The position numbers and the translations under genes were made by a program. This document shows positions 1 through 64,000 of a stretch of DNA of 64,000 nucleotides, one piece after another; the stretch's first letter is position 1; each line of letters begins with the position of its first letter. The notes beneath the pieces were generated by a model. That model worked only from the letters and a program-made list of their open reading frames with translations, was not told the DNA's origin and ran no database searches. Origin of the DNA: Acidimicrobiaceae bacterium (GTDB lineage Bacteria; Actinomycetota; Acidimicrobiia; Acidimicrobiales; Aldehydirespiratoraceae); assembly GCA_009837445.1 (NCBI GenBank), contig VXTM01000021.1, positions 1 to 64,000 of the forward strand. The letters are read 5' to 3'.

Positions 1-1057
1 CGTTCATCTGGGCCTTGGTGGCCAGCCGCTTGGCGTGACCATGCCACAGCGGCACACCCTCGCTGCTGAACACGACCCCGGTGATACGGGCGTCGCAGAA
101 ATGCTCCTCAAGCACGCTCTGAGGGATCACACCAGCCCCAGCGACCTCCGCGAACGCCGCGGTGCCGTCCGCGTCGAGGTGCTGGACGATGGTGATGTCA
201 GCCGACGGCCGGCCCCCACAGCCGCACTTGTTGGCGTCTGCGCCGCCGCGGTCGGCCTCACCTGAACTGCGGCCCCCATCACTCGCGGCGCTGCTGGTCT
301 CGGTAGTGCAGGCCTCGCCGTCGGCGTCGGCTCTGGAGTAGATGCTGCCGTGCGAACTCAGAGTCTCCAGCGCATCAGCCATGCGCTGGTCGAGGCTGCG
401 CTTCTCCCCGCCCGCACTGTGCAAGTCGGCCCTTCGCAGCCGCTCAGCTTCTTGAGCAAACCGCTTGCGCACCTTGGCACCCGTCACCGGATCCAACTCG
501 CCCCGAAGATGCACCATCCCGTCGTCGCCGTCCCAGAAACTCAACCGCCGCCGAGCCCGCTGACGCCGATAAAGCTCCTCACCGTCATCGACCTGACGCC
601 GCGCCGCCCACCGACCCGCCTCCCGCGAAAACTGCTCAGGCGACAACACCGCCGCCTGAGCCAACAGATCGCCATCCTGCTCCACCTGCTCGCCGCTGGT
701 CTTCTCACAAGCAGCCGCCAGCACCCTGGCGTTCGCTACCGAGATCTCACCGCTCTCCACAGCATCACGAACGGCAGGCATCTCCTGGAGCGTCTCGACC
801 GTTTTGACCTGGCTGGCCGCATCTCGCCGAGACAACCCCGCGGACTGCGCCAACACGCCCACACCACCATCCCCGTGAAGGTCCCGGGCTGCCACCAAGA
901 CAGCGGCGTCGGCCTGCAGCACAGCTACCTGCGCCCCGAACGCCTTCGACCCCTCTAGCACCGCCCGAGCGTCCGCAGTAGGCGTCGCCGCGTCGTTGAC
1001 CAGACGGATCAACGCCGCCAACCCCTCCCGCACCTGCTGTATCGCTTCCACAACCAT
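1..1057 (-). CDS. DUF222 (13E12-type) HNH endonuclease family protein, C-terminus beyond window edge
   Basis: Reading leftward from the ATG at 1057, the frame stays open for 352 codons to the window edge, so the 3' end is missing. The product is clearly homologous to the complete protein at 54853-56268. Both carry an SPEQFSREA-like segment, an RRQRARR segment and a DDGMVHL segment, in the same order. That paralogue ends in an HNH nuclease domain, which here would lie beyond the edge. A Gly/Asp/Ser-rich insertion (roughly residues 240-280) containing a CGCGG stretch is absent from the paralogue. The family is multicopy in actinobacteria and its function is poorly defined; nuclease or mobile-element-associated activity is a family-level inference. 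A GTG two codons upstream (1063) is an alternative start. Confidence 0.85.
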   Translation of the reverse strand, partial: MVVEAIQQVREGLAALIRLVNDAATPTADARAVLEGSKAFGAQVAVLQADAAVLVAARDLHGDGGVGVLAQSAGLSRRDAASQVKTVETLQEMPAVRDAVESGEISVANARVLAAACEKTSGEQVEQDGDLLAQAAVLSPEQFSREAGRWAARRQVDDGEELYRRQRARRRLSFWDGDDGMVHLRGELDPVTGAKVRKRFAQEAERLRRADLHSAGGEKRSLDQRMADALETLSSHGSIYSRADADGEACTTETSSAASDGGRSSGEADRGGADANKCGCGGRPSADITIVQHLDADGTAAFAEVAGAGVIPQSVLEEHFCDARITGVVFSSEGVPLWHGHAKRLATKAQMN

Positions 1058-1113
1058 GACCACATCATGCCAGAGGAGTGTGATATCTATAGATGGTTTT
1101 CAAGATAATTCAA
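1058..1113 (-). promoter_or_regulatory. Promoter-like upstream element of the left DUF222 gene
   Basis: On the minus strand a TTGAAT hexamer (1108-1113) lies 16 bases before TATAGA (1086-1091), in an AT-rich patch unusual for this window. From the end of the ATAGAT box to the ATG at 1057 is 27 bases. The same spacing and much of the same sequence recur before the paralogous gene at 54853. There is no clear Shine-Dalgarno sequence. Confidence 0.5.
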
Positions 1114-1216
1114 GCTATTTTATTCTTCGAACGCCGGGCTCACTGATTCGATTCGCAAGGTGCACCCACCGGAAGCCGAACCGCGATTCTCTCACCTCCG
1201 GAGGCGGCCCGGAGGG

Positions 1217-1582
<366 letters not shown>

Positions 1583-1659
1583 AGGCTAGACCGTAGTTAG
1601 CCTCAAGGGCTGACGCGACGGCGACACCCGCGCCGCCGACACGGGCCGGGAGGAAAGCG

Positions 1660-2700
1660 ATGACCACGCTCGACACCTACGGCGGATGGCCGGGCGTGCT
1701 GGGAACGCTCGCAGCCGGCAGGGACATAGGATCCGGCGAGGCCCAGGCCGCGCTCGGGTCGATCTTGGCGGGCGACGCCACCGACGCTCAGGTGGCCGCG
1801 TTCATCGTGGCCCTGAGAATCAAGGGACCCGCGGTGGGGGAGCTGAGCGGCCTGGCGGAGGCCATGCGCGACGCGGCCACGCCCCTGAACCTGCCCGCGG
1901 ACGCCATCGACATCGTCGGCACCGGCGGCACCCCGGGCCGCAAGGCCCACGCTCTCAACGTCTCGACGATGGCGTGCTTCGTGGCGGCCGGCGCGGGCGC
2001 GACGGTGTGCAAGCACGGCAACGTCAAGGCCTCGTCCAGCTCGGGCAGTTTTGACCTGCTGGAGGCAATCGGCGTGCCCATCGCCATGGCGCCTCAGGAA
2101 GTAGCCGAGATGGTGCGCACCGCGGGTCTGGGATTCGCCTTCGCCAGAGCCTTCCACCCCGCCATGCGCCATGTGGCCGGCGTTCGCTCTGAGGTCGGCA
2201 TACCCACCGTCTTCAACCTGCTCGGGCCGCTGTCGCATCCTGGCCGTGTGCAGCGCCAGGTCCTCGGCGTTCCGGAGGGGTCACTGGCCCCCACTATGGC
2301 CGCGGTGCTGCAGGCCACGGGCTCGGTGCGATCGCTGGTGGTTCACGGCGACGGCCGTTTCGATGAACTCACCACCACGGGACCGAATCTGGTGGTGGAG
2401 CTCAACGAGGGCAAGGTCACCGAGTACGGGGTAGAGGCGGCCGAAGTCGGACTGTCCACGGCCACGCCCGACGAGCTGAGAGGCGGCGACGCGGTGGCGA
2501 ACGCCCGGATCCTCGCGGGTGTGCTGGCGGGCGAGCCTGGACCCAAGCGAGACATGGTCGTACTCAACGCGGCCGCGGGCCTAGTGGTCGCCGGCATCGC
2601 CGACAACCTCGCCCAGGGAGTGGAGGCGGCCGCAGCCGCCATCGACGACGGGCGGGCCGCGAAGAAGTTCGACGAGGTGACCACCGCACCGACCGGATGA
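1660..2700 (+). CDS. trpD: Anthranilate phosphoribosyltransferase
   Basis: Transfers phosphoribosyl from PRPP to anthranilate, the second step of tryptophan synthesis, in the cytoplasm. The 346-residue length is usual for the family. Hallmarks visible are the PRPP-binding GTGG in DIVGTGGTP, NVST, KHGN, and FNLLGPLSHP. The ATG is preceded by a good ribosome-binding site (GGGAGGAAA about 5 bases upstream), one of the clearer ones in the window. It stands alone: no other trp gene is adjacent. It follows the divergently oriented rnpB by about 80 bases, and queG follows after a gap of about 80 bases. Confidence 0.96.
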   Translation: MTTLDTYGGWPGVLGTLAAGRDIGSGEAQAALGSILAGDATDAQVAAFIVALRIKGPAVGELSGLAEAMRDAATPLNLPADAIDIVGTGGTPGRKAHALNVSTMACFVAAGAGATVCKHGNVKASSSSGSFDLLEAIGVPIAMAPQEVAEMVRTAGLGFAFARAFHPAMRHVAGVRSEVGIPTVFNLLGPLSHPGRVQRQVLGVPEGSLAPTMAAVLQATGSVRSLVVHGDGRFDELTTTGPNLVVELNEGKVTEYGVEAAEVGLSTATPDELRGGDAVANARILAGVLAGEPGPKRDMVVLNAAAGLVVAGIADNLAQGVEAAAAAIDDGRAAKKFDEVTTAPTG

Positions 2701-2778
2701 CCCGGTGGACGGCCGAGAACGGCAGACAGGATGCCTCGCCGCGAGACGCTCGAACCCAGCGGCGGGATCACTGATGCG

Positions 2779-3936
2779 ATGACCGTGGACGTTGACACGC
2801 TGGCCACCATCGGCCGCACCGCCGGGCTGTGCGCAGTAGGAGTGTGCCGGGCCGAGCCGTTCAGCGAGGTCGCCGCGGTGCTGCACGAGCGCAAGCAGGC
2901 CGGACTGCACGGCGGGATGCAGTTCACCTACCGCAATCCGGAGCGCTCTACCGACCCGACCCGCCTGTTGCCCGGCGCGGCGGCGCTGATCGTCGGCGCG
3001 CTCGAGTTCGAAGCCGGCGCCGGCGACCCGCCCAGCGACGGAGGCCCCTACGCCAGGGTGGCGGCCTACGCGCGCCGCGACTACTACCAGCCGCTGCGGA
3101 CTGCTCTCGAGGCCGTCGCGGCGGCGCTGCGAGCCGCTGGCCACCGGGCAGTGGTGTCGGCCGACGGGAACGGCCTAGTCGACCGGGCTGCGGCTCACCG
3201 GGCCGGTATCGGCTGGTGGGGCAAGAACTCCAACATCCTGGTGCCCGGAGTGGGCAGCCTCGTGGTGCTCGGAGCCGTCGTCACTGACGCCCCGATAGCC
3301 CCGCAGGAGCCCGAAAGTGGCGTGGCCGACGGCTGCGGATCATGCCGCCAGTGCCTCGACGGCTGCCCGACGGGGGCGATCATCGCCCCAGGCACGGTCG
3401 ACGCACGCCGCTGCCTGGCCTGGCTGGTGCAGGCCGACGGCGTGTTCGACCCCGACTACCGGGTGGCGCTCGGCGACAGGATCTACGGCTGCGACGACTG
3501 CTCCGACGTGTGCCCGCCCAACCGGGTGCGGGTCCGTCTCACCGGCCGCACCCGGCACCGCCCCGACCCCGTCAGCGAAGTCGACCGGGCGCTCCCGTCG
3601 ACGGGCAACGGTGCATGGGTGCCGGTCCTGGAAATGCTGGACGCGAGCGACGGCGCCCTGATGGCCGGCTTCGGACGCTGGTACATCCCGAGGCGAGAGC
3701 CCCGCTACTTGCGCCGCAACGCGCTCGTAGTGCTGGCCAACGTGGGGGATCGGTCCGACTCCCGGGTGCGGTCCGCCGTCGACCGGGCGCTGCGCGACCC
3801 CGATCCGCTGATCCGCGCCCACGCCGTGTGGTGCGCCCGGCGGCTGGGGCTCGGACTCGACGCGCTGTCGGGACGTGACGACCCGCTGGTGAGGGCCGAA
3901 ATGGAGCGGCCCGTCCGGCCGCGGGATGCGACGTGA
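2779..3936 (+). CDS. queG: Epoxyqueuosine reductase
   Basis: Catalyses the last step of queuosine formation, reducing epoxyqueuosine in tRNA with cobalamin and two [4Fe-4S] clusters. It contains the ferredoxin-like cluster motif C-G-S-C-R-Q-C-L-D-G-C-P and a second Cys set ending GCDDCSDVCPPN. The C-terminal third resembles the HEAT-like repeats of QueG (RRNALVVLANVGD, then DPDPLIRAHAVW). The ATG at 2779 matches the family N-terminus (DTLATIGRTAGLCAVGV); an in-frame ATG at 2731 would add 16 unlikely residues. The stop overlaps the next start by 4 bases, so it is co-translated with the glycosyltransferase. Confidence 0.92.
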   Translation: MTVDVDTLATIGRTAGLCAVGVCRAEPFSEVAAVLHERKQAGLHGGMQFTYRNPERSTDPTRLLPGAAALIVGALEFEAGAGDPPSDGGPYARVAAYARRDYYQPLRTALEAVAAALRAAGHRAVVSADGNGLVDRAAAHRAGIGWWGKNSNILVPGVGSLVVLGAVVTDAPIAPQEPESGVADGCGSCRQCLDGCPTGAIIAPGTVDARRCLAWLVQADGVFDPDYRVALGDRIYGCDDCSDVCPPNRVRVRLTGRTRHRPDPVSEVDRALPSTGNGAWVPVLEMLDASDGALMAGFGRWYIPRREPRYLRRNALVVLANVGDRSDSRVRSAVDRALRDPDPLIRAHAVWCARRLGLGLDALSGRDDPLVRAEMERPVRPRDAT

Positions 3937-5081
3937 CCCGGCACCTCCTGGTGACCAACGACTTCCCGCCGAAGGTGGGGGGCATCCAGAACTACCTGTG
4001 GGAGCTGTGGCGGCGGCTGCCTCCGGACGATGTCGTGGTCCACACCACGCCGTATGCGGGTTCGGCTGCGTTCGACGCCGAGCAGCCCTTCACGGTGGTC
4101 CGGTCGACCGAGCCGTGGCTCCTGCCCGGCCCACACCTGGTCCGCCGGGTGCGCCGTCTGGCTCAGCGCCACGAAGTCGACCTCGTGGTGATCGATCCGG
4201 CGCTTCCGGCGGGGCTGATCGGCCCCCGCGTGGGCCTGCCCTACGCGGTGGTGGTGCACGGCGCCGAGGTGGCCATTCCCGGCCGGCTCCCCGTGCTGAG
4301 GCCGCTCCTCCGGCGGGTGCTCGACTCGGCCACGGGAGTGATCGCGGCGGGCGGCTACCCGGCTCTCGAGAGCGAACGAGCCCTCAACCGGCACCTGGCC
4401 GCGTTCGTGATCCCGCCGGGAGTCGACACCGAGCGGTTCAGACCCATGGACGACCGGGACCGGGACCGGTGGCGCGACCGCCTGGGGCTGCGGCCCGGCA
4501 GCCCGATGGTGGTCAGCGTGTCGCGGCTGGTTCCCCGCAAGGGAATGGACACCCTGGTACGGGCAGCCGCGATCCTGGCCGCCGAAGGCCGCGACCTTCA
4601 GGTGGTGATCGCCGGGGACGGCCGGGACCGGGGCCGCCTGGAGCGCCTGGCCGACCGGGTCGGGGCGCCGGTCAGGCTCCTAGGACGGCTCGGCGACGAC
4701 GACATCGCCGCGTTGGTTGGGTGCGCGGACGTGTTTGCGATGCTGTGCCGCACCCGCTGGCGGGGCCTGGAGCAGGAGGGTTTCGGCATCGTGTTCCTCG
4801 AAGCCGCCGCCGCGGGCGTTCCGCAGGTGGCCGGGCGCAGCGGCGGAGCCCACGAGGCCGTCACCGACGGTGAGACAGGAATCGTGCTCGACCCGGCGAC
4901 CCCGAAGGCCGCGGCCGAGGCCATCGGCACGCTCCTCCACGACCGCGAGCTCCGCGCCCGGATGGGCGCGGCGGCGCGGCACCGGGCCGTGACCGCCTTC
5001 TCCTACGACCTCCTGGCCGATCAACTGCGCCTGGCCATCGAGGAGATGGCCGGTCGGCTGCCCCAGGGTCCGCGCCGATAG
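3933..5081 (+). CDS. GT4 glycosyltransferase, PimB-like mannosyltransferase
   Basis: A 382-residue GT-B fold glycosyltransferase of family GT4. The N-terminus (TNDFPPKVGGIQNYLWEL) is the signature of actinobacterial phosphatidylinositol mannoside mannosyltransferases of the PimB type. The donor-binding half has VSVSRLVPRKGMDTL and the EX7E region EQEGFGIVFLEAAAAG. It probably adds a sugar, perhaps mannose from GDP-mannose, to a lipid at the inner face of the membrane; donor and acceptor are inferred. The GTG start overlaps the queG stop (GTGA). Confidence 0.85.
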   Translation: MTRHLLVTNDFPPKVGGIQNYLWELWRRLPPDDVVVHTTPYAGSAAFDAEQPFTVVRSTEPWLLPGPHLVRRVRRLAQRHEVDLVVIDPALPAGLIGPRVGLPYAVVVHGAEVAIPGRLPVLRPLLRRVLDSATGVIAAGGYPALESERALNRHLAAFVIPPGVDTERFRPMDDRDRDRWRDRLGLRPGSPMVVSVSRLVPRKGMDTLVRAAAILAAEGRDLQVVIAGDGRDRGRLERLADRVGAPVRLLGRLGDDDIAALVGCADVFAMLCRTRWRGLEQEGFGIVFLEAAAAGVPQVAGRSGGAHEAVTDGETGIVLDPATPKAAAEAIGTLLHDRELRARMGAAARHRAVTAFSYDLLADQLRLAIEEMAGRLPQGPRR

Positions 5082-5182
5082 GCAACCCTGGCCGCATACC
5101 GCAAGCACCAGTGACGTTGTTAGGGTCATTCGCCACGCGGCCACCAGCAGGCCGCAGCCGTTGAGCAGGACTCCGAGGAGCG

Positions 5183-5647
5183 TTGCCCGCCGTGGTCGAT
5201 CAGGCAACCCAGCGCACCACCATCATGGCCTCGCCCGAGCGCTGCTACCGCGCGGCCACCGACTTCGAGCAGTACCCACGATGGGCGCACGACATCAAGG
5301 AGGCGAAGATCGTCGCTCGGGACCGCGACGGTCGAGCCGTCGACGTGGCGTACCGGGTCACCGCCATGGGCCGTTCCACGACGTACACGCTCAGGTACTT
5401 CTACGGCTCGGACCCGCTGCGCCTGGCCTGGAGGCTCCAGCGGGGAGATGCCACTACCAGGCTCGACGGCGAGTACGAGTTCGTGCCCGTTCCCGGAGAG
5501 ACCGACGTCACCGAGGTGACCTACCAGCTCGCAGTGGAACTGGCGGTGCCTCTGCCCGGCTTCGTGAAGCGGCGGGCCGAGTCGCGCATCATGCACACCG
5601 CGCTGGATGAGTTGAAGGGCTACGTGGAAGCGGCCGCCCGAATCTGA
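5183..5647 (+). CDS. SRPBCC (START-like) family protein
   Basis: A 154-residue single-domain protein of the SRPBCC/polyketide cyclase-like superfamily, which makes a hydrophobic ligand cavity. Typical features are an N-terminal strand leading into MASPERCYRAATDFEQYPRWAHDI, central strands, and a long C-terminal helix ending RIMHTALDELKGYVEA. Ligand and role are unknown. The TTG at 5183 sits only 2 bases after GAGGAG, so the in-frame GTG at 5192 may be the true start. A TAGGGT box at 5120-5125 may be a -10 element. The gene lies between a lipid glycosyltransferase and a glucokinase; the context does not fix its function. Confidence 0.8.
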   Translation: MPAVVDQATQRTTIMASPERCYRAATDFEQYPRWAHDIKEAKIVARDRDGRAVDVAYRVTAMGRSTTYTLRYFYGSDPLRLAWRLQRGDATTRLDGEYEFVPVPGETDVTEVTYQLAVELAVPLPGFVKRRAESRIMHTALDELKGYVEAAARI

Positions 5648-5666
5648 GCGGGAGTACCTGAACATC

Positions 5667-6608
5667 ATGTATTGCGGCTTGGATATTGGTGGAACCAAGG
5701 TGCTGGGCGTGGCCGTCGACCCCGGCGACCCCACCACACCCGTCGCAGTGCGACGAGACGCCACCACAGCCGACAGCGAGGCGCTGGTCGAGACGATCAC
5801 GCGGATGGTCGCCGGCCTCGAGGCCGAGTGCGGCGCCGCGTTCTCGGCGGTCGGGGTGGGCATCGCCGGGCTCGTCGACTCCGACGGGGTGCTCAAGTAC
5901 TCGCCCAACATCGACGGCGTCCTGGACCTCGACCTGCGCAGGCGCCTGCGGGCCGAGTGGCGACGGCCGGTGGTGGTCGAGAACGAGGCCACAGCCGCGG
6001 CCTGGGCCGAGTCGCTCCATGGAGCGGCGAGGGGCTCCCGCCATGTCGCCCTGGTCGCGCTGGGCACCGGTCTGGGCACCGGGTTCGTGTTCGACGGAAA
6101 GCTCTACCGGGGCTGGAACGGTTTCGCGGGCGAGTCGGGCCACATGACGATCGAGATGTCGGGACCCGAGCACGTCACCGGCTCGCCCGGCCCCTGGGAG
6201 TACTACGCGTCCGGGACCGGTCTGGGTCGCCTCGCCCGCCACGCCGCCGCCAGAGGCGACTTCGACAGCGCCATCGACGAAGCCGACTCGGTCAGCGCCA
6301 TCCGGGGCGAGCATGTCCACGCGCTGGTCGCCAAGGGAGACCCGGACGCGCTGGTCGTCCTGGACGAGTTCTGCCGCTGCGCCGCGGTGGGCGTGGCCAA
6401 CCTCGTGCACGTGCTCGACCCCGAGGTCATCGTGATCGCCGGCGGCCTGATCGACATCGGCGAGCCGCTCGTGCGGGGCATGGAGGCGTGGACTCACCGC
6501 CTGGTGCTCGGCGGCGAACATCGGCGGAAGGCGCAGATCGTCGCGGCGCGGTTCGGTAGCCAGGCCGGTGCCATCGGAGCGGCCCTGCTCGCCTCGGAAG
6601 CGCCGTGA
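5667..6608 (+). CDS. ROK-family glucokinase-like sugar kinase
   Basis: A 313-residue ATP-dependent sugar kinase of the ROK family, probably feeding glucose into glycolysis. The N-terminal phosphate loop LDIGGTK, the ENEAT segment, the ALGTGLGTGFV loop and GESGHMTIE are all present. The usual zinc-binding CxCGxxGCxE stretch that should follow GHMTIE is replaced by a Cys-free segment (SGPEHVTGSPGPWEYYASG). The stop shares a base with the next ATG (TGATG), so it is coupled to phosphofructokinase. That pairing supports a glycolytic role. Substrate specificity is inferred. Confidence 0.88.
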   Translation: MYCGLDIGGTKVLGVAVDPGDPTTPVAVRRDATTADSEALVETITRMVAGLEAECGAAFSAVGVGIAGLVDSDGVLKYSPNIDGVLDLDLRRRLRAEWRRPVVVENEATAAAWAESLHGAARGSRHVALVALGTGLGTGFVFDGKLYRGWNGFAGESGHMTIEMSGPEHVTGSPGPWEYYASGTGLGRLARHAAARGDFDSAIDEADSVSAIRGEHVHALVAKGDPDALVVLDEFCRCAAVGVANLVHVLDPEVIVIAGGLIDIGEPLVRGMEAWTHRLVLGGEHRRKAQIVAARFGSQAGAIGAALLASEAP

Positions 6609-7636
6609 TGCGGGTCGGGATCCTCACGGGGGGCGGCGACTGCCCCGGACTCAACGCAGTGATCCGGGCGGTGGTGCGCAAGGCCGAACGCCACTACGGC
6701 GACGAGGTCATCGGCTTCCGCGACGGGTGGCGGGGCGTGGTGGACAACCACTGGATGCCGCTCGACGTGGAGTCCTGCCGGGGTCTGCTGCCGAGGGGAG
6801 GCACCGTGCTCGGCACCTCGCGCCACACCCCGTTCAGCCTCCCCGACGGCATGGCCGCCGCGACCGAGACCATGCGCACACTGGCGCTGGACGCACTCAT
6901 AGCCATAGGCGGTGAGGGCACGCTGTCGTGCGCGTGCGAGATGTCCGATCGCGGCTTCGACGTGGTTGGGATTCCCAAGACGATCGACAACGACGTGGGC
7001 ATGACCGAACGGACCTTCGGGTTCGACACTGCCATAACCGTCGCTACCGACGCCATCGACCGCCTCCACACGACCGCGGAGAGCCATGAACGGGTCATCT
7101 TCGTGGAGGTGATGGGACGCAATGTGGGCCACATCGCCACCTGGGCCGGGATCGCGGGGGGTGCCGCCTTCATTCTCGTGCCCGAGGAGCCTTTCGATCT
7201 CGACGACCTGTGCGCGGCGTTGCTGCGGCGCCAGCGCAGAGGCCGCTTCGCGTCGATTGTGGTGGTGGCCGAGGGTGCCCGGCCCCGGCCCGGCACGTTC
7301 GAGGTGGCAGAGCCCCCGGTCGACGCCTACGGGCACAAGCGTCTGGGCGGGATCGCCAACGTCATCGCGGCGGAGGTCGAGGCTCGCACCGGGCTCGAGA
7401 CCCGCGTCACGATCCTCGGGCATGTCCAGCGGGGCGGCACGCCCACACCGTCGGACCGGGTGCTCGCCACCCGCTTCGGCGTGGCAGCCATCGACGCGGT
7501 CCATGACGGCGCCTTCGGGCAGATGGTGGCGCTGCGCAATGGCGCCATCGAGCGGGTCTGCTTGCGGGACGCGACCGCGAAGCTCAAGCCGGTGAGCGAC
7601 GACCTGCTCGACGTGGCCCACACGTTCTTCTCCTGA
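6608..7636 (+). CDS. pfkA: 6-phosphofructokinase
   Basis: Phosphorylates fructose 6-phosphate, the committed step of glycolysis. The N-terminal GILTGGGDCPGLNAVIR, the PKTIDNDV substrate motif and EVMGRNVGHIA are characteristic of group III (actinobacterial) phosphofructokinases. The nucleotide loop reads GGEGT: glycine at the position equivalent to E. coli G104 predicts ATP rather than pyrophosphate as donor, which would need Asp there. The ATG at 6608 overlaps the kinase stop upstream; a GTG one codon earlier is possible. It converges on the lipoprotein gene, and the 38-base gap includes a run of C residues. Confidence 0.95.
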   Translation: MRVGILTGGGDCPGLNAVIRAVVRKAERHYGDEVIGFRDGWRGVVDNHWMPLDVESCRGLLPRGGTVLGTSRHTPFSLPDGMAAATETMRTLALDALIAIGGEGTLSCACEMSDRGFDVVGIPKTIDNDVGMTERTFGFDTAITVATDAIDRLHTTAESHERVIFVEVMGRNVGHIATWAGIAGGAAFILVPEEPFDLDDLCAALLRRQRRGRFASIVVVAEGARPRPGTFEVAEPPVDAYGHKRLGGIANVIAAEVEARTGLETRVTILGHVQRGGTPTPSDRVLATRFGVAAIDAVHDGAFGQMVALRNGAIERVCLRDATAKLKPVSDDLLDVAHTFFS

Positions 7637-7674
7637 CGCCCCCCCCCGGCTAAGGAACGCGCCGCGGCGAGGCC

Positions 7675-8358
7675 TCAGGTTTCGTCGACGTCGGGGGAGG
7701 TGGTGGTCGTCGGGGCAAAGTCGGGCTGGAACTGCTCGTATGCGCTGGTTCGCAGGATCGACCCGGGCTCGGCGTCGGCGTCGCTGGTCGGGACGGACAC
7801 CGCTACACCGTCCAGCAGGATCCGGACCCCGTCGACGCCCTCGGTCGCCGCGGCGGTGAACACGAGCTGGGCCGCCGCGAACCGTAGCTCGTCGGCTGAG
7901 GGGGCCGAATCCTCACCCTCCGGGGACGGATGCACGATGTCGACGGTGGCCACGCCGTCGATGACGGTGGCGCTCAGGATCTCGAACAGCTCCAGAGTGT
8001 TGAAGTAGCCGGCGTCGGACTCCTCGACCGAGGTTGCCTCCCCGAACAACGTGGCCAGCACATCGCCGAGAGTGGCGTTGCGGTCCACCTGGCGCTCCAC
8101 CTCGACCACGATCGTGCGCTCGATGTCCTGCGGGTTAGTCAGGAGGAAGACGGTTCGGGCCTCTGTCAGGGGTGCGGGGACAGTGGTAGTGGTGGTGGCC
8201 GTGAACCCGGGTCTGAGCGTCTCGGGAAGGTCCTCGGGATCGATTGCCTGAGCGTTCTCGTCGGTGGGAAGACCGCAGCCGCCGGCCGCGGCCAACAACG
8301 CGACGGCCAGACAACCGGCGGCTGCGCGTCGGCGACGGAGCAGGGGAGGCAGCCTCAT
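7675..8358 (-). CDS. GerMN-domain lipoprotein (short LpqB-like)
   Basis: A 227-residue secreted lipoprotein. A basic N-terminus and hydrophobic core end in the lipobox LAAAGGC (Cys at about residue 28), then a Thr-rich linker. The body (TVFLLTNPQDIERTIVVEVERQV through FNTLELFEILSATVIDGVATVDI) resembles a GerMN domain. It follows mtrB with an ATGA overlap, exactly where LpqB follows MtrB in other actinobacteria. LpqB there is much longer, with a beta-propeller after GerMN; only the GerMN part exists here. A role in modulating the sensor kinase is inferred by analogy. Confidence 0.82.
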   Translation of the reverse strand: MRLPPLLRRRRAAAGCLAVALLAAAGGCGLPTDENAQAIDPEDLPETLRPGFTATTTTTVPAPLTEARTVFLLTNPQDIERTIVVEVERQVDRNATLGDVLATLFGEATSVEESDAGYFNTLELFEILSATVIDGVATVDIVHPSPEGEDSAPSADELRFAAAQLVFTAAATEGVDGVRILLDGVAVSVPTSDADAEPGSILRTSAYEQFQPDFAPTTTTSPDVDET

Positions 8359-9809
8359 GGTGCCGAGGTGTGCTCCCTCTCCTCATCGGGCACCGACACC
8401 GGCAACTCGACCACGAAGCGGGCACCGGGGATCGGGCCCGGGCGGTCCTCCACCCAGACCCGCCCGCCGTGCAGGCCGACATGCTCGGCCACCAGGGCCA
8501 GTCCCAGGCCGGATCCCGAGTCGCGGCCCCGCCGGCCGCCGGCCCGGCCGCGGTGGAACCGGTCGAAGATCAACTCGCGCTCCGCGGGGATCACCCCCGG
8601 GCCGTTGTCCTCGACGCCCAACTGCATCAGGCCGTCCACACGCTCGAGGCTGACGACGACCTCCCCGTCGCCGTACTTGGAGGCGTTCTCGACCAGGTTC
8701 GACACCACCCGACCGAGGCGGCGCTTGTCGGCCATCAACACGGTGTCCTCCATGCCGGAGGCCGCTTCGAAGTCGACCTCCGCGGTCGAGTCGAGGCCGA
8801 ACTGGAAGATGGCGTGCTGGACGAACTCCACGATGTGCACCTCCTCGGCCTCGAGGTCAGCGGTGCCCACGTCGTACCGGTTGATCTCCAGCAGGTCCTC
8901 CACCAGCCGCCGGAAACGGGCGATGTCGTCGCTGAGCAGGTCCAGCGCCGTGCGGCCGCGCTCGCCCAGCTCGTCGGCCATGTTGTAGAGCACCTCCACC
9001 GACGCGGTGAGCGTCATGAGCGGCGATCTCAGCTCGTGGCTGACCTCGGACGCGAAGCGGGCGTCACGGGCGATCCTCTCCTCCAGGGCCCGGGCCATCT
9101 CGTTGAACGAGGCGGTCAACGAAGCCAGGTCCGCGTCGTCGGGTGGGGTCAGGCGCGTGTCGAGGGCGCCCGCGGCCAGCGCCTCGGCCGCCGTCCGCAC
9201 CTTGAACAGCGGGTTGAGCAGCCGGCCCGCGGCCCACCACCCGACGGCGGCCGCGAACACGGTGGTGACCGCAGCCACGCCGAAGAGGATGATGGCCAGC
9301 GTGTTCAGGGTCTCCTCGATGTCGTCGAGGGGAGCGGCCTCGAAGTAGATCGCGTTGGTTGGGGTACCCGGTATGGGGACGCCGGAGACGATGGCGGTGC
9401 TGACCCCGATCGTGGTGCGCATCCGCGCCGGGATCCCCGCCTCGACCAGTTCCAGCAGCGAGGCGGGCACCGCCTCCCGGTTGAACACCAGCGGGTCGGC
9501 CGATGTCCACTCGTCGCCGACCCGCAGCAGCGGGAACGTGCCCGAGGTCTGCCTCAGCCGCTCGACGATGGCCCGGCGACCCTCGTCGTCGGTCTCGGCG
9601 GTGAGCTCGTTGCGGACCCGCCGGCCGTTGTTGGCGAACACCGAGAAGGCGGTGTCGTCGCGCTCCTCCAGGAGATTCTGCCGGGCCAGGGCCAGGGTGG
9701 CGAACGAGATCGTGGAGGCCAGCAGCAGCCCGCCGACCGCGAACGCGGCGGTGATGCGGCGCCGGAGTCCCCGGCGGGCGAAGAATGGCACGAAGATCGG
9801 GCGCCGCAC
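8355..9809 (-). CDS. mtrB: Sensor histidine kinase, MtrB-like
   Basis: A 484-residue membrane sensor kinase. One membrane segment lies at about residues 22-42, an extracytoplasmic sensor region follows to about 168, and a second membrane segment at about 170-195 leads into a HAMP domain. The phospho-acceptor His258 is in SHELRSPL. The N box (LVENASKYGD), the DNGPGV box and GSGLGLAL of the ATPase domain follow. The GTG start lies 12 bases after the mtrA stop. In actinobacteria MtrAB controls cell-wall metabolism and division genes; the same role is inferred from order and sequence. Confidence 0.9.
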   Translation of the reverse strand: MRRPIFVPFFARRGLRRRITAAFAVGGLLLASTISFATLALARQNLLEERDDTAFSVFANNGRRVRNELTAETDDEGRRAIVERLRQTSGTFPLLRVGDEWTSADPLVFNREAVPASLLELVEAGIPARMRTTIGVSTAIVSGVPIPGTPTNAIYFEAAPLDDIEETLNTLAIILFGVAAVTTVFAAAVGWWAAGRLLNPLFKVRTAAEALAAGALDTRLTPPDDADLASLTASFNEMARALEERIARDARFASEVSHELRSPLMTLTASVEVLYNMADELGERGRTALDLLSDDIARFRRLVEDLLEINRYDVGTADLEAEEVHIVEFVQHAIFQFGLDSTAEVDFEAASGMEDTVLMADKRRLGRVVSNLVENASKYGDGEVVVSLERVDGLMQLGVEDNGPGVIPAERELIFDRFHRGRAGGRRGRDSGSGLGLALVAEHVGLHGGRVWVEDRPGPIPGARFVVELPVSVPDEEREHTSAP

Positions 9810-9821
9810 CTTGTGCTACTT

Positions 9822-10502
9822 CTAGGGCACGAGCTTGTAGCCGAGCCCCCGTACGGTCACCACATGGCGGGGGTTGGCCGGGTCGGGCTCGATCTTGGTG
9901 CGGAGCCGGCGGACGTGCACGTCCACCAGCCGGCCGTCGCCGAAGTAGCCGAGACCCCATACCCGCTCCAGCAGAACCTCGCGGCTGAAGATCTTTCCCG
10001 GGTTGGAGGCCAGCTCGACCAGCAGGCGGAACTCGGTCTTGGTGAGGTGGGCCTCGGTGCCCGACACCCGCACAATTCCCGCATCGGGGAGGATCTCGAG
10101 GTCGTTGAAGACGATCTCGTCCCCGCCGGCGTCGGAGGCGCGGGCCCGGCGCAGCAGCGCCCTGATGCGGGCCGACAGCTCCTTGGGCGCAAAGGGCTTG
10201 GTGAGGTAGTCATCGGCCCCCGCCTCGAGCCCGGCGACCACGTCGTGAGTGTCCGAGCGGGCGGTGATCATCACGATGGGCACATCGCTCGACTTGCGGA
10301 TGGCCCGGCAGATGTCGAAACCGTCGATGCCCGGCAGCATGATGTCCACCAGCACCACGTCGGCGGGAACGCGGCCGAACGCGATCAGCGCCTCCTCGCC
10401 CGAGGCGACCTCGTCCACCTCCCAGCCCTCGTCCTCGAGAGCGAGCCGCAGCGCGGTACGGATCCGCTCGTCGTCCTCCACGGTGAGGATGCGAGTGGTC
10501 AT
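9822..10502 (-). CDS. mtrA: Response regulator, MtrA-like (OmpR/PhoB family)
   Basis: A 226-residue DNA-binding response regulator. The receiver domain begins ILTVEDDERIRTALRL, has the phospho-acceptor Asp in VLVDIMLPGIDGFD and the Lys of DDYLTKPF. The winged-helix domain follows (TKTEFRLLVELASNPGKIFSREVLLERVWG) and ends GLGYKLVP. The ATG at 10502 is chosen because it overlaps the stop of the preceding membrane-protein gene (ATGA); a longer in-frame extension would overlap that gene. It is co-transcribed with mtrB and the GerMN lipoprotein. Confidence 0.93.
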   Translation of the reverse strand: MTTRILTVEDDERIRTALRLALEDEGWEVDEVASGEEALIAFGRVPADVVLVDIMLPGIDGFDICRAIRKSSDVPIVMITARSDTHDVVAGLEAGADDYLTKPFAPKELSARIRALLRRARASDAGGDEIVFNDLEILPDAGIVRVSGTEAHLTKTEFRLLVELASNPGKIFSREVLLERVWGLGYFGDGRLVDVHVRRLRTKIEPDPANPRHVVTVRGLGYKLVP

Positions 10503-10819
10503 CGCCGGTGCCGCCTCCCGGGGCGGCCCTGGCCGGCAACCGGGTCGGCCGTGATCCCAGGCTGCTGGGCCCGCCACTCGACGGCGGCCCGGAGGGTCAA
10601 CACGGCCACGATCCCCGTCCCGATCGCCGCGCCGACGGCCGTGCCCAGCCCGACGAGCCCTGCGGTGGTGGTGCAGCCATCGTCACAGCTCAAGTCCATC
10701 ACGGCGAAGCCGATCAGGCCCCCGCACACCCCGGCCACGATGATGGCCGAGAACGCCAGCACCCGGGCAAGCAGCGAGGGCGACGAGTCCGGCGGAACGG
10801 CAGGCGGTTGGTCCAGCAC
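10499..10819 (-). CDS. Small two-helix membrane protein of unknown function
   Basis: A 106-residue protein with two hydrophobic segments (about residues 18-42 and 55-78) separated by a short Cys-containing loop (DLSCDDGCTTT), and a basic C-terminal tail. I do not recognise a family. It is the first gene of the mtrA-mtrB-lipoprotein operon and overlaps mtrA by 4 bases, so it is probably co-translated. Its GTG start (10817-10819) lies 7 bases after a TACGCT box (10827-10832 on the minus strand), which fits a leaderless transcript and would be the operon promoter. Confidence 0.75.
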   Translation of the reverse strand: MLDQPPAVPPDSSPSLLARVLAFSAIIVAGVCGGLIGFAVMDLSCDDGCTTTAGLVGLGTAVGAAIGTGIVAVLTLRAAVEWRAQQPGITADPVAGQGRPGRRHRR

Positions 10820-10826
10820 CGACTAG

Positions 10827-10832
10827 AGCGTA
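10827..10832 (-). promoter_or_regulatory. Leaderless -10 box of the mtrA operon
   Basis: TACGCT read on the minus strand, 7 bases before the GTG of the membrane-protein gene. No convincing -35 element is seen. The same hexamer at the same kind of distance precedes the MoxR gene at 17354. Confidence 0.5.
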
Positions 10833-10907
10833 CCCAACCACCCCCTGCGCCTGCCGTACGGCCGCACAGCGACGAACCGTGTCGTCGGGCGCTGGCAGAC
10901 TGGAGGG

Positions 10908-10940
10908 ATGCCGGGAGGCCGAGCACGGGAAGGCCCGTGA
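10908..10940 (+). CDS. Possible 10-codon leader peptide upstream of dinB
   Basis: ATG at 10908 follows a CAGACT box (10896-10901) by 6 bases, the leaderless spacing used elsewhere in this window. It opens a 10-codon frame whose TGA (10938-10940) overlaps the dinB GTG (10937-10939) as GTGA. If translated it would couple dinB translation to itself. The peptide has no recognisable function and the frame could be accidental. Confidence 0.35.
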   Translation: MPGGRAREGP

Positions 10941-12241
10941 CCACCGAGACCAGAGGACGCCCGCCGGACGGGACCGTCGGCTTCCTGCATGTGGACATGG
11001 ACGCCTTCTACGCCGCGGTGGAGATACGGCGCCGCCCCGAGCTGCGGGGCAAGCCGGTCGTGGTCGGCGGAACCGGCAGCCGGGGGGTTGTGGCCGCGGC
11101 CAGCTACGAGGCCCGCCACTTCGGCATCCACTCGGCCATGCCGTCGGTCCGAGCACGCCGGCTGTGCCCCCACGCGGTGTTCCTGCCCGGCGACCACGCC
11201 CACTACGCCGAGGTGTCGGCGCGGGTGATGACCGTCCTTCGCGACGTCACCCCGCTGGTCGAGCCGCTCTCGCTGGACGAGGCCTTCCTGGACGTCCGGG
11301 GAGTGGCCCGCCTGCTGGGCCCGGCCCCCGAACTGGCTGCCAGCATCCGCGCCAGAGTCCTGGAGCAGGAGCAGCTCACCTGCTCGGTCGGGGTGGCCTC
11401 CACCAAGTTCATGGCCAAGCTGGCGACCGAGCGGGCCAAGCCCCGAGCGGGGCCGTCGGGGCCCGAGCGGGGCCCGGGGGTGTGCGTCGTCGAGGCCGGC
11501 ACCGAACTGGACTTCCTGCATCCGCTGCCGATCACCGCGCTCTTCGGTGTGGGTCCGGCGACATCCCGGCGCCTGCGCCGCCTCGGGATCGAGACGGTCG
11601 GAGATCTGGCCTCCCTGCCCGAGTCGGCCGCCGTCTCCGCGCTGGGAGCGGCCGCAGGACGCCAGCTCCACCAGCTGGCCAACGGCATCGACGACCGGCC
11701 GGTGGTCGTGAATCGACCGCCTCGCTCGATCAGCCACGAGGAGACCTTCGCCCGGGACCTGCACACCGCCACCGAGCTCGAAGCCGAGGCCACCCGGCTG
11801 GCCGACGCGGTGGCCCGCCGGTTGAGGACCTCCAAGCTGCAGTCTCGAACCATCACGCTGAAGCTGCGTTTCGGCGATTTCAAGACCATTACCCGCTCGG
11901 TCACTCTGCCCGATCCCACCGACGGAAGCCGCGACCTGGTGGCCGCATCACGCGAGCTTCTCGCCCAAATCGATGTCGCAGGTGGGGTGAGGCTCCTGGG
12001 AGTGGGCGCGTCGGGGCTGGTGGAGGCCTCGGCCCGGCAGCTGACGTTCGGACTCGACGCGAGCGGGGACGGGCCCGAGGGCAGCGAGGCAGCCGACCGG
12101 GTGACGGACCAGATCAGGGACCGCTTCGGCGCGTCGGCCATCGGCCCGGCGGCCGCGGTTCGCGACGGGAGCGGGATTCGATCACCCTCGGACGCGGATC
12201 AACGCTGGGGACCGGCCGCCGACGGGTCAGACCACAGCTGA
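10937..12241 (+). CDS. dinB: DNA polymerase IV (Y-family)
   Basis: Low-fidelity translesion polymerase of 434 residues. Catalytic motifs are FLHVDMDAFYAAVE (first Asp pair) and PLSLDEAFLDV (second acidic pair). TCSVGVASTKFMAKLA follows, then the helix-hairpin-helix region (LFGVGPATSRRLRRLGIETV) and the little-finger domain. The GTG at 10937 is in frame, preceded by GGGAAGG, and gives the expected N-terminus; the ATG at 10908 is out of frame. A low-complexity tail of about 50 residues follows QLTFGLD. No LexA-type box is visible upstream, so SOS control is not shown. Confidence 0.93.
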   Translation: MTTETRGRPPDGTVGFLHVDMDAFYAAVEIRRRPELRGKPVVVGGTGSRGVVAAASYEARHFGIHSAMPSVRARRLCPHAVFLPGDHAHYAEVSARVMTVLRDVTPLVEPLSLDEAFLDVRGVARLLGPAPELAASIRARVLEQEQLTCSVGVASTKFMAKLATERAKPRAGPSGPERGPGVCVVEAGTELDFLHPLPITALFGVGPATSRRLRRLGIETVGDLASLPESAAVSALGAAAGRQLHQLANGIDDRPVVVNRPPRSISHEETFARDLHTATELEAEATRLADAVARRLRTSKLQSRTITLKLRFGDFKTITRSVTLPDPTDGSRDLVAASRELLAQIDVAGGVRLLGVGASGLVEASARQLTFGLDASGDGPEGSEAADRVTDQIRDRFGASAIGPAAAVRDGSGIRSPSDADQRWGPAADGSDHS

Positions 12242-12335
12242 CAAAAGCTCCGGACACCACGCAGTTGCCCTCGATTCCGGCTATCGTCGGGGCGAACACG
12301 CACAGCTGCGAAGCCGAGGTGCCGGAGGTGATGGC

Positions 12336-12722
12336 GTGCCGTTGTCGGAGGACGAGCAGCGGATTCTCAGCGAGATCGAGTCGCAACTCTACGAGAGCGA
12401 CCCGGAACTGGCCCGCGAGGTAGCCGAGACCACGGTGTACACCCACGCCTTCCGCAACATCAAGTGGGCTGCGCTCGGCCTGCTGGTCGGCATCGTGATC
12501 ATGGTCTGGCTGCTGTCGGTGTCGTTCCTGCTGTCGTTCGGCGGATTCCTGGTGATGCTCGTCTCGCTCCTGTTCCTCGAGCGCAACGCCCGGCGGGCGG
12601 GCCGGGCCGGGCTGGGCCAGATGACCCAGTCGATGCGGGGCGGGGGATTCCGCCATGTCGTCGGCGGAGCCGGTTCCCGGATGCGAGAACGCTTCGACCG
12701 CGACGACCGCAACGGCAACTGA
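12336..12722 (+). CDS. DUF3040 small membrane protein
   Basis: A 128-residue actinobacterial protein. The N-terminus (PLSEDEQRILSEIESQLYESDPELA) is the DUF3040 signature, followed by two membrane segments (about residues 46-82) and a basic, Arg/Gly-rich tail. The GTG start has GGAGG 7 bases upstream. Function is unknown in the family. It follows dinB after 94 bases and converges with the transglutaminase gene; the 33-base gap contains a small GC-rich inverted repeat (CGCGCTCGGGCGCG). Confidence 0.85.
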   Translation: MPLSEDEQRILSEIESQLYESDPELAREVAETTVYTHAFRNIKWAALGLLVGIVIMVWLLSVSFLLSFGGFLVMLVSLLFLERNARRAGRAGLGQMTQSMRGGGFRHVVGGAGSRMRERFDRDDRNGN

Positions 12723-12755
12723 GCCTTAACGATCGCGCTCGGGCGCGGCCGCCGG

Positions 12756-15230
12756 TTACCGGCGCGCCCTGCTGACGAGCGTTGACGGATCGAGCGCGGC
12801 GGCCAGCCGGCTGAGCACGGTTGCCTGCCGGCGGCACGCGCCGACCACGAGCGAACCCACGACACCGGCCCTGATCGCCATCAACGGCGGCGTCTCGCGG
12901 GCATAGCGCCCGTGCGTGGCGATGACGGCCAACTCCTGTATGGGTCCCACTGCAGGACGGACCGACACAACCCGGCGGGCCAGCTCCTGGGGAGTCTCGG
13001 AAGACTTGGGGTCAAGTTCAACCAGCGCCAGCGCCTCGAGAGCGTTGCTCCACCAGAAGTCGATCAGTCCAGCCGGATCATCGGCGAGACGATCCCTGCG
13101 CCTGCGCCACTGAAGGCGCTTCAGCACCGGCACCAAACCAAAGGCGAACCCCAGAGCAACCAGCGCGAGCGCAGCCAGCAGCGCACCGCTGAGCCGGCTC
13201 GGGCTCTCAGAGGCCCCGGCCTGCGGATCGGTGGAGGGCTCCGACCGGCGGACCAGACCCGAGCCCGCCTCGGGATCGTCGGTCGGCGCACCGGCGGGAT
13301 CCGGTCCGGCTGAGTCCGGACGCCCGGGTGCCTCCGCCGGCTCGACACCCTGATCGGCAACGGCCGCAGCCGCGTCCGGACCGGGACCGGCCTGATCGGC
13401 AACATGGCCGGTGATGGCGAAGTCCCCGGGAGCACCACGGCCCGGCGTTGGCTCGAACCGGGTCCAGCCGGTGCCCGCGAAGTACACCTCGGGCCAGGCG
13501 TGGGCATGCCGTCCCCGCACGACATAGGCCCCGTCGACGAAGGCCCCAGCGATGTCGCGTTCTGGCTGCCACTCGCCCCATGTGAACCCGACCGCCACCC
13601 GGGTCGGCAGACCGATGCTGCGGGCCAGGGCCCCGAAGGCCGACGCGAACTGCTGGCAGTAGCCGGCCCGAACGTCGAACAGGAAGTCCTCCAGGCCGTC
13701 GACTCCCTCTGAATGCACCTGTAGGTCGTAGCGGAAGCCGCCGTCAAGCCGGAAGTGATCCTGTAGCAGCAGCGCCCGGTGGTAGTCGGACCGCGCTCCT
13801 GCGGTTATGCGCTCCGCCTCGGCACGGACGAGCTCCTGCACATCGTCGGGGAGCCGTGTGTTGGTGGCCAGGAACCCTTCCTCCAGCATCGACGTCTCAG
13901 ATCGGCGCAGCCGGTCCGGATCCCCGATCGCGGGGACGGCCGAGTCGACCGCGTAGGTGAACCGCCTCGGCCCGACCAGCGCAGCCCGGCGCGTCTTGAT
14001 GAGCGAGCCCGAGAGGGCCTCGTACTCCATGGCCACCCCGCCGTCGTCAATGACCCGTCGAAGCTCGTATGCGGCGGGCAGATACGAGTTCCCGAGCCCC
14101 GTGAGCGTCACCGTCTGCGACAGGTGGGGTCCCGATGCCGCCGACGGGTCGAGCGTGGCTGCCAACGGCCCAGAGACCTCCTCGTACTCCGAGCGCGCCC
14201 TCCACGCGTCGCCGTCGAACTCGTCCAGGGATGTCAGCCTCCAGTACTGGCGCTCGTCCTCGGGCACGGCCACCGCGAAGAGCTCCACATCGGACAGATC
14301 GATGAGACGGCTGCGGACCTGGACGAGCGGGCTGACAAGAACCCTCGGCCCGGCGTCGGCCCCCTCCAGCGAAGCGGGCCCTCCACCGCTCGCAGGGGCG
14401 AGATCAGCCCACGGCTCCGGGGTGGGGGGCGGGGCGTCGACCCAGGGCGCGGCGTCGGTGACCTCCAAGCGCTCGAGGTCGATCCACGGCTCGGCCCGCG
14501 CCCCGGGAAGGGCCGGACCGGCGACTGCGCCGGCCACAACCGCCGCCAGCAGCGCGGCACCCCCGACGCGGGCCATGGCCCTCGTCCCGCGACCCGGTCC
14601 GGCCTCGATCCAGACGTCGGCCCGACGGTTGCGAAGCCGCAGCGCGACCATCGTCAACCCGATGGCGCCGCATGCCAGCGTCCCGTGGAGCACCGCCGCG
14701 TCGCCCGTCCCGACCGCGGCCGTGAAGCCGTAGATGACGGCGGCCGGGGCGACCGCCCACCCTGCGGAGCGCAGCCGGAACGCGACCGCATCGGCCAGAA
14801 AGGCGCACAATCCAAGTGCGGTCCCGGCGATCAGGACCAGTCCCGGCACCGGGACGACCGGCGCAGGACTGCCGTTCACCACGTCCCAGGCCTCCACCAG
14901 GTGGTCGAATGCGGCCGAGACGGTACCGGGCGTGGGCACGACGAACCAGGCCGTCTCGGGGTAGAGCAGCACCGTCGCCGTTACGGCGAGACTGGCGACG
15001 CTGAGCAGCGAGGCGCCAACCGCTCGCAGACCGACGCGACGGATCGCGGCGGCGACCACATGGGATGCGAGGGCCAGCGCCAGCACATCGCGCAGGAACG
15101 ACGTATCAGTGAAGAGCCGCTCCATGCCGGCCGCGACCACGACGGTGACCGCGATCAGGGCAACCTCCAGCAGCCAGTCCCAGCCCCCGCCGCGGCCCGA
15201 TCCCGGGCCCGATCCCGGTCTTGTTGCCAT
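12756..15230 (-). CDS. TgpA-like membrane transglutaminase (DUF3488, transglutaminase, DUF4129)
   Basis: An 824-residue membrane protein. About six membrane segments occupy roughly residues 18-220 (DUF3488), followed by an extracytoplasmic region with the transglutaminase core: catalytic Cys525 in GYCQQFASAFGALARSIGLPT and His in GRHAHAWPEVYF. A Pro/Gly/Asp-rich linker, another membrane segment near residue 690 and a DUF4129-like tail (DFWWSNALEALALVELDPK) complete it. The last gene of the MoxR-DUF58-transglutaminase operon. Starts at ATG 15230, 2 bases after the DUF58 stop, or at GTG 15236 overlapping it. The substrate is unknown. Confidence 0.88.
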   Translation of the reverse strand: MATRPGSGPGSGRGGGWDWLLEVALIAVTVVVAAGMERLFTDTSFLRDVLALALASHVVAAAIRRVGLRAVGASLLSVASLAVTATVLLYPETAWFVVPTPGTVSAAFDHLVEAWDVVNGSPAPVVPVPGLVLIAGTALGLCAFLADAVAFRLRSAGWAVAPAAVIYGFTAAVGTGDAAVLHGTLACGAIGLTMVALRLRNRRADVWIEAGPGRGTRAMARVGGAALLAAVVAGAVAGPALPGARAEPWIDLERLEVTDAAPWVDAPPPTPEPWADLAPASGGGPASLEGADAGPRVLVSPLVQVRSRLIDLSDVELFAVAVPEDERQYWRLTSLDEFDGDAWRARSEYEEVSGPLAATLDPSAASGPHLSQTVTLTGLGNSYLPAAYELRRVIDDGGVAMEYEALSGSLIKTRRAALVGPRRFTYAVDSAVPAIGDPDRLRRSETSMLEEGFLATNTRLPDDVQELVRAEAERITAGARSDYHRALLLQDHFRLDGGFRYDLQVHSEGVDGLEDFLFDVRAGYCQQFASAFGALARSIGLPTRVAVGFTWGEWQPERDIAGAFVDGAYVVRGRHAHAWPEVYFAGTGWTRFEPTPGRGAPGDFAITGHVADQAGPGPDAAAAVADQGVEPAEAPGRPDSAGPDPAGAPTDDPEAGSGLVRRSEPSTDPQAGASESPSRLSGALLAALALVALGFAFGLVPVLKRLQWRRRRDRLADDPAGLIDFWWSNALEALALVELDPKSSETPQELARRVVSVRPAVGPIQELAVIATHGRYARETPPLMAIRAGVVGSLVVGACRRQATVLSRLAAALDPSTLVSRARR

Positions 15231-15232
15231 GC

Positions 15233-16408
15233 TCACACCAGGTCGGCGACCCCGCGGCCGGCCAATGCGGGCACCCGCCACAGGCTGGGCAGTTGGCCGG
15301 GGCCGGTCAGGTGTATCCAGCCACCCTCGTAGTCCAGCGCCGGGGCTGGGGTGGATCGATGCCCTGAGCCGTAGGTGACGATCAGGGATGCCTCCAGGCG
15401 CTCGGCCAGTTCATGACGGGCGCCGTCGTCGTCAATGGCCTCGGGGGAGGCCGAGACCGCGACAACAACCGACCCCTCACCGATCAACTGGACGGCGATG
15501 CCCGGCTGCCCGCCATCGAGGAGGGCGAGGAACTCGAGCGCCACGCCCACTTCGGAGTAGCTGGACAGCAGCCGCGTGCCGCGACCGTCGGTGGTGAGGA
15601 TCTGAGCCTCGTCGCCTGAGCGCAACACGGCGTTGACGATGGAGGCAGCCACCGAGGTGGTGCGGTCCTGCACATTCACGAGATTCCCGGGGGGACGGGT
15701 GTCGATGATCACCGTCATCCGGCCGGGGCGGGACGGCTGGAACCGCCTCACCGTGAACTCGTCGAGTCTCGCGGTCGAGCGCCAGTGGATATGGCGGAGG
15801 TCGTCGCCCTCCACGTACGGTCGCAGGACGTCGAACTCGTCGCTCTCGAGCCCGAGCGACCGTCGATGGAAGTCGCTTGGCAGCGACAGGCCCCCGCCAA
15901 CAGGCAGCCGAGGCGGAACCAGCGCCTCCACGGGCGGATGCACGACCACACGTGTGCGTCTCTGGACGATCCGTCGCCGGTGCGCCAGTCCGAGGCCGTC
16001 GATGTCGCTGACGATCGTCGGGCCTATCTCAAGCACGCCCCGTCGGGTTGGCTGCAGCCGGTAGCTGGAGGTCGCGGTCGAGCCGCCGGCCACCGGCGCC
16101 AGACTGAAGCGGGCGTCGGGCTCACCGCTCACGTGCTCGCTAAGGAGCGCCGTCGGGGACGGCAGCCTTCCGAGGTTCGTTACCTGCAGCCTCACGTCGA
16201 CGGGCTCGGACACCGCCACCATCCCGGACGACACCAGGCGGTTGAGCGACAACCGGGACCGGTGCACGAGCCGCAGCGTCCACGCGACCACTACTGCGGA
16301 TACGGCCGCGGTCCCGATGACATAGAACTCGAGGATTCCGAACGCCCGGCCGGCAGCGACCGCGACTACCCCGAGCGCGAGCAACCTCCAGCCGAGGGAG
16401 GTCGGCAC
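15233..16408 (-). CDS. DUF58 domain protein
   Basis: A 391-residue protein with two N-terminal membrane segments (about residues 7-45), a beta-rich region and the DUF58 signature (GDDLRHIHWRSTARLDEFTVRRFQ) leading into a von Willebrand A-like domain (MTVIIDTRP). DUF58 proteins act with MoxR ATPases. The GTG start lies just after the MoxR stop and the 3' end adjoins the transglutaminase gene, so the three are one unit. The molecular function is not established. Confidence 0.88.
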   Translation of the reverse strand: MPTSLGWRLLALGVVAVAAGRAFGILEFYVIGTAAVSAVVVAWTLRLVHRSRLSLNRLVSSGMVAVSEPVDVRLQVTNLGRLPSPTALLSEHVSGEPDARFSLAPVAGGSTATSSYRLQPTRRGVLEIGPTIVSDIDGLGLAHRRRIVQRRTRVVVHPPVEALVPPRLPVGGGLSLPSDFHRRSLGLESDEFDVLRPYVEGDDLRHIHWRSTARLDEFTVRRFQPSRPGRMTVIIDTRPPGNLVNVQDRTTSVAASIVNAVLRSGDEAQILTTDGRGTRLLSSYSEVGVALEFLALLDGGQPGIAVQLIGEGSVVVAVSASPEAIDDDGARHELAERLEASLIVTYGSGHRSTPAPALDYEGGWIHLTGPGQLPSLWRVPALAGRGVADLV

Positions 16409-16409
16409 G

Positions 16410-17354
16410 TCACCGCCCCTTGCGGGGCACAGGCACAGAGTCGATGATCTCGGTGACGATGTCGGTCGAGCGCAGGCCCCGCACCCGGCTATCCGGCTTG
16501 ACCAGGAGCCGGTGCGGGAGCATCACGGGCGCGAGCGCCTTGATGTCGTCGGGGGTCACGTAGGCGCGGCTCAACGAGGCTGCCCGGGCCCGCGCCACCC
16601 TCAGCAAGGCCAACACCCCCCGGGGTGACAGGCCCAGCGAGAGGCCCGGATGCCGCCGCGTGGCTGCGGCTACATCGAGCAGGTAGGAGCGCAGCGGCCC
16701 CGATACATGCACCTCCTCGAGCCGCTCGGACATCCATCGGATCACGGCCGCGTCGGCTACCGGCCCGATGAGGTCCACGGGCTCTTGGGCCCGCCTCGAC
16801 ACGAGAATCGAGTCCTCGGCCATGGGGTCCGGGTAGCCCACGCTCAGGCGCATCAGGAATCGGTCCATCTGGCTCTCGGGCAGGGGATAGGTGCCCTCGT
16901 ACTCCAGCGGATTCTGCGTGGCTATCACCGTGAAGGGAGGCTCCAGGCCCCGGGTGACGCCGTCGACGGTGACCTGCTGCTCTCCCATGGCCTCCAGCAA
17001 GGCCGACTGGGCCTTGGGCGAGGCGCGGTTGATCTCGTCGGCCAGGACGATGTTCGAGAAGACCGGCCCGGGACGGAACTCGAAGGATCCGGTGGCGCGG
17101 TTGAACACCGACGTGCCCGTGATGTCCACGGGAAGCAGGTCCGGTGTGAACTGGATCCGACCGAAGCTGACGTCGATGCTGCGGGCCAAAGCCTTGCCCA
17201 GGCTCGTCTTGCCGACGCCCGGCACGTCCTCAATGAGCACATGCCCTCCACTCACCAGGGCCAGGATGAGATGCTCAATGACGGTGGGCTTGCCCTTGAC
17301 GGCGAGTTCCATGTTCTGACGGACCAGCCTGAACTGCTCCTCGAAGTCAGCCAT
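16410..17354 (-). CDS. MoxR-family AAA+ ATPase
   Basis: A 314-residue AAA+ ATPase. Walker A is EDVPGVGKTSLGKALA, Walker B is NIVLADEINRASPKAQSALLEAMGE, sensor 1 lies in FTVIATQNPLEYEGTYPLPESQMDRF, and the lid domain has GLSPRGVLALLRVARARA. MoxR proteins work as chaperone-like partners of adjacent DUF58/vWA proteins, as arranged here. The ATG at 17352-17354 follows a TACGCT box by 8 bases, fitting a leaderless operon transcript. Confidence 0.93.
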   Translation of the reverse strand: MADFEEQFRLVRQNMELAVKGKPTVIEHLILALVSGGHVLIEDVPGVGKTSLGKALARSIDVSFGRIQFTPDLLPVDITGTSVFNRATGSFEFRPGPVFSNIVLADEINRASPKAQSALLEAMGEQQVTVDGVTRGLEPPFTVIATQNPLEYEGTYPLPESQMDRFLMRLSVGYPDPMAEDSILVSRRAQEPVDLIGPVADAAVIRWMSERLEEVHVSGPLRSYLLDVAAATRRHPGLSLGLSPRGVLALLRVARARAASLSRAYVTPDDIKALAPVMLPHRLLVKPDSRVRGLRSTDIVTEIIDSVPVPRKGR

Positions 17355-17362
17355 CGCGGGCC

Positions 17363-17368
17363 AGCGTA
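17363..17368 (-). promoter_or_regulatory. Leaderless -10 box of the MoxR operon
   Basis: TACGCT on the minus strand, 8 bases before the MoxR ATG at 17354. It is the same hexamer as at 10827-10832. Confidence 0.5.
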
Positions 17369-17443
17369 CCGCTCCGGATGCTCCGCAATCGCAGGCATCC
17401 CGGCGCTCCGGGCGCCTCGGAGTGCCCGGGTAGGCTTCTGGTT

Positions 17444-17719
17444 GTGGGCGCGATCTTGGCGGGCAGGTTGGCGCTGCGGTCGGCCCGTGCGGTAGTGACC
17501 CGGCCGCGGCTGTGGCCGACGGCGACGGCTCTGCTCGTTCGCTTCGCCCCGGACCGTTGGTGGCGGCAGCCTCCGTTCGTGCCCCTACCCCCGACCGACC
17601 TCATGGGCTTCAGATCCGAGACGATGTACGGCGATCCGTCCGAGACTCCCTCGCCCGCGGACCTCGTCGTGTGGCTGGAGTGGTGCAGGGCTCAGAGGGT
17701 GCGCCGGCCGCATCTCTGA
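17444..17719 (+). CDS. Small conserved-looking protein of unknown function
   Basis: A 91-residue frame with an Ala/Arg-rich first half and a distinctive second half (WWRQPPFVPLPPTDLMGFRSETMYG, then PSPADLVVWLEWCRA). From memory it resembles a small actinobacterial family with a PPFLPLP...RF..ETMYG motif, which I cannot confirm. The GTG at 17444 follows TAGGCT (17431-17436) by exactly 7 bases, fitting a leaderless start; an upstream ATG at 17378 is less likely. It precedes an HNH nuclease gene and is divergent from MoxR. Function is unknown. Confidence 0.6.
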   Translation: MGAILAGRLALRSARAVVTRPRLWPTATALLVRFAPDRWWRQPPFVPLPPTDLMGFRSETMYGDPSETPSPADLVVWLEWCRAQRVRRPHL

Positions 17720-17744
17720 CCGGCGGACGGCTAGCCTGCCCCCG

Positions 17745-18257
17745 ATGTCCGGGGTGCTCGTCCTCAACGCCACCTTCGAGCCACTCGCAGTGGTGAGTGC
17801 TCGCCGGGCCGTGTGCCTGGTGCTGGCCGAGAAGGTCGAGATGCTCCACGCCACCGGACGCGCCTTCCGATCCGAGCGGCGATCGGTCGATGTGCCTTCG
17901 GTGGTTCGGCTGAGCCACTACGTAAACGTGCCCCGTCCCCGTCACCGCTCACCGAACCGGCGGGCGGTGTTCGCGAGAGACCGCGACGCCTGCCAGTACT
18001 GCGGCGCACGGGCCGAGACGATGGACCACATCGTGCCCCGCAGCCGGGGCGGCCAGCACACCTGGGAGAACGTGGTGGCCGCGTGCCGGCGCTGCAATGC
18101 CAAGAAGCGGGACCGCCTTCCCAGCGAGAGCGGAATGATGCTGCGCCGCCGGCCTGAGCCGCCGCCGCCGTCAACATGGGTCGAGATCGCCGCGGGCGCT
18201 GTGCCCGAGGTGTGGACACCGTACCTGCGACCCGGAAGCGGCCTGCGCACCGCGTGA
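17745..18257 (+). CDS. HNH endonuclease, stand-alone actinobacterial type
   Basis: A 170-residue protein. A recognisable N-terminus (VLVLNATFEPLAVVSARRAV) precedes a zinc-binding HNH core: CQYCGARAETMDHIVPRSRGGQHTWENVVAACRRCNAKK. Two CxxC pairs flank the catalytic DHIVPRS. This type is near-universal in actinobacteria with unclear function and is distinct from the DUF222 proteins here. TAGCCT (17732-17737) stands 7 bases before the ATG, fitting a leaderless start. Its stop overlaps the next gene (GTGA). Confidence 0.9.
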   Translation: MSGVLVLNATFEPLAVVSARRAVCLVLAEKVEMLHATGRAFRSERRSVDVPSVVRLSHYVNVPRPRHRSPNRRAVFARDRDACQYCGARAETMDHIVPRSRGGQHTWENVVAACRRCNAKKRDRLPSESGMMLRRRPEPPPPSTWVEIAAGAVPEVWTPYLRPGSGLRTA

Positions 18258-19021
18258 GCCCGAGCGACAAACCGGCTGGACGCGCGCCGGCCGGAGTCCC
18301 AGCACCCGGTGGCGGTTGTGCTGACTGGACAGTCGAGCACGTGCGCGGCTCGGTCTCCGACCTCCTCGCACTGGGGGAGCCGCCAGCCAGCGCGTCGAGG
18401 CTGGCCCGGATGTACACCGTCGAGGGGCCCGCCCTGGTGCTGGGCAGCACCCAGAAGGCCAGCGAAGCCGACGCACGCCGCGCCGCGAACTCGGGCGTGG
18501 AGGTGCTTCGGCGGCGCAGCGGAGGGGGAGCGGTGCTGCTGCGGCCCGGGGGCCAGGTGTGGGCCGATTTCTTCGTGGCGGCGACCGATCCTCTCTGGCA
18601 CGACGACGTGACCCTGGCAACGGGCTGGGTCGGCCGGCTGTGGGCGTCGGTGGTGTCGAGCATCTCCGACGCCGGATGCTCGATCCACACCGGCCGCCTC
18701 GTCGCCGACCGGTGGGGGAGGCTGGTGTGCTTCGCAGGAATGGGTCCGGGCGAAGTGTTCCTGGGCGGTCGCAAGGTTGTGGGAGTCAGCCAGCGGCGCA
18801 GCCGGGATCGGGTGCGGATACAGACGGCTGCCCGGCTTCAGCCCGATGGATCGCAGGCCGCCCCGAGCGCCGCCGATGATGGGTTCGATGAGCTGGATCT
18901 GCTGGACCTCAGCGATGTGGAACGGGCCGAGGGTCAGAGGGTCCTGGCCAGCCGCTGCACCTCCATCCCGGCGACGGAGGTCGAGCTGACACGGTCCCTG
19001 CTCGCTGCGTTGCGCCGCTAG
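18254..19021 (+). CDS. Lipoate-protein ligase A-like protein (BPL/LplA/LipB family)
   Basis: A 255-residue member of the biotin/lipoate ligase superfamily. The ligand-binding motif RRRSGGGAVLLRPGGQVWADF matches the RRxSGGGAV signature, and GGRKVVGVSQRR supplies the expected lysine in a KxxGxxQ context. It probably handles lipoyl or octanoyl groups on 2-oxoacid dehydrogenase E2 or GcvH; ligase versus transferase is undetermined. The GTG start overlaps the HNH gene stop. A 195-base gap with the mraZ promoter follows. Confidence 0.82.
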   Translation: MSPSDKPAGRAPAGVPAPGGGCADWTVEHVRGSVSDLLALGEPPASASRLARMYTVEGPALVLGSTQKASEADARRAANSGVEVLRRRSGGGAVLLRPGGQVWADFFVAATDPLWHDDVTLATGWVGRLWASVVSSISDAGCSIHTGRLVADRWGRLVCFAGMGPGEVFLGGRKVVGVSQRRSRDRVRIQTAARLQPDGSQAAPSAADDGFDELDLLDLSDVERAEGQRVLASRCTSIPATEVELTRSLLAALRR

Positions 19022-19103
19022 GGCTGATCCCGCCCCGGAGCCCGTTCGCAGTCGGGTGTTCCACCCGCGATGTCTCCAGTCGGGAGATTCATCCACCCAT
19101 GAC

Positions 19104-19132
19104 TTGCCTTGTGGTGAGAAAGGGAGTACGGT
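19104..19132 (+). promoter_or_regulatory. mraZ promoter
   Basis: TTGCCT (19104-19109), a 17-base spacer and TACGGT (19127-19132). This is the best sigma-70-like promoter in the window and predicts a leader of about 75 bases before mraZ. It overlaps the repeat array described next. Confidence 0.6.
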
Positions 19133-19156
19133 GGTGCGCTGTGGAGTGGCTGGGAG
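19111..19156 (+). promoter_or_regulatory. Candidate MraZ operator: five repeats with 10-base period
   Basis: Six-base units begin every 10 bases: GTGGTG (19111), AGGGAG (19121), GTGGTG (19131), GTGGAG (19141) and TGGGAG (19151). MraZ of E. coli binds TGGGN direct repeats spaced by 5 bases, i.e. the same 10-base period. The array covers the spacer, -10 box and start site of the mraZ promoter, so bound MraZ would repress its own operon. Confidence 0.6.
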
Positions 19157-19215
19157 TCGTCAATGGTGCCCCGGTGAGGGCCCTGGCTCGATGTGGACGA
19201 GCGTGAGCGTCAACC

Positions 19216-19665
19216 ATGAACCCGCCTCGCACGTTGTTCGTCGGTGTCCACGAGCACACCATCGACGGCAAGGGCCGGCTGATCCTGCCGGCGGGGTTCC
19301 GCAGCCATCTAGCCGACGGCGCCTACGTCACCGCTCTGGACGGCTGCGTGGGAATCCTGCCGGTCGACGAGTTCGCGCATACCGCCGAGGAACTCCGCTC
19401 CCAAACGGGCCAGAGGCTGGTGGACATCAACGCGCTGCGGAGCTTCGCGGCCCAGGCCGACTTCGTGGTGCCCGACGCGCAGGGACGCATGCGGATCCTG
19501 CCCCACTTGCGGGCCGGCGCCGGACTCGACCGCCGAGTGATCGTGACCGGCATGATCCGCCGCATCGAGATCTGGAGTCCCGAGCGCTGGACGGAGGTGC
19601 AGTCCGTCGGCACGGAGCGTCTTGCCGAGGCCATAACCCACGGGCGGGGGATCGCCAGTGCCTGA
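19216..19665 (+). CDS. mraZ: Transcriptional regulator MraZ
   Basis: First gene of the dcw cluster; a 149-residue AbrB-like DNA-binding protein that autoregulates the cluster. Both halves of the duplicated fold are visible: HTIDGKGRLILPAGFRSHL in the first and FVVPDAQGRMRILPHLRAGAGL in the second, each with the DxxGR motif. Length is normal. The ATG lies about 80 bases downstream of a strong promoter overlapped by its likely operator. Confidence 0.95.
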   Translation: MNPPRTLFVGVHEHTIDGKGRLILPAGFRSHLADGAYVTALDGCVGILPVDEFAHTAEELRSQTGQRLVDINALRSFAAQADFVVPDAQGRMRILPHLRAGAGLDRRVIVTGMIRRIEIWSPERWTEVQSVGTERLAEAITHGRGIASA

Positions 19666-19739
19666 TCGTCCCACCCACCAATTCTACCCAGACCACCGAA
19701 TCCACCAGGACCAGGGCTGCCGTCGAAGGCTCGCCCGGT

Positions 19740-19850
19740 CATGTGCAGTTCCCCGATTGGCAGATGGAAGACCCGTACTCCGCCCGCTTGCCATTAGCTC
19801 GATCGGGGGAGAAATCCCGACGTGCGCCGTCGGTCGGGGAACTGCAGATG
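19740..19850 (+). ncRNA. Long hairpin leader before rsmH (position of the actinobacterial mraW RNA motif)
   Basis: The arms 19740-19761 and 19829-19850 pair over 22 bases with one G-G mismatch; the core GCAGTTCCCCGA/TCGGGGAACTGC is perfect. They enclose a 67-base apical region with a smaller TCGGG/CCCGA hairpin. It sits in the 262-base gap between mraZ and rsmH, which has no supported gene. A conserved mraW RNA motif, a hairpin with a large conserved terminal loop, is described upstream of mraW/rsmH in Actinobacteria. Identity with it rests on position and general shape; I could not compare sequences. Confidence 0.55.
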
Positions 19851-19927
19851 ACCGGGCGTTGCCTCACCCGTGCACTCGACGCCGCTCGACCGGCCGCCGG
19901 GCCCAGCATGCTGTGGCCCCGCCGCCC

Positions 19928-20884
19928 ATGAGCGGCGAGACCGGAGCCGGCCAGCCCCGATACCACCAGCCGGTGATGTGCCGCGAGGTTGTGGACTTGC
20001 TGCGAGACGTTCCCGAAGGCGTCGTCCTCGACGCCACCGTCGGCGACGGTGGTCACACGGACGCGCTCTTGGAGAACCTCCCGCACGTTCGCCTCGTGGG
20101 CCTGGACCGGGATCCTGATGCCCTGACGGCGGCGGCCGAGCGCCTCGCCCCTCACCGGCACCGAGTGACGCTGCACCGCGCCACCTTCGATGCGCTCGGC
20201 ACCGTGCTGGACGGCATCGGCCAGGCCCGGGTCTCGGCGTGCCTGTTCGACCTCGGGGTCAGTTCGCGGCAGCTTGACCGGCCCGAGCGCGGCTTCAGCT
20301 ACCGGCTCGACGGACCTCTCGACATGCGTATGGACCCGGACGGGCCGGTCACCGCGGCCGACATCGTGAACGGTGAGAGCGAAGACACCCTCGCCGCCAT
20401 GCTCCGCCGCAACGCCGACGAGCGGTACGCCCGCCGCATCGCGGCCGCCGTCGTCGCCCAGCGGCCCTTCACTACCACCACACAGCTAGCCAGGGCAGTG
20501 GCGGGAGCTGTTCCGGCCACGACGCGCCGGCGCGCCCACCCCGCCCGGCGCACCTTCCAGGCCCTCAGAATCGAGGTGAACGGAGAGCTGGAGATGCTCG
20601 AACGATCCCTCACCGGCGCCATCGATCGTCTGACCGATGGCGGCCGATGCGCCGTGCTGTCGTATCACTCCGGCGAGGACCGGATCGTCAAGTCGGTCTT
20701 CAGGCTGGCGGCCGGGGAGTCCCCGCCGCCGCGGCCGGGGCTGCCTCCGGCGCCGGGCCCTCCGGTCGCCGTGCGGCTCCTGGGGCGGCGGTCCCGCACC
20801 CCGACGGAGGCCGAGAAGGCCGCCAACCACCGGGCGGGCTCGGCGCGGCTGCGGGCCGTGGAACGCTTGGTCAGGGATGTCTGA
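19928..20884 (+). CDS. rsmH: 16S rRNA (cytosine1402-N4)-methyltransferase
   Basis: Methylates N4 of C1402 in 16S rRNA using SAM. The 318-residue product begins YHQPVMCREVVDLL and has the SAM-binding VLDATVGDGGHTDALL, FDLGVSSRQLDRPERGFSYR, GPLDMRMD and the C-terminal LSYHSGEDRIVK signature. ATG 19928 is chosen because homology begins there; the frame stays open upstream across the hairpin leader but that extension is not protein-like. The stop overlaps ftsL (TGATG). Confidence 0.95.
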   Translation: MSGETGAGQPRYHQPVMCREVVDLLRDVPEGVVLDATVGDGGHTDALLENLPHVRLVGLDRDPDALTAAAERLAPHRHRVTLHRATFDALGTVLDGIGQARVSACLFDLGVSSRQLDRPERGFSYRLDGPLDMRMDPDGPVTAADIVNGESEDTLAAMLRRNADERYARRIAAAVVAQRPFTTTTQLARAVAGAVPATTRRRAHPARRTFQALRIEVNGELEMLERSLTGAIDRLTDGGRCAVLSYHSGEDRIVKSVFRLAAGESPPPRPGLPPAPGPPVAVRLLGRRSRTPTEAEKAANHRAGSARLRAVERLVRDV

Positions 20885-21402
20885 TGGCATCCCGGGCTCA
20901 AGGGCGCGCCACCCAGCGGGCCCCGGCCACGCCCGCATCACGACCTGAGCGCAAGCGGCGAGACCTAAAGGTCGCCGAAGCCCCCGCGACGGCGCGCCGG
21001 TCCATAACCGATGTCGGCACCCTGCTCGCTCTCGGGATGTTCGCGGTGTGCCTGGCCCTGGCCGCGCTGCACGCTGTGCTGGTTGAGAACCAAGCCTCGC
21101 TCGACGATCTCATCGAGCGCAACGAGTTGAGCCGGGAGCGGATCGACCAGTTGCAGGCGGAGATCGCCTTCCTCGACTCGCCGGAGGGCTTGGCGGAGCA
21201 CGCCCGCTCGGTGGGGCTTGTGCCGGCGGCGGAGCTGGTCCCGCTGACCCCGGTCGGGCCCGGTCAGCTCCAGCCCCCGGTCACCGATCCGTTCAGTCTC
21301 GGCTTGTCGGATTATGAGCCGCCGCCAGCCGTCGATGCCAGCAGCAGTGCCGGTGCCACACCGGCTGGAGGAGCCTTCACCAGAGGGAAGTCGGCCGGGT
21401 GA
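20884..21402 (+). CDS. ftsL: Cell division protein FtsL-like
   Basis: A 172-residue bitopic protein in the ftsL position between rsmH and ftsI. A basic cytoplasmic tail (to about residue 40) leads to one membrane segment (about 45-65). A coiled-coil stretch (LDDLIERNELSRERIDQLQAEIAFLDSPEGLAEHARSVG, read in parts) follows, then a Pro/Ala-rich extension. FtsL joins FtsB and FtsQ to activate FtsW/FtsI at the septum. Sequence is poorly conserved, so the call leans on position and architecture. Both ends overlap neighbours. Confidence 0.82.
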   Translation: MASRAQGRATQRAPATPASRPERKRRDLKVAEAPATARRSITDVGTLLALGMFAVCLALAALHAVLVENQASLDDLIERNELSRERIDQLQAEIAFLDSPEGLAEHARSVGLVPAAELVPLTPVGPGQLQPPVTDPFSLGLSDYEPPPAVDASSSAGATPAGGAFTRGKSAG

Positions 21403-23291
21403 CGCCATCCGGGCGACACTCCGACGCATCTTCGCGGCATCCGAGCCGGTGGGGCTCCGGTGACCCGGTTCGTTCCATGACTGGCCGCCAACTGGTGGGC
21501 CGGGGCCGGGTCGTGGCCGTTCTGGTGATCCTGCTGCTCGCGCTGGGCGCCCTCATCTACCGCATCGTCGACGTTCAGGCGACACCCGACCCGCGGATCC
21601 TCACCGACGTGGCCATCCCCATAGGCGAGATCATCGTGCCCGCTCCCCGTGGCACGGTGATCGACCGCAACGGCCGGACCATCGCCCTGTCGCTGCCGGC
21701 CGCCACCGTCGTAGCGAATCCGCGGGTGATCGAGGACCCCCATGGCGCGGCCTCCGCGCTGTCGGAGGTCCTGGGAATCGAGTCCTCCGAACTGCTCGAC
21801 AAGCTGCAGGGCGAGGGCGCGTTCCGCTACATCGTGCGCCAGATCGATCCAGAGGTCGGGGAGCAGGTCAACGACCTGGGAATCAACGGCATCAAGGTCA
21901 TCGCAGAACCGCGGCGCGAGCATCCCAACGGCGACTGCTCAGCCCTGGCGGCCGTAGGGCGGGTGAACATCGACCACGTGGGGATGAGCGGCATCGAGGA
22001 GACCTACGACGAGCACCTGTCGGGAACTCCCGGACGGGTGGTGAAGGAAGTGGGGGTGGACGGCACGACCATTCCCGGCGGGCTGCAGGAGGTGACCGAG
22101 CCGAACGTCGGGCAGGACATCGCCGTGACCCTGGACCGCAACGTCCAGTTCCAGGCCGAATCGATGCTGTTCGACGTCGTGGCCTCCGCAGGCGCATCCT
22201 CCGGGGTGGCGCTGGTCTCGCTTCCCGCCACCGGGGAGATAGTCGCCATGGCCAACGTCGCCCGCGGATCCGACGGCATCGTCAACTGCACCCGCCAGAA
22301 CCTGGCCGCTACCTGGACCTACGAGCCTGGCTCCGTCTTCAAGCCGGTGACTGCGGCTGCCGCCCTGTCGAGCGGGGCGGTACTCGAGCACGTCGAGATA
22401 GCGGTGCCGTCGTACCTCACCATCTGGGAGCATCGCTTCGAGGACACCCCCACCCATCCGGACGTGGAATGGACTCCCACCGAGATCGTCACCCGGTCCT
22501 CGAACATCGGAACGATCAAGATGGCTCAGATGACCGGTGAGGAGCGGCTGTACCAGACCATCCGCGCCTTCGGCTTCGGTTCCCGCACCGCCCTCGACTT
22601 CAAGGGCGAGTCGAAGGGAATCGTGCCCCCGCTGAGCCGCTGGAACGGCCTCAGCCTGCCCAATATGGCGATCGGCCAGGGGCTGGCGGTGACTCCCCTG
22701 CAGATGCTGCAGGTGTACAACACGATCGCCAACGACGGGGTGCGGGTGCCTTTGCGGCTCATCGGCGACGGCAGCGGTCCACCCGCCGAGGAGGGTCCGG
22801 CGCCGGTGCGCATCCTCAGCTCGGACATGGCGTCGTCGCTGATGCGGATGCTGGAGTCGGTAGTGCTGTCGGGCACCGGCCAGCAGGCTGTCGTGGAGGG
22901 ATTCTCGGTGGCCGGCAAGACCGGCACGGCGTGGCAGCCCTGCGACATCGGCTACGAGTGCGTGAACGAGAGAAACGAGCTGATCGGCCGCCATCACACC
23001 GCGACCTTCGCGGGGATCGTCAGCAACGACGACGGGCCTGCCCTCGTCGTGCTGGTCGTGATCGACCGGCCGAAGGGGGACGTGATCTCCGGCGGCAGGC
23101 TGGCGGCGCCTGCCGTCAGCGACATAGCGGAGTACTCGCTGCGCCAGTTGCGAATCCCGGCTGTCTTCGATGCCGGCCTGGGAGAACGGCGGCGGGCCGA
23201 ACCCGCGACGGTGCCGACGACGACGACCGAGGCCCCGCCGGATTCGAGCGTCACCGCCGGAGCGGCCGACGCCGGAGGGACCCGAACATGA
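21399..23291 (+). CDS. ftsI: Septal transpeptidase, penicillin-binding protein FtsI
   Basis: A 630-residue class B penicillin-binding protein that cross-links septal peptidoglycan. One membrane segment (about residues 37-58), a pedestal beginning PAPRGTVIDRNGRTIALS, then the transpeptidase: active-site Ser312 and Lys315 in EPGSVFKPVT, SSN in TRSSNIGTIK, and KTG in VAGKTGTAWQP. A Thr/Ala-rich tail ends the protein. The GTG start overlaps ftsL and the stop overlaps murE (ATGA). Confidence 0.95.
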   Translation: MTPSGRHSDASSRHPSRWGSGDPVRSMTGRQLVGRGRVVAVLVILLLALGALIYRIVDVQATPDPRILTDVAIPIGEIIVPAPRGTVIDRNGRTIALSLPAATVVANPRVIEDPHGAASALSEVLGIESSELLDKLQGEGAFRYIVRQIDPEVGEQVNDLGINGIKVIAEPRREHPNGDCSALAAVGRVNIDHVGMSGIEETYDEHLSGTPGRVVKEVGVDGTTIPGGLQEVTEPNVGQDIAVTLDRNVQFQAESMLFDVVASAGASSGVALVSLPATGEIVAMANVARGSDGIVNCTRQNLAATWTYEPGSVFKPVTAAAALSSGAVLEHVEIAVPSYLTIWEHRFEDTPTHPDVEWTPTEIVTRSSNIGTIKMAQMTGEERLYQTIRAFGFGSRTALDFKGESKGIVPPLSRWNGLSLPNMAIGQGLAVTPLQMLQVYNTIANDGVRVPLRLIGDGSGPPAEEGPAPVRILSSDMASSLMRMLESVVLSGTGQQAVVEGFSVAGKTGTAWQPCDIGYECVNERNELIGRHHTATFAGIVSNDDGPALVVLVVIDRPKGDVISGGRLAAPAVSDIAEYSLRQLRIPAVFDAGLGERRRAEPATVPTTTTEAPPDSSVTAGAADAGGTRT

Positions 23292-24742
23292 TCGGCCTGG
23301 TCGAGCTGTCCCGAACGCTAGGTGCCGACGTGGTCTGGCCCAGCGGCCCGAGCCGGCAGGATCCCTCACCGGCGGGTTCGATCACAGTGCGCGACGTCGA
23401 GCACGACAGCCGCCGGGTGGGGCCCGGCTCGCTGTTCGCGTGCGTTCCCGGCGAGGCTCACGACGGCCACCTCTTCGCAGGCGATGCCGTCTCGGCCGGC
23501 GCGGTCGGGCTGCTCGCGGAGCGCCCAGTGCCCGCGGACGTGCCCTGTCTGGTCGTCGAGTCGGTGCGGGCCGCACTGGGACCGGCCGCCGCCGCGGTGC
23601 ACGGGCACCCCAGCCGGCGCCTCGACGTTGCCGGAGTTACCGGCACCAACGGCAAGACCACGACCGTTCACCTCCTCGCGGGGCTGCTGCGAGCGACCGG
23701 CGCCGGCGCGGCCGAGATCGGCACACTGACAGGCACGCTCACCACTCCAGAGGCAACCGACCTGCAGCGTCTGCTCGCATCAGCGGTGCGCCGGGGCGAA
23801 GGCACGGCGGCCGTGGAGGTCTCCTCGCACGGGCTGGTGCAGCACCGGGTGGACGGATGCCGTTTCCGGGTAGCGGCGTTCACCAACCTCGGACACGACC
23901 ATCTCGACTACCACGGTTCGATGGAGGACTACTTCGCGGCCAAAGCCCGGCTCTTCACGGGCGAACTCGCCGATCGAGCGGTGGTGGACACGACCACCGG
24001 GTGGGGACGACGCCTCGCAGGGATGGCCGCCTCGGAGATGCCCGTCACCGAGGTGGACCAGCGCCAGATCGAGGTCATCGAGGCCGACACCCGATCGAGC
24101 ACGTTCTGCTGGCGGGGACAGCAGGTGACGCTGCGGTTGGCCGGAGCCTTCAACCGCGCCAATGCCGTCCTGGCCGCAGAGGTGGCCACCGCGCTCGGCA
24201 TGGAACCGGCGGCCGCCGCCGCCGGCCTGGCCGCGGCCACGCCGGTGCCCGGCCGCTTCGAGTCCGTCCAGGCCGGGCAGGACTTCGCGGTCATCGTCGA
24301 CTACGCCCACACCCCGGACGCGCTGGCGGCTGCTCTGCGGGTCGCCCGAAGCCTCACCGGCGGCAAGCTCACAGTGGTATTCGGCGCGGGCGGCGAGCGG
24401 GACCGCGGCAAACGCCCGGAGATGGGCGCCGCCGCGGCCAGACTGGCGGACCGCGTGATAGTCACGAGCGACAATCCCCGCTCGGAGGACCCCGAGCAGA
24501 TCATCTCCGAGATCGTTGAGGGGATGAGCCGCGCCCCCGAACGGCGCGAACCCGATCGGCGTCTAGCCCTCCGGCACGCATTGTCGACGGCCGCCGCCGG
24601 CGACACGGTCCTGGTCGCCGGCAAGGGACACGAGACCAGCCAGACGATCGGCAGCGAACGGCTGCCCTTCGACGACCGGGCCGTGGTCAGCGAGGAAATC
24701 GAGCGTCTGGCGTCCGGCGGACGGATCGGGGCTGCGCGGTGA
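23288..24742 (+). CDS. murE: UDP-MurNAc-tripeptide synthetase (meso-diaminopimelate-adding)
   Basis: Adds the third amino acid to UDP-MurNAc-dipeptide. The 484-residue protein has the ATP loop GVTGTNGKTTTVHLL, the EVSSHGL segment, NLGHDHLDYHGSMEDY and YAHTPDALA. The substrate motif DNPR (TSDNPRSEDP) predicts meso-diaminopimelate rather than lysine, so the wall should be DAP-type. Starts at ATG 23288 overlapping the ftsI stop. It is followed directly by mraY; murF is missing from its expected place. Confidence 0.96.
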   Translation: MIGLVELSRTLGADVVWPSGPSRQDPSPAGSITVRDVEHDSRRVGPGSLFACVPGEAHDGHLFAGDAVSAGAVGLLAERPVPADVPCLVVESVRAALGPAAAAVHGHPSRRLDVAGVTGTNGKTTTVHLLAGLLRATGAGAAEIGTLTGTLTTPEATDLQRLLASAVRRGEGTAAVEVSSHGLVQHRVDGCRFRVAAFTNLGHDHLDYHGSMEDYFAAKARLFTGELADRAVVDTTTGWGRRLAGMAASEMPVTEVDQRQIEVIEADTRSSTFCWRGQQVTLRLAGAFNRANAVLAAEVATALGMEPAAAAAGLAAATPVPGRFESVQAGQDFAVIVDYAHTPDALAAALRVARSLTGGKLTVVFGAGGERDRGKRPEMGAAAARLADRVIVTSDNPRSEDPEQIISEIVEGMSRAPERREPDRRLALRHALSTAAAGDTVLVAGKGHETSQTIGSERLPFDDRAVVSEEIERLASGGRIGAAR

Positions 24743-25791
24743 TACGCCTGCTGCTGGCGGGCAGCATCGCCATGTTCGTGTCCCTGCTGGGATGCTGGAT
24801 GCTCATCCGTGTGCTGGTGCGCTACGGCATCGGCCAGCCCATCCGCGACGACGGGCCGCAGGAGCACCGGGTGAAGTCGGGCACTCCCACGATGGGTGGC
24901 ATCGCGGTGGTGGTCGCCGCCACCGCCGGATACGTCATCAGCGACGTGTTCGGCGGCATCTACACCCGGTCGGGCATCATCGTGATGCTCACCATCATCG
25001 CAGCCTCCCTGGTGGGCCTGCTCGACGACTGGATCAAGGTCGTGGCAGCCCGCAACCTCGGCCTGAACAAGCGCACGAAGATCATCGGCCTGCTGGCCGT
25101 CGGCGTGGGATTCGCCTGGGCGATGACCCAGTTCACGTCGGTCCACACCACGGTCTCGTTCACCCGCTTCGACTACCCCGGCCTGGAGCTGGGACGGATC
25201 GGCTGGTCGATCTGGGCCATCCTGCTCATCATCGCCACCACCAATGCGGTGAACCTGACCGACGGGCTCGACGGCCTGGCCGCCGGCGCCAGCGGCGTCG
25301 GCTACGGCGCCTTCATGTTCATCGGCTTCTGGCAGTTCGACCACTACGACGCCTACCAGGTGGCCCACGCGCTCGACCTGGCCATCGTGAGCGCAGCCAT
25401 GGTGGGGGCGATCATCGGATTCCTGTGGTGGAACGCCGCTCCCGCTCGCATCTTCATGGGCGACACCGGCTCGCTGGCGCTCGGCAGCGGCCTGGCTGCG
25501 CTGGCCCTGGCCACCAACACCCAGTTCCTGCTGCCCATCATCGGCGGCCTGTTCGTCATCGAGACGTTGTCGGTGATCATCCAGGTCGTCTCGTTCCGGG
25601 GCTTCCGCCGCCGGGTCTTCCGCATGGCGCCTCTTCACCACCATTTCGAGCTGAGAGGCTGGCCGGAGACCACGGTCATCATCCGCTTGTGGATCCTGTC
25701 GGGACTGTGCACCGGGCTCGGGCTGGGGCTGTTCTACGGGGATGCCGTCAGCACCGGCATCGTCGACTCGATCTCGAGGCTCACACCGTGA
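24739..25791 (+). CDS. mraY: Phospho-MurNAc-pentapeptide transferase
   Basis: Integral membrane enzyme that transfers phospho-MurNAc-pentapeptide to undecaprenyl phosphate, giving lipid I. The 350-residue protein has about ten membrane segments, SGTPTMGGIAVV, the aspartate pair in LLDDWIKV, NLTDGLDGLA, FMGDTGSLALG and the HHHFELRGWPE motif. The GTG start overlaps the murE stop and the stop overlaps murD. The nucleophile and metal-binding aspartates are all present. Confidence 0.97.
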   Translation: MIRLLLAGSIAMFVSLLGCWMLIRVLVRYGIGQPIRDDGPQEHRVKSGTPTMGGIAVVVAATAGYVISDVFGGIYTRSGIIVMLTIIAASLVGLLDDWIKVVAARNLGLNKRTKIIGLLAVGVGFAWAMTQFTSVHTTVSFTRFDYPGLELGRIGWSIWAILLIIATTNAVNLTDGLDGLAAGASGVGYGAFMFIGFWQFDHYDAYQVAHALDLAIVSAAMVGAIIGFLWWNAAPARIFMGDTGSLALGSGLAALALATNTQFLLPIIGGLFVIETLSVIIQVVSFRGFRRRVFRMAPLHHHFELRGWPETTVIIRLWILSGLCTGLGLGLFYGDAVSTGIVDSISRLTP

Positions 25792-27173
25792 GAGGCACGA
25801 GCACCGGCGCGACGGCCGAGGCAACGGCCGAGGTGCCACCGTCGCTGCTGCTCGCCGGGTTCGGGGCCACCAACCGGGCGGTGGCCCGGGCGCTGCTGTC
25901 GCGGGGCCACACGGTGACCGCCTTCGACGACGGACCGGACGCGGCCACGATCGCGGAGGCCGAGGCCCTGGGCCTGGAGCTGCAGATCGCACCCGATGAC
26001 CGCCGGCTCCGCCAGTTGGTCCGGGCCGCAGACGCCATGATCCCCACGCCGGGGCTGCCCGAAAACCACCGGGCCCTGGCCGCAGTTCTGGACGGCGGCG
26101 TGCCGACCGCCAGCGAGTTTGATCTGGCCCGGATTTGGGACTCCCGGCCGATCGCGGCCGTGACCGGGACCAGCGGCAAGACAACGGTCACCGAGATGGC
26201 GGTGGCCGCGCTGCGGTGCTCGGGGCTGGAGGCAGTCGCGGCGGGCAACAACGATCTTCCCCTCGTCGCCGCCATCGAGCAGACCGGCGCCGACGTGTTC
26301 GTGGTCGAGGCTTCCTCGTTCCGCCTGGCCCACAGCCTCCGCTTCGAACCCCGCGCCGCCTGCTGGCTCAACTTCGCTCCCGACCATCTCGACATCCACC
26401 GCGACCTGGCCTCCTACGAGACGTCCAAGGCCCGGCTGTGGCGATGGCTGCCGCCGGGAGCGACCGCGGTGGCCAACCGGCTCGACCCGACCGTCATGGC
26501 CCACCTGCCGGAGGACCGTGCCGCCTGGACGTTCGCGCAGCAGGGTCCGGCCGACTGGTGGTGCCGGGCCGGCATGCTGACGGGGCCCTCGGGGCCGGTG
26601 CTGAGTGTGCGGGAGCTGCGCCGGGCCATGCCCCACGACCTCGCCAACGCCCTGGCCGCGGCGGCCACCGCGACCGCGATCGGCGCGACCACCGAGGGAC
26701 TGGGCCAAGCCCTCCGATCTTTCGAGCCGGGCTCTCACCGCGTCGAGTTGGTGGCCTCCATAGGCGGGGTGTCGTTCTACGACGACTCCAAGGCGACGAC
26801 ACCCCATGCCACCGTCGCAGCTCTGAGGGGGTTCGAAACGGCCGTACTCATCGCGGGCGGACGCAACAAGGGACTAGACCTGCGCGGGCTGCTGGACGCG
26901 GTCGATTGCGTGAGCAGCGTCGTCGCCTTCGGCGAGGCCGCCGATGAGGTGGCCGAGGTCTTCGCCGCTGATCGGCCGGTGCAGGTCGCGGCCGACATGG
27001 GCGAGGCTGTGGAACTGGCCGCCTCGGCCGCCGAACCGGGCTCCGCGGTGCTGCTCTCACCCGCCTGCGCCTCCTTCGACCTCTACCCGAGCTACGAAGC
27101 CCGCGGCGAGGACTTCGCCCGCCTGGTCAGGGACCTCGCCGACCGGTCCCGATGCGGGACGGTGCCGTCGTGA
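25788..27173 (+). CDS. murD: UDP-MurNAc-L-alanine:D-glutamate ligase
   Basis: Adds D-Glu to UDP-MurNAc-L-Ala. The 461-residue protein begins with a Rossmann domain (LLLAGFGATNRAVARALLSRG), then the ATP loop VTGTSGKTTVTEM, NFAPDHLDIHRDLASYETSKARL, SFYDDSKATTPHAT, and LLSPACASFDLYPSYEARGEDF near the end. The N-terminal domain is somewhat divergent. The GTG start overlaps mraY and the stop overlaps ftsW. Confidence 0.94.
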   Translation: MRGTSTGATAEATAEVPPSLLLAGFGATNRAVARALLSRGHTVTAFDDGPDAATIAEAEALGLELQIAPDDRRLRQLVRAADAMIPTPGLPENHRALAAVLDGGVPTASEFDLARIWDSRPIAAVTGTSGKTTVTEMAVAALRCSGLEAVAAGNNDLPLVAAIEQTGADVFVVEASSFRLAHSLRFEPRAACWLNFAPDHLDIHRDLASYETSKARLWRWLPPGATAVANRLDPTVMAHLPEDRAAWTFAQQGPADWWCRAGMLTGPSGPVLSVRELRRAMPHDLANALAAAATATAIGATTEGLGQALRSFEPGSHRVELVASIGGVSFYDDSKATTPHATVAALRGFETAVLIAGGRNKGLDLRGLLDAVDCVSSVVAFGEAADEVAEVFAADRPVQVAADMGEAVELAASAAEPGSAVLLSPACASFDLYPSYEARGEDFARLVRDLADRSRCGTVPS

Positions 27174-28372
27174 GTGCAACCGGACACGCCCGAACGCGCC
27201 AGGCGGCGCTGCAGGATGCCCGCCGCAGTCACCCGACGGCGAGGCTGGCCCCGGACGGTCGCGGCCCGCGTCCCCCGATGGGGCGCCGGACCGGACCGTT
27301 CCTGGTGCTGATCCTGGCCCTGGCCGCGCTGGTGCTGCTCGGCCTGGTCATGGCCCTGTCGGCCACCGCGGCTCCCAGCCTGTCCGGCACCGACTCGGCG
27401 TGGTCCCTGTTCCGGAGCCAGGCCATGTGGCTCGGCGTCGGCACGGTAGGGGTGCTGGTGCTGCTGCGGCTGGACTACCACCGCTGGCGGCGGCCCGCCG
27501 CGCTGGGCATGGGCACCTGCCTGCTGCTGCTTGCCCTGACCGCGCTGCCCAGCGTGGGCCTCAGCGCCAACGGGGCCCGCCGCTGGCTCGGAACGGGCTC
27601 GATCGTCTTCCAGCCGTCGGAGCTGACCAAGCTCGCCTTCATCGTCTTCGTTGCCGAGTTGCTGTCCCGGCCCGATCGTCACATGGAGGACGTCCGCTCC
27701 ACCCTGCAGCCGGTACTGATCATGACCGGAGTCGTGAGCGCGCTGCTGATGATGCAGCCCCATCTGGGCGCCTGCCTCCTGATCGCCGGCGTGGCCGCCA
27801 CCATGCTGTACTTCGCAGGGGCGCGGCTGTCCCACCTGGCGCTGGCCGGCACCGTCGGGGCCTCATTGACCGCGCTCATGATCGCCTACTCTCCGTGGCG
27901 CCGCGAACGCGTGCTGGGCTTCCTAGACCCCTGGGAGGATCCTCTCGGCAACGGCTACCAGACGCTCCGGTCCCTGCACGCGATGGCCGCCGGCGGGATT
28001 GACGGGCTGGGGCTCGGCTCGGGGCGGGCCAAGTGGGGATTCCTGCCGTACGCCCACACCGACTTCATCTTCGCGGTGATAGGCGAGGAGCTTGGCCTGG
28101 CGGGCTCGCTGTTCGTCGTCACGCTGTTCGTGGTGATCGCCGCGACCGGCCTCACCGTGGCGCTGCGGGCCCCGGATCGCTTCGGAATGCTCCTCGCGGT
28201 GGGCATCACGTCCTGGATCATCCTTCAGGCCGCGCTGAACATCGGCGCGGCGGTGGCAGTCTTCCCGGTCGTGGGGATCACCCTGCCGCTGCTCTCGTTC
28301 GGCGGGACTTCCCTGGTAACGACCATGGCCGCCATGGGGGTCCTGCTGAACGTGGCGAGGCAGATCCGATGA
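27170..28372 (+). CDS. ftsW: Septal peptidoglycan polymerase FtsW (SEDS family)
   Basis: Membrane glycosyltransferase that polymerises lipid II at the septum with FtsI. The 400-residue protein has about ten membrane segments. SEDS signatures include GARRWLGTGSIVFQPSEL, QPHLGACLLI, GNGYQTLRSLHAMAAGG, LPYAHTDFIFAVIGEELG and the C-terminal GITLPLLSFGGTSLV. GTG 27170 is preferred because it overlaps the murD stop like its neighbours; an ATG 18 bases upstream is possible. Confidence 0.95.
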   Translation: MSATGHARTRQAALQDARRSHPTARLAPDGRGPRPPMGRRTGPFLVLILALAALVLLGLVMALSATAAPSLSGTDSAWSLFRSQAMWLGVGTVGVLVLLRLDYHRWRRPAALGMGTCLLLLALTALPSVGLSANGARRWLGTGSIVFQPSELTKLAFIVFVAELLSRPDRHMEDVRSTLQPVLIMTGVVSALLMMQPHLGACLLIAGVAATMLYFAGARLSHLALAGTVGASLTALMIAYSPWRRERVLGFLDPWEDPLGNGYQTLRSLHAMAAGGIDGLGLGSGRAKWGFLPYAHTDFIFAVIGEELGLAGSLFVVTLFVVIAATGLTVALRAPDRFGMLLAVGITSWIILQAALNIGAAVAVFPVVGITLPLLSFGGTSLVTTMAAMGVLLNVARQIR

Positions 28373-29568
28373 GCGCGCCCGCGCCGCGCCGCCGGAGCCG
28401 GTCGGACGAGCGCCCCGGCTCGTGCTGGGCGGTCATCGCGGGCGGCGGCACCGCCGGCCATGTGCTGCCGGGAATCAGCGTCGCCCAGCAGATCGTCGAC
28501 CGGGGCGCCCGCCGCGATGCCGTGCACTTCGTCGGCAGCTCCCGCGGCGTCGAGACCCGCCTGGTGCCCGAAGCCGGGTTCGGGCTGACGGCGCTGCCCG
28601 GTCGGGGCCTGCAACGGCGGCTGGCCCTCTCCAATCTGGCCGCCGCGACCGGGCTCGTACGGGCCTTCGCGCAGGCTCTGGTGGTCCTGCGGCGCCGCCG
28701 GCCCGCGGTCGTGCTGGGCCTGGGCGGCTATGCGTCGGCGGCCTGCGGAGCGGCCGCGGCGCTGCTGCGAGTGCCTCTGGTGATTACTGAGCAGAACGCG
28801 GTACCCGGCTTGGCGAACCGGCTGCTGAGCCGGTTTGCGGCCGGTACGGCCACTGCCTTCGAGGCCAGTGACCTCCGCCAGGCCACCTGGACCGGCAACC
28901 CGGTCAGGGCCGAGGTGCTGGCCGCCGACCGCGCATCGGGCAGGGGAGCGGCCCGGGCCGCTCTGGGGGTCGATCCCGAGCGCCGCCTCGTGGCCGTCTT
29001 CGGAGGCTCGCTCGGGTCCCGCCGCATCAACGAGGCCGTGACCGGCGCGACCGAGCTGTGGCGGGCCCGCGACGATCTTCACATTCGACACATCGCAGGG
29101 CGGCGCGACTACGACGCGCTCGCCGGTCGGATCACCTCCGCCCACGCGAGCACCCTGGGCTACGACCTGGTCGACTACGAGGAGGACATGGCCACGGTGT
29201 ACGCCGCAGCCGACCTCGTCGTGAGCCGCTCCGGCGCCACCACCGTCGCCGAGTTGGCGGCCGCGGGCGTGCCGGCGGTGCTCGTCCCGCTACCGGGAGC
29301 GCCCGGCGACCATCAGACGGCCAACGCCCGCCGGCTCGTCGAGGCGGGTGGGGCGGTCCTCGTGAGCGACGCCGAACTCGACGGAGCCCGGCTCGCAGCC
29401 GAGGTGGACGCGCTGCTGGGCGATCCCGACCGTCTCAAGGCCATGGAGGGGTCGGCCGCGGCACTGGCCCGGCCGGACGCGGCCAGCGCCGTAGTGGACC
29501 TCATCGAGCAGTGCGCGCTCCGCCCGCCACCCATCCGCTCGGCCTCCGGGCAGGAGGCCGGCTCATGA
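28369..29568 (+). CDS. murG: UDP-GlcNAc:lipid I N-acetylglucosaminyltransferase
   Basis: Adds GlcNAc to lipid I to make lipid II, at the inner membrane face. The 399-residue GT28 protein shows the glycine-rich IAGGGTAGHVLPGIS loop, GLGGYASAACGAAA, ITEQNAVPGLANRLLSRFA, the donor-site GGSLGSRRIN, and SGATTVAELAAAGVPAVLVPLP with the GDHQTANA segment. The ATG overlaps the ftsW stop; the stop overlaps murC (ATGA). Confidence 0.96.
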   Translation: MSAPAPRRRSRSDERPGSCWAVIAGGGTAGHVLPGISVAQQIVDRGARRDAVHFVGSSRGVETRLVPEAGFGLTALPGRGLQRRLALSNLAAATGLVRAFAQALVVLRRRRPAVVLGLGGYASAACGAAAALLRVPLVITEQNAVPGLANRLLSRFAAGTATAFEASDLRQATWTGNPVRAEVLAADRASGRGAARAALGVDPERRLVAVFGGSLGSRRINEAVTGATELWRARDDLHIRHIAGRRDYDALAGRITSAHASTLGYDLVDYEEDMATVYAAADLVVSRSGATTVAELAAAGVPAVLVPLPGAPGDHQTANARRLVEAGGAVLVSDAELDGARLAAEVDALLGDPDRLKAMEGSAAALARPDAASAVVDLIEQCALRPPPIRSASGQEAGS

Positions 29569-30977
29569 GCGCCGTCGACCTCTCCACCCCCAGGGCCGTC
29601 CACGTGGTGGGCGCGGGTGGGGCCGGAATGGGTGCCATCGCGTCGGTGCTGCGGTCGATGGGACATCGGGTGTCGGGGTCGGACCTGCGCGACGGTCCCG
29701 TGGTGGCCCGGCTGCGGGCTGAGGGAGTGCCGGTCGCGATCGGCCACGACCCCGCCAACCTCGGCGACGCCACCCTGGTGGCCATCTCCTCGGCCATCCC
29801 CCCCAGCAATCCCGAGGTTCGGGCGGCCGAGGCGCGGGGCGTTCGGATCGTGCGACGCAGCGACATCCTTCCCGCCATCGCGTCACACCGCAGGACGATC
29901 GCGGTGGCGGGCACGCACGGCAAGACGACCACGAGTTCGATGCTGGCGCTCGTGCTGCGGGAGGCGGGACTCGACCCCTCGTTCATCATCGGCGGGGATG
30001 TCAACGAGATCGGCACCGGAGCGATGTGGGACTCCGGCGAATGGTTCGTGCTGGAGGCCGACGAGAGCGATCGGACCTTTCTGGCCATCGACGCCGAGGT
30101 GGCGGTGGTGACCAGCGTCGAACCCGATCACCTCGAGACCTACGACGGCGCGCCGTCGGCTCTCGTCGATGCCTTCGGCGAGTTCCTGGCCGCGGCCCGC
30201 CACCGGGTCGTGTGCGCCGACGACCCGGTCGCCGCCCGGGTCGGCGCAGCCACCGGGGCGACGACCTACGGCACCGGCACGGACGCCGACTTCCGCATGA
30301 GCGACGTGTCGCTGCGGATGCCGGAGACGGCCTTCGACCTGTACGACGGGCAGACCCGGCTGGGGCGCATCACCCTGCCGACGCCGGGCCTGCACAACGC
30401 GCGCAACGCGGCCGCGGCCGTGGTGGCCGCGGTCGTGGCAGGCGCCTCCTTCGAGGATGCGGCCCGCGCCCTGGCCCGCTTCGGCGGCGTAGCCAGGCGC
30501 TTCGAGTTCCGCGGCGACTCCGGCGGCGTGACGTTCGTCGACGACTACGCCCACCTCCCCAGCGAGGTGGCCGCAGCCCTCGACGCGGCCCGCACCGGCC
30601 GGTGGCACCGGGTGGTGTGCGTCTTCCAGCCGCACCGCTACAGCCGGGTGTCGTCCATCGGCGCCGACTTCGCGCACTCCTTCACCGGTGCCGACCACCT
30701 GGTTCTTACCGGGATCTACCCGTCGGGCGAGGCTCCCCGGCCCGGTGTGACCTCCAAGATCGTTCTCGACGCGGTGCTCGACGCCCATCCGTGGTCCTCG
30801 GTGACGTGGCTGCCCCGGCTCGACGAAGTCGCGGACTGGCTGGTCGGCCAGCTACGCCCCGGCGACCTCTGCCTGACGCTCGGCGCCGGGGACCTGACCT
30901 CGGTGCCCGACGTGGTGATCGAGCGCCTCGAAGCCGCTGGCGTCACCGGCCACGAGCCCGCGGGGGCGGCAAGTTGA
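29565..30977 (+). CDS. murC: UDP-N-acetylmuramate:L-alanine ligase
   Basis: Adds L-Ala, the first amino acid of the stem peptide, to UDP-MurNAc. The 470-residue protein has an N-terminal VHVVGAGGAGMGAIASVLRSMG loop (read in parts), the ATP loop VAGTHGKTTTSSMLALVL, LEADESDRTFL, and the C-terminal FVDDYAHLPSEV and VFQPHRYSR motifs. The order murG, murC, murB, ftsQ is the common actinobacterial one. The stop overlaps the TTG start of murB. Confidence 0.96.
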   Translation: MSAVDLSTPRAVHVVGAGGAGMGAIASVLRSMGHRVSGSDLRDGPVVARLRAEGVPVAIGHDPANLGDATLVAISSAIPPSNPEVRAAEARGVRIVRRSDILPAIASHRRTIAVAGTHGKTTTSSMLALVLREAGLDPSFIIGGDVNEIGTGAMWDSGEWFVLEADESDRTFLAIDAEVAVVTSVEPDHLETYDGAPSALVDAFGEFLAAARHRVVCADDPVAARVGAATGATTYGTGTDADFRMSDVSLRMPETAFDLYDGQTRLGRITLPTPGLHNARNAAAAVVAAVVAGASFEDAARALARFGGVARRFEFRGDSGGVTFVDDYAHLPSEVAAALDAARTGRWHRVVCVFQPHRYSRVSSIGADFAHSFTGADHLVLTGIYPSGEAPRPGVTSKIVLDAVLDAHPWSSVTWLPRLDEVADWLVGQLRPGDLCLTLGAGDLTSVPDVVIERLEAAGVTGHEPAGAAS

Positions 30978-31933
30978 CCGCCGCCGTCCGGGACCGGCTG
31001 GCCGACCTGGGCCGGCGGCTGGCCGCCTCGGAGCTCGCGCCGTCACTGAGGCGGGATTACCGGCTGGGGGCCCACACCACATACCGGGTGGGCGGTCCGG
31101 CCCGGCTCTTCGTCACCATCAATGATCGGGCCGGGCTCGACACGCTGGCATCGATCGTGGCCGACTCGTCCGCCGCTGGCGGGCCGCTGCCGGTGCTGGT
31201 CGTGGGGCGGGGCTCCAACCTGCTGGTCGCCGACCGCGGCTTCGACGGGCTGGCGGTGGCCCTCGGCAGCGGGCTGGCGACCTTCGAGATCGACGGCACG
31301 ACGGTCACCGCTGGCGGCGGGGCATTGTTGCCAGTCCTGGCCCGGGCCTCGGCCGACGCCGGCCTGACCGGCTTCGAATGGGCTGTCGGCGTCCCCGGGA
31401 CCGCCGGGGGCGCGGTGCGGATGAACGCAGGCGGCCACGGCTCGGACATGTCCGAGTCGCTGGTGGAGGCGGTCGTCGTCGACCTGCACCGCGGCGGCTC
31501 CGCCGCGCTCGGCGTCGAGGAGTTGCATCTCGGCTACCGCACGAGCAGCATCGCCACGCACCAGATAGTGGTGTCCATCAAGCTCCAGTTGAGGTTCGGC
31601 GACCGGTCCGCCGCCCGGGCCTCGCTGGCCGAGATAGTCCAGTGGCGGAGGGCCAACCAGCCCGGCGGCCGCAACGCGGGGTCGGTGTTCACCAACCCCG
31701 AACCGGCCGCGGCGGGCGCTCTGATCGAGTCTGCCGGCGCCAAGGGGCTGCGGATCGGAACTGCGGAGGTCTCGCCCAAGCACGCGAACTTCATCCAGTC
31801 CGACGAGGAGGGCTGCGCGGCCGACATCGTCGAGGTGATGCGGGAGGTGCGCCGGCTGGTGACGGAACAACACGGCGTGGACCTGGCGGTGGAGACCCAC
31901 CTCATCGGCTTCGAGCCATGGGAGTTGCCGTGA
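30974..31933 (+). CDS. murB: UDP-N-acetylenolpyruvoylglucosamine reductase
   Basis: FAD-dependent enzyme forming UDP-MurNAc. The 319-residue protein has YRLGAHTTYRVGGPAR, the VVGRGSNLLVAD motif, the FAD-binding GVPGTAGGAVRMNAGG, and NAGSVFTNP with the catalytic Ser, then SPKHANFI. The start is a TTG overlapping the murC TGA (TTGA); it is the rare start codon of this otherwise GTG/ATG-linked operon but fits the 4-base overlap pattern. No later start gives a full N-terminus. Confidence 0.95.
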   Translation: MTAAVRDRLADLGRRLAASELAPSLRRDYRLGAHTTYRVGGPARLFVTINDRAGLDTLASIVADSSAAGGPLPVLVVGRGSNLLVADRGFDGLAVALGSGLATFEIDGTTVTAGGGALLPVLARASADAGLTGFEWAVGVPGTAGGAVRMNAGGHGSDMSESLVEAVVVDLHRGGSAALGVEELHLGYRTSSIATHQIVVSIKLQLRFGDRSAARASLAEIVQWRRANQPGGRNAGSVFTNPEPAAAGALIESAGAKGLRIGTAEVSPKHANFIQSDEEGCAADIVEVMREVRRLVTEQHGVDLAVETHLIGFEPWELP

Positions 31934-32721
31934 GCGGGGCGGCCGTGGCCGTGGACCCGCGGATGAAGGCGCGCCGCATCGCGGTGCTGCGGGAGCAGGG
32001 GCGACGGCGCCTCCATATCCTGGTCGCCCTGGCTTCCGTCGTGCTGGTGGCCGGGGTGGGATTCGGCGTCAGCCGCACGCCGCTGGTGGACGTGGACCGC
32101 ATCTCCATCACCGGTGGCGGGGCCCGCACGGCCGAGATCCTTGAGAGCACGGGTTTCTCGACGGGAATGCCGATGCTCTCGCTGGACCTGGGCGAAGCCG
32201 AGAGGTCCGTCGCCTCGCTGCCCTGGGTGCGGTCTGCCCGGGTCTGGCGGGACTGGCCGGGCACGGTGCGCATCACGGTCGTTCCCCGCGTCCCGGTGGC
32301 CGAGGTTCCCGCTACCGGGGGCCGCATCGTGCTGATCGACTCCTACGGGTACGCCGTCGAGTGGGCGACGGCTCCGGCTGAACCGGGCGGGCTTGCCCAT
32401 GTCGCCGTGCCGTTCGCCGGCCGGCTCGGCGACATCCACACCGCCGCGGACGGGCCGCTGGCCGTGGTCGCTGCCATGCCCGACGATCTGCGCGCCTGGG
32501 TCAGTGCGGTAACCGTCGATCCGGGCAGCGGGCAGCTGGGGCTGCAACTCATCGGCGGAGCCAACGTCATGCTCGGCGAGCAGAACCTTTTGGACGACAA
32601 GATGAGCGCCGTGCGAGCCGTGCTGGCGGGAACCGAACTCGACTGCATCACCGAGATCGACGTGATCATGCCCGACATCGCGACCGTGACCCGTCACGAG
32701 CCGTGCCGGCCCCGCGGGTGA
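31930..32721 (+). CDS. ftsQ: Cell division protein FtsQ
   Basis: A 263-residue bitopic division protein. A basic cytoplasmic segment (RMKARRIAVLREQGRRRLH), one membrane segment (about residues 27-47), then a POTRA domain (LVDVDRISITGGGARTAEIL, SVASLPWVRSARVWRDWPGTVRITV in part) and the FtsQ domain with VLIDSYG and LLDDKMSAVRAVL. GTG 31930 overlaps the murB stop. It closes the run of overlapping genes; a 90-base gap with the ftsZ promoter follows. Confidence 0.9.
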   Translation: MSGAAVAVDPRMKARRIAVLREQGRRRLHILVALASVVLVAGVGFGVSRTPLVDVDRISITGGGARTAEILESTGFSTGMPMLSLDLGEAERSVASLPWVRSARVWRDWPGTVRITVVPRVPVAEVPATGGRIVLIDSYGYAVEWATAPAEPGGLAHVAVPFAGRLGDIHTAADGPLAVVAAMPDDLRAWVSAVTVDPGSGQLGLQLIGGANVMLGEQNLLDDKMSAVRAVLAGTELDCITEIDVIMPDIATVTRHEPCRPRG

Positions 32722-32773
32722 AGGCTCAAGCACTACTTCACCCCCCGTGACCCGTCGTCGGGCATGCGGGCTC

Positions 32774-32802
32774 TAAGATGCAGTGATCGCAAGCCAGGGA
32801 GG
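32774..32802 (+). promoter_or_regulatory. ftsZ -10 box and ribosome-binding site
   Basis: TAAGAT (32774-32779) is a plausible -10 box, with no good -35. AGGGAGG (32796-32802) is a strong Shine-Dalgarno sequence, 9 bases before GTG 32812 and 12 before ATG 32815. ftsZ therefore seems to have its own transcript and leader within the cluster. Confidence 0.45.
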
Positions 32803-32814
32803 TTCAACACGGTG

Positions 32815-33933
32815 ATGGCCGATTCTCACAACTACATCGCCGTCATCCGGGTGGTCGGAGTCGGAGGCGGGGGCGTCAACGCCGTCAACCGCATGATCGA
32901 TGCCGGCCTGCGCGGCGTGGAGTTCATCGCTGCCAACACCGACGCCCAAGCCCTCGGCATGAGCGACGCGGACCTCAGGATCGACATCGGGAAGAACCTG
33001 ACCCGCGGCCTGGGCGCGGGCAGCGATCCCGAGATCGGAAGGCAGGCCGCCGAGGAGCACGTCGACGAGATTCGTGAAGCCCTCAACGGGTCCGACATGG
33101 TGTTCATCACCGCGGGCAAGGGGGGCGGGACGGGCACCGGTGCCGCTCCGGTGGTGGCCGAGGTGGCCAAAAGCCTCGGCGCGCTCACCATCGGCGTGGT
33201 CACCCGGCCGTTCAGCTTCGAGGGGTCCCGTCGCTCGGTTCAGGCCGACGAGGGCATCCTGCGCCTCAAGGAGAAGGTCGACACCCTGATCGTCATCCCC
33301 AACGACCGGCTCATCGCCATCGCCGACGAGAAGACGTCCATGCTCAACGCCTTCCGCATGGCCGATGAGGTGCTGATGCAGGGGGTCGGGGGCATCACCA
33401 ACCTGATCACCACGCCGGGGCTGATCAATGTCGACTTCGCCGATGTCCGCGCGGTGCTGACCGACGCCGGCAGCGCCCTCATGGGCGTCGGGTCGGCCAC
33501 CGGGGAGGGTCGGGCGGTGGCCGCGGCCCGCGGCGCCATATCGAGTCCGCTGCTGGAGTCGTCGATCGACCGGTCCCAGGGCGTCCTGCTCAACATCTCG
33601 GGCTCATCCAGCCTCGGCTTGATGGAGGTGAACGAGGCGGCCGAGGTGGTGCACTCGGTTGCGCACCAGGACGCCAACATCATCTTCGGTACGGTGATCG
33701 ACGACGCGCTCGGGGACGAGGTTCGGGTGACCGTCATCGCGGCCGGCTTCGAGAGCGACCGGCAGGGCTACGGCGGGCGGGACCGCCGCGCCCGCAGGGA
33801 CCGCAGGCACACCGCGAGGACGGTCGAGGAGGACCTGCAGATCGCCGACGTGTTCGCCACGGCCGAGCATACGGATGCGCCGGGCGGGCTCGACCTCAAC
33901 GACGAGTTCGATGTGCCCGACTTCCTGAGATGA
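32815..33933 (+). CDS. ftsZ: Cell division protein FtsZ
   Basis: Tubulin-like GTPase forming the division ring. The 372-residue protein has [14 protein letters not shown], the tubulin signature [24 protein letters not shown] and DFADVRAVL with the T7 catalytic Asp. A basic, short linker leads to the C-terminal peptide [10 protein letters not shown], the expected docking site for SepF, encoded 1.5 kb downstream. ATG 32815 or GTG 32812 are both possible starts. No ftsA is present, as is usual in actinobacteria. Confidence 0.97.
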
Positions 33934-33973
33934 CCGCGCCGCCGGTCCAGCCGATCTGGGCGCTTCCAACTGC

Positions 33974-34684
33974 GTGATTGAGAGGGTGGTCCCGGCGGGC
34001 GACGGGTGGCTCGTCAGGGTCCGCTGCTCGCAGATCTCCGAGGGCGATTTTCGCTGCGATCGCGACGGCGAGGCCGGAGCCGAACGCGACGGGTCCCTCG
34101 ATCGCCGGCGCCAGCGGCTCATGAGCGGTCAATGGACCTGGCTCCGACAGGTGCATGGCGCCGACGTAGTGTTCGTCAACGAGCCCGGCGGCTGCGCGGG
34201 GAAGGTGGCCGACGGAGCGGTCACGGCCGTGCCCGCGGCCGTGCTGGCCCTGCACACCGCCGACTGCGCGCCGGTGGTCGTCGCCGGATCGGGCGCGCTG
34301 GGCGTGGCCCACGCCGGCTGGCGCGGCATCGTGGCCGGAGTGATCGGCCGGGTCGTCGACGGCGTTCGCCGGGCCTCGCCCCCCGGGAGGGTGACGGACC
34401 TGCGGGCCGTGATCGGTCCGGTCATCAGGCCCTCGAGCTACGAGTTCGGCGTCGACGATCTTGCCGCGGTGGCCGCGGCCGCCGGTTGCGACGTGTCGGG
34501 CTCCACCTCCTGGGGTACTACGGCCCTCGACCTCGGCGTCGCGGTGCTCGGCGCGTTGAACGCGGCCGGCGTCCGCGACGTGGAGGACCTGGGGTTCGAC
34601 ACCGCCCGGGACGGCTTCTTCTCGCACCGGGTCCGGGGCGACCGGGGCCGCCAGGCGACCGCGGCCCGGCTGGAGAGACGGTGA
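33974..34684 (+). CDS. pgeF: Multicopper-oxidase-like (laccase-domain) protein PgeF/YfiH
   Basis: A 236-residue member of the YfiH/DUF152 family, described as a peptidoglycan editing factor and purine nucleoside-active enzyme. The metal ligands are visible: His in WLRQVHGADVV, Cys in LHTADCAPVV and His in VAHAGWRG. It lies in the typical place between ftsZ and yggS. The GTG at 33974 lacks a clear ribosome-binding site. The stop overlaps yggS (GTGA). Confidence 0.9.
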   Translation: MIERVVPAGDGWLVRVRCSQISEGDFRCDRDGEAGAERDGSLDRRRQRLMSGQWTWLRQVHGADVVFVNEPGGCAGKVADGAVTAVPAAVLALHTADCAPVVVAGSGALGVAHAGWRGIVAGVIGRVVDGVRRASPPGRVTDLRAVIGPVIRPSSYEFGVDDLAAVAAAAGCDVSGSTSWGTTALDLGVAVLGALNAAGVRDVEDLGFDTARDGFFSHRVRGDRGRQATAARLERR

Positions 34685-35388
34685 GCGCGCCGCCGCCGAC
34701 TCCCGCCATCGTGGCCGAGCGGTACGAGGCTCTGAGGAGCCGCATCGCCGGCGCGGGCGGGCGAGGAGTCACAGTCATCGCGGTGACCAAGGCGTTCGGC
34801 CCGTGGGCCATCGACGCGGCCGCGGCGTGCGGCATCGCTGACATCGGCGAGAACTACGCCCAGGAGTGTGTGGCCAAGCTCGTTGAGGCCTCTGCAGCAC
34901 CCATACCCCGGGTCCACTTCGTAGGCCGGCTACAGCGAAACAAGGTCAGGATGCTCGCCGGCTGCGTCGATGTCTGGCAGACAGTGGACCGGGTCGAGTT
35001 GGCCCGCGAGATCGGCCGGCGCGCCCCAGGAGCCGAGGTGATGATCCAGGTGAATATCTCGGGCGAGGAGACCAAGGCAGGCTGCGCACCCGGCGACACC
35101 GAGTCGCTGGCCTCCGCAGCCGGCGACGCCGGACTCCGCCTGGTGGGCCTCATGGGCATCGGTCCGCTCGGCCCGCCCGAGGAGGCCCGCAACGGCTTCA
35201 GGAGGCTGCGGCGGCTGGTCGACTCCCTGGGACTGCCACACTGCTCGATGGGCATGACCGACGACCTCGAAGTGGCGGTGGCCGAGGGCGCGACCATGGT
35301 CCGGGTGGGAAGGAGCCTCTTCGGGGTGCGTCCCCGTCACGAGTCGCGCGGCGTGTCACAATATGGCGCGCCGCCAGGGGATCGGTGA
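34681..35388 (+). CDS. yggS: YggS-family pyridoxal phosphate homeostasis protein
   Basis: A 235-residue PLP-binding protein with the fold of alanine racemase domain I; it buffers PLP and has no known catalytic activity. The PLP lysine is in VIAVTKAF, followed by IGENYAQE, HFVGRLQRNKVR, IQVNISGEETKAG and CSMGMTDDLEVAVAEGATMVRVGRSLFG. Family members sit beside sepF and yggT in many Gram-positives, as here. Starts at GTG 34681, overlapping pgeF. Confidence 0.94.
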   Translation: MSAPPPTPAIVAERYEALRSRIAGAGGRGVTVIAVTKAFGPWAIDAAAACGIADIGENYAQECVAKLVEASAAPIPRVHFVGRLQRNKVRMLAGCVDVWQTVDRVELAREIGRRAPGAEVMIQVNISGEETKAGCAPGDTESLASAAGDAGLRLVGLMGIGPLGPPEEARNGFRRLRRLVDSLGLPHCSMGMTDDLEVAVAEGATMVRVGRSLFGVRPRHESRGVSQYGAPPGDR

Positions 35389-35431
35389 GGCTCGCAGGCA
35401 CGCTAAAGTCTTCGCAAGGAGCGACGTATCG

Positions 35432-35971
35432 ATGCTGAAGAAGGCGATGATCTATCTCGGGCTCGGTCCGGACGAGCACTACGAGAGCTACGACGACCCG
35501 ATCCGCCAGACACCGTCACACGGCGCGGCGCCGGGCCGGTACGCGCCCGAGGCCGCACAGCCAGGGGTCTCGGTCGCATCGGGCACCGCGCCCGGCGACC
35601 CGGTCCTGGGACGAACGGTGCGGCCGGTGCACCTAGCACCGGTCGAGGGCGGCGCGGGTCCGGAGGCGGAGTACGACAACCCGGTGCGGGTCGTGCACTC
35701 CGTGGCCGCCAAGAGCATGAAGCCCCACGCGGTCTCTCCGGACGCCTTCAACGACGCCCAGGAGATCGGCGACCGGTTCAAGTCGGGCCAGCCCGTGATC
35801 GTAAACCTTCAGGCAGTCGATCGGGACTTGCAGCGACGACTGGTGGACTTCTCGAGCGGCCTCTGTTACGCCATGGGCGGCAAGATGGACCGAGTCGCCG
35901 ACCAGGTCTACCTGCTCACCCCTGCGGAGGTGGAGGTGTCGAAGGAGACCGCCCGGCCCAAGCGCTCCTGA
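35432..35971 (+). CDS. sepF: Cell division protein SepF
   Basis: A 179-residue cytoplasmic protein that links FtsZ to the membrane and takes the place of FtsA in actinobacteria. The N-terminal amphipathic segment (MLKKAMIYLGLGPDEHYESY) is followed by a Pro/Ala/Gly linker and the SepF core (QEIGDRFKSGQPVIVNLQ, LQRRLVDFSSGLCYAMGGKM). ATG 35432 gives the family N-terminus and has AAGGAG about 10 bases upstream; TAAAGT (35404-35409) may be its -10 box. Confidence 0.95.
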   Translation: MLKKAMIYLGLGPDEHYESYDDPIRQTPSHGAAPGRYAPEAAQPGVSVASGTAPGDPVLGRTVRPVHLAPVEGGAGPEAEYDNPVRVVHSVAAKSMKPHAVSPDAFNDAQEIGDRFKSGQPVIVNLQAVDRDLQRRLVDFSSGLCYAMGGKMDRVADQVYLLTPAEVEVSKETARPKRS

Positions 35972-35988
35972 CTCGGCAGGCGCCGTAA

Positions 35989-36258
35989 GTGCTCTGGTTC
36001 GTCTGCCTGCTGCTCAACCTCTACCTGTTCGCGATCTTCGGTCGCGTGCTGCTGAGCTGGTTCCCCCTCAATCCGCACGGGGCGATGGCCACCGTCGCCG
36101 GTTTCCTGATCACCGTCACCGACCCGGTCATGAGGCCGGTCCGGCGGATGCTTCCGGCCGCCCGGTTCGGCGGCATGGCGTTCGACTTCTCCCCGGTGAT
36201 CGTGATCTTCGGGATCATCCTTCTGCAGAGGCTCCTCAGGGCGGCCGGGATCTGCTGA
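35989..36258 (+). CDS. yggT: YggT-family membrane protein
   Basis: An 89-residue membrane protein with two hydrophobic segments (about residues 2-24 and 65-85), each next to a conserved block: FGRVLLSWFPLNPHG and VTDPVMRPVRRMLP, then FDFSPVIVIFGIILLQRLL. The family is found beside sepF and divIVA and is thought to assist membrane or division functions. The GTG at 35989 follows sepF by 17 bases, without an obvious ribosome-binding site. Confidence 0.88.
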   Translation: MLWFVCLLLNLYLFAIFGRVLLSWFPLNPHGAMATVAGFLITVTDPVMRPVRRMLPAARFGGMAFDFSPVIVIFGIILLQRLLRAAGIC

Positions 36259-36346
36259 GAGGCTGAGTCCGGGCTGCTCTTCGGGAGCAGGACACCGCGG
36301 CGGGGCATCCACCAAATGCGGGCATGCCCGTGGCATCATCGCCCGC

Positions 36347-37624
36347 ATGAATGCTCTCAACGACCTCTCCACCGAGGTCCGGTTTCGCGAGCGCATGCGC
36401 GGCTACGACTTCGAGGAGGTCGACAGCTACGTCAAGGCGGTGAGCCGGGCCGTGGCCCAGGGCAGGGATCAGATCTCGGACTTGCAGCAGCGACTGGCTC
36501 AGGCAGAGCCGAACGGCGGCAACGGCGACGGGCTGAGCGAGACCCGTGAGATGCTGCTCCGCACCCTCGTGCTGGCACAGCGAACCGCCGACACTGCGAT
36601 CGCGGAGGCGCGGACCGAGGCCAAGTCGATCACCGACTCGGCGCAGGAACGAGCGGCCAAGACGGTCGCTGAGGCTGAGGCGGCCGCGAACGAGCGGCTG
36701 CGCTCCTCGGAGGAGCGGGCGGAGCAGACCCTGGCCGAGGCCGAGGAGAACTGCCAGTTGATTCTCAGCGAGGCGAAGCGGACGGCAGCCACCGAGCTGG
36801 CCGTCGAACGCGCCCGCAAGCTCGAGGAGATCGAGGCTCTCGAGGCAACCCGCGCCGATCTCGAAACGGCTACCGCCGCCATCCAGGCCAGGCTCGACAG
36901 CGAGCGGTGGCAACTGCGCAATCTGGCAACCTCGTTCCAGTCCTTCGTCGAGCAGTTCGAGCCGGTCACTGATCCGGCTGATCCCACCGACGGCCTTGCC
37001 GGGTCGAACGGCTCGGTCTTGGACATCGCGGCTGACGAGGCCACCGAACCCGGCGAGGCCGATCCGGCCACCGAGGTCGAGGACCAGGCCGACCCTGATG
37101 CTCAGGCAGAGTCAGACATCGAGGTCGCCCCGGACCCCGACCACGAAGCTACGGCCGCCGAGCAAGCCGGTGACGAAGCTACGGCCGCCGAGCAGGTCCT
37201 CGACGCGGTTGCCTCCGAGGATGCTGTCGCGGACGAACTCACCACGGAAGCGCTGGATGTCGACGCGCCGACCGACCTCCCGCCGGTGGGATGGACCGAG
37301 GAGAGCGCAGACACGGACGACGTCGCTGCCGGCCGCGCCGACCCGGCCGAGCATGCCGGCGCCGAGCAGGCCCACCAGGGGTCGGCCGATCCACACACCG
37401 GCGACAGCCCCGACGCCGTGGCTGTGCCGGCGACGCATTCGGCGGCGACCCGCAGCCCAGAGCTCTTCGACATCGAGGCCGAGGACGACGACGAGTTCAT
37501 CGAGCAACTCCGGCAGGTCGTCAGCAGCGACGCCCCCTTGCCTAGTGCTGACGCCGCCATGGCTGCGTTCTTCGACCACGACGAGGGCGGTGGCCGCGGC
37601 GGTAGGCTCGGCCAGCGGGCCTGA
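36347..37624 (+). CDS. divIVA: DivIVA-domain protein (Wag31-like) with long acidic tail
   Basis: A 425-residue coiled-coil protein of the pole/septum scaffold family. The N-terminal membrane-binding module has RFRERMRGYDFEEVDSYVKAV. A long coiled coil (about residues 60-200, rich in Ala/Glu/Arg) follows, and then an acidic, Ala-rich tail of about 220 residues ending in FFDHDEGGGRGGRLGQRA. The tail contains a tandem DEATAAEQ-like repeat. CATCAT (36334-36339) lies 7 bases before the ATG, fitting a leaderless start. It probably directs polar growth or septal placement. Confidence 0.88.
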   Translation: MNALNDLSTEVRFRERMRGYDFEEVDSYVKAVSRAVAQGRDQISDLQQRLAQAEPNGGNGDGLSETREMLLRTLVLAQRTADTAIAEARTEAKSITDSAQERAAKTVAEAEAAANERLRSSEERAEQTLAEAEENCQLILSEAKRTAATELAVERARKLEEIEALEATRADLETATAAIQARLDSERWQLRNLATSFQSFVEQFEPVTDPADPTDGLAGSNGSVLDIAADEATEPGEADPATEVEDQADPDAQAESDIEVAPDPDHEATAAEQAGDEATAAEQVLDAVASEDAVADELTTEALDVDAPTDLPPVGWTEESADTDDVAAGRADPAEHAGAEQAHQGSADPHTGDSPDAVAVPATHSAATRSPELFDIEAEDDDEFIEQLRQVVSSDAPLPSADAAMAAFFDHDEGGGRGGRLGQRA

Positions 37625-37646
37625 ACGCCGCACACGCTTGTACCGC

Positions 37647-37655
37647 TGATATAAC
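37647..37655 (+). promoter_or_regulatory. Extended -10 promoter before the DksA-like gene
   Basis: TGATATAAC is an extended -10 element (TG one base before TATAAC) in a 69-base gap after divIVA. No -35 element is evident, which is usual for extended -10 promoters. Confidence 0.45.
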
Positions 37656-37693
37656 CGGGGGTCCTTCGTCTGACGGCAGGACGGGAGCTTGAC

Positions 37694-38176
37694 ATGGCCA
37701 AGGCCGACGGGGCACAAGCCGGCAAGACCACGAACACCGAGCCGTCCGGCGCCGCGACGTCGGCCAAGAAGTCCGGCGCGAAGGGGTCCGGGGCCAAGCC
37801 CCGTTTCGACGCGAAGTTCCTCGAGGACATGAGGCGGAAGCTGCTCAAGGAGCGGGCCAAGTACCTGCACTCGGCCGAGGAGTACCAGGCGGAGGCCGAG
37901 TCGCTGCTGGCCACGCGCGAGCCCGGCGACGTCCAATTCGACGAGGAGGGCGGCGAGGGCACCACCGTGGCGGTCGAACGCGAGCGCGACCTCGCCCTGT
38001 CCAGCCAGGCCCGCCACACGGTGAGCCAGATCGACGCTGCGCTCGAACGCATCGACAACGGCACCTACGGCTACTGCATCACCTCGGGAGCACCGATTCC
38101 CATCGCCCGCCTCCGAGCCATCCCTTGGGCCGCTGAGCGCGTCGAGGTCAAGGCGGGCGGCCTAGGCCGCCGGTAA
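37694..38176 (+). CDS. TraR/DksA-type protein with degenerate zinc finger
   Basis: A 160-residue protein with a Lys/Ser/Ala-rich N-terminus, a coiled-coil region and the DksA/TraR C-terminal block YGYCITSGAPIPIARLRAIPWAAERVEV. The usual four-Cys zinc finger keeps only one Cys; the others are Ser, Ala and Val. DksA proteins act at the RNA polymerase secondary channel. Whether this variant still does is unknown. Position just before lspA is common in actinobacteria. The ATG is preceded by GGACGGGAG. Confidence 0.8.
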   Translation: MAKADGAQAGKTTNTEPSGAATSAKKSGAKGSGAKPRFDAKFLEDMRRKLLKERAKYLHSAEEYQAEAESLLATREPGDVQFDEEGGEGTTVAVERERDLALSSQARHTVSQIDAALERIDNGTYGYCITSGAPIPIARLRAIPWAAERVEVKAGGLGRR

Positions 38177-38189
38177 GACTCCTTAGGAT

Positions 38190-38678
38190 GTGACCGGCGC
38201 GGCAACCGCTGGGTCCAGCCGTCGCTATGGTGCCGCGGCTCTGGCCTCGGCCGCGGTCGTGGTGGTCCTCGACCAGCTCACCAAGTGGTGGGCCCTGGAG
38301 ACGCTCGAAAATGGCCGCGTCATCGACCTGGTGTGGACGCTGCGACTGCGTCTCGTGTTCAACACGGGGGCTGCCTTCAGCAGTTTCCAGGGCCTCGGGC
38401 CCCTGCTCGGCGTGGCGGCGGTGGCGGTGGCCGCAATCCTGCTGCTCAACCGGCGGCTGGTGTCGGGCCGGTTGTCGGCCGTCGCGACCGGCTCGATCGC
38501 CGGGGGAGCGCTCGGCAACCTCGCCGACCGCCTCTTCCGATCGGACGACGGCTTCCTCGGCGGGGCGGTGGTGGACTTCATCGACGTGCAGTGGTGGCCG
38601 GTGTGGAACGTGGCCGACATGGGGGTCGTGCTCGGCGGCGCCGCCCTGGTGTGGGCTGCTTATCGCCGGGAGCGATGA
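38190..38678 (+). CDS. lspA: Signal peptidase II (prolipoprotein signal peptidase)
   Basis: Membrane aspartyl protease that cuts signal peptides from lipoproteins after diacylglyceryl transfer. The 162-residue protein has four membrane segments. Catalytic aspartates lie in [13 protein letters not shown] and VVDFIDV...WNVADMGV, and FNTGAAFS is also conserved. The GTG at 38190 abuts a TAGGAT hexamer directly, too close for a leaderless -10. The stop overlaps rluD (ATGA). A client is the GerMN lipoprotein in this window. Confidence 0.95.
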
Positions 38679-39598
38679 GCCATCCGGGCGAGGTCGTCGG
38701 CTCGGCCCTCGACGGCCTGAGGCTCGACCGCGTCGTGGCCCTCGTGGCCGACGTGAGCCGATCCGTCGCCGCCCGCTTGGTGGCCACCGGCGGCGTGCGC
38801 CTCGACGGTGCGGTGGTCACGTCGGGCACCAGGCGGGTCGCAGCGGGCGAGTCGCTGTCCGTCGCCGTCGACCGGCGCGACGATCCGCGGCCCGCGGCCG
38901 ACCCCGACGTTGCCTTCCAGACGGTCTTCGAGGACGCTCACGTGGTCGTGGTGGACAAGCCGGCCGGCCTGGTCGTCCACCCTGGCGCGGGGCACGACCG
39001 CGGCACGCTGGTCAACGGCCTGCTGGCCCGCTATCCCGACATCGCCGATGTCGGCGACGCCTACCGGCCCGGGATAGTGCACCGGCTCGATCGCGGCACC
39101 TCGGGCCTGATGGTGGTGGCCCGCACGGAGCTTGCGTACCATCTGCTGGTCGAGCAGTTGCGCTCCCGTCAGCCGCAGCGGGTGTACTCCGCTCTGGTCC
39201 GAGGTCAGCCCGAGGCGGCCTCGGGCGTGATCGATGCGCCGATCGGTAGATCCAGCCGCAACCCGCAGCGCATGACCGTCACCGACCGGGGACGGTCGGC
39301 CCGGACCGGCTACACGGTGGAGCGGCGCTACTGCGTGCCGGCCAGCGCCGCGCTGCTGTCGTGCCGGCTCGAGACGGGCCGCACCCACCAGATCAGGGTC
39401 CATCTCCGGGCCATCGGCCACCCGGTGGTCGGGGATCCGACCTACGGCTCAGGCCGCCTCGACGATGCCTTCGGGCTGTCCCGGCCGTTTCTTCACGCCG
39501 GCAGCCTGTCCTTCACGCACCCCGTCAGCGGCGAGACCGTCCAGGCGGAGTCGCCTCTCCCGCCCGACCTGGCCGCGGTGCTGGCCGCCTGCAGCTAG
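38675..39598 (+). CDS. rluD: RluD-family 23S rRNA pseudouridine synthase
   Basis: A 307-residue RNA-modifying enzyme. An N-terminal S4 domain ([22 protein letters not shown]) is followed by the catalytic domain with [14 protein letters not shown], the catalytic Asp in [15 protein letters not shown], and [13 protein letters not shown]. The lspA-rluD pair is common. Target uridines are inferred from the family. It converges with the Rrf2 gene; the 34-base gap shows no clear terminator. Confidence 0.93.
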
Positions 39599-39632
39599 CG
39601 GATCCAGTTCTCGCAGACCGGCGAGGCTATGT

Positions 39633-40079
39633 CTAGGTCTCGGAGTCCACTGGCCATGGCGCCTCACCCTGGGCCATCGCCGTGATCTGGGCCAGGCTGA
39701 AGGAGTCCAGGAACCGCCGCATGTGCGAGCCCGACGCCGCCCAGATCGCCAGCAGCACGCACTGACCCTCGTGATCGCAGGCACCGTCGGTGTGGGGCTC
39801 GCCGAAATCGCCCGCCGAGATGGGCCCGTCCACCGCCCGCACGATGTCGGACAGCTTGATGTCGGACGGGTCGCGGGCCAGGACGTACCCGCCCCCCACA
39901 CCCCGCTTCGAGCGCACCAGGCCAGCCCCCTTCAGGGCCAGCAGTATCTGCTCAAGGTAGGGCTGGGGCAGCGCGGTGCGCTCAGCGATCTCCCGCACCG
40001 AGGTCGGCGCGCTGTCGCTGTGCAGCGCGAGGGACAGCAGGGCCCGGGACGCGTAGTCGCCCCGTGTCGAAACCCTCAT
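39633..40079 (-). CDS. Rrf2-family transcriptional regulator
   Basis: A 148-residue winged-helix regulator. The N-terminus (MRVSTRGDYASRALLSLALH) and recognition region (TALPQPYLEQILLALKGAGLVRSKRGVGGGY, in parts) are typical. Only two cysteines of the IscR/NsrR cluster site are present (C-x5-C in GACDHEGQC), so Fe-S binding, if any, would need another ligand. ATG 40079 gives the family N-terminus. It is preceded by a structured leader of about 195 bases and divergently transcribed from a phosphodiesterase gene, its likeliest regulated neighbour besides itself. Confidence 0.9.
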   Translation of the reverse strand: MRVSTRGDYASRALLSLALHSDSAPTSVREIAERTALPQPYLEQILLALKGAGLVRSKRGVGGGYVLARDPSDIKLSDIVRAVDGPISAGDFGEPHTDGACDHEGQCVLLAIWAASGSHMRRFLDSFSLAQITAMAQGEAPWPVDSET

Positions 40080-40276
40080 CGCCGGGCTGCGGCGACAGGC
40101 GGCGCGGCGCAGCTCCCGCGTGTCGACACCCTCAGAGGCCCCGCGGGTAGGTGAGCGAACCCGTTCCATACGGGCGGGGCCGTGGCCCGAGCGGCCCGTG
40201 AGCGCAGCGAACAGGAGCGGGAAGCACCCCGCCCCGATTGGACGGGGCTGCACCTACCCGCGCACGTCTCCATGGT
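40080..40276 (-). other. Non-coding leader of the Rrf2 gene with long-range hairpin
   Basis: No supported gene lies here. GCGGGTAGGTG (40143-40153 on the plus strand) and CACCTACCCGC (40251-40261) are a perfect 11-base inverted repeat enclosing 97 GC-rich bases that include further small stems. If transcription starts from the minus-strand TAGGAT box (40280-40285), this whole segment forms the 5' leader of the Rrf2 mRNA. I compared it with SRP and 6S RNA features and could not assign it. Confidence 0.45.
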
Positions 40277-40291
40277 GGCATCCTAGATGCC
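40277..40291. promoter_or_regulatory. Overlapping divergent -10 boxes inside a palindrome
   Basis: GGCATC-CTA-GATGCC is a 6-3-6 inverted repeat ending directly at the GTG of the phosphodiesterase gene (40292). It holds a plus-strand CATCCT box (40279-40284), 7 bases before that GTG, and a minus-strand TAGGAT box (40280-40285) pointing to the Rrf2 gene. A regulator bound here would control both genes. Confidence 0.45.
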
Positions 40292-41416
40292 GTGGCCGGT
40301 CCGGAACCCATACCCGAGCGGAGAGAGCCGGTCCTGCCCGCGTACGGCGGAGGGTGCGTGGCCGACATCGTGCCCGCCATCCTTGAGCCCGGAACGGCTG
40401 AGACGCCAAGCCCGCTGCCCACGGCGGTGCTCGACGCTCGCGCAGTGGTGGTGCTGGTCTTCGACGGCCTGGGCGCCGAACAGCTCGCGGCGCGGCCGCG
40501 TGTCGCACCGACGCTCAACGAGATGCACGCGGCCACCATCACTACCGTCGCCCCGAGCACGACGGCCTCCGCTCTCACCTCCATAGCCACCGGCGTAGGG
40601 GTCGGCGAGCACGGCATCGTCGGCTACCGGATCCCCACGTACGACGGCAATCTCAACGTCCTGAGGTGGAGGACGCCGGTGGGCGACGGGCTGGACCGCC
40701 ATCCGCCCGAGCGGCTCCAGCCGGTTGTGTCCTTCGGCGGGCAGCGCCCACCCGCGCTCCAGAAGGCCGAGTATCGCAAGTCGGGATTCAGCCGTGCCTA
40801 CCTGCGCGACGCCCGGCGCTTCGGCTACAAGATGCTGTCGAGCCTCGTCGTCGAAGTTCGCCAGCTCCTGGCCGCGGGGGAGTCCTTCGTCTACGCCTAC
40901 TACGAGGGGCTCGACATCGTGGCCCACGAGCACGCCTTCGGAGAGCACTATGAGGCCGAGCTGCGAGCCTGCGACCGGCTGATGGCCGACCTGCTCACGG
41001 TCCTCCCCTCCGGCACGGCAGTGGTGGCGATATCCGACCACGGCCTGGTCGACTGCTCCGGGGGCATGGTCAGGATCGACCGCCCGGTTCTCGACTGCTC
41101 TCATGCCGAGTCGGGCGAGGCCCGATTCCGTTGGCTGCACGCTCGGCCCGACCGGGACCGGGACCTCTACGAGGCCGCGGTCGACTGCCACGGTCAGCAG
41201 GCCTGGGTGCACACCGCCTCCGAGATCATCGACGAGGGCTGGCTCGGCCCCGTCGTGACCGACGCGGCCCGGTCACGGCTGGGCGACGTGGCCCTGGTGG
41301 CCCGGGACGGCTGGGCCTTCGGCCACCCCGACGACGGCGGCTCGAACATCATCGGCCGGCACGGCTCGCTCACGTCGGCCGAGATGCTGGTGCCGCTCCT
41401 CGTCCACGTCTCCTAG
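40292..41416 (+). CDS. Alkaline phosphatase superfamily phosphodiesterase
   Basis: A 374-residue protein of the nucleotide pyrophosphatase/phosphodiesterase branch. Metal-binding Asp is in VVVLVFDGLGAEQL, the likely nucleophile Thr in TVAPSTTASALTSIATG, then YYEGLDIVAHEHAFGEHY with metal-site Asp and His residues and ISDHGLVD. No signal peptide is visible, so it seems cytoplasmic. Substrate unknown. GTG 40292 follows CATCCT by 7 bases (leaderless pattern). An upstream ATG at 40238 would run through the palindrome and is less likely. Confidence 0.85.
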   Translation: MAGPEPIPERREPVLPAYGGGCVADIVPAILEPGTAETPSPLPTAVLDARAVVVLVFDGLGAEQLAARPRVAPTLNEMHAATITTVAPSTTASALTSIATGVGVGEHGIVGYRIPTYDGNLNVLRWRTPVGDGLDRHPPERLQPVVSFGGQRPPALQKAEYRKSGFSRAYLRDARRFGYKMLSSLVVEVRQLLAAGESFVYAYYEGLDIVAHEHAFGEHYEAELRACDRLMADLLTVLPSGTAVVAISDHGLVDCSGGMVRIDRPVLDCSHAESGEARFRWLHARPDRDRDLYEAAVDCHGQQAWVHTASEIIDEGWLGPVVTDAARSRLGDVALVARDGWAFGHPDDGGSNIIGRHGSLTSAEMLVPLLVHVS

Positions 41417-41455
41417 GGTTGGGGCGTAGGCCGCCGACAAGCGTGGGGAGGGAGC

Positions 41456-41962
41456 ATGCCTGACACCGAATCTCCCGAGGTGCTGTCTCCGGACTTGATC
41501 GACGTCGCCGGCGGCGAGGGCGACGACGAGATCAACGAGACCATCGACCACCCGGCCAAGGTCATGCGCATAGGCACCATGCTCAAGCAGCTGCTGGCCG
41601 AGGTCCGCTCCACCGAACTTGACGAGGCCAGCCGGCAGCGGCTGCGCGAGATCTACGAGACCTCGGTGGGGGAGGTCGGCTCGGCTCTGTCGCCGGACCT
41701 GCGCGACGAGCTGTCCCGGCTCGCGTCGCCGTTCGACCAGGCCGAGCCACCGTCGGCCGGGGAGCTGCAGGTCGCCAAGGCCCAGCTGGTCGGCTGGCTC
41801 GAAGGCTTGATCCAGGGCATGAAGGCCATGCTGCTGGCCCAGCAGATGACCGCTCACCAGCAGCTCCAGTCCATGCGTGGCGAGCTGCCACCCGGATCCG
41901 ACCCGTACCCGAGACCCCCCCAACCCCCCGACACCGGAAGCCGCCACGGCACCTACCTCTAG
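41456..41962 (+). CDS. bpa: Bacterial proteasome activator Bpa/PafE (DUF2587)
   Basis: A 168-residue ring-forming, ATP-independent activator of the actinobacterial 20S proteasome. The DUF2587 core is visible (DHPAKVMRIGTMLKQLLAEVR, in part, and ELQVAKAQLVGWLEGLIQGM). The C-terminus is GTYL, close to the GQYL tail that mycobacterial Bpa inserts into the proteasome. Its presence predicts prcA/prcB elsewhere in the genome. The ATG has GGGAGGGAG immediately upstream. Confidence 0.9.
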   Translation: MPDTESPEVLSPDLIDVAGGEGDDEINETIDHPAKVMRIGTMLKQLLAEVRSTELDEASRQRLREIYETSVGEVGSALSPDLRDELSRLASPFDQAEPPSAGELQVAKAQLVGWLEGLIQGMKAMLLAQQMTAHQQLQSMRGELPPGSDPYPRPPQPPDTGSRHGTYL

Positions 41963-42079
41963 ATCCGCCAGCCAGATCCGCCAGCCGCCGCGAACCAGCG
42001 AAGCCGGCGGGTGGCGACGGGTCAACCAAGAAACCGGTCCGGCGGGCGCAACGGCGAGGCCGGCGGGTGGCGACGGGTC
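41961..42079. repeat. Short direct repeats between bpa and dnaE
   Basis: Two tandem 13-mers (AGATCCGCCAGCC at 41961-41973 and 41974-41986) are followed by a longer direct repeat containing GCCGGCGGGTGGCGACGGGT, at 42003 and 42059. No coding signal is visible between 41963 and 42195 on either strand. Confidence 0.7.
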
Positions 42080-42195
42080 CGGGCGGCCGACAATGGGGCG
42101 AAGCCCCGTCGGCCGCACGGAGCCCGGCGACAGGCCCCGCCGGCCGGACGCGCCAATGCACTTGCGCGAGCCTCTGAACAGCCGACTATGGTGCG

Positions 42196-42252
42196 AATCA
42201 CAGCTGTGTGATTAGTCCACAGCTTCATCAACAAGGGCAAACAGTGTCCACA
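42196..42252 (+). promoter_or_regulatory. Control region of dnaE: inverted repeat and two DnaA-box-like sites
   Basis: AATCACA-GCTG-TGTGATT (42196-42213) is a perfect 7-4-7 inverted repeat. TAGTCCACA (42213-42221) and GTGTCCACA (42244-42252) each differ by one base from the actinobacterial DnaA box TTGTCCACA and lie 31 bases apart. TATGGT (42187-42192) could be a -10 box. Binding by DnaA is a hypothesis. Confidence 0.4.
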
Positions 42253-42261
42253 GGAGGCAAG

Positions 42262-45200
42262 GTGGCTGACTCCTTCGTCCACCTCCACACCCACACCGAG
42301 TACTCGATACTCGACGGTGCATCCCGGCTCGACGACCTGATCGAGGCGGCCGTCGCCGACGGCCAGCCGGCCCTGGGCATCACGGATCACGGCAACATGT
42401 ACGGCGTCCTGGACTTCTACCGCAAGTGCTCGGACCGCGACATCAAACCCATCATCGGCATGGAGGCCTACATGGCCCATGAGTCGCGCTACGAGCGCCC
42501 GCCGCGACGGGGACGGGTCGACGACTCCGGCGGGGACACAGAGGGCGGCGGCAAGCTGTACTACCACCTGACCCTCCTGGCCACCGACGACACCGGCTAC
42601 AAGAACCTCATCAGAGTGGCCAGCCGGGCCTTCATGGAGGGCTACTACTACAAGCCCCGCTGCGACTGGGAGACGCTCGGCGACCACAGCTCGGGCCTGA
42701 TCGCCACGACCGGCTGCCTCGGCGGCCAGGTACCGCAGGCGCTGCTGCGGGACAACCCTGAGGAGGCCCTCGAGAAGGCGGCCCGCTTCCAGGACATCTT
42801 CGGCCGCGAGAACTACTTCGTCGAGATGCAGGACCACGGCATACCCGAGCAGCACCGCATCAACCCCCAGCTGCTGCAGATCGCCCGCAAGATCAACGCT
42901 CCGCTGCTGGCCACCAACGACAGCCACTACACCCACCGCAGCGACGCCGCAGCCCACGACGCCCTGCTGTGCGTGCAGACCGGGTCGCTGCTGGAGGACA
43001 CCGACCGGCTCAAGTTCCACGGCGACGACCACTACCTCAAGTCGGCGGTCGAGATGCGCAGCGTCTTCGCCGACCTCGTCGAGGCCTGCGACAACACCCT
43101 CGCCATCGCCGAGCGGGCCGAGGTGAACATCGAGTTCGGCAAGCCCCGCCTGCCGCACTTCGAGGTTCCCGAGGGCTTCGCGGACGACCGCGAGTACCTG
43201 GAACACCTCACCTTCGCCGGCGCCCGCGAGCGCTGGGGCGACCCCCTGCCCACCGCGGCAGCGGAGCGCCTGGCCTACGAGCTCGAGGTGATCAACAACA
43301 TGGGGTTCGCCTCGTACTTCCTGATCACTTGGGACCTCATCGCCTACGCCCGACGCCGGGGCATCCGGGTGGGGCCGGGACGGGGCTCGGCCGCGGGATG
43401 TGCGGTGGCCTACAGCCTGCGCATCACCGATCTCGACCCGATCCGCTACGACCTGCTGTTCGAGCGGTTCCTGAACCCGTCGAGGGTGTCGATGCCCGAC
43501 ATCGACATGGACTTCGACTCGCGCCACCGCGACGAGTTGATCAACTACGCGGCCGATCGGTACGGCCGCGAGCATGTGGCTCAGATCATCACCTTCGGAC
43601 GGATAAAGGCCCGGGCCGCGGTGCGCGACGCCGCCCGCGTGCTCGGCTACCCGCACTCCCTCGGCGACCGCATCGCCAAGGCCATGCCCCCCCTGATCCT
43701 GGGCCGCGACACCCCACTTCAGTACTGCTTCGAGGACTCCGAGAAGCACCACGACGGGTACATGGCCGCGGGCGAGCTGCGCCAGATGTACGGCACCGAC
43801 ACCGACGTGGCGAAGGTGGTCGATGTGGCCCGGGGCCTCGAGGGCATGAGGCGCCAGGACGGCATCCACGCGGCGGCGGTGGTCATCACACCGGAGCCGC
43901 TGACCGAGTACATGCCCATACAGCGCAAGCCGGAACAGGGCAAGGATCCCGACGAGGCCCCCATCGTTACCCAGTACGAGATGCACGGCGTGGAGGACCT
44001 CGGCCTGCTGAAGATGGACTTCCTGGGCCTGCGCAACCTCGATGTGATCACCGACACTGTCGAGCTGATCGGACGCACCCGGGGCCTAGCCGTCGACATC
44101 GATGCGGTCCCGCTCGACGACGATGCCACCTACCGGATGCTGCGGGAGGGCGACACCATCGGGGTGTTCCAGCTCGAGAATCCCCAAGTTCGCTCGCTGG
44201 TCCGCTCCCTGGCGCCCACGGCCTTCGACGACGTCTGCGCGCTGGTAGCCCTGTACCGGCCCGGGCCGATGGCCGCCAACATGCACCACGACTACGCCGA
44301 CCGCAAGAACGGCCGGCGCCTAGTGGAGTACTTCCACGACGACGCGGCCGACATCCTGGCCGACACCTACGGCCTGATGATCTACCAGGAGAGCGTCATG
44401 CGGGTGGCCCAGCGCTTCGCGGGCTACTCGCTGGCCGAGGCCGACTCCCTCCGCAAGGCCATGGGCAAGAAGATCCGGTCGGCCATGGCAGCAGAGGAGG
44501 AGAAGTTCGTGGCGGGCGTGGTCGCCAACGGCTACGAGCAGGGCCTCGGCGCCCAGCTGTTCAAGATCATCGAGCAGTTCGCCGACTACGCCTTCAACAA
44601 GAGCCACAGCTACGGCTACGGCCTGGTTGCGTACCAGACCGCCTTCCTGAAGGCCAACTACCCGGTCGAGTACCTGGCAGCCCTGCTCACGAGCGTCAAG
44701 AGCAAGCTCGAGAACGCCTCGGTCTACCTCAACGAGTGCCGCCTGCGAGGCATCGACGTGCAGGTGCCCGACGTCAACCGGTCGGCGTCGGACTTCACGC
44801 CGGCCCCCACCGACGAAGAGGCCGGTCCCGGCCGCATCGTGTATGGCCTGTCCGCGGTGCGCAACGTGGGGGAGGGCGTGGTCGAGAAGGTGATCGCCGA
44901 ACGCGACGAGAGCGGCCCGTTCGCCTCGTTCGTCGACTTCGTCGAGCGGGTGCACGTCGACGTCCTGAACAAGCGGACGGTCGAGTCGCTGATCAAGGCC
45001 GGGGCCTTTGACTCGCTCGGGCATCCCCGTAAGGGCCTCCAGCAGGTGCACGAGTCGATCATCGACATGACGGTGCGCAAGCGGCGGGAGCACGACGCCG
45101 GCGTGATGTCGCTGTTCGGCGAGCAGAGCGAGGGACCGTCCTTCGACGACCGGCCGGAGGTGCCTGAGGTCGAGTACGACCGCATGGTGAAGCTGGCCCA

Positions 45201-45807
45201 CGAGAAGGAGATGCTGGGCCTCTACATCTCCGACCACCCGCTGACGGGGATGGAGGCCAGGGTGCGCCGCCTCGCCGACTGCACTATCGGCGATCTGGCG
45301 GCCGGAGCGGGCGTCAGCGACGACGCGGGCTTCTGGTCCGTGGGAGGGGTGGTCACCGGCCTGCAGCGGCGCTGGACCCGCCGGGGCGAGCTGATGGCCA
45401 GCTTCTCGCTCGAGGACCTCCAGGACAAGATCGAGGTTCTGATGTTCCCGAGGGTGATGGCTGAACACGGATCGAAGCTGGCCGACGACGCGGTGGTCGT
45501 GGTGCGGGGGCGGCTCGACACGAGGGAGGAGACCCTGAGGTTCTTCGCCAACGAGGTGCATCCGGTGACCAGCACCGAGCCGGACCCCCCGCTGCGGGTC
45601 AATCTGGGCCTCGAGCACCAGACCGACCGGCTCATCGACGAGCTCAAGTCACTGCTTGCGGCCCATCCCGGCGGGTCGCCGGTCGAGTTGCTGCTGGGCG
45701 AGCGCCGGGTGGCGCGCCTGCCCGATGACTTTGCCGTGGACACCGCCAACGGCTTGCCGGCCGAACTCCGTGAGCTGCTGGGGGCCGAGGCGATCGCCGG
45801 AGTCTGA
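42262..45807 (+). CDS. dnaE: DNA polymerase III alpha subunit
   Basis: Replicative polymerase of 1181 residues. The N-terminal PHP domain opens FVHLHTHTEYSILDGASR. The C-family polymerase domain has the catalytic aspartates in SMPDIDMDFDSRHRDELI, and GVGPGRGSAAGCAV-like RVGPGRGSAAGC. A helix-hairpin-helix region and an OB domain (FWSVGGVVTGLQRRWTRRGELMASF, in parts) follow. Several PHP metal ligands look intact, so intrinsic proofreading is possible. GTG 42262 has AGGAGG 4-5 bases upstream; GTG 42244 is an alternative start. Confidence 0.96.
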   Translation: MADSFVHLHTHTEYSILDGASRLDDLIEAAVADGQPALGITDHGNMYGVLDFYRKCSDRDIKPIIGMEAYMAHESRYERPPRRGRVDDSGGDTEGGGKLYYHLTLLATDDTGYKNLIRVASRAFMEGYYYKPRCDWETLGDHSSGLIATTGCLGGQVPQALLRDNPEEALEKAARFQDIFGRENYFVEMQDHGIPEQHRINPQLLQIARKINAPLLATNDSHYTHRSDAAAHDALLCVQTGSLLEDTDRLKFHGDDHYLKSAVEMRSVFADLVEACDNTLAIAERAEVNIEFGKPRLPHFEVPEGFADDREYLEHLTFAGARERWGDPLPTAAAERLAYELEVINNMGFASYFLITWDLIAYARRRGIRVGPGRGSAAGCAVAYSLRITDLDPIRYDLLFERFLNPSRVSMPDIDMDFDSRHRDELINYAADRYGREHVAQIITFGRIKARAAVRDAARVLGYPHSLGDRIAKAMPPLILGRDTPLQYCFEDSEKHHDGYMAAGELRQMYGTDTDVAKVVDVARGLEGMRRQDGIHAAAVVITPEPLTEYMPIQRKPEQGKDPDEAPIVTQYEMHGVEDLGLLKMDFLGLRNLDVITDTVELIGRTRGLAVDIDAVPLDDDATYRMLREGDTIGVFQLENPQVRSLVRSLAPTAFDDVCALVALYRPGPMAANMHHDYADRKNGRRLVEYFHDDAADILADTYGLMIYQESVMRVAQRFAGYSLAEADSLRKAMGKKIRSAMAAEEEKFVAGVVANGYEQGLGAQLFKIIEQFADYAFNKSHSYGYGLVAYQTAFLKANYPVEYLAALLTSVKSKLENASVYLNECRLRGIDVQVPDVNRSASDFTPAPTDEEAGPGRIVYGLSAVRNVGEGVVEKVIAERDESGPFASFVDFVERVHVDVLNKRTVESLIKAGAFDSLGHPRKGLQQVHESIIDMTVRKRREHDAGVMSLFGEQSEGPSFDDRPEVPEVEYDRMVKLAHEKEMLGLYISDHPLTGMEARVRRLADCTIGDLAAGAGVSDDAGFWSVGGVVTGLQRRWTRRGELMASFSLEDLQDKIEVLMFPRVMAEHGSKLADDAVVVVRGRLDTREETLRFFANEVHPVTSTEPDPPLRVNLGLEHQTDRLIDELKSLLAAHPGGSPVELLLGERRVARLPDDFAVDTANGLPAELRELLGAEAIAGV

Positions 45808-45962
45808 TCGAATCCCCCAGGGCCGAGCTGGCAGGGGCCCCGAACCCGGCCCCGTACGAGCCGTTCCGTTCGATCGAAACGGCCTACGAGGGTTGCGAAA
45901 TGTCGCCGTATCCCTGAGACTGGAGCGGACGGCATGGGCGATCTATAGGGGTGGAAGCCACC
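45808..45962. other. Gap after dnaE
   Basis: No gene is supported. A CCGTT/AACGG hairpin around a CGATCGA loop (about 45868-45886) could mark transcript ends but has no T-tract. TATAGG (45944-45949) may serve the next gene. Confidence 0.3.
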
Positions 45963-46631
45963 ATGGCAATCGCGATCGAGACCAGGGATTGCACCGCACT
46001 GGGGGACTCCGATCTGGCTGAGATGGCCGATCTCTGCGCCATCTCGTCCAGCGCCTACGAGGTGGGCTCCCTCTCCAAGCAGGCCGAGGCCTGGGTGCTG
46101 GTGACCGAGGCCCGCGACAACGGCAAGCTGCGCGGTTTCTCGTTCTGCACCCTGGAGCGCATCGGCGGAACGCCGTGCGTGCTGATCGGTGCCGGCCACA
46201 CCTGCCGCACGACCCGCCGTGACACCGTCCTGAGGGGCATCGTGACGGACCAACTGCGCCGAGCCGCCCTGTCATTCCCCGACGAGGATGTGCTCGTCGG
46301 CATGCAGATCAACGATCCGGGTGCTTTCGAGGCGTTCAAGAACCTCCACGATGTCGTCCCCCGGCCGGGCCACAAGGCCTCGGGCGAGGAGCGGGCCTGG
46401 GGACGCCGGCTCGCTAAGCGCTTCGGGATCGGCTCGCTCAGCTACGAGGACCGGATCTTCACCACCCGGGGCAAGGGTGGCCCGCCGGTGGTGCTTGACC
46501 ACGCGAGCCTCAAGCCCGACAAGATCAAAGCCGATGCGGCGGCCCTGCTCGACGGACTGGTCCTGGGGGACGGCGACACCTTGATCGTGCACGGCTGGGT
46601 GATGGCCGAGGAGCTCGAGAAGCTCCTGTAG
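45963..46631 (+). CDS. Unrecognised protein, weakly acyltransferase-like
   Basis: A 222-residue frame with good codon bias. I do not recognise the family. The order of elements (ETRDCTALGDSDLAEMADLC, then WVLVTEARDNGKLRGFSFCTLERI, then a block with DEDVLVGMQINDPGAFEAFKN) is loosely like a GNAT-type acyltransferase, but no acetyl-CoA loop is clear. No signal peptide or membrane segment. ATG 45963 is preferred, with GGGGTGG upstream; GTG 45951 is an alternative. It precedes a nitroreductase by 41 bases. Confidence 0.65.
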   Translation: MAIAIETRDCTALGDSDLAEMADLCAISSSAYEVGSLSKQAEAWVLVTEARDNGKLRGFSFCTLERIGGTPCVLIGAGHTCRTTRRDTVLRGIVTDQLRRAALSFPDEDVLVGMQINDPGAFEAFKNLHDVVPRPGHKASGEERAWGRRLAKRFGIGSLSYEDRIFTTRGKGGPPVVLDHASLKPDKIKADAAALLDGLVLGDGDTLIVHGWVMAEELEKLL

Positions 46632-46672
46632 CCACAGGCCGAGCGCCCGCAGCCGGCGCGGCGGAGCCACAC

Positions 46673-47272
46673 ATGGAGTTCGAGCAGGCAGTCCGGCGGC
46701 GCCGGATGGTGCGCTCGTTCACGAGCGAGCCGGTGGAGCCGGGTGTGGTCGACGAGATCTGCGATCTGGCCCGGCGGGCGCCGACCGCGGGCAACACTGC
46801 GGGCATCGAGTTCCTGGTGCTGGAGGGCGCCGACGTGGGTGCCTACTGGGATGTGACCCTGTCCCCGGAGCGGCGCGACGGCTTCGTCTGGCCCGGCCTG
46901 CTGGCTGCGCCGGTCCTGGTCGTGGTCTGGTGCAACGTAGCCGGATACCTGAGCCGCTATAGCGAGCCGGACAAGCGCCACACCGGCCTCGGGGCCACCG
47001 AGGAGGCCTGGTCGGTGCCCTACTGGTTCGTGGACGGCGGGGCGGCGGTGATGACCCTGCTGCTGGCCGCGCAGGACCGTGGCCTGGGTGCCGCCTTCTT
47101 CGGCATGTTCGACCACGAGCGGGCCGTGCGCCAGCGATTCGGTGTGCCGCCAGACCGGCGAGGCGTGGGCACGGTGGCTATCGGCCACCCCGCTGAGGAC
47201 GACCGCCCGAGCCAGTCCGCCCGCCGCGGCCGCCCCCCACTCGACGAGGTTCTCCACCGGTCCGGTTGGTAA
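46673..47272 (+). CDS. Nitroreductase-family FMN oxidoreductase
   Basis: A 199-residue flavoprotein. The FMN-binding N-terminus (FEQAVRRRRMVRSFTSEPVEPGVVDEI, in parts), ARRAPTAGNTAG and the C-terminal GLGAAFFGMF with VGTVAIGHP are family signatures. NAD(P)H-dependent reduction is inferred; the substrate is unknown. It starts at ATG 46673 and precedes a Zn-ribbon/thiolase pair by 57 bases, which may hint at a lipid or CoA-linked pathway. Confidence 0.87.
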   Translation: MEFEQAVRRRRMVRSFTSEPVEPGVVDEICDLARRAPTAGNTAGIEFLVLEGADVGAYWDVTLSPERRDGFVWPGLLAAPVLVVVWCNVAGYLSRYSEPDKRHTGLGATEEAWSVPYWFVDGGAAVMTLLLAAQDRGLGAAFFGMFDHERAVRQRFGVPPDRRGVGTVAIGHPAEDDRPSQSARRGRPPLDEVLHRSGW

Positions 47273-47329
47273 CGGTCCAGCACTCGTTCCCGGCGGTGTA
47301 CCGGAGCGTTCGCGGTATCCTGCGGCGCG

Positions 47330-47728
47330 ATGGCACCGGCTCGGGTTCCGCTCGTCGACTACTTGCGTCTTGAGCCGGAACCGCACTTGGTGGCCCAGGA
47401 GTGCACCAACTGCGGAGCGCGGTTCTTCGACCGGCGCAACGCCTGCGCCCGCTGCGGTAGGACCGAGTTCGCGCCGGTTGCGGTCGACGGCTCCGGCGAG
47501 TTGCGAGCCTTCACCATCGTCCACCGGGCCGCGCCCGGCATCCCGGTGCCGTTCGTGTCGGCCATAGTCCGCACCGACGACGGCACCTGGGTGCGCTCCA
47601 ACCTCGTGAACTGCGACCCGACGCCCGACGCGGTCAAGCTGGGCATGAGAGTTCAGCTCACCACCCACCCGATCGGCTCTGACGACGACGGCACCGAAGC
47701 CATCGCCTTCGGCTACGAGCCGGTCTGA
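47330..47728 (+). CDS. Zn-ribbon/OB-fold protein (DUF35-type thiolase partner)
   Basis: A 132-residue protein with an N-terminal zinc ribbon (CTNCGARFFDRRNACARCG, two CxxC pairs) and a C-terminal OB-fold (RAFTIVHRAAPGIPVPFVSAIV, in part). Such proteins are acyl-CoA-binding partners of thiolase-like enzymes encoded next door. TATCCT (47316-47321) lies 8 bases before the ATG, suggesting a leaderless two-gene transcript with the thiolase. Confidence 0.9.
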   Translation: MAPARVPLVDYLRLEPEPHLVAQECTNCGARFFDRRNACARCGRTEFAPVAVDGSGELRAFTIVHRAAPGIPVPFVSAIVRTDDGTWVRSNLVNCDPTPDAVKLGMRVQLTTHPIGSDDDGTEAIAFGYEPV

Positions 47729-47773
47729 GCCGCACTGAACGCCGCCACACCGATATCAGGGAGGAACCACGAC

Positions 47774-48991
47774 ATGGCAGCCCAGATCTCTCCAGACAGC
47801 GTGTGGGTCCTCGGCGCCCACATGACCCGCTTCGCCCGCTACGCGGACCGCGACCTGATCGACCTTGCCTCCGAGAGCGCCATGGCCGCGCTGGCCGACG
47901 GCGAAGTCACGGTGGGCGACATCGACATCCTGGCGTGCGGGTCACTGTTCCAGGCCACCGGGGCGGTGGGCCAGCGCATCCAGAAGCAGATCGGCCAGAC
48001 CGGCGTGCCGGTCTACAACATCTCCAACGCCTGTGCCACCGGGGCCACCGCAATCCGAACGGTGATCATGGCCATCAAGGCGGGCGAGGCCCAGATCGGG
48101 CTGGCGGTCGGAGCCGAGCAGATGGGCAAGATGGGCCTGCTGGGCGGCGGCGCCACCAAGAAGGAGAAGAAGGTCTTCGAACCGTCCGGGCGCTACGGCG
48201 CGGTGACCGGTGTGGACGGTCATCTGGGCACCGAGACCATGCCGGGAGTGTTCGCCCAGGCCGGCATGGCCTACGCCCACAACCACGACGGGGTTGGCTT
48301 CGAGCAGTTCGCCCGGGTCGCCTACAAGAACCACCTGCACTCGACGTTGAACCCGCTGGCCCAGTACCAGAAGGAGTTCTCCATGGACGAGATCCTGGAG
48401 TCGCCGATGATGAGCTACCCCAACACGCTGCTGATGTGCTGCCCGACCGGCGACGGCGCCGCCGCGGTGGTGCTGGTGTCGGGGGAGCGTCTGGCGTCGA
48501 TGCCGGCCCACGTCCGCAAGCGGGCGGTGAAGGTGTCGGCGTCGGTGCTGACATCGGACCCCTTCACCGAGGACTGCCAGGTGCAGCCGGACGTCAACAC
48601 CCTCACCCGCAACGCGGCCGACCAGGCCTACGAGGCGGCCGGTGTGGGTCCCGCCGATCTCGACCTGGTGGAGCTGCACGACTGCTTCGCCACCGCCGAG
48701 CTGATCCACTACGACAACCTCGGGCTGTGCGAGCCGGGCGGCGCCGGGGACTTCATCGACTCGGGCGGCCCGTTCCGCGACGGCACCACGCCGGTGAACG
48801 TCTCCGGCGGGCTGATCTCCAAGGGCCACCCCATCGGGGCCACCGGCGTGGCCAACGTCTACGAGATCACCACGCACCTGAGGGGCGAGGCCGGCGACCG
48901 CCAGGTTGAGGGGGCCACCGTCGGCCTGGCCCACGTCATCGGCCTGGCCTCAGCCTGCGGGGTCCACATCCTCGAGAAGGCCGCCGCCTGA
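47774..48991 (+). CDS. Thiolase-like protein (SCP-x/acetyl-CoA acetyltransferase family)
   Basis: A 405-residue thiolase fold protein. The catalytic Cys is in YNISNACATGATAI, and the His motif is KGHPIGATGVAN. GGLISKGHPIG and ELHDCFATAELI are typical of the SCP-x-like branch used in steroid, fatty acid or other acyl-CoA metabolism. It is paired with the Zn-ribbon/OB protein upstream. A good ribosome-binding site (GGGAGG) precedes the ATG. Substrate and direction of reaction are unknown. Confidence 0.9.
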   Translation: MAAQISPDSVWVLGAHMTRFARYADRDLIDLASESAMAALADGEVTVGDIDILACGSLFQATGAVGQRIQKQIGQTGVPVYNISNACATGATAIRTVIMAIKAGEAQIGLAVGAEQMGKMGLLGGGATKKEKKVFEPSGRYGAVTGVDGHLGTETMPGVFAQAGMAYAHNHDGVGFEQFARVAYKNHLHSTLNPLAQYQKEFSMDEILESPMMSYPNTLLMCCPTGDGAAAVVLVSGERLASMPAHVRKRAVKVSASVLTSDPFTEDCQVQPDVNTLTRNAADQAYEAAGVGPADLDLVELHDCFATAELIHYDNLGLCEPGGAGDFIDSGGPFRDGTTPVNVSGGLISKGHPIGATGVANVYEITTHLRGEAGDRQVEGATVGLAHVIGLASACGVHILEKAAA

Positions 48992-49162
48992 ACCGCCAAG
49001 CATCCCACCCGGAGCGAGCCCCTATTTGACGTGGATGGCCACGGCAGCCGACAAGAGCTGACGAGCGCGGTCGCTGCGCCCGTCACCGACCGCACTACCG
49101 AGCGTCCACTCCGGACAACGCAAGATCCCGTAGCTCGCGCCGTTGCGGTTCAGCGCCTCGAC

Positions 49163-52100
49163 ATGAGGCTCTCACGGTGCTGCTCGATCGACCTTGAGGT
49201 CTCGCCGTCCACAGATGAGATCCATGCGCTCGCGGGCGTGCGCAACGACACAGAGGCGACCTACCACTCGTCACAGACGGGACCGAACCTGCGTACACAC
49301 CTGCGGGCCCTCGACGCCCTGGCCGAGGGGGCCGACTTCCTAATTGGACACAATGTCATCAAATTCGATCTGCCGTACCTGCGCGCCGCGCAGCCCGACC
49401 TGCGTCTGCTCAAGCTGCCGGTCATCGACACGTTGTGGCTGAACCCCCTCGCGTTCCCCCGATTCCCCTATCACCACTTGGTGAAGCACTACCGGGAAGG
49501 GGACCTCAGGCGCCACACTCGAAACGACCCCGAACTGGACGCCCGCCTCGCCCTCAAGGCGTTTCAGAACCAGCAGGAGGCGCTGCTCGACGCGGAACCG
49601 AGTCTGGTAGCCGCATGGCACTGGCTGTGCACCGGTCCGGACCACCCGGGCTTCGACATGTTCTTCGAGGCGCTGCGCCGCTCGCCGAGACCCTCTGAGG
49701 CGGAGGGGCGCAGGGCCGTCGGGGAGCGCCTCGACGGTGTCGCCTGCGCCACACAGGCACGCAGCGTCATCGCGTCAGACACTGAGCACGGCTGGTCGCT
49801 GGCGTACGCTCTGGCGTGGCTGTCGGTGTGTGGCGGCAACTCGGTGATGCCGCCGTGGGTCCGCCACCAGTTCCCGGAGGCCGGGAAGTTGGTCCGGCGC
49901 CTGCGCGACACCGCCTGCGCTGATCCAGCTTGCAGTTGGTGTAGAAGCCGCCACGACGCCCGCAGTGAACTCAAGCGCTTCTTCGAATTCGACGGCTACC
50001 GGTCCGAACCCTCCGACAAGCACGGACGTCCGCTGCAACAGGCCATCGTTGAGGCCGCCATGGGCGGCGAGCATGTGCTTGGCATCCTTCCCACCGGCAC
50101 TGGCAAGTCGATCTGCTACCAGGTGCCGGCGCTGTCCCGATACGACAAGACCGGAGCGCTGACCGTGGTGATCTCACCGCTGGTTGCGCTCATGGCCGAT
50201 CAGGTCGCCGGGCTCGAAGCCAAGGGGATCACGTCTTGCGTCGCGATCAGCGGCATGCTCACGATGCCCGAGCGCGCTGATGCCCTCAAGCGGCTCAGGC
50301 TCGGCGATGCCGCCATCGTTCTGTGCTCCCCGGAACAACTCCGCAGCGTGTCGCTGCGCCGTGCGCTCGACCAGCGCGAGATCGGTGCCTGGGTGCTTGA
50401 CGAGGCCCACTGCCTCTCGAAGTGGGGCCATGACTTCCGGCCCGACTACCGGTATGTGGGCCGCTTCATCCGCGAGAGGGCCCAGGAAGGCGTGATACCG
50501 CCTGTCCTTTGCCTAACCGCCACCGCAAAGCCGGATGTCCGGTCCGAGATCGTCGACTACTTCCGCGAGCAGCTCAATGTCGAGATGCGGGTGTTCGACG
50601 GCGGCAGCAAGCGGACGAACCTCGAGTTCGAGGTGGTGCCGACGAGCGAGGCAGTCAAGCTCCACGACATCCACCTGATCCTGGAGCAGCACCTGTCACC
50701 CGATACTGAGGGTGGGGCGATCGTCTACTGCGCGACGCGGCGTCACACAGAGGTGGTGGCGGGCTTCCTCGCTGAGAAGGGTATGAGAGCGGACCGCTTC
50801 CACGCCGGCCTCCAGCCCGAGGACAAGCAGGACATCCAGCGGAGCTTCATCCATGGCGAGTTGCAGGTGATTGCGGCCACCAACGCCTTCGGGATGGGCA
50901 TCGACAAACCCGACGTGCGGCTTGTGGTCCACGCCGACATTCCGTCGTCACTGGAGAACTACCTGCAGGAGGCCGGACGCGCCGGACGGGACCAGCAGAG
51001 TGCTCGCTGCGTGCTGCTCTACAGCAAGGATGACGTCGACCGCCAGTTCAGCATGTCGGCGCGCTCGCGGCTTACGCGCCGGGAGATTCACAGCGTTCTG
51101 CGGGCGCTGCGCCGTCTCAGCCGACGGAACAGGGGTGGCGATGACGAGTTGGTGGCCAGCGTCGGCGAGATCCTCGCCGAAGACGAGAAACATGAGTTCC
51201 GGCGGGATTCCATCACCGACGACACCCGCGCCCGCACCGCTGTGATGTGGCTCGAGGATGCGCAGTTGTTGAGACGCGACGAGAACAGGGTCAGGGTCTT
51301 CGCATCGTCGCTGCGGGTCCGGTCCGTCGCCGAGGCCCGCCAGAGGCTCCACAGCGCGCCAATCACAGACTCAGAGACCCGGTTCCTCATCAGGATCGTC
51401 GAGACGCTCATCGAGTCCGACCCCGATGCCGGAGTCTCCACCGATCAGCTGATGAGCGTGACGGGCTTGGACAGCCCCGGCGTCAGGAGGGCGCTGTGGC
51501 GGCTGGAACAGTTCGGGATCGCCAGCGACGACACCGCTATCACCGCCTTCGTACATCACGGCGTACCGAACTCGTCGCGAAAGCGGCTCGACCAAGCCTC
51601 GGCAGTCGAGCGCGACCTGCTGGACTGGATGCAAGAGCTGGCACCCGATCTCGGCATCGGCGAGAAGGCGCCGCTGGATCTGCGCGTCGCTTCCCAGCGG
51701 CTCCGCGATGCGGGCCACAACGGCGTACGACCAGAACAGGTCATCCGGACCCTGCGGGGAGTCGCTCGCGACGGGCACGACGAGGGCGGAAACTCCGGCA
51801 GCCTGACCCTGCGGACACTCCACGCCGAGGCCGTCTCGGTGACACTCAAACGCGAGTGGAGTCCCCTGCGCCGCCTGGCTGACAAACGCAGAAACGGCGC
51901 TTCGAGGCTGCTGGAGTTGCTGTTGTCCAAACTGAAGCAAGGTCAGCGCGGCAACGACATTCTGGTCAAGTCCACGTTGGGCGAGCTGACGCGAGCGATC
52001 TGCGACGACCTGGATCTCGCCGCCCGAACAACCGATGCCCGCAGGCTCATGGAAGGCGCGCTGCTGTGGCTGCACGAGCAGAACGTCATCAGACTGAACA

Positions 52101-54265
52101 AGGGCCTGACGGTGTTCCGCTCCGCCATGACCATCCGCCTCGCGGCGGAGAGGCGGGGCTTCACGAACCAGGACTTCGAGTCGCTCCAGCTCCACTACGA
52201 GGAATCGACACGGCAGGTCCATGTGATGGCCGAGTACGCCGAGAAAGGGCTGTCGTCCATGGCCGACGCCATCCGGCTGTCACTCGACTACTTCGCTCTC
52301 GGAGAGGAAGAGTTCCTCCGTCGCTGGCTCCCGAACAAGCGCCATGAGATCGCACGCCAGACGACGCCCGAGTCTTGGTTGACGATCGTCGAGTGCCTCA
52401 AGAACCCGGATCAGCGCCAGTTGGTCATTGATGACCGGGAGCAGACCAACGTGCTGGTACTTGCCGGACCCGGCTCCGGCAAGACGCGGGTGCTCGTGCA
52501 TCGCATTGCCTACCTGGTCCGGGTCCGGCGCGAGGACCCGCGCGGGATTCTCGCACTCGCCTACAACCGCCACGCCGCAGTCGAGATCCGCAGCCGGCTC
52601 GCCGATCTGATCGGCGAAGACTCACGCCAGGTCACGGTTCTCACCTGCCACGCGCTAGCGATGCGCCTGGTCGGGGCGAGCTTCTCGGGCGCCGCGGAGA
52701 CACTCCACAAGGAGGACTTCGAGGACCGGCTCGACCGAGTGCTCGGCGAGGCCGCCGAACTGCTGCGGGGCGAGGGGCTGGAGCCGGCGGAGGCCGAGGA
52801 GGTCCGTGAGCGCCTACTGTCAGGGTTCCGCTGGATTCTGGTGGACGAGTACCAGGACGTAGATGGCAAGCAGTACGACCTGATCTCCGCTCTGGCCGGG
52901 CGGACGCTATCCGAGCCCGATGCGCGGCTGTCGCTCTTTGCGGTCGGCGACGACGACCAAAACATCTACTCGTTCAGTGGTGCATCGGTGGAGTACATCC
53001 GGCGCTTCGAAGCGGACTACAAGGCCAAGCCCGCATACCTGTTGGACAACTACCGGTCCACCCGCCACATCATCGACGCCTCGAACGCCGTCATCGAAGA
53101 GGCGCACGAGCGGATGAAGGTCAACCACCCCATCCGCGTCGACCGGGCGCGGGCTCAAGCACCCGCCGGCGGCGAGTGGGCCGACCTTGATCCGGTCGGC
53201 CGCGGCCGGGTGCAGGTCCTTCAGCCCGGAAGCGGGCTGATCCGTCAGACGCAGGCCGCGCTCGCCGAGCTGAAGCGATTGTCGGGCCTCAATGCCCGGT
53301 GGAACTGGTCGAAGTGCGCGGTGATCGCCCGCGGCTGGAAGTACCTGGAGCCGATTCGCGGCTTGTGCGACCTCGAAGGGATCCCCTGGCAGCTGGCGAG
53401 GGACGACCATTTGAGTGTCTGGCAGCTGCGCGAGACCCAGTCCTTGGTGGGCTGGCTTCGATCCCGCCAGTCAGCCATCTTGCGGAACTCGGAAGCGCGC
53501 GATTGGCTGCACCGGCAGGCGGAGGGGCGTTGGATCGATCTGCTGAAGCAGGCGGTGCAGGAGCATGACCAGGAGGCCGGCGACGCCGAGACACCCGTCG
53601 ACTCGTTCGTCGAGTGGCTCGCCGAGTGGAGCCGCGACGCTCGCCGGCGCCAACACGGCCTGTTGCTTACCAGCGCGCACAAGGCCAAGGGTCGCGAGTT
53701 CGACCACGCCGTCGTCCTCGACGGAGGTTGGGAACGCACCGGAACGGACGAGGATCCCGATGCGTCAAGGCGCCTCTACTACGTCGCCATGACTCGGGCA
53801 CGCCTGACCCTGACCCTGACCAGCATGGGATCGCTCAATCCCTACATCGAGCGGCTACTGGGCCATCGGTCGGTGCTTCGGCGCGAACCGGCCGCGCTCC
53901 CCGAGCCGCCAGCAGCGGCGCGCCAGACCTGTCTCAGGCTCGGTCTTGGCGACGTCTTCATCAGCTTCGCTGGCTACAGGTCTCGGGGTCGGGTCCACCG
54001 AGCTATCGCCGGCCTTACACCGGGCGACGACTTGGGTCTGGACGACAGCGAGAAGCCGTGGCGCCTGCTTGACCAGAGGGGCGTCGCAGTGGGTCGCCTC
54101 GCAAGCGGATTTACACCCCCGGAGGGCATGCGCTGTGTCAAGGCGACCGTGTATGCCGTAGTGACCCGCCGCCGCGAGCAGTCGGCACCCGAGTATCAGG
54201 AGCGCCTCAAGTGCGACCGCTGGGAGGTTGTGCTGCCCGAACTGATCTTCGAGCCCGCATCGTAG
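49163..54265 (+). CDS. DEDD exonuclease - RecQ helicase - UvrD-type helicase fusion
   Basis: A single open frame of about 1700 residues joining three nucleic-acid enzymes. Residues 1-~170: DEDD exonuclease with Asp10/Glu12 (SIDLE), Asp69 (GHNVIKFDLPYL) and Asp126 (NDPELDARLA). The general-base position holds Asn121 instead of His. Residue 252 starts a Cys cluster (CADPACSWC). Residues ~290-650: RecQ-type SF2 helicase with Lys315 (PTGTGKSICYQ), Asp413 (DEAHCLSKWGHDFRPDY), LTATA, and QEAGRAGRDQ from 602. Residues ~650-1090: no recognised domain. Residues ~1095-1560: UvrD/Rep-type SF1 helicase with Lys1107 (AGPGSGKT), Asp1228 (VDEYQD), GDDDQNIYSFSGA, SAHKAKGREFDHAV and Arg1545 (YYVAMTRAR). Likely a repair, recombination or anti-foreign-DNA machine. 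ATG 49163 is chosen just before the exonuclease motif; GTG 49031 would add 44 unlike residues. GC bias at third positions looks weaker than in neighbours. Confidence 0.9.
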   Translation: MRLSRCCSIDLEVSPSTDEIHALAGVRNDTEATYHSSQTGPNLRTHLRALDALAEGADFLIGHNVIKFDLPYLRAAQPDLRLLKLPVIDTLWLNPLAFPRFPYHHLVKHYREGDLRRHTRNDPELDARLALKAFQNQQEALLDAEPSLVAAWHWLCTGPDHPGFDMFFEALRRSPRPSEAEGRRAVGERLDGVACATQARSVIASDTEHGWSLAYALAWLSVCGGNSVMPPWVRHQFPEAGKLVRRLRDTACADPACSWCRSRHDARSELKRFFEFDGYRSEPSDKHGRPLQQAIVEAAMGGEHVLGILPTGTGKSICYQVPALSRYDKTGALTVVISPLVALMADQVAGLEAKGITSCVAISGMLTMPERADALKRLRLGDAAIVLCSPEQLRSVSLRRALDQREIGAWVLDEAHCLSKWGHDFRPDYRYVGRFIRERAQEGVIPPVLCLTATAKPDVRSEIVDYFREQLNVEMRVFDGGSKRTNLEFEVVPTSEAVKLHDIHLILEQHLSPDTEGGAIVYCATRRHTEVVAGFLAEKGMRADRFHAGLQPEDKQDIQRSFIHGELQVIAATNAFGMGIDKPDVRLVVHADIPSSLENYLQEAGRAGRDQQSARCVLLYSKDDVDRQFSMSARSRLTRREIHSVLRALRRLSRRNRGGDDELVASVGEILAEDEKHEFRRDSITDDTRARTAVMWLEDAQLLRRDENRVRVFASSLRVRSVAEARQRLHSAPITDSETRFLIRIVETLIESDPDAGVSTDQLMSVTGLDSPGVRRALWRLEQFGIASDDTAITAFVHHGVPNSSRKRLDQASAVERDLLDWMQELAPDLGIGEKAPLDLRVASQRLRDAGHNGVRPEQVIRTLRGVARDGHDEGGNSGSLTLRTLHAEAVSVTLKREWSPLRRLADKRRNGASRLLELLLSKLKQGQRGNDILVKSTLGELTRAICDDLDLAARTTDARRLMEGALLWLHEQNVIRLNKGLTVFRSAMTIRLAAERRGFTNQDFESLQLHYEESTRQVHVMAEYAEKGLSSMADAIRLSLDYFALGEEEFLRRWLPNKRHEIARQTTPESWLTIVECLKNPDQRQLVIDDREQTNVLVLAGPGSGKTRVLVHRIAYLVRVRREDPRGILALAYNRHAAVEIRSRLADLIGEDSRQVTVLTCHALAMRLVGASFSGAAETLHKEDFEDRLDRVLGEAAELLRGEGLEPAEAEEVRERLLSGFRWILVDEYQDVDGKQYDLISALAGRTLSEPDARLSLFAVGDDDQNIYSFSGASVEYIRRFEADYKAKPAYLLDNYRSTRHIIDASNAVIEEAHERMKVNHPIRVDRARAQAPAGGEWADLDPVGRGRVQVLQPGSGLIRQTQAALAELKRLSGLNARWNWSKCAVIARGWKYLEPIRGLCDLEGIPWQLARDDHLSVWQLRETQSLVGWLRSRQSAILRNSEARDWLHRQAEGRWIDLLKQAVQEHDQEAGDAETPVDSFVEWLAEWSRDARRRQHGLLLTSAHKAKGREFDHAVVLDGGWERTGTDEDPDASRRLYYVAMTRARLTLTLTSMGSLNPYIERLLGHRSVLRREPAALPEPPAAARQTCLRLGLGDVFISFAGYRSRGRVHRAIAGLTPGDDLGLDDSEKPWRLLDQRGVAVGRLASGFTPPEGMRCVKATVYAVVTRRREQSAPEYQERLKCDRWEVVLPELIFEPAS

Positions 54266-54280
54266 GAGCGTGCAACGCTC
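54266..54280 (+). terminator. Short hairpin after the helicase fusion gene
   Basis: GAGCGT-GCA-ACGCTC forms a 6-base-pair hairpin directly after the stop codon. No T-tract follows, so termination is uncertain. Confidence 0.3.
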
Positions 54281-54351
54281 GACTGGACTTCGATTAATCC
54301 GGATCGGTCGAGATCGCAGCACTAGCTGAGAGGGCTCCGTAGGATCTGACG

Positions 54352-54717
54352 ATGACCGTCGTTGGGATCGACCATGTTCAGCTGGCGATGCCCGAGGGTG
54401 GCGAGGCGTCCGCGCAGGAGTTCTACGAGGGTCTACTCGGCCTCACACGGGTGCCAAAGCCTCCCCATCTGGAGCGGCGAGGTGGCTGCTGGTTCGAGAA
54501 TGACTGCGTCAAGGTCCACCTCGGCGTGGATGCCGACTTTCGGCCGGCCCGCAAGGCCCATCCCGCCCTCGTAGTGGACGGCTTGGATCGCCTGGTTGAG
54601 CGTCTGCGGGCGGCCGGTGTCGCGGTCCGCGATGACGAGGCGCTGGAGACACATCGCAGGGCGTATGCCGATGATCCGTTCGGCAATCGCATCGAGTTGC
54701 TCGAGTCCGTCGAATAG
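54352..54717 (+). CDS. VOC (glyoxalase/dioxygenase) family protein
   Basis: A 121-residue single-domain metalloenzyme-type protein. The first half begins VVGIDHVQLAMPEGGEASAQEFYEGLLGL with a metal-ligand His, and the second ends RAYADDPFGNRIELLE with the usual Glu. Glyoxalase, dioxygenase and resistance proteins share this fold; the substrate is unknown. TAGGAT (54340-54345) lies 6 bases before the ATG, fitting a leaderless transcript separate from the helicase gene. Confidence 0.88.
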   Translation: MTVVGIDHVQLAMPEGGEASAQEFYEGLLGLTRVPKPPHLERRGGCWFENDCVKVHLGVDADFRPARKAHPALVVDGLDRLVERLRAAGVAVRDDEALETHRRAYADDPFGNRIELLESVE

Positions 54718-54795
54718 CCGAGGCCCAATGGCCCCGACGACCGGCACTGGCCAGCCGAGGATCGCGCAATTCTCGGAGAATTTCATAGAATAATA

Positions 54796-54852
54796 TTGAG
54801 AAATCCATGAAAATGGGGGATAGATGTCATACCCCCATGGGATGCTGTGTTC
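54796..54852 (+). promoter_or_regulatory. Promoter-like upstream element of the right DUF222 gene
   Basis: AT-rich patch with TTGAGA (54796-54801), TGAAAA, and ATAGAT (54820-54825) exactly 27 bases before ATG 54853. The left DUF222 gene has the same ATAGAT at the same 27-base distance, and 19 of the 27 intervening bases agree by eye. Both also share GTG-NNN-ATG at the start. Confidence 0.5.
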
Positions 54853-56268
54853 ATGTTGATCGAAGCCGCTCGACGGGCCGAAGCCGCGGTGAAGGAGATG
54901 CTGTCCTTCGCCCACGACGGATCCGCCACGACTGACGAGTTTCGCGACGCCCTGGAGATCACGGAATCCTTCGTGAGGATCGCCTCGGCCTTCCAAACCT
55001 CGGCCGCGGCCGCGGTGGCCGGGCGCGAGCAGCACGGCGACGGGGGTGCGGAGGTACTGGCCACCAGCACCGGCCTTTCGCGGCCGGAGGCTCACAGCCG
55101 CGTCAAGACGGCTGAGGCGTTGCGGGACGTTCCGGCAGCGCGCCAGGCGGTCGAATCGGGGCGGGTGTCGCCGGCCAACGCCAGGCGTCTTGCGGATGCG
55201 ATCGACAAGGCGGGCGCGAAGGCCGTCGGCGACGACGGCGGTCTGCTGGCCAACGCCGAGTCAATGCGGCCTGAGCAGTTCAGCCGCGAGGCCCGGCGTT
55301 GGGTGGTCACTCGCGAGGACGACGGCGGGGAGTCCGAGCATCGGCGCCAGAGAGCGCGGCGCCATGTGCGCCTCCGAAACGCAGACGACGGCATGGTCCA
55401 CCTCTACGGCGAGTTCGACGCCGCGACAGGTCAGCGAATCGGCAACCGGCTTCGGGCGGAGGCCAGCCGCATGCACGAGGCCGACAAGAGGGCGGCGGCA
55501 GGCTCGGGCTCCGATCGCCAAACGTTCGCCCAGTGCATGGCCGACGCCCTCGACAACCTCACCGCCGGCAACGCAGCGAGTGACGGCAAGGGCAAGCCCA
55601 TCGCTGACATCTGCGTAGTCGCGCACGTCGACAACGAGACCGGCAACCTCATCGCCGAGCTACCCGACGGCGACAGGCTGCCCCCGGCGGTGCTCGAGGA
55701 GTTCGCCTGCAACGCCAAGTTCACGGGGGTCGTCTATGACCGCAAGGGCAAGCCGATCTGGCGGGCCGAGTCCTGCCGCACCGCCACCGAAGCACAGCGG
55801 CAGATCCTTCTCGCCCGTTACGGAGGCTGCTTTCATTGCGCGGCCCACCCCGCGCTGTGCCAGGTCCACCACATCAGACCGGTATCGCAGGGCGGGTCCA
55901 CAAAGATCTCCAACATGGTCCCGGTCTGCTGGCACTGCCACCAGAGGATCCACCACCACAAGTGGCAGATTCGCACGACCAACGGCGTGCATACCCTGCA
56001 CCCGCCCGGCCGAGTCCACTGCGGACCCGCCCACGCCCCCGACGAACCCGTCTTGCACCTGCCCGGCATCACCCCAGACGCTGTGCAGCCTCGGCCCGAA
56101 GCCACCGATGACGCTCCCGAGTCGCAGGAACGGCATCCGCCCCGCATCGCCCATGCCCCTGACCCGCCGCCTGAGCCTCTCGGTTCCTGGCCCGAACCAT
56201 GCGGCGCCCGGGCTGGTCCCGCGGCGGCCCGGGCCGCTCTCCGGGATGCCAGGGTCGGGAGCGGCTGA
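54853..56268 (+). CDS. DUF222/HNH endonuclease family protein (13E12-type)
   Basis: A 471-residue protein. The DUF222 region (about residues 1-290) includes GLSRPEAHSRVKTAEAL, RPEQFSREARRW and DDGMVHLYGEFD. The C-terminal HNH domain has CFHCAAHPALCQVHHIRPVSQGG and NMVPVCWHCHQRIHHHKW, with catalytic HH and zinc-binding Cys pairs. A Pro/Asp-rich tail ends the protein. It is complete, unlike its paralogue at the left edge. ATG 54853 is preferred over GTG 54847 by comparison with that gene. Role unproven; nuclease activity is inferred from the HNH motif. Confidence 0.92.
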   Translation: MLIEAARRAEAAVKEMLSFAHDGSATTDEFRDALEITESFVRIASAFQTSAAAAVAGREQHGDGGAEVLATSTGLSRPEAHSRVKTAEALRDVPAARQAVESGRVSPANARRLADAIDKAGAKAVGDDGGLLANAESMRPEQFSREARRWVVTREDDGGESEHRRQRARRHVRLRNADDGMVHLYGEFDAATGQRIGNRLRAEASRMHEADKRAAAGSGSDRQTFAQCMADALDNLTAGNAASDGKGKPIADICVVAHVDNETGNLIAELPDGDRLPPAVLEEFACNAKFTGVVYDRKGKPIWRAESCRTATEAQRQILLARYGGCFHCAAHPALCQVHHIRPVSQGGSTKISNMVPVCWHCHQRIHHHKWQIRTTNGVHTLHPPGRVHCGPAHAPDEPVLHLPGITPDAVQPRPEATDDAPESQERHPPRIAHAPDPPPEPLGSWPEPCGARAGPAAARAALRDARVGSG

Positions 56269-56365
56269 GGCCCCAGACACCTGTCAGCGGAGTATCGGAG
56301 CAGCCGGCACCGAGACACGGACAGTCGAGGCTCACGCCGGCGAGGATCGGGCGGCGAGTGGCCGC

Positions 56366-58390
56366 TCAGGCTTCCAGCTGGGTGAGCAGCTCCTCGACGG
56401 TCGCAGCGGGGGACTGGCAGGCGAAGTCGCGGCAGACGTAGGCGAAGCCTTCGGGGCGGTCGGCCCACAGGGGGGAGTCGTAGGGCTCGCCCCAGGCCAG
56501 GACCGCGCCGGGCAGGTAGCGGGTCTGCACGGCAGCCACCAGGTCCGGACGATCACCGACCACCGCTATCTCGTCTAGGCCGTTAGCGGCCATGTCAATG
56601 GCTTCCAGCGCCCGGCCGAAGGCGGTGGGATGCTGGGGTGCCGCCGGACCGAAGAGTGCCATGATCTCGTGAGCCCGCTCGAGGTAGCGGCTCTCGCCGG
56701 TGAGCGCGGCCAGCCGCAGCAGCCCGCACGCCGCCAGCGACTGGGCCGACGGGGTGGCGTTGTCCATCAGGTCCTTGGGCCGGGTGACCAGCTTCTCGGC
56801 GTCGTTGCCGGTGGTGAACACGCCTCCCGCGTCACCGTCCCAGAACAGCTCCAGGAGTCCGTCAGCCGCGGCCCGGGCCTCGTCGACCCAGCGGGCCTCG
56901 CCCGACAGCTCGGCCAGCGTGGTCATGGCGTCAACAATGGCCCCGTAGTCCTGAGCGTAGGCCAGGTGGCGGGCCTGGGCCGGCCGTTCGGCGTCGCCGG
57001 CCTGCCATGAGCGCAGCCAGCGACCGTCGTCGCGGCGCAGGTTCGCCACCAGGAACTCGCCGTTGGCGATGGCCGCCGCCCGCCACTCGGGGTTGCCGGT
57101 GGCCGCGGCGGCCTCGGCCAGCGCCGACAGCATCAGCCCGTTCCACTCGGTGAGCACCTTGTCGTCGAGGCCGGGGCGGATCCGGCTCTCGCGGCACTCG
57201 AACAGCGCCTGGCGGGCGGTCTCCACAGTGACGGGCCGGATCAGGTCCCCCCGCACCGGCCGGTTCAGGATGTTGGCCCCCTCGAAGTTGCCGGCCGGCG
57301 TCACCCCCCACCAGGCCACGGCCTCATCGTCGGCGCCGGCACCGGCCGCGGCCCGCACCACGGCACGAAGCTCCGGCTCCGACCAGACGTAGAACTTGCC
57401 CTCGACGCCCTCGGAGTCGGCGTCCTCAGCCGAGTAGAACCCGCCGTCGGGGTGGCGCAGATCCCGCAGCACGTAGCCGATGGTCTCGTCGACGACCTGC
57501 CGGTAGACCGGCTCGCCGGTCACCATCCAGGCGTGCAGGTAGACCCTGGTAAGCAGGGCGTTGTCGTACAGCATCTTCTCAAAGTGAGGGACGAGCCACC
57601 GATGGTCGACCGAATAGCGGGCGAAGCCGCCTCCGAGGTGGTCGTAGATCCCGCCGGAAGCCATGGCGTCGAGGCTTGTCCGCACGACCCGCAGCAACTC
57701 GGGACGGTCGCTGCGGTGATGGATCCGCAACGCCGAGGCCAGCGTCATGGCCGCCGGGAACTTGGGCGCGCCCCCGAAGCCTCCCCACTCCGGATCGAAG
57801 GACGAGAGGATGGCGTCCCCGGCCCGGTCCAGCACCCGGCCGTCGAGAGCACCCGAGGGTGCGGCCTCCGCTCCCATCGCCGCAGCGGCACGCGACGTCC
57901 GGTCGATGAGCGCCACCAGCTGGTCGGCCTGGGCGTGCACGTCGGAGCGCCGGTTGGTCCAGGCCTCGTCGATGGCCGCCATCACCTGGCGGAACGAGGC
58001 CATCCCGCCCCGGGGCCGGTCGGGGTAGTAGGTGCCGCCGAAGAAGGGACGGCCGTCGGGCGTGCAGAACACGGTCATGGGCCAGCCGCCCCGGCCGGTC
58101 ATGGCCTGCACCGAGTCCATGTAGATGGCGTCCACGTCGGGGCGCTCCTCGCGGTCCACCTTCACGTTCACGAACAGCTCGTTCATGATGGCCGCGGTGT
58201 CAGGATCCTCGAACGACTCATGGGCCATCACGTGGCACCAGTGGCAGCTCGAGTAGCCGACCGACAGGAGCACCGGCCGGTCCCGCTCGGCGGCCGCCTC
58301 GAACGCCTCGGGACCCCACGGGTACCACTCCACCGGGTTGTCGCGATGCTGCCGCAGGTAGGGGCTGGTCTCGCCGCCGAGCCGGTTCAC
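56366..58390 (-). CDS. Thioredoxin-domain protein of the YyaL/DUF255 family
   Basis: A 674-residue cytoplasmic protein. The N-terminal thioredoxin-like domain starts [24 protein letters not shown] and has the CxxC in [18 protein letters not shown], then [21 protein letters not shown] in part. A six-hairpin (alpha/alpha) glycosidase-like domain follows ([39 protein letters not shown]). Function is unknown in this widespread family. GTG 58390 follows TAGGCT by 7 bases on the minus strand; the frame stays open far upstream, but over the divergent response-regulator gene. Confidence 0.92.
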
Positions 58391-58397
58391 GCGCAGG

Positions 58398-58449
58398 AGC
58401 CTACGGCGCGGGCACGCGATGAGCGGGCCGACCCGGCGCCGGGCAGACT
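58398..58449. promoter_or_regulatory. Divergent leaderless -10 boxes between YyaL and response regulator genes
   Basis: Minus strand TAGGCT (58398-58403), 7 bases before GTG 58390. Plus strand CAGACT (58444-58449), 7 bases before GTG 58457. No clear -35 for either. Confidence 0.5.
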
Positions 58450-58456
58450 GGCCGCT

Positions 58457-59158
58457 GTGAGCGCGGGAGTCCGTGTCCTGGTCGTCGACGACGAGCCGTC
58501 CTACCGGGAGGGCCTGCAGGTAGCGCTGGGCGCCGAGGGGTTCATGGTGGACGCGGCCTCCGACGGCGAGGAGGCCCTGGCGATGTTCGAGGCCCTCGAG
58601 CCCGACATAGTGCTCCTGGACGTGATGCTGCCCCGCATGTCGGGCATCGACGTGTGCCGCCGCATCCGCTCGCTGGCCGACACTCCGGTGATCATGGTGT
58701 CGGCCCGCCGGGAGGAGATCGACACGGTGGTCGGGCTGGAGGTCGGCGCGGACGACTACGTGGCCAAGCCCTACCGGGTGCGGGAGCTGGTGGCCCGGAT
58801 GCGTACCGTGATGCGCCGCAGCCGGGCCCGCATGGCCCACTCCGTCAACACCGGGGCCACCCTCAGCCTCGGCGACGTGACGGTGGACCGCGACCGCCAC
58901 GAGGTGACCATCGCCGGCGAGTTGGAGCGCATGCCGCTCAAGGAGTTCGAGGTGCTGGCCCTGCTGATGGAGAACGCCGGGTTCGTGGTGAGCCGCCAGA
59001 CGCTCATCGACCGCGTGTGGGGGTTCGACTACGTGGGAAACACTAAGACTCTCGACGTGCACATCAAGCGGCTCCGGTCGCGCATCGAGCGCGACCCGGC
59101 GGAACCGGAGCGGATAGTCACCATCCGGGGCCTCGGCTACAAGTACGTGGCGCCCTGA
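58457..59158 (+). CDS. OmpR/PhoB-family response regulator, orphan
   Basis: A 233-residue response regulator. Receiver: [17 protein letters not shown], phospho-acceptor Asp in [15 protein letters not shown], and Lys in [12 protein letters not shown]-binding winged helix: [48 protein letters not shown] (read in parts) and GLGYKYVAP. It is RegX3/PhoP-like in character, but no kinase gene is adjacent. GTG 58457 is the leaderless-type start and gives a normal receiver N-terminus. Confidence 0.92.
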
Positions 59159-59180
59159 GGGCACCCGACCGGCCGGGACA

Positions 59181-60056
59181 GTGACTGCGATCCGCATTTG
59201 GGTCGACGGCGCTCGTCCTCGCACGCTGAGCGCTGGGCTTGTCCCGGTCGCGGTGGGCACCGCGGTGGCGGTGGGAGAGGGGTCGCAGACCGCGTGGTGG
59301 CGGGCCGGGGCCGCTCTCGTGGTGGGGATGGCGCTGCAGGTGGCGGTCAACTTCGCCAACGACTACTCCGACGGCGTGCGGGGCACCGATGACTCCACCC
59401 GGGTGGGACCGAGACGGCTGGTGGGGTCCGGGCTGGTCGAAGCCCGCAGCGTGAAGCGGGCCGCCTTCGCGGCGTTCGGGGTGGCTATGGCGGCCGGCGC
59501 GGTGCTGGCCGCGGTGGCCGGATGGGAGCTGCTGGCCGCGGGAGCGGTCTGCATCGCGGCGGGCTGGGCCTACACCGGCGGGCCCAAGCCCTACGGATAC
59601 CTGGGCCTGGGCGAGGTGTTCGTGTTCGTGTTCTTCGGCCTGGTGGCCACGGCGGGCACCACCTACGTGCTGCTGGAGCGGCTGGACTGGTTCGCGGTGC
59701 TCTGCGGCGTTCCGGTCGGCCTCTGGGCGGTGTCGCTGCTGATGGCCAACAACCTGCGCGACATCGCCGGCGACGAGGCAGCTGGAAAGCGCACGGTGGC
59801 GGTCCGACTCGGCGACCGCGGCACCCGTGTGGCCTACATGGCCGTGCTCGAAGCGTCCTACGCGGCGGCTCTGGTCGCGTCGGTTACGGGCCGGGCCGCA
59901 GCGGCTGCGGTGGTCGGCGCCCCATTCGCGGTGCGGGCGGTGCGCAAGGTCCTGCGGGGGGCGTCCGGGCGGGATCTGATACCGGTGCTGGGCGCCACCG
60001 CCCAGGCCCAGCTCGCCTCAGGCCTGGCCATGGCGGTCGGCATCGCACTCACATAG
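59181..60056 (+). CDS. menA: 1,4-dihydroxy-2-naphthoate polyprenyltransferase
   Basis: Membrane UbiA-type prenyltransferase that attaches the isoprenoid tail in menaquinone synthesis. The 291-residue protein has about eight membrane segments, the first Asp-rich motif in [15 protein letters not shown] and the second in [22 protein letters not shown]. It starts at GTG 59181, 22 bases after the response regulator, so the two may be co-transcribed. menG, the final methyltransferase, lies 600 bases further on the opposite strand. Confidence 0.93.
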
Positions 60057-60117
60057 AACCAGACCCACCCCGCCCACCTTCACTGCGTTCGCGGGCTGCT
60101 AGGGCAGACTGTCGACC

Positions 60118-60603
60118 ATGAGTCGTGAAGCGGTTGTCGCCCACCTGGAAGCGCTCGGCGTGGCCTACGAAGTGGTGGATTGCGATCCAGACTTCGCCGA
60201 CACCGCCAACTTCTGCGAGCGCTACGGATACCCGATGGAGGCGTCGGCCAACGCCATCTGCGTGGTGGGCAAGTCGGCCGAGCGGCCCATGGCCTGCTGC
60301 CTGGTGCTGGCCTCCATGCGGCTGGACGTCAACGGGGTGGTGCGCCGCCGGCTCGGCACCCGGAAGGCCTCCTTCGCCGACGCGGCCACCACCGTCGAGC
60401 GAACCGGGATGATGATCGGCGGCGTCACGCCGTTCGGGCTTCCCCCAGGGCTCCCGGTGTGGATCGACGCCCAGGTCATGGAATGCGACCAGGTGATCAT
60501 CGGAGGGGGCTCCCGGGACTGCAAGATCCTTTGCCCGCCGGCCTCGCTGCTGGCTATCGACGGCGCCGAGGTCGTCGACAACCTGGCCCGACCGGCCCCC
60601 TGA
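60118..60603 (+). CDS. YbaK/EbsC-type aminoacyl-tRNA deacylase-like protein
   Basis: A 161-residue single-domain protein of the YbaK/ProX family, which hydrolyses mischarged aminoacyl-tRNAs. Family features include a conserved Lys region (ASANAICVVGKSAERPMACCLV), LGTRKASFADA and MIGGVTPFGLP. The amino acid edited is unknown. CAGACT (60105-60110) lies 7 bases before the ATG. It converges with menG. Confidence 0.88.
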   Translation: MSREAVVAHLEALGVAYEVVDCDPDFADTANFCERYGYPMEASANAICVVGKSAERPMACCLVLASMRLDVNGVVRRRLGTRKASFADAATTVERTGMMIGGVTPFGLPPGLPVWIDAQVMECDQVIIGGGSRDCKILCPPASLLAIDGAEVVDNLARPAP

Positions 60604-60658
60604 CTGGAATCTGTCCATGTCCGGCCGCGGAAGGGGCGGGCGGCGGCGAACCGCGTCG

Positions 60659-61357
60659 TCAAATACGGGTGGCGGTGATCAGCTGGGCGATGCCGGCGCT
60701 CAACCGGCGGTGCTGCACGTCGGTGAACCCGGCGGTGCGCACCATGGCCTGCAGCTCGCCGGACGGGGGCAGGTAGGCGACAGAGTCGGGCAGGTAGCGG
60801 TAGGCGTCCCGGTCCGACAGCACGGCCCCGATCAGGGGGACGACCCGACCGAAGTACAAGCCGTGGCCCCAGCGCAGGACCGGGTTGGAGGGCTGGTCCA
60901 CCTCCAGCAGACCGATGCGCCCCCCGGGCCGCAGCACCCGGGCCAGCTCGGCGAGCAGCGGCGGCACCGAGGTGAGGTTGCGCAGGGCGAAGCCGCAGGT
61001 CGCGCCATCGAGCGCGCCGCCGGGAACCGGCAGCTCCAGAACGTCGGCGTTGACCAGCAGTGGGCCCGAACCGCCGACCTCCGGGGGGGCCGCCTGCAGC
61101 ATTCCCATCGAGAAGTCGAAGCCGACGGTCCAGTGACCTTGCCGGACCAGCTCCCGGCAAAGGTCCCCGGTGCCGCAGGCCAGATCGGCCACCCGCGAAC
61201 CGGCGGGCAGGGCCAGCGCCCGCACGGTGCGGCGACGCCAGGCCACGTCGAGCCGCAGGGTCATGACCCGGTTCACCAGGTCGTATCGGGGCGCGATGGC
61301 GTCGAACATCTCCCGAACGGCCCGGCGCTTGTCGGCGCCGGAGGGCAGGTTGCTCAC
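60659..61357 (-). CDS. menG: Demethylmenaquinone methyltransferase (UbiE/MenG)
   Basis: SAM-dependent C-methyltransferase for the last step of menaquinone synthesis; 232 residues. Signatures are MFDAIAPRYDLVNRVMTLRLD, the SAM loop VADLACGTGDLCREL, FDFSMGML, CGFALRNLTSVPPLL and LLEVDQP. The GTG at 61357 overlaps the stop of the upstream membrane-protein gene (GTGA), so they are coupled. Proximity to menA supports the menaquinone assignment over ubiquinone. Confidence 0.92.
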   Translation of the reverse strand: MSNLPSGADKRRAVREMFDAIAPRYDLVNRVMTLRLDVAWRRRTVRALALPAGSRVADLACGTGDLCRELVRQGHWTVGFDFSMGMLQAAPPEVGGSGPLLVNADVLELPVPGGALDGATCGFALRNLTSVPPLLAELARVLRPGGRIGLLEVDQPSNPVLRWGHGLYFGRVVPLIGAVLSDRDAYRYLPDSVAYLPPSGELQAMVRTAGFTDVQHRRLSAGIAQLITATRI

Positions 61358-61743
61358 CCGCGCTGGCGCTTGGGCCAGTACCGCTGGTAGTTGCGGCTCA
61401 TGGGGTGCAGCAGGAGGGCCACCAGCGCGACGTCGAACAGCAGGCCGATCAACTGGCTGAACGTCCGGCTCAAGTTGTTGATGTCCTGAATGACTTCTAG
61501 TAGCGATCCGGCCAGCGTGAGCGCGGCAACGACTACGCCGACTATGTAGCCCCAGCGCCTCTCGTTGGCAATGCCGTAGGCGGCCGTCACGAAGCCCACC
61601 GCCAGCACGAGCGAGGACACCGTCAGGAATGCGCCGAGAAGAAGCCCGAATACCAGCAGGACGCCGCCCCGGAAGTACAGCAGCAACTGGGCGATGTACA
61701 GCGTCTGAGGCTGGTTGCGGTTGACCCAGATGCGGGGCTCCAT
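61354..61743 (-). CDS. Four-helix membrane protein of unknown function
   Basis: A 129-residue protein with about four hydrophobic segments between residues 15 and 113, a short N-terminus (MEPRIWVNRNQPQTLYIAQL, in part) and a basic C-terminal end (NYQRYWPKRQRG). I do not recognise the family. It overlaps menG by 4 bases, so a link to quinone synthesis or membrane biology is possible but unproven. CATACT on the minus strand (61750-61755) lies 6 bases before the ATG. Confidence 0.75.
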   Translation of the reverse strand: MEPRIWVNRNQPQTLYIAQLLLYFRGGVLLVFGLLLGAFLTVSSLVLAVGFVTAAYGIANERRWGYIVGVVVAALTLAGSLLEVIQDINNLSRTFSQLIGLLFDVALVALLLHPMSRNYQRYWPKRQRG

Positions 61744-61761
61744 GACTCCAGTATGCAGGCG

Positions 61762-62454
61762 CTAGCTGGGTAGGCGGCGGTAGGCGCGGTCGGTGTGGTG
61801 GTGCTCGAAGCCGATCCGGCGGTAGACGGCGTTGGCCGGGTGGTTGTCGGACTCCACGTACAGCATGCCGACGGCCAGCCCGCGGGCAGACAGCCACTCC
61901 AGGCCGGCCAGGGTCATGGGCCGGCCCAGCCCCTGGCCCGAGAAGTCGGGGTCGACGGCGATGACGTAGATCTCACCGAGCGGCGGGTCGTGGGCGGGGT
62001 GGACCTTGGTCCAGCAGAACCCGGCCAGGCGGCCGTCGCAGTGGTGCAGGCGGAAGCCGTCGGGGTCGAACCACGGCTCGGCCATCCGGTTGCGCACATC
62101 GTCGGCGCGGAGGCCACCCTGCTCGGGATGCCAGTGGAAGGCCCGGTTGTTGACCGTCACGAACTCATCGATGTCGTCGATCATGAAGGCCCTGGTGGCC
62201 AGGCCCGACGGCTCAGCCGGCAGCCGGCAGCGCAACTGCCACAGGTCGCGGTAGGGCTCGAAGCCGTGGCGACGGGCCGGGTCGTCGTCGCCCGCCGCGA
62301 CCTCCCTGATCCAGAGTTGGGCTCCGCCACCGGCTTCCAGTCCGGCCAGCGACTCGTCGAGGATGGCGGCCAGTTCTCCCGCGGCCCGGCCCTCGTACAC
62401 CACGACCTGGGCCTCGCCGCCCGCCTTCGCCGGCTGATTCACCTCGTAGCGCAC
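61762..62454 (-). CDS. mshD: Mycothiol synthase-like GNAT acetyltransferase
   Basis: A 230-residue GNAT protein resembling the C-terminal half of MshD, which acetylates Cys-GlcN-Ins to make mycothiol. Visible signatures are FVTVNNRAFHWHPEQGG, WFDPDGFRLHHCDGRLAGFCWTK (in parts), the acetyl-CoA region GEIYVIAVDPDFSGQGLGRPMT (in parts) and YVESDNHPANAVYRRIGFEHH (in parts). Classic MshD is about 300 residues with two GNAT domains; here the first is much shortened. GTG 62454 follows TACTCT by 7 bases; a longer start at 62577 would cross into the nth coding region. Confidence 0.87.
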   Translation of the reverse strand: MRYEVNQPAKAGGEAQVVVYEGRAAGELAAILDESLAGLEAGGGAQLWIREVAAGDDDPARRHGFEPYRDLWQLRCRLPAEPSGLATRAFMIDDIDEFVTVNNRAFHWHPEQGGLRADDVRNRMAEPWFDPDGFRLHHCDGRLAGFCWTKVHPAHDPPLGEIYVIAVDPDFSGQGLGRPMTLAGLEWLSARGLAVGMLYVESDNHPANAVYRRIGFEHHHTDRAYRRLPS

Positions 62455-62461
62455 CGGATCG

Positions 62462-62477
62462 AGAGTACCGCTAGCTT
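62462..62477. promoter_or_regulatory. Divergent mshD/nth leaderless promoters, 30 bases between starts
   Basis: Minus-strand TACTCT (62462-62467) lies 7 bases before mshD GTG 62454. Plus-strand TAGCTT (62472-62477) lies 7 bases before nth ATG 62485. The two -10 boxes are 4 bases apart, so RNA polymerase could probably occupy only one at a time. Confidence 0.5.
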
Positions 62478-62484
62478 CACTCCG

Positions 62485-63126
62485 ATGGCCCGCCCCAGAA
62501 GTCCCAAGGGCCGAGCCCGGCGCACTAACGAGCGCCTGAGGCTCGAGTACCCCGACGCGGTGTGCGAGCTCGATCACGGCAACGCCTTCGAGCTCCTGGT
62601 GGCCACCATCCTGTCGGCCCAGGCCACCGACGTGGGCGTCAACAAGGCCACACCGGCGCTGTTCGCCCGTTTCGGTGATGCCGAGTCCCTGGCCGAAGTC
62701 GAGCCTGAGGAGGTGCAGCCCTACATCGGCACCATCGGGCTGTTCCGCAACAAGTCCAAGAGCCTGGTGGGCATGGCCCGGATGCTGGTGGACGACTACC
62801 GGGGAGAGGTCCCGGGCGCCATGAAGGACCTGGTGCGCCTGCCGGGCGTGGGCCGCAAGACCGCCAACGTGATCCGCAGCGTGGCCCTAGGGCTGCCGGG
62901 CCTGCCGGTGGACACCCACGTGACGCGGCTGTCGAACCTGCTCGGATTGACCGCCGAGACCGACCCGGTGAAGATCGAGCTGGAGCTGAACCCGATGATC
63001 CCGGCCGCCGAGCGGGGCGACTTCAGCCTGCGCATGATCCTTCACGGCCGCCGGGTGTGCGTGGCCCGCCGGCCCCGCTGCGAGGACTGCGTGCTCAACG
63101 ACTTCTGCCCGTCCAGCAGGGTCTGA
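62485..63126 (+). CDS. nth: Endonuclease III
   Basis: Base-excision repair glycosylase/AP lyase for oxidised pyrimidines; 213 residues. LLVATILSAQATDVGVNKATP, the helix-hairpin-helix LPGVGRKTANVI with catalytic Lys, catalytic Asp in PVDTHVTRLSN, and the [4Fe-4S] motif C-x6-C-x2-C-x5-C (CVARRPRCEDCVLNDFC) are all present. ATG 62485 follows TAGCTT by 7 bases. Confidence 0.96.
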   Translation: MARPRSPKGRARRTNERLRLEYPDAVCELDHGNAFELLVATILSAQATDVGVNKATPALFARFGDAESLAEVEPEEVQPYIGTIGLFRNKSKSLVGMARMLVDDYRGEVPGAMKDLVRLPGVGRKTANVIRSVALGLPGLPVDTHVTRLSNLLGLTAETDPVKIELELNPMIPAAERGDFSLRMILHGRRVCVARRPRCEDCVLNDFCPSSRV

Positions 63127-63178
63127 GCGTCGGGGGCGCCGAACCGAGAAGCTCAGCCGTCACCGGTAGCGTTGTACG

Positions 63179-64000
63179 GTGCTCAGCCGCCTCGACCTGC
63201 GCGGCGACAGCGGTCCCGTCGCCTCCCGCCTGCCGCGGCCCGAGGCCGCGCCCGCGGGCCCACTGGAGGCGGTGCGGGCCATCATCGCCGAGGTCCGCGA
63301 ACGGGGCGACGACGCCCTTCGCGAGCTGACCGAGCGCTTCGACGGGGCCTCGCCGGCCAGTCTCACGGTGGCACCCGACGAGATCGCCAACGCGGCCGCC
63401 CGGACACCGGACCGGGTGCGCGAGGCTCTGGCGGCGGCGGCGGCCAACGTGGACGCCTATCACCGTCACCAGTTGCTCGACGATTCGGTCCACAACAGGG
63501 GCGGCGTCACGGTCACCGAGCGCCACCTGCCGGTGCGCCGGGCCGGCTGCTACGTGCCCGGGGGCCGGGCCGCCTACCCGTCGACACTGATCATGACCAC
63601 GGTGCCGGCCAGGGTGGCCGGCGTGGACGAGATCGCGGTATGCGTGCCGCCCGGACCCGACGGCCGCATAGCCGACGTGACGCTGGCCGCGGCCGCCACG
63701 GTGGGCATCGACGAGATCCATCCCGCGGGCGGGGCCCAAGCCATCGCCGCCCTCGCCTACGGAACCGAGTCGATCCCTGCCGTCGACGTGATCGCGGGAC
63801 CGGGCAACGCCTACGTGGCCCTGGCCCAGCGTGAAGTGGCCGGGGTCGTGGGTGTGCCCGCAGCCTTCGCGGGACCTTCGGAAGTGGTGGTGATGGCCGA
63901 CGCCGGCGCCGACCCCACCTTCGCGGCGGCCGATGTGATCCTCCAGGCCGAACACGGCCCGGACGGACTGGCGTGGCTGGTCACCTGGGACGAGGCCACT
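63179..64000 (+). CDS. hisD: Histidinol dehydrogenase, C-terminus beyond window edge
   Basis: The first 274 codons are open to the right edge. HisD performs the last two oxidations of histidine synthesis with NAD and zinc. Signatures present are RRAGCYVPGGRAAYPSTLIM, PAGGAQAIAALAYGTESIP, VIAGPGNAYVALAQREV and AGPSEVVVMAD, and AEHGPDG near the edge. TAGCGT (63167-63172) lies 6 bases before the GTG, fitting a leaderless start. Roughly 150 more residues are expected outside the window. Confidence 0.94.
   Translation, partial: MLSRLDLRGDSGPVASRLPRPEAAPAGPLEAVRAIIAEVRERGDDALRELTERFDGASPASLTVAPDEIANAAARTPDRVREALAAAAANVDAYHRHQLLDDSVHNRGGVTVTERHLPVRRAGCYVPGGRAAYPSTLIMTTVPARVAGVDEIAVCVPPGPDGRIADVTLAAAATVGIDEIHPAGGAQAIAALAYGTESIPAVDVIAGPGNAYVALAQREVAGVVGVPAAFAGPSEVVVMADAGADPTFAAADVILQAEHGPDGLAWLVTWDEAT

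Follow-up and report, generated by a model that had tools for sequence, protein, structure and literature searches.

One stop-free reading frame in the window (the whole 64,000-nucleotide stretch of DNA analyzed here) encodes a protein in which a DEDD-type exonuclease, a RecQ-type helicase, and a UvrD-type helicase are fused; its three active sites are conserved, its presence among related genomes is patchy, and its gene is mobile. The explanation that we favor, and to which we give about half of our belief, is that this protein is a mobile, stand-alone nuclease that degrades the 3' strands of foreign or aberrant DNA. The frame begins either at an ATG at position 49163 (1700 aa) or at a GTG 44 codons upstream of it, at position 49031 (1744 aa), and its stop codon lies at 54263-54265. 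From the N terminus, the order of the parts is exonuclease, Cys/His cluster, RecQ core, long middle region, UvrD core, and tail:

49163..54265, + strand: whole ORF, 1700 aa from the ATG start; full-length homologs are a single ORF in 62/80 loci
49163..49702, + strand: DEDD-type 3'-5' exonuclease domain, residues 1-180, with D10, E12, D69, and D126 and a predicted fold
49703..50026, + strand: helical linker and Cys/His cluster, residues 181-288, with C195, C252, C257, C260, and H264
50027..51022, + strand: RecQ-type SF2 helicase core, residues 289-620, with K315, DEAH at 413-416, and QEAGRAGRD at 602-610
51023..52402, + strand: middle region, residues 621-1080, conserved within the family, with a weak winged-helix resemblance
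52403..53830, + strand: UvrD/Rep-type SF1 helicase core, residues 1081-1556, with K1107, D1228-E1229, R1298, E1488, and R1545
53831..54262, + strand: C-terminal tail, residues 1557-1700, with the invariant W1687

The first-pass annotation had described one frame of about 1700 codons joining the three enzymes, and had named a sequencing frameshift or an assembly join as an origin of the fusion that would undo its reading. The frame itself was confirmed by its lack of internal stops, by Pfam and NCBIfam matches, and by homologs: in 62 of the 80 homologous loci the same domain order is kept as one ORF (spanning model positions ≤6 to ≥1688), and the remaining 18 comprise contig-end cuts, splits, and genes that were not called. 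The same fusion is also found in plasmid records given as complete. A tblastn search with the whole protein matched 220 plasmid records, 24 of which cover at least 80% of the protein, at up to 57.8% identity over its length. Finally, the fusion is present twice in its own genome (G000). We therefore rejected an assembly join or frameshift, whose probability we consider negligible.

Conservation was judged on 63 sequences, i.e., the 62 single-ORF homologs and the window protein (56 of these are included in alignment A6 and 55 in A7). With the exception of Q1266, which is present in 62/63, the catalytic residues checked in all three enzymes are identical in every sequence. They include each residue quoted previously, namely D10, E12, D69, and D126 of the exonuclease, K315 and D413 of the RecQ core, and K1107, D1228, and R1545 of the UvrD core, as well as R606 and R609 in the former helicase and E1229 and R1298 in the latter. 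The Cys cluster noted earlier is likewise present; it reads C252-x4-C257-x2-C260-x3-H264 plus C195, is invariant in 55/55 rows of A7, and is a probable metal site. Taken together, the architecture and the invariant active sites lend good support to the reading of the protein as a fused helicase-nuclease.

The N-terminal domain is placed among the DEDD exonucleases by its four acidic residues, which fall in three motifs, and by a match to an RNase-H-like fold; its Pfam matches by sequence stay below the cut-off. The predicted structure is confident (pLDDT 86.7, pTM 0.82), with residues 99-115 under 50. For residues 1-290, the sole solved structure at E ≤0.001 is that of Staphylococcus aureus DinG (9ii8 / 8zef; E 3.6e-4, probability 1.00, TM-score 0.38 over the query). 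It is followed, at E 0.004-0.011, by T7 polymerase, the TREX1-like Plex9.1, and DnaQ; their TM-scores are near 0.3 when computed over the query and, in the case of Plex9.1 and DnaQ, near 0.5 over the target. DinG is also the best profile match when A7 is used (E 0.021), and with A1 (E 0.00028) it stands just behind 9mrc/9mrd, the TREX1 homolog Plex9.1. The two proteins differ, however, in the helicase that follows the exonuclease, which in the fusion is of the RecQ rather than the XPD/DinG type, and in the DEDDh His of DinG, which the fusion replaces with Asn. This residue, Asn121, aligns with the DinG His in the profile alignment and occupies the position, five before the last Asp, at which His is expected (Asn in 62/63 sequences, Ser in 1). 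The domain thus falls outside the DEDDh subclass, and its catalysis may therefore differ.

Both helicase cores could be assigned to families. The SF2 part matches the Pfam families DEAD (289-459) and Helicase_C (507-610) and, at 301.7 bits, exceeds the curated cut-off (219.8) of the NCBIfam model recQ_fam (TIGR00614), a likeness that it shares with WRN, BLM, and Escherichia coli RecQ. It scores well below the canonical RecQ equivalog TIGR01389 (335.3 vs 640.2 bits) and differs from the RecQ family in having no match to the RecQ zinc-binding (PF16124) or HRDC domain, either across the full-length protein (at E ≤0.001) or in residues 612-1085 (at E ≤10), and in adding an SF1 motor and a long middle. 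The SF1 part belongs to the UvrD/Rep (SF1A) helicases, with PF00580 from residue 1081 (140.7 bits, cut-off 23) and UvrD_C at 1499-1554 (34.6 bits, cut-off 25.6), and its PDB sequence matches are UvrD, PcrA, and Rep; it differs from those helicases in sitting behind an exonuclease and a RecQ core and in carrying a C-terminal tail of its own. We considered HIRAN as an identity for the tail and rejected it, as the tail has no Pfam match above cut-off and no significant PDB-sequence match. The middle region, predicted with moderate confidence (pLDDT 73.8, pTM 0.48), has no Foldseek match at E ≤0.001, no Pfam match above cut-off, and no significant PDB-sequence match. Its weak Foldseek matches include ORC/OCCM, Cdt1, and RNA polymerase III entries, which we take to be winged-helix proteins, and the region possibly forms an array of DNA-binding winged helices.

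WRN likewise joins a DEDD-superfamily exonuclease to RecQ. The best PDB sequence matches of the SF2 core are RecQ, BLM, and RecQ1, with human WRN helicase structures further down, and both helicase domains belong to repair families. These resemblances favor an alternative, which we nonetheless regard as rather unlikely, in which the protein is an accessory repair or replication-restart enzyme, a bacterial WRN analog with a UvrD motor that serves the host at stalled forks or broken ends. Its genome also gives this alternative some support: no stand-alone RecQ is present at E ≤1e-30, only the two fusions (the assembly is 93.8% complete). A separate UvrD-like frame of 790 aa is also present in this genome, which fits the favored explanation.

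The distribution of the gene argues against host repair. The exonuclease model matched half of the genus (8/16 genomes, own genome counted) and, in the phylum, 2 of the 396 genomes sampled, one being the own genome and the other a genome of the same family. Matches extending beyond the RecQ core were found in 15 of 100 relatives (own counted; from the place table), divided into 8/16 in the genus, 6/35 elsewhere in the family, and 1/49 elsewhere in the order; some of the matches are fragmented over small contigs. Moreover, at E 1e-30 no RecQ was matched in 4/16 genus genomes (86-95% complete), which suggests a dispensable function. No match to any of four LexA-box patterns was found in the 58 regions upstream of the gene, where fewer than one would be expected by chance; this too counts against the repair alternative, and SOS regulation was rejected.

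The site of the gene could be defined from its flanks, both of which we identify by sequence resemblance only and take to be as follows:

47774..48991, + strand: left flank, thiolase-like gene with conserved synteny in the genus
54352..54717, + strand: right flank, small VOC-like gene, which follows the thiolase in the empty site of G007

The fusion lies directly after the thiolase-like gene in five genomes (the own genome, G001, G006, G012, and G013) and 1.4 kb away from it in G002. In the sister genome G007 the site is empty, with 92 nt, stop codon included, from the thiolase to the VOC-like gene. The thiolase is followed directly by a DUF255-like gene in G010 and G004, by an HNH gene in G009, and by some 6 kb of other sequence in G003; in G008 the fusion is absent after the thiolase and lies on another contig. 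A search for the thiolase-like gene in G011 and G005 gave no match, and the contigs of G014 and G015 end soon after it. The earlier annotation had also allowed that the protein might prove to be a standard housekeeping repair enzyme of this lineage, an identity that we rejected given the patchy distribution of the gene in the genus, the phylum, and the relatives sampled, together with the empty site.

The second copy in the own genome is a paralog (G000:C48; L136 1-6515), 62% identical to the first. Over the gene, the nucleotide sequences of the paralog and the L062 copy are 96.5% identical, and blastn matched the two loci nowhere else; the contig of the paralog extends just 1.2 kb to the left. 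Because these near-identical copies have no flank in common, the fusion gene appears to move alone. Neighbor families are each present in at most 6 of the 80 loci; together with the unshared flanks, this supports the previous description of the protein as self-contained. Single-gene mobility, like the empty site and the plasmid copies, is at odds with a fixed role in host repair.

This mobility does not amount to rampant transfer between phyla, which we rejected. The family tree (FastTree) is clustered mostly by phylum, with 15 label changes against a minimum of 10 and a shuffled mean of 35.4, and at least 7 changes are forced for Pseudomonadota; the phylum labels come from submitters' titles, 15/73 rows are unlabeled, and two plasmid rows have long branches. 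Long residence in lineages is thus common, with some forced transfers, and the clustering by lineage counts against the favored explanation and in favor of the repair alternative. It also weighs against a different explanation, in which the protein is a helper of plasmids or proviruses that processes the element's own DNA or blocks rivals and is transient in its hosts. We consider this improbable. Plasmid copies of the fusion exist, and four contigs from a viral collection (L145-L148) encode relatives of the exonuclease domain, as a helper would predict; on the other side, none of the 25 matching phage records, from a collection of 50,697, covers 80% of the protein, and several species of the genus carry the gene at one conserved chromosomal site.

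Defense-gene neighborhoods were compared with those of dnaE in two PADLOC scans, in which the counts are of matching models rather than of defense genes, and the families named come from the best 25. In the first scan, 17 families were obtained from 95 neighbors of the fusion (17 loci) and 16 from 97 neighbors of dnaE (17 loci), after 3 of 20 locus pairs had been dropped (L036/L106, interrupted; L037/L107, dnaE not called; and L082/L119, gene not called). In the second, 132 families came from 147 fusion neighbors and 71 from 127 control neighbors. This set covered 147 of 227 eligible neighbors (35/55 loci), without proteins shorter than 80 aa and without loci L036, L051, L072, and L082, and its controls lay farther from dnaE, in 19/20 control loci including those dropped in the first scan. 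Fusion neighbors matched OLD/Abi/Gabija-like ATPase models (4/147) and type IIG restriction-modification models (2), and the controls also matched models for Cas1, Cas8b, DpdJ, SoFic, and a BREX-type helicase. Thus, neither scan revealed a clear excess of known defense genes near the fusion over the dnaE neighborhoods, which weakens the defense reading and fits the repair alternative. Among Pfam matches near the fusion, the families listed first are metabolic, with sulfatase at 4/95 (best 25 of 153 families), a further point against defense. Genes in unannotated loci were called with a simple codon-usage caller.

Single contexts of a defense type do occur. The paralog has CRISPR repeats at its contig edge (L136), and in a region 98.7% identical to that of the paralog (L044 66-15223) the fusion gene follows a type I-G-like operon, cas3g-cas8g-cas7g-cas5/6g-cas4/1g-cas2, and a 16-repeat array. 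A script detected CRISPR-like arrays in 1/80 fusion loci and 1/20 controls, having missed the four repeats at the L136 edge; the CRISPR neighborhood of the paralog is therefore not the rule, and a general role as a CRISPR accessory was rejected. Among six plasmid records examined, the one from Thiothrix has cas genes starting 4.3 kb downstream of the fusion. A type I restriction-modification operon lies one gene from it in an Allochromatium plasmid, toxin-antitoxin genes 4-5 kb from it in Cereibacter and Sulfitobacter plasmids, a HipA-type gene 1.3 kb from it in a Rhizobium plasmid, and a NERD-domain gene 2.8 kb from it in a Nostoc plasmid.

The statement that the protein matches no named defense system was borne out. 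Among the best 25 of 86 PADLOC matches, all fall on helicase-core stretches: DpdF, PsyrT, and GajB each cover one helicase core, leaving the exonuclease, middle, and tail unmatched, and the fusion has no recurrent partner gene. Membership in Dpd, PsyrTA, or Gabija was accordingly rejected. Each part of the fusion belongs to a known family, and the three-part combination is new; no description of it was found in the literature searched, which covered few subscription journals. By description, the closest single-protein idea is Hna, a single-gene abortive-infection system that unites SF2 helicase domains with a 3'-5' single-strand exonuclease; the part of its description available to us names no UvrD part (PMC13381803).

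A gene pair brings the same kinds of activity, i.e., exonuclease, RecQ, and UvrD, together in another way. Eight regions had been fetched for other large RecQ frames. In five of these, from genomes G007, G015, G011, G018, and G061, a gene for an exonuclease-DinG-RecQ protein (about 1715-1785 aa) is followed directly by a UvrD-like gene (5/5 such loci); of the other three, one (G019) holds the fusion and two hold other RecQ proteins. The pair occupies the following intervals:

L137, 56-7072: exonuclease-DinG-RecQ gene and UvrD-like gene
L138, 696-7773: the same pair
L139, 731-7843: the same pair, with the exonuclease part in another frame
L141, 2231-9258: the same pair
L142, 2536-9682: the same pair

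In G011 the exonuclease-DinG-RecQ gene is split between two frames, and this genome holds both arrangements, the fusion gene and the two-gene pair. Unlike the fusion, the pair consists of two genes, includes an additional DinG/XPD-type helicase, and has Pfam matches to an exonuclease and to a RecQ zinc-binding domain. In 3/5 loci analyzed with PADLOC, the best model for the UvrD-like gene was 'NERD+UvrD', matching in the UvrD part only, the exonuclease-DinG-RecQ gene was matched by parts alone, and no single model covered the pair. We regard the pair as a candidate two-gene system. Since it joins the same activities by a different route, it supports a functional coupling of exonuclease, RecQ, and UvrD.

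Motors of the RecQ and UvrD families translocate along DNA in the 3'-to-5' direction, and DEDD enzymes degrade DNA from 3' ends. For the mobile nuclease that we favor, we infer the following order of events. The protein would load on DNA that is single-stranded or has a 3' tail; the RecQ and UvrD motors, both 3'-to-5' and separated by the middle region, would unwind the duplex; and the N-terminal exonuclease would remove the 3'-ended strand, such that primers and recombination ends would be destroyed. The Cys/His module perhaps gates the enzyme, sparing host DNA. The most likely use would be genome defense, in which foreign or aberrant replicating DNA (phage or plasmid) is degraded. Patchy presence, mobility, plasmid copies, and the single defense-type contexts favor this use, which is also the least certain step of the scheme. 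More tentatively still, the protein may represent a widespread single-protein immune system, built of an Asn-type exonuclease and two motors, which together with the gene pair would form a class of defense in at least two organizations.

Whichever role it has, the family is large. When species genomes were scanned with the exonuclease alignment, at least 594 stretches matched and at least 563 code for an exonuclease-domain relative; the scan used two patterns, so that one gene may count twice, and the best 80 loci were kept. The fusion is easily overlooked in annotation: among 20 plasmid records listed, 10 call its gene merely a 'RecQ family ATP-dependent DNA helicase', and in 8 no gene is listed at that place. 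As a defense enzyme, it would extend the helicase-nuclease systems by a type in which a single protein carries two motors; as a repair enzyme, it would be a bacterial WRN-like machine carrying an extra motor. Plasmid copies in named strains of Cereibacter (C. sphaeroides), Rhizobium, and Allochromatium (A. vinosum, WP_223295316.1) make both readings testable.

Many of the closest loci come from metagenome-assembled genomes whose names (RHO, COS, CAR, SB06xx, and others) presumably denote sponge metagenomes. In the part of a study of reef demosponges available to us, CRISPR and restriction-modification genes are described as enriched in the sponge symbionts, and sponge-enriched genes as showing evidence of lateral transfer (PMC8163846).

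Comparison of the window gene with its sister in G002 yielded ω values of 0.14-0.16 for all parts except the tail, which at 0.37 is the fastest-evolving part of the protein. Between the same two genes (49163-54262 in the window and L002), dS is 0.28 for the RecQ-middle part, far below the values for the exonuclease (1.06) and UvrD (0.84) parts, which suggests recombination inside the fusion gene. In the viral-collection contigs L145-L148, RecQ-type TGKS and DEAHC motifs occur later in the same frame as the exonuclease-domain relative, and the sequence examined ends inside that frame. The window also carries, at 54847-56268, a gene that we assume to be DUF222/HNH-like, which separates the insertion site from the next conserved gene; the corresponding intervals of G010 and G004 contain no match to it, and this stretch therefore looks variable beyond the fusion gene. 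Lastly, in locus L036 (10001-19071) the second half of the fusion lies about 3.5 kb farther from the exonuclease part than in an intact gene, and this copy is apparently interrupted.
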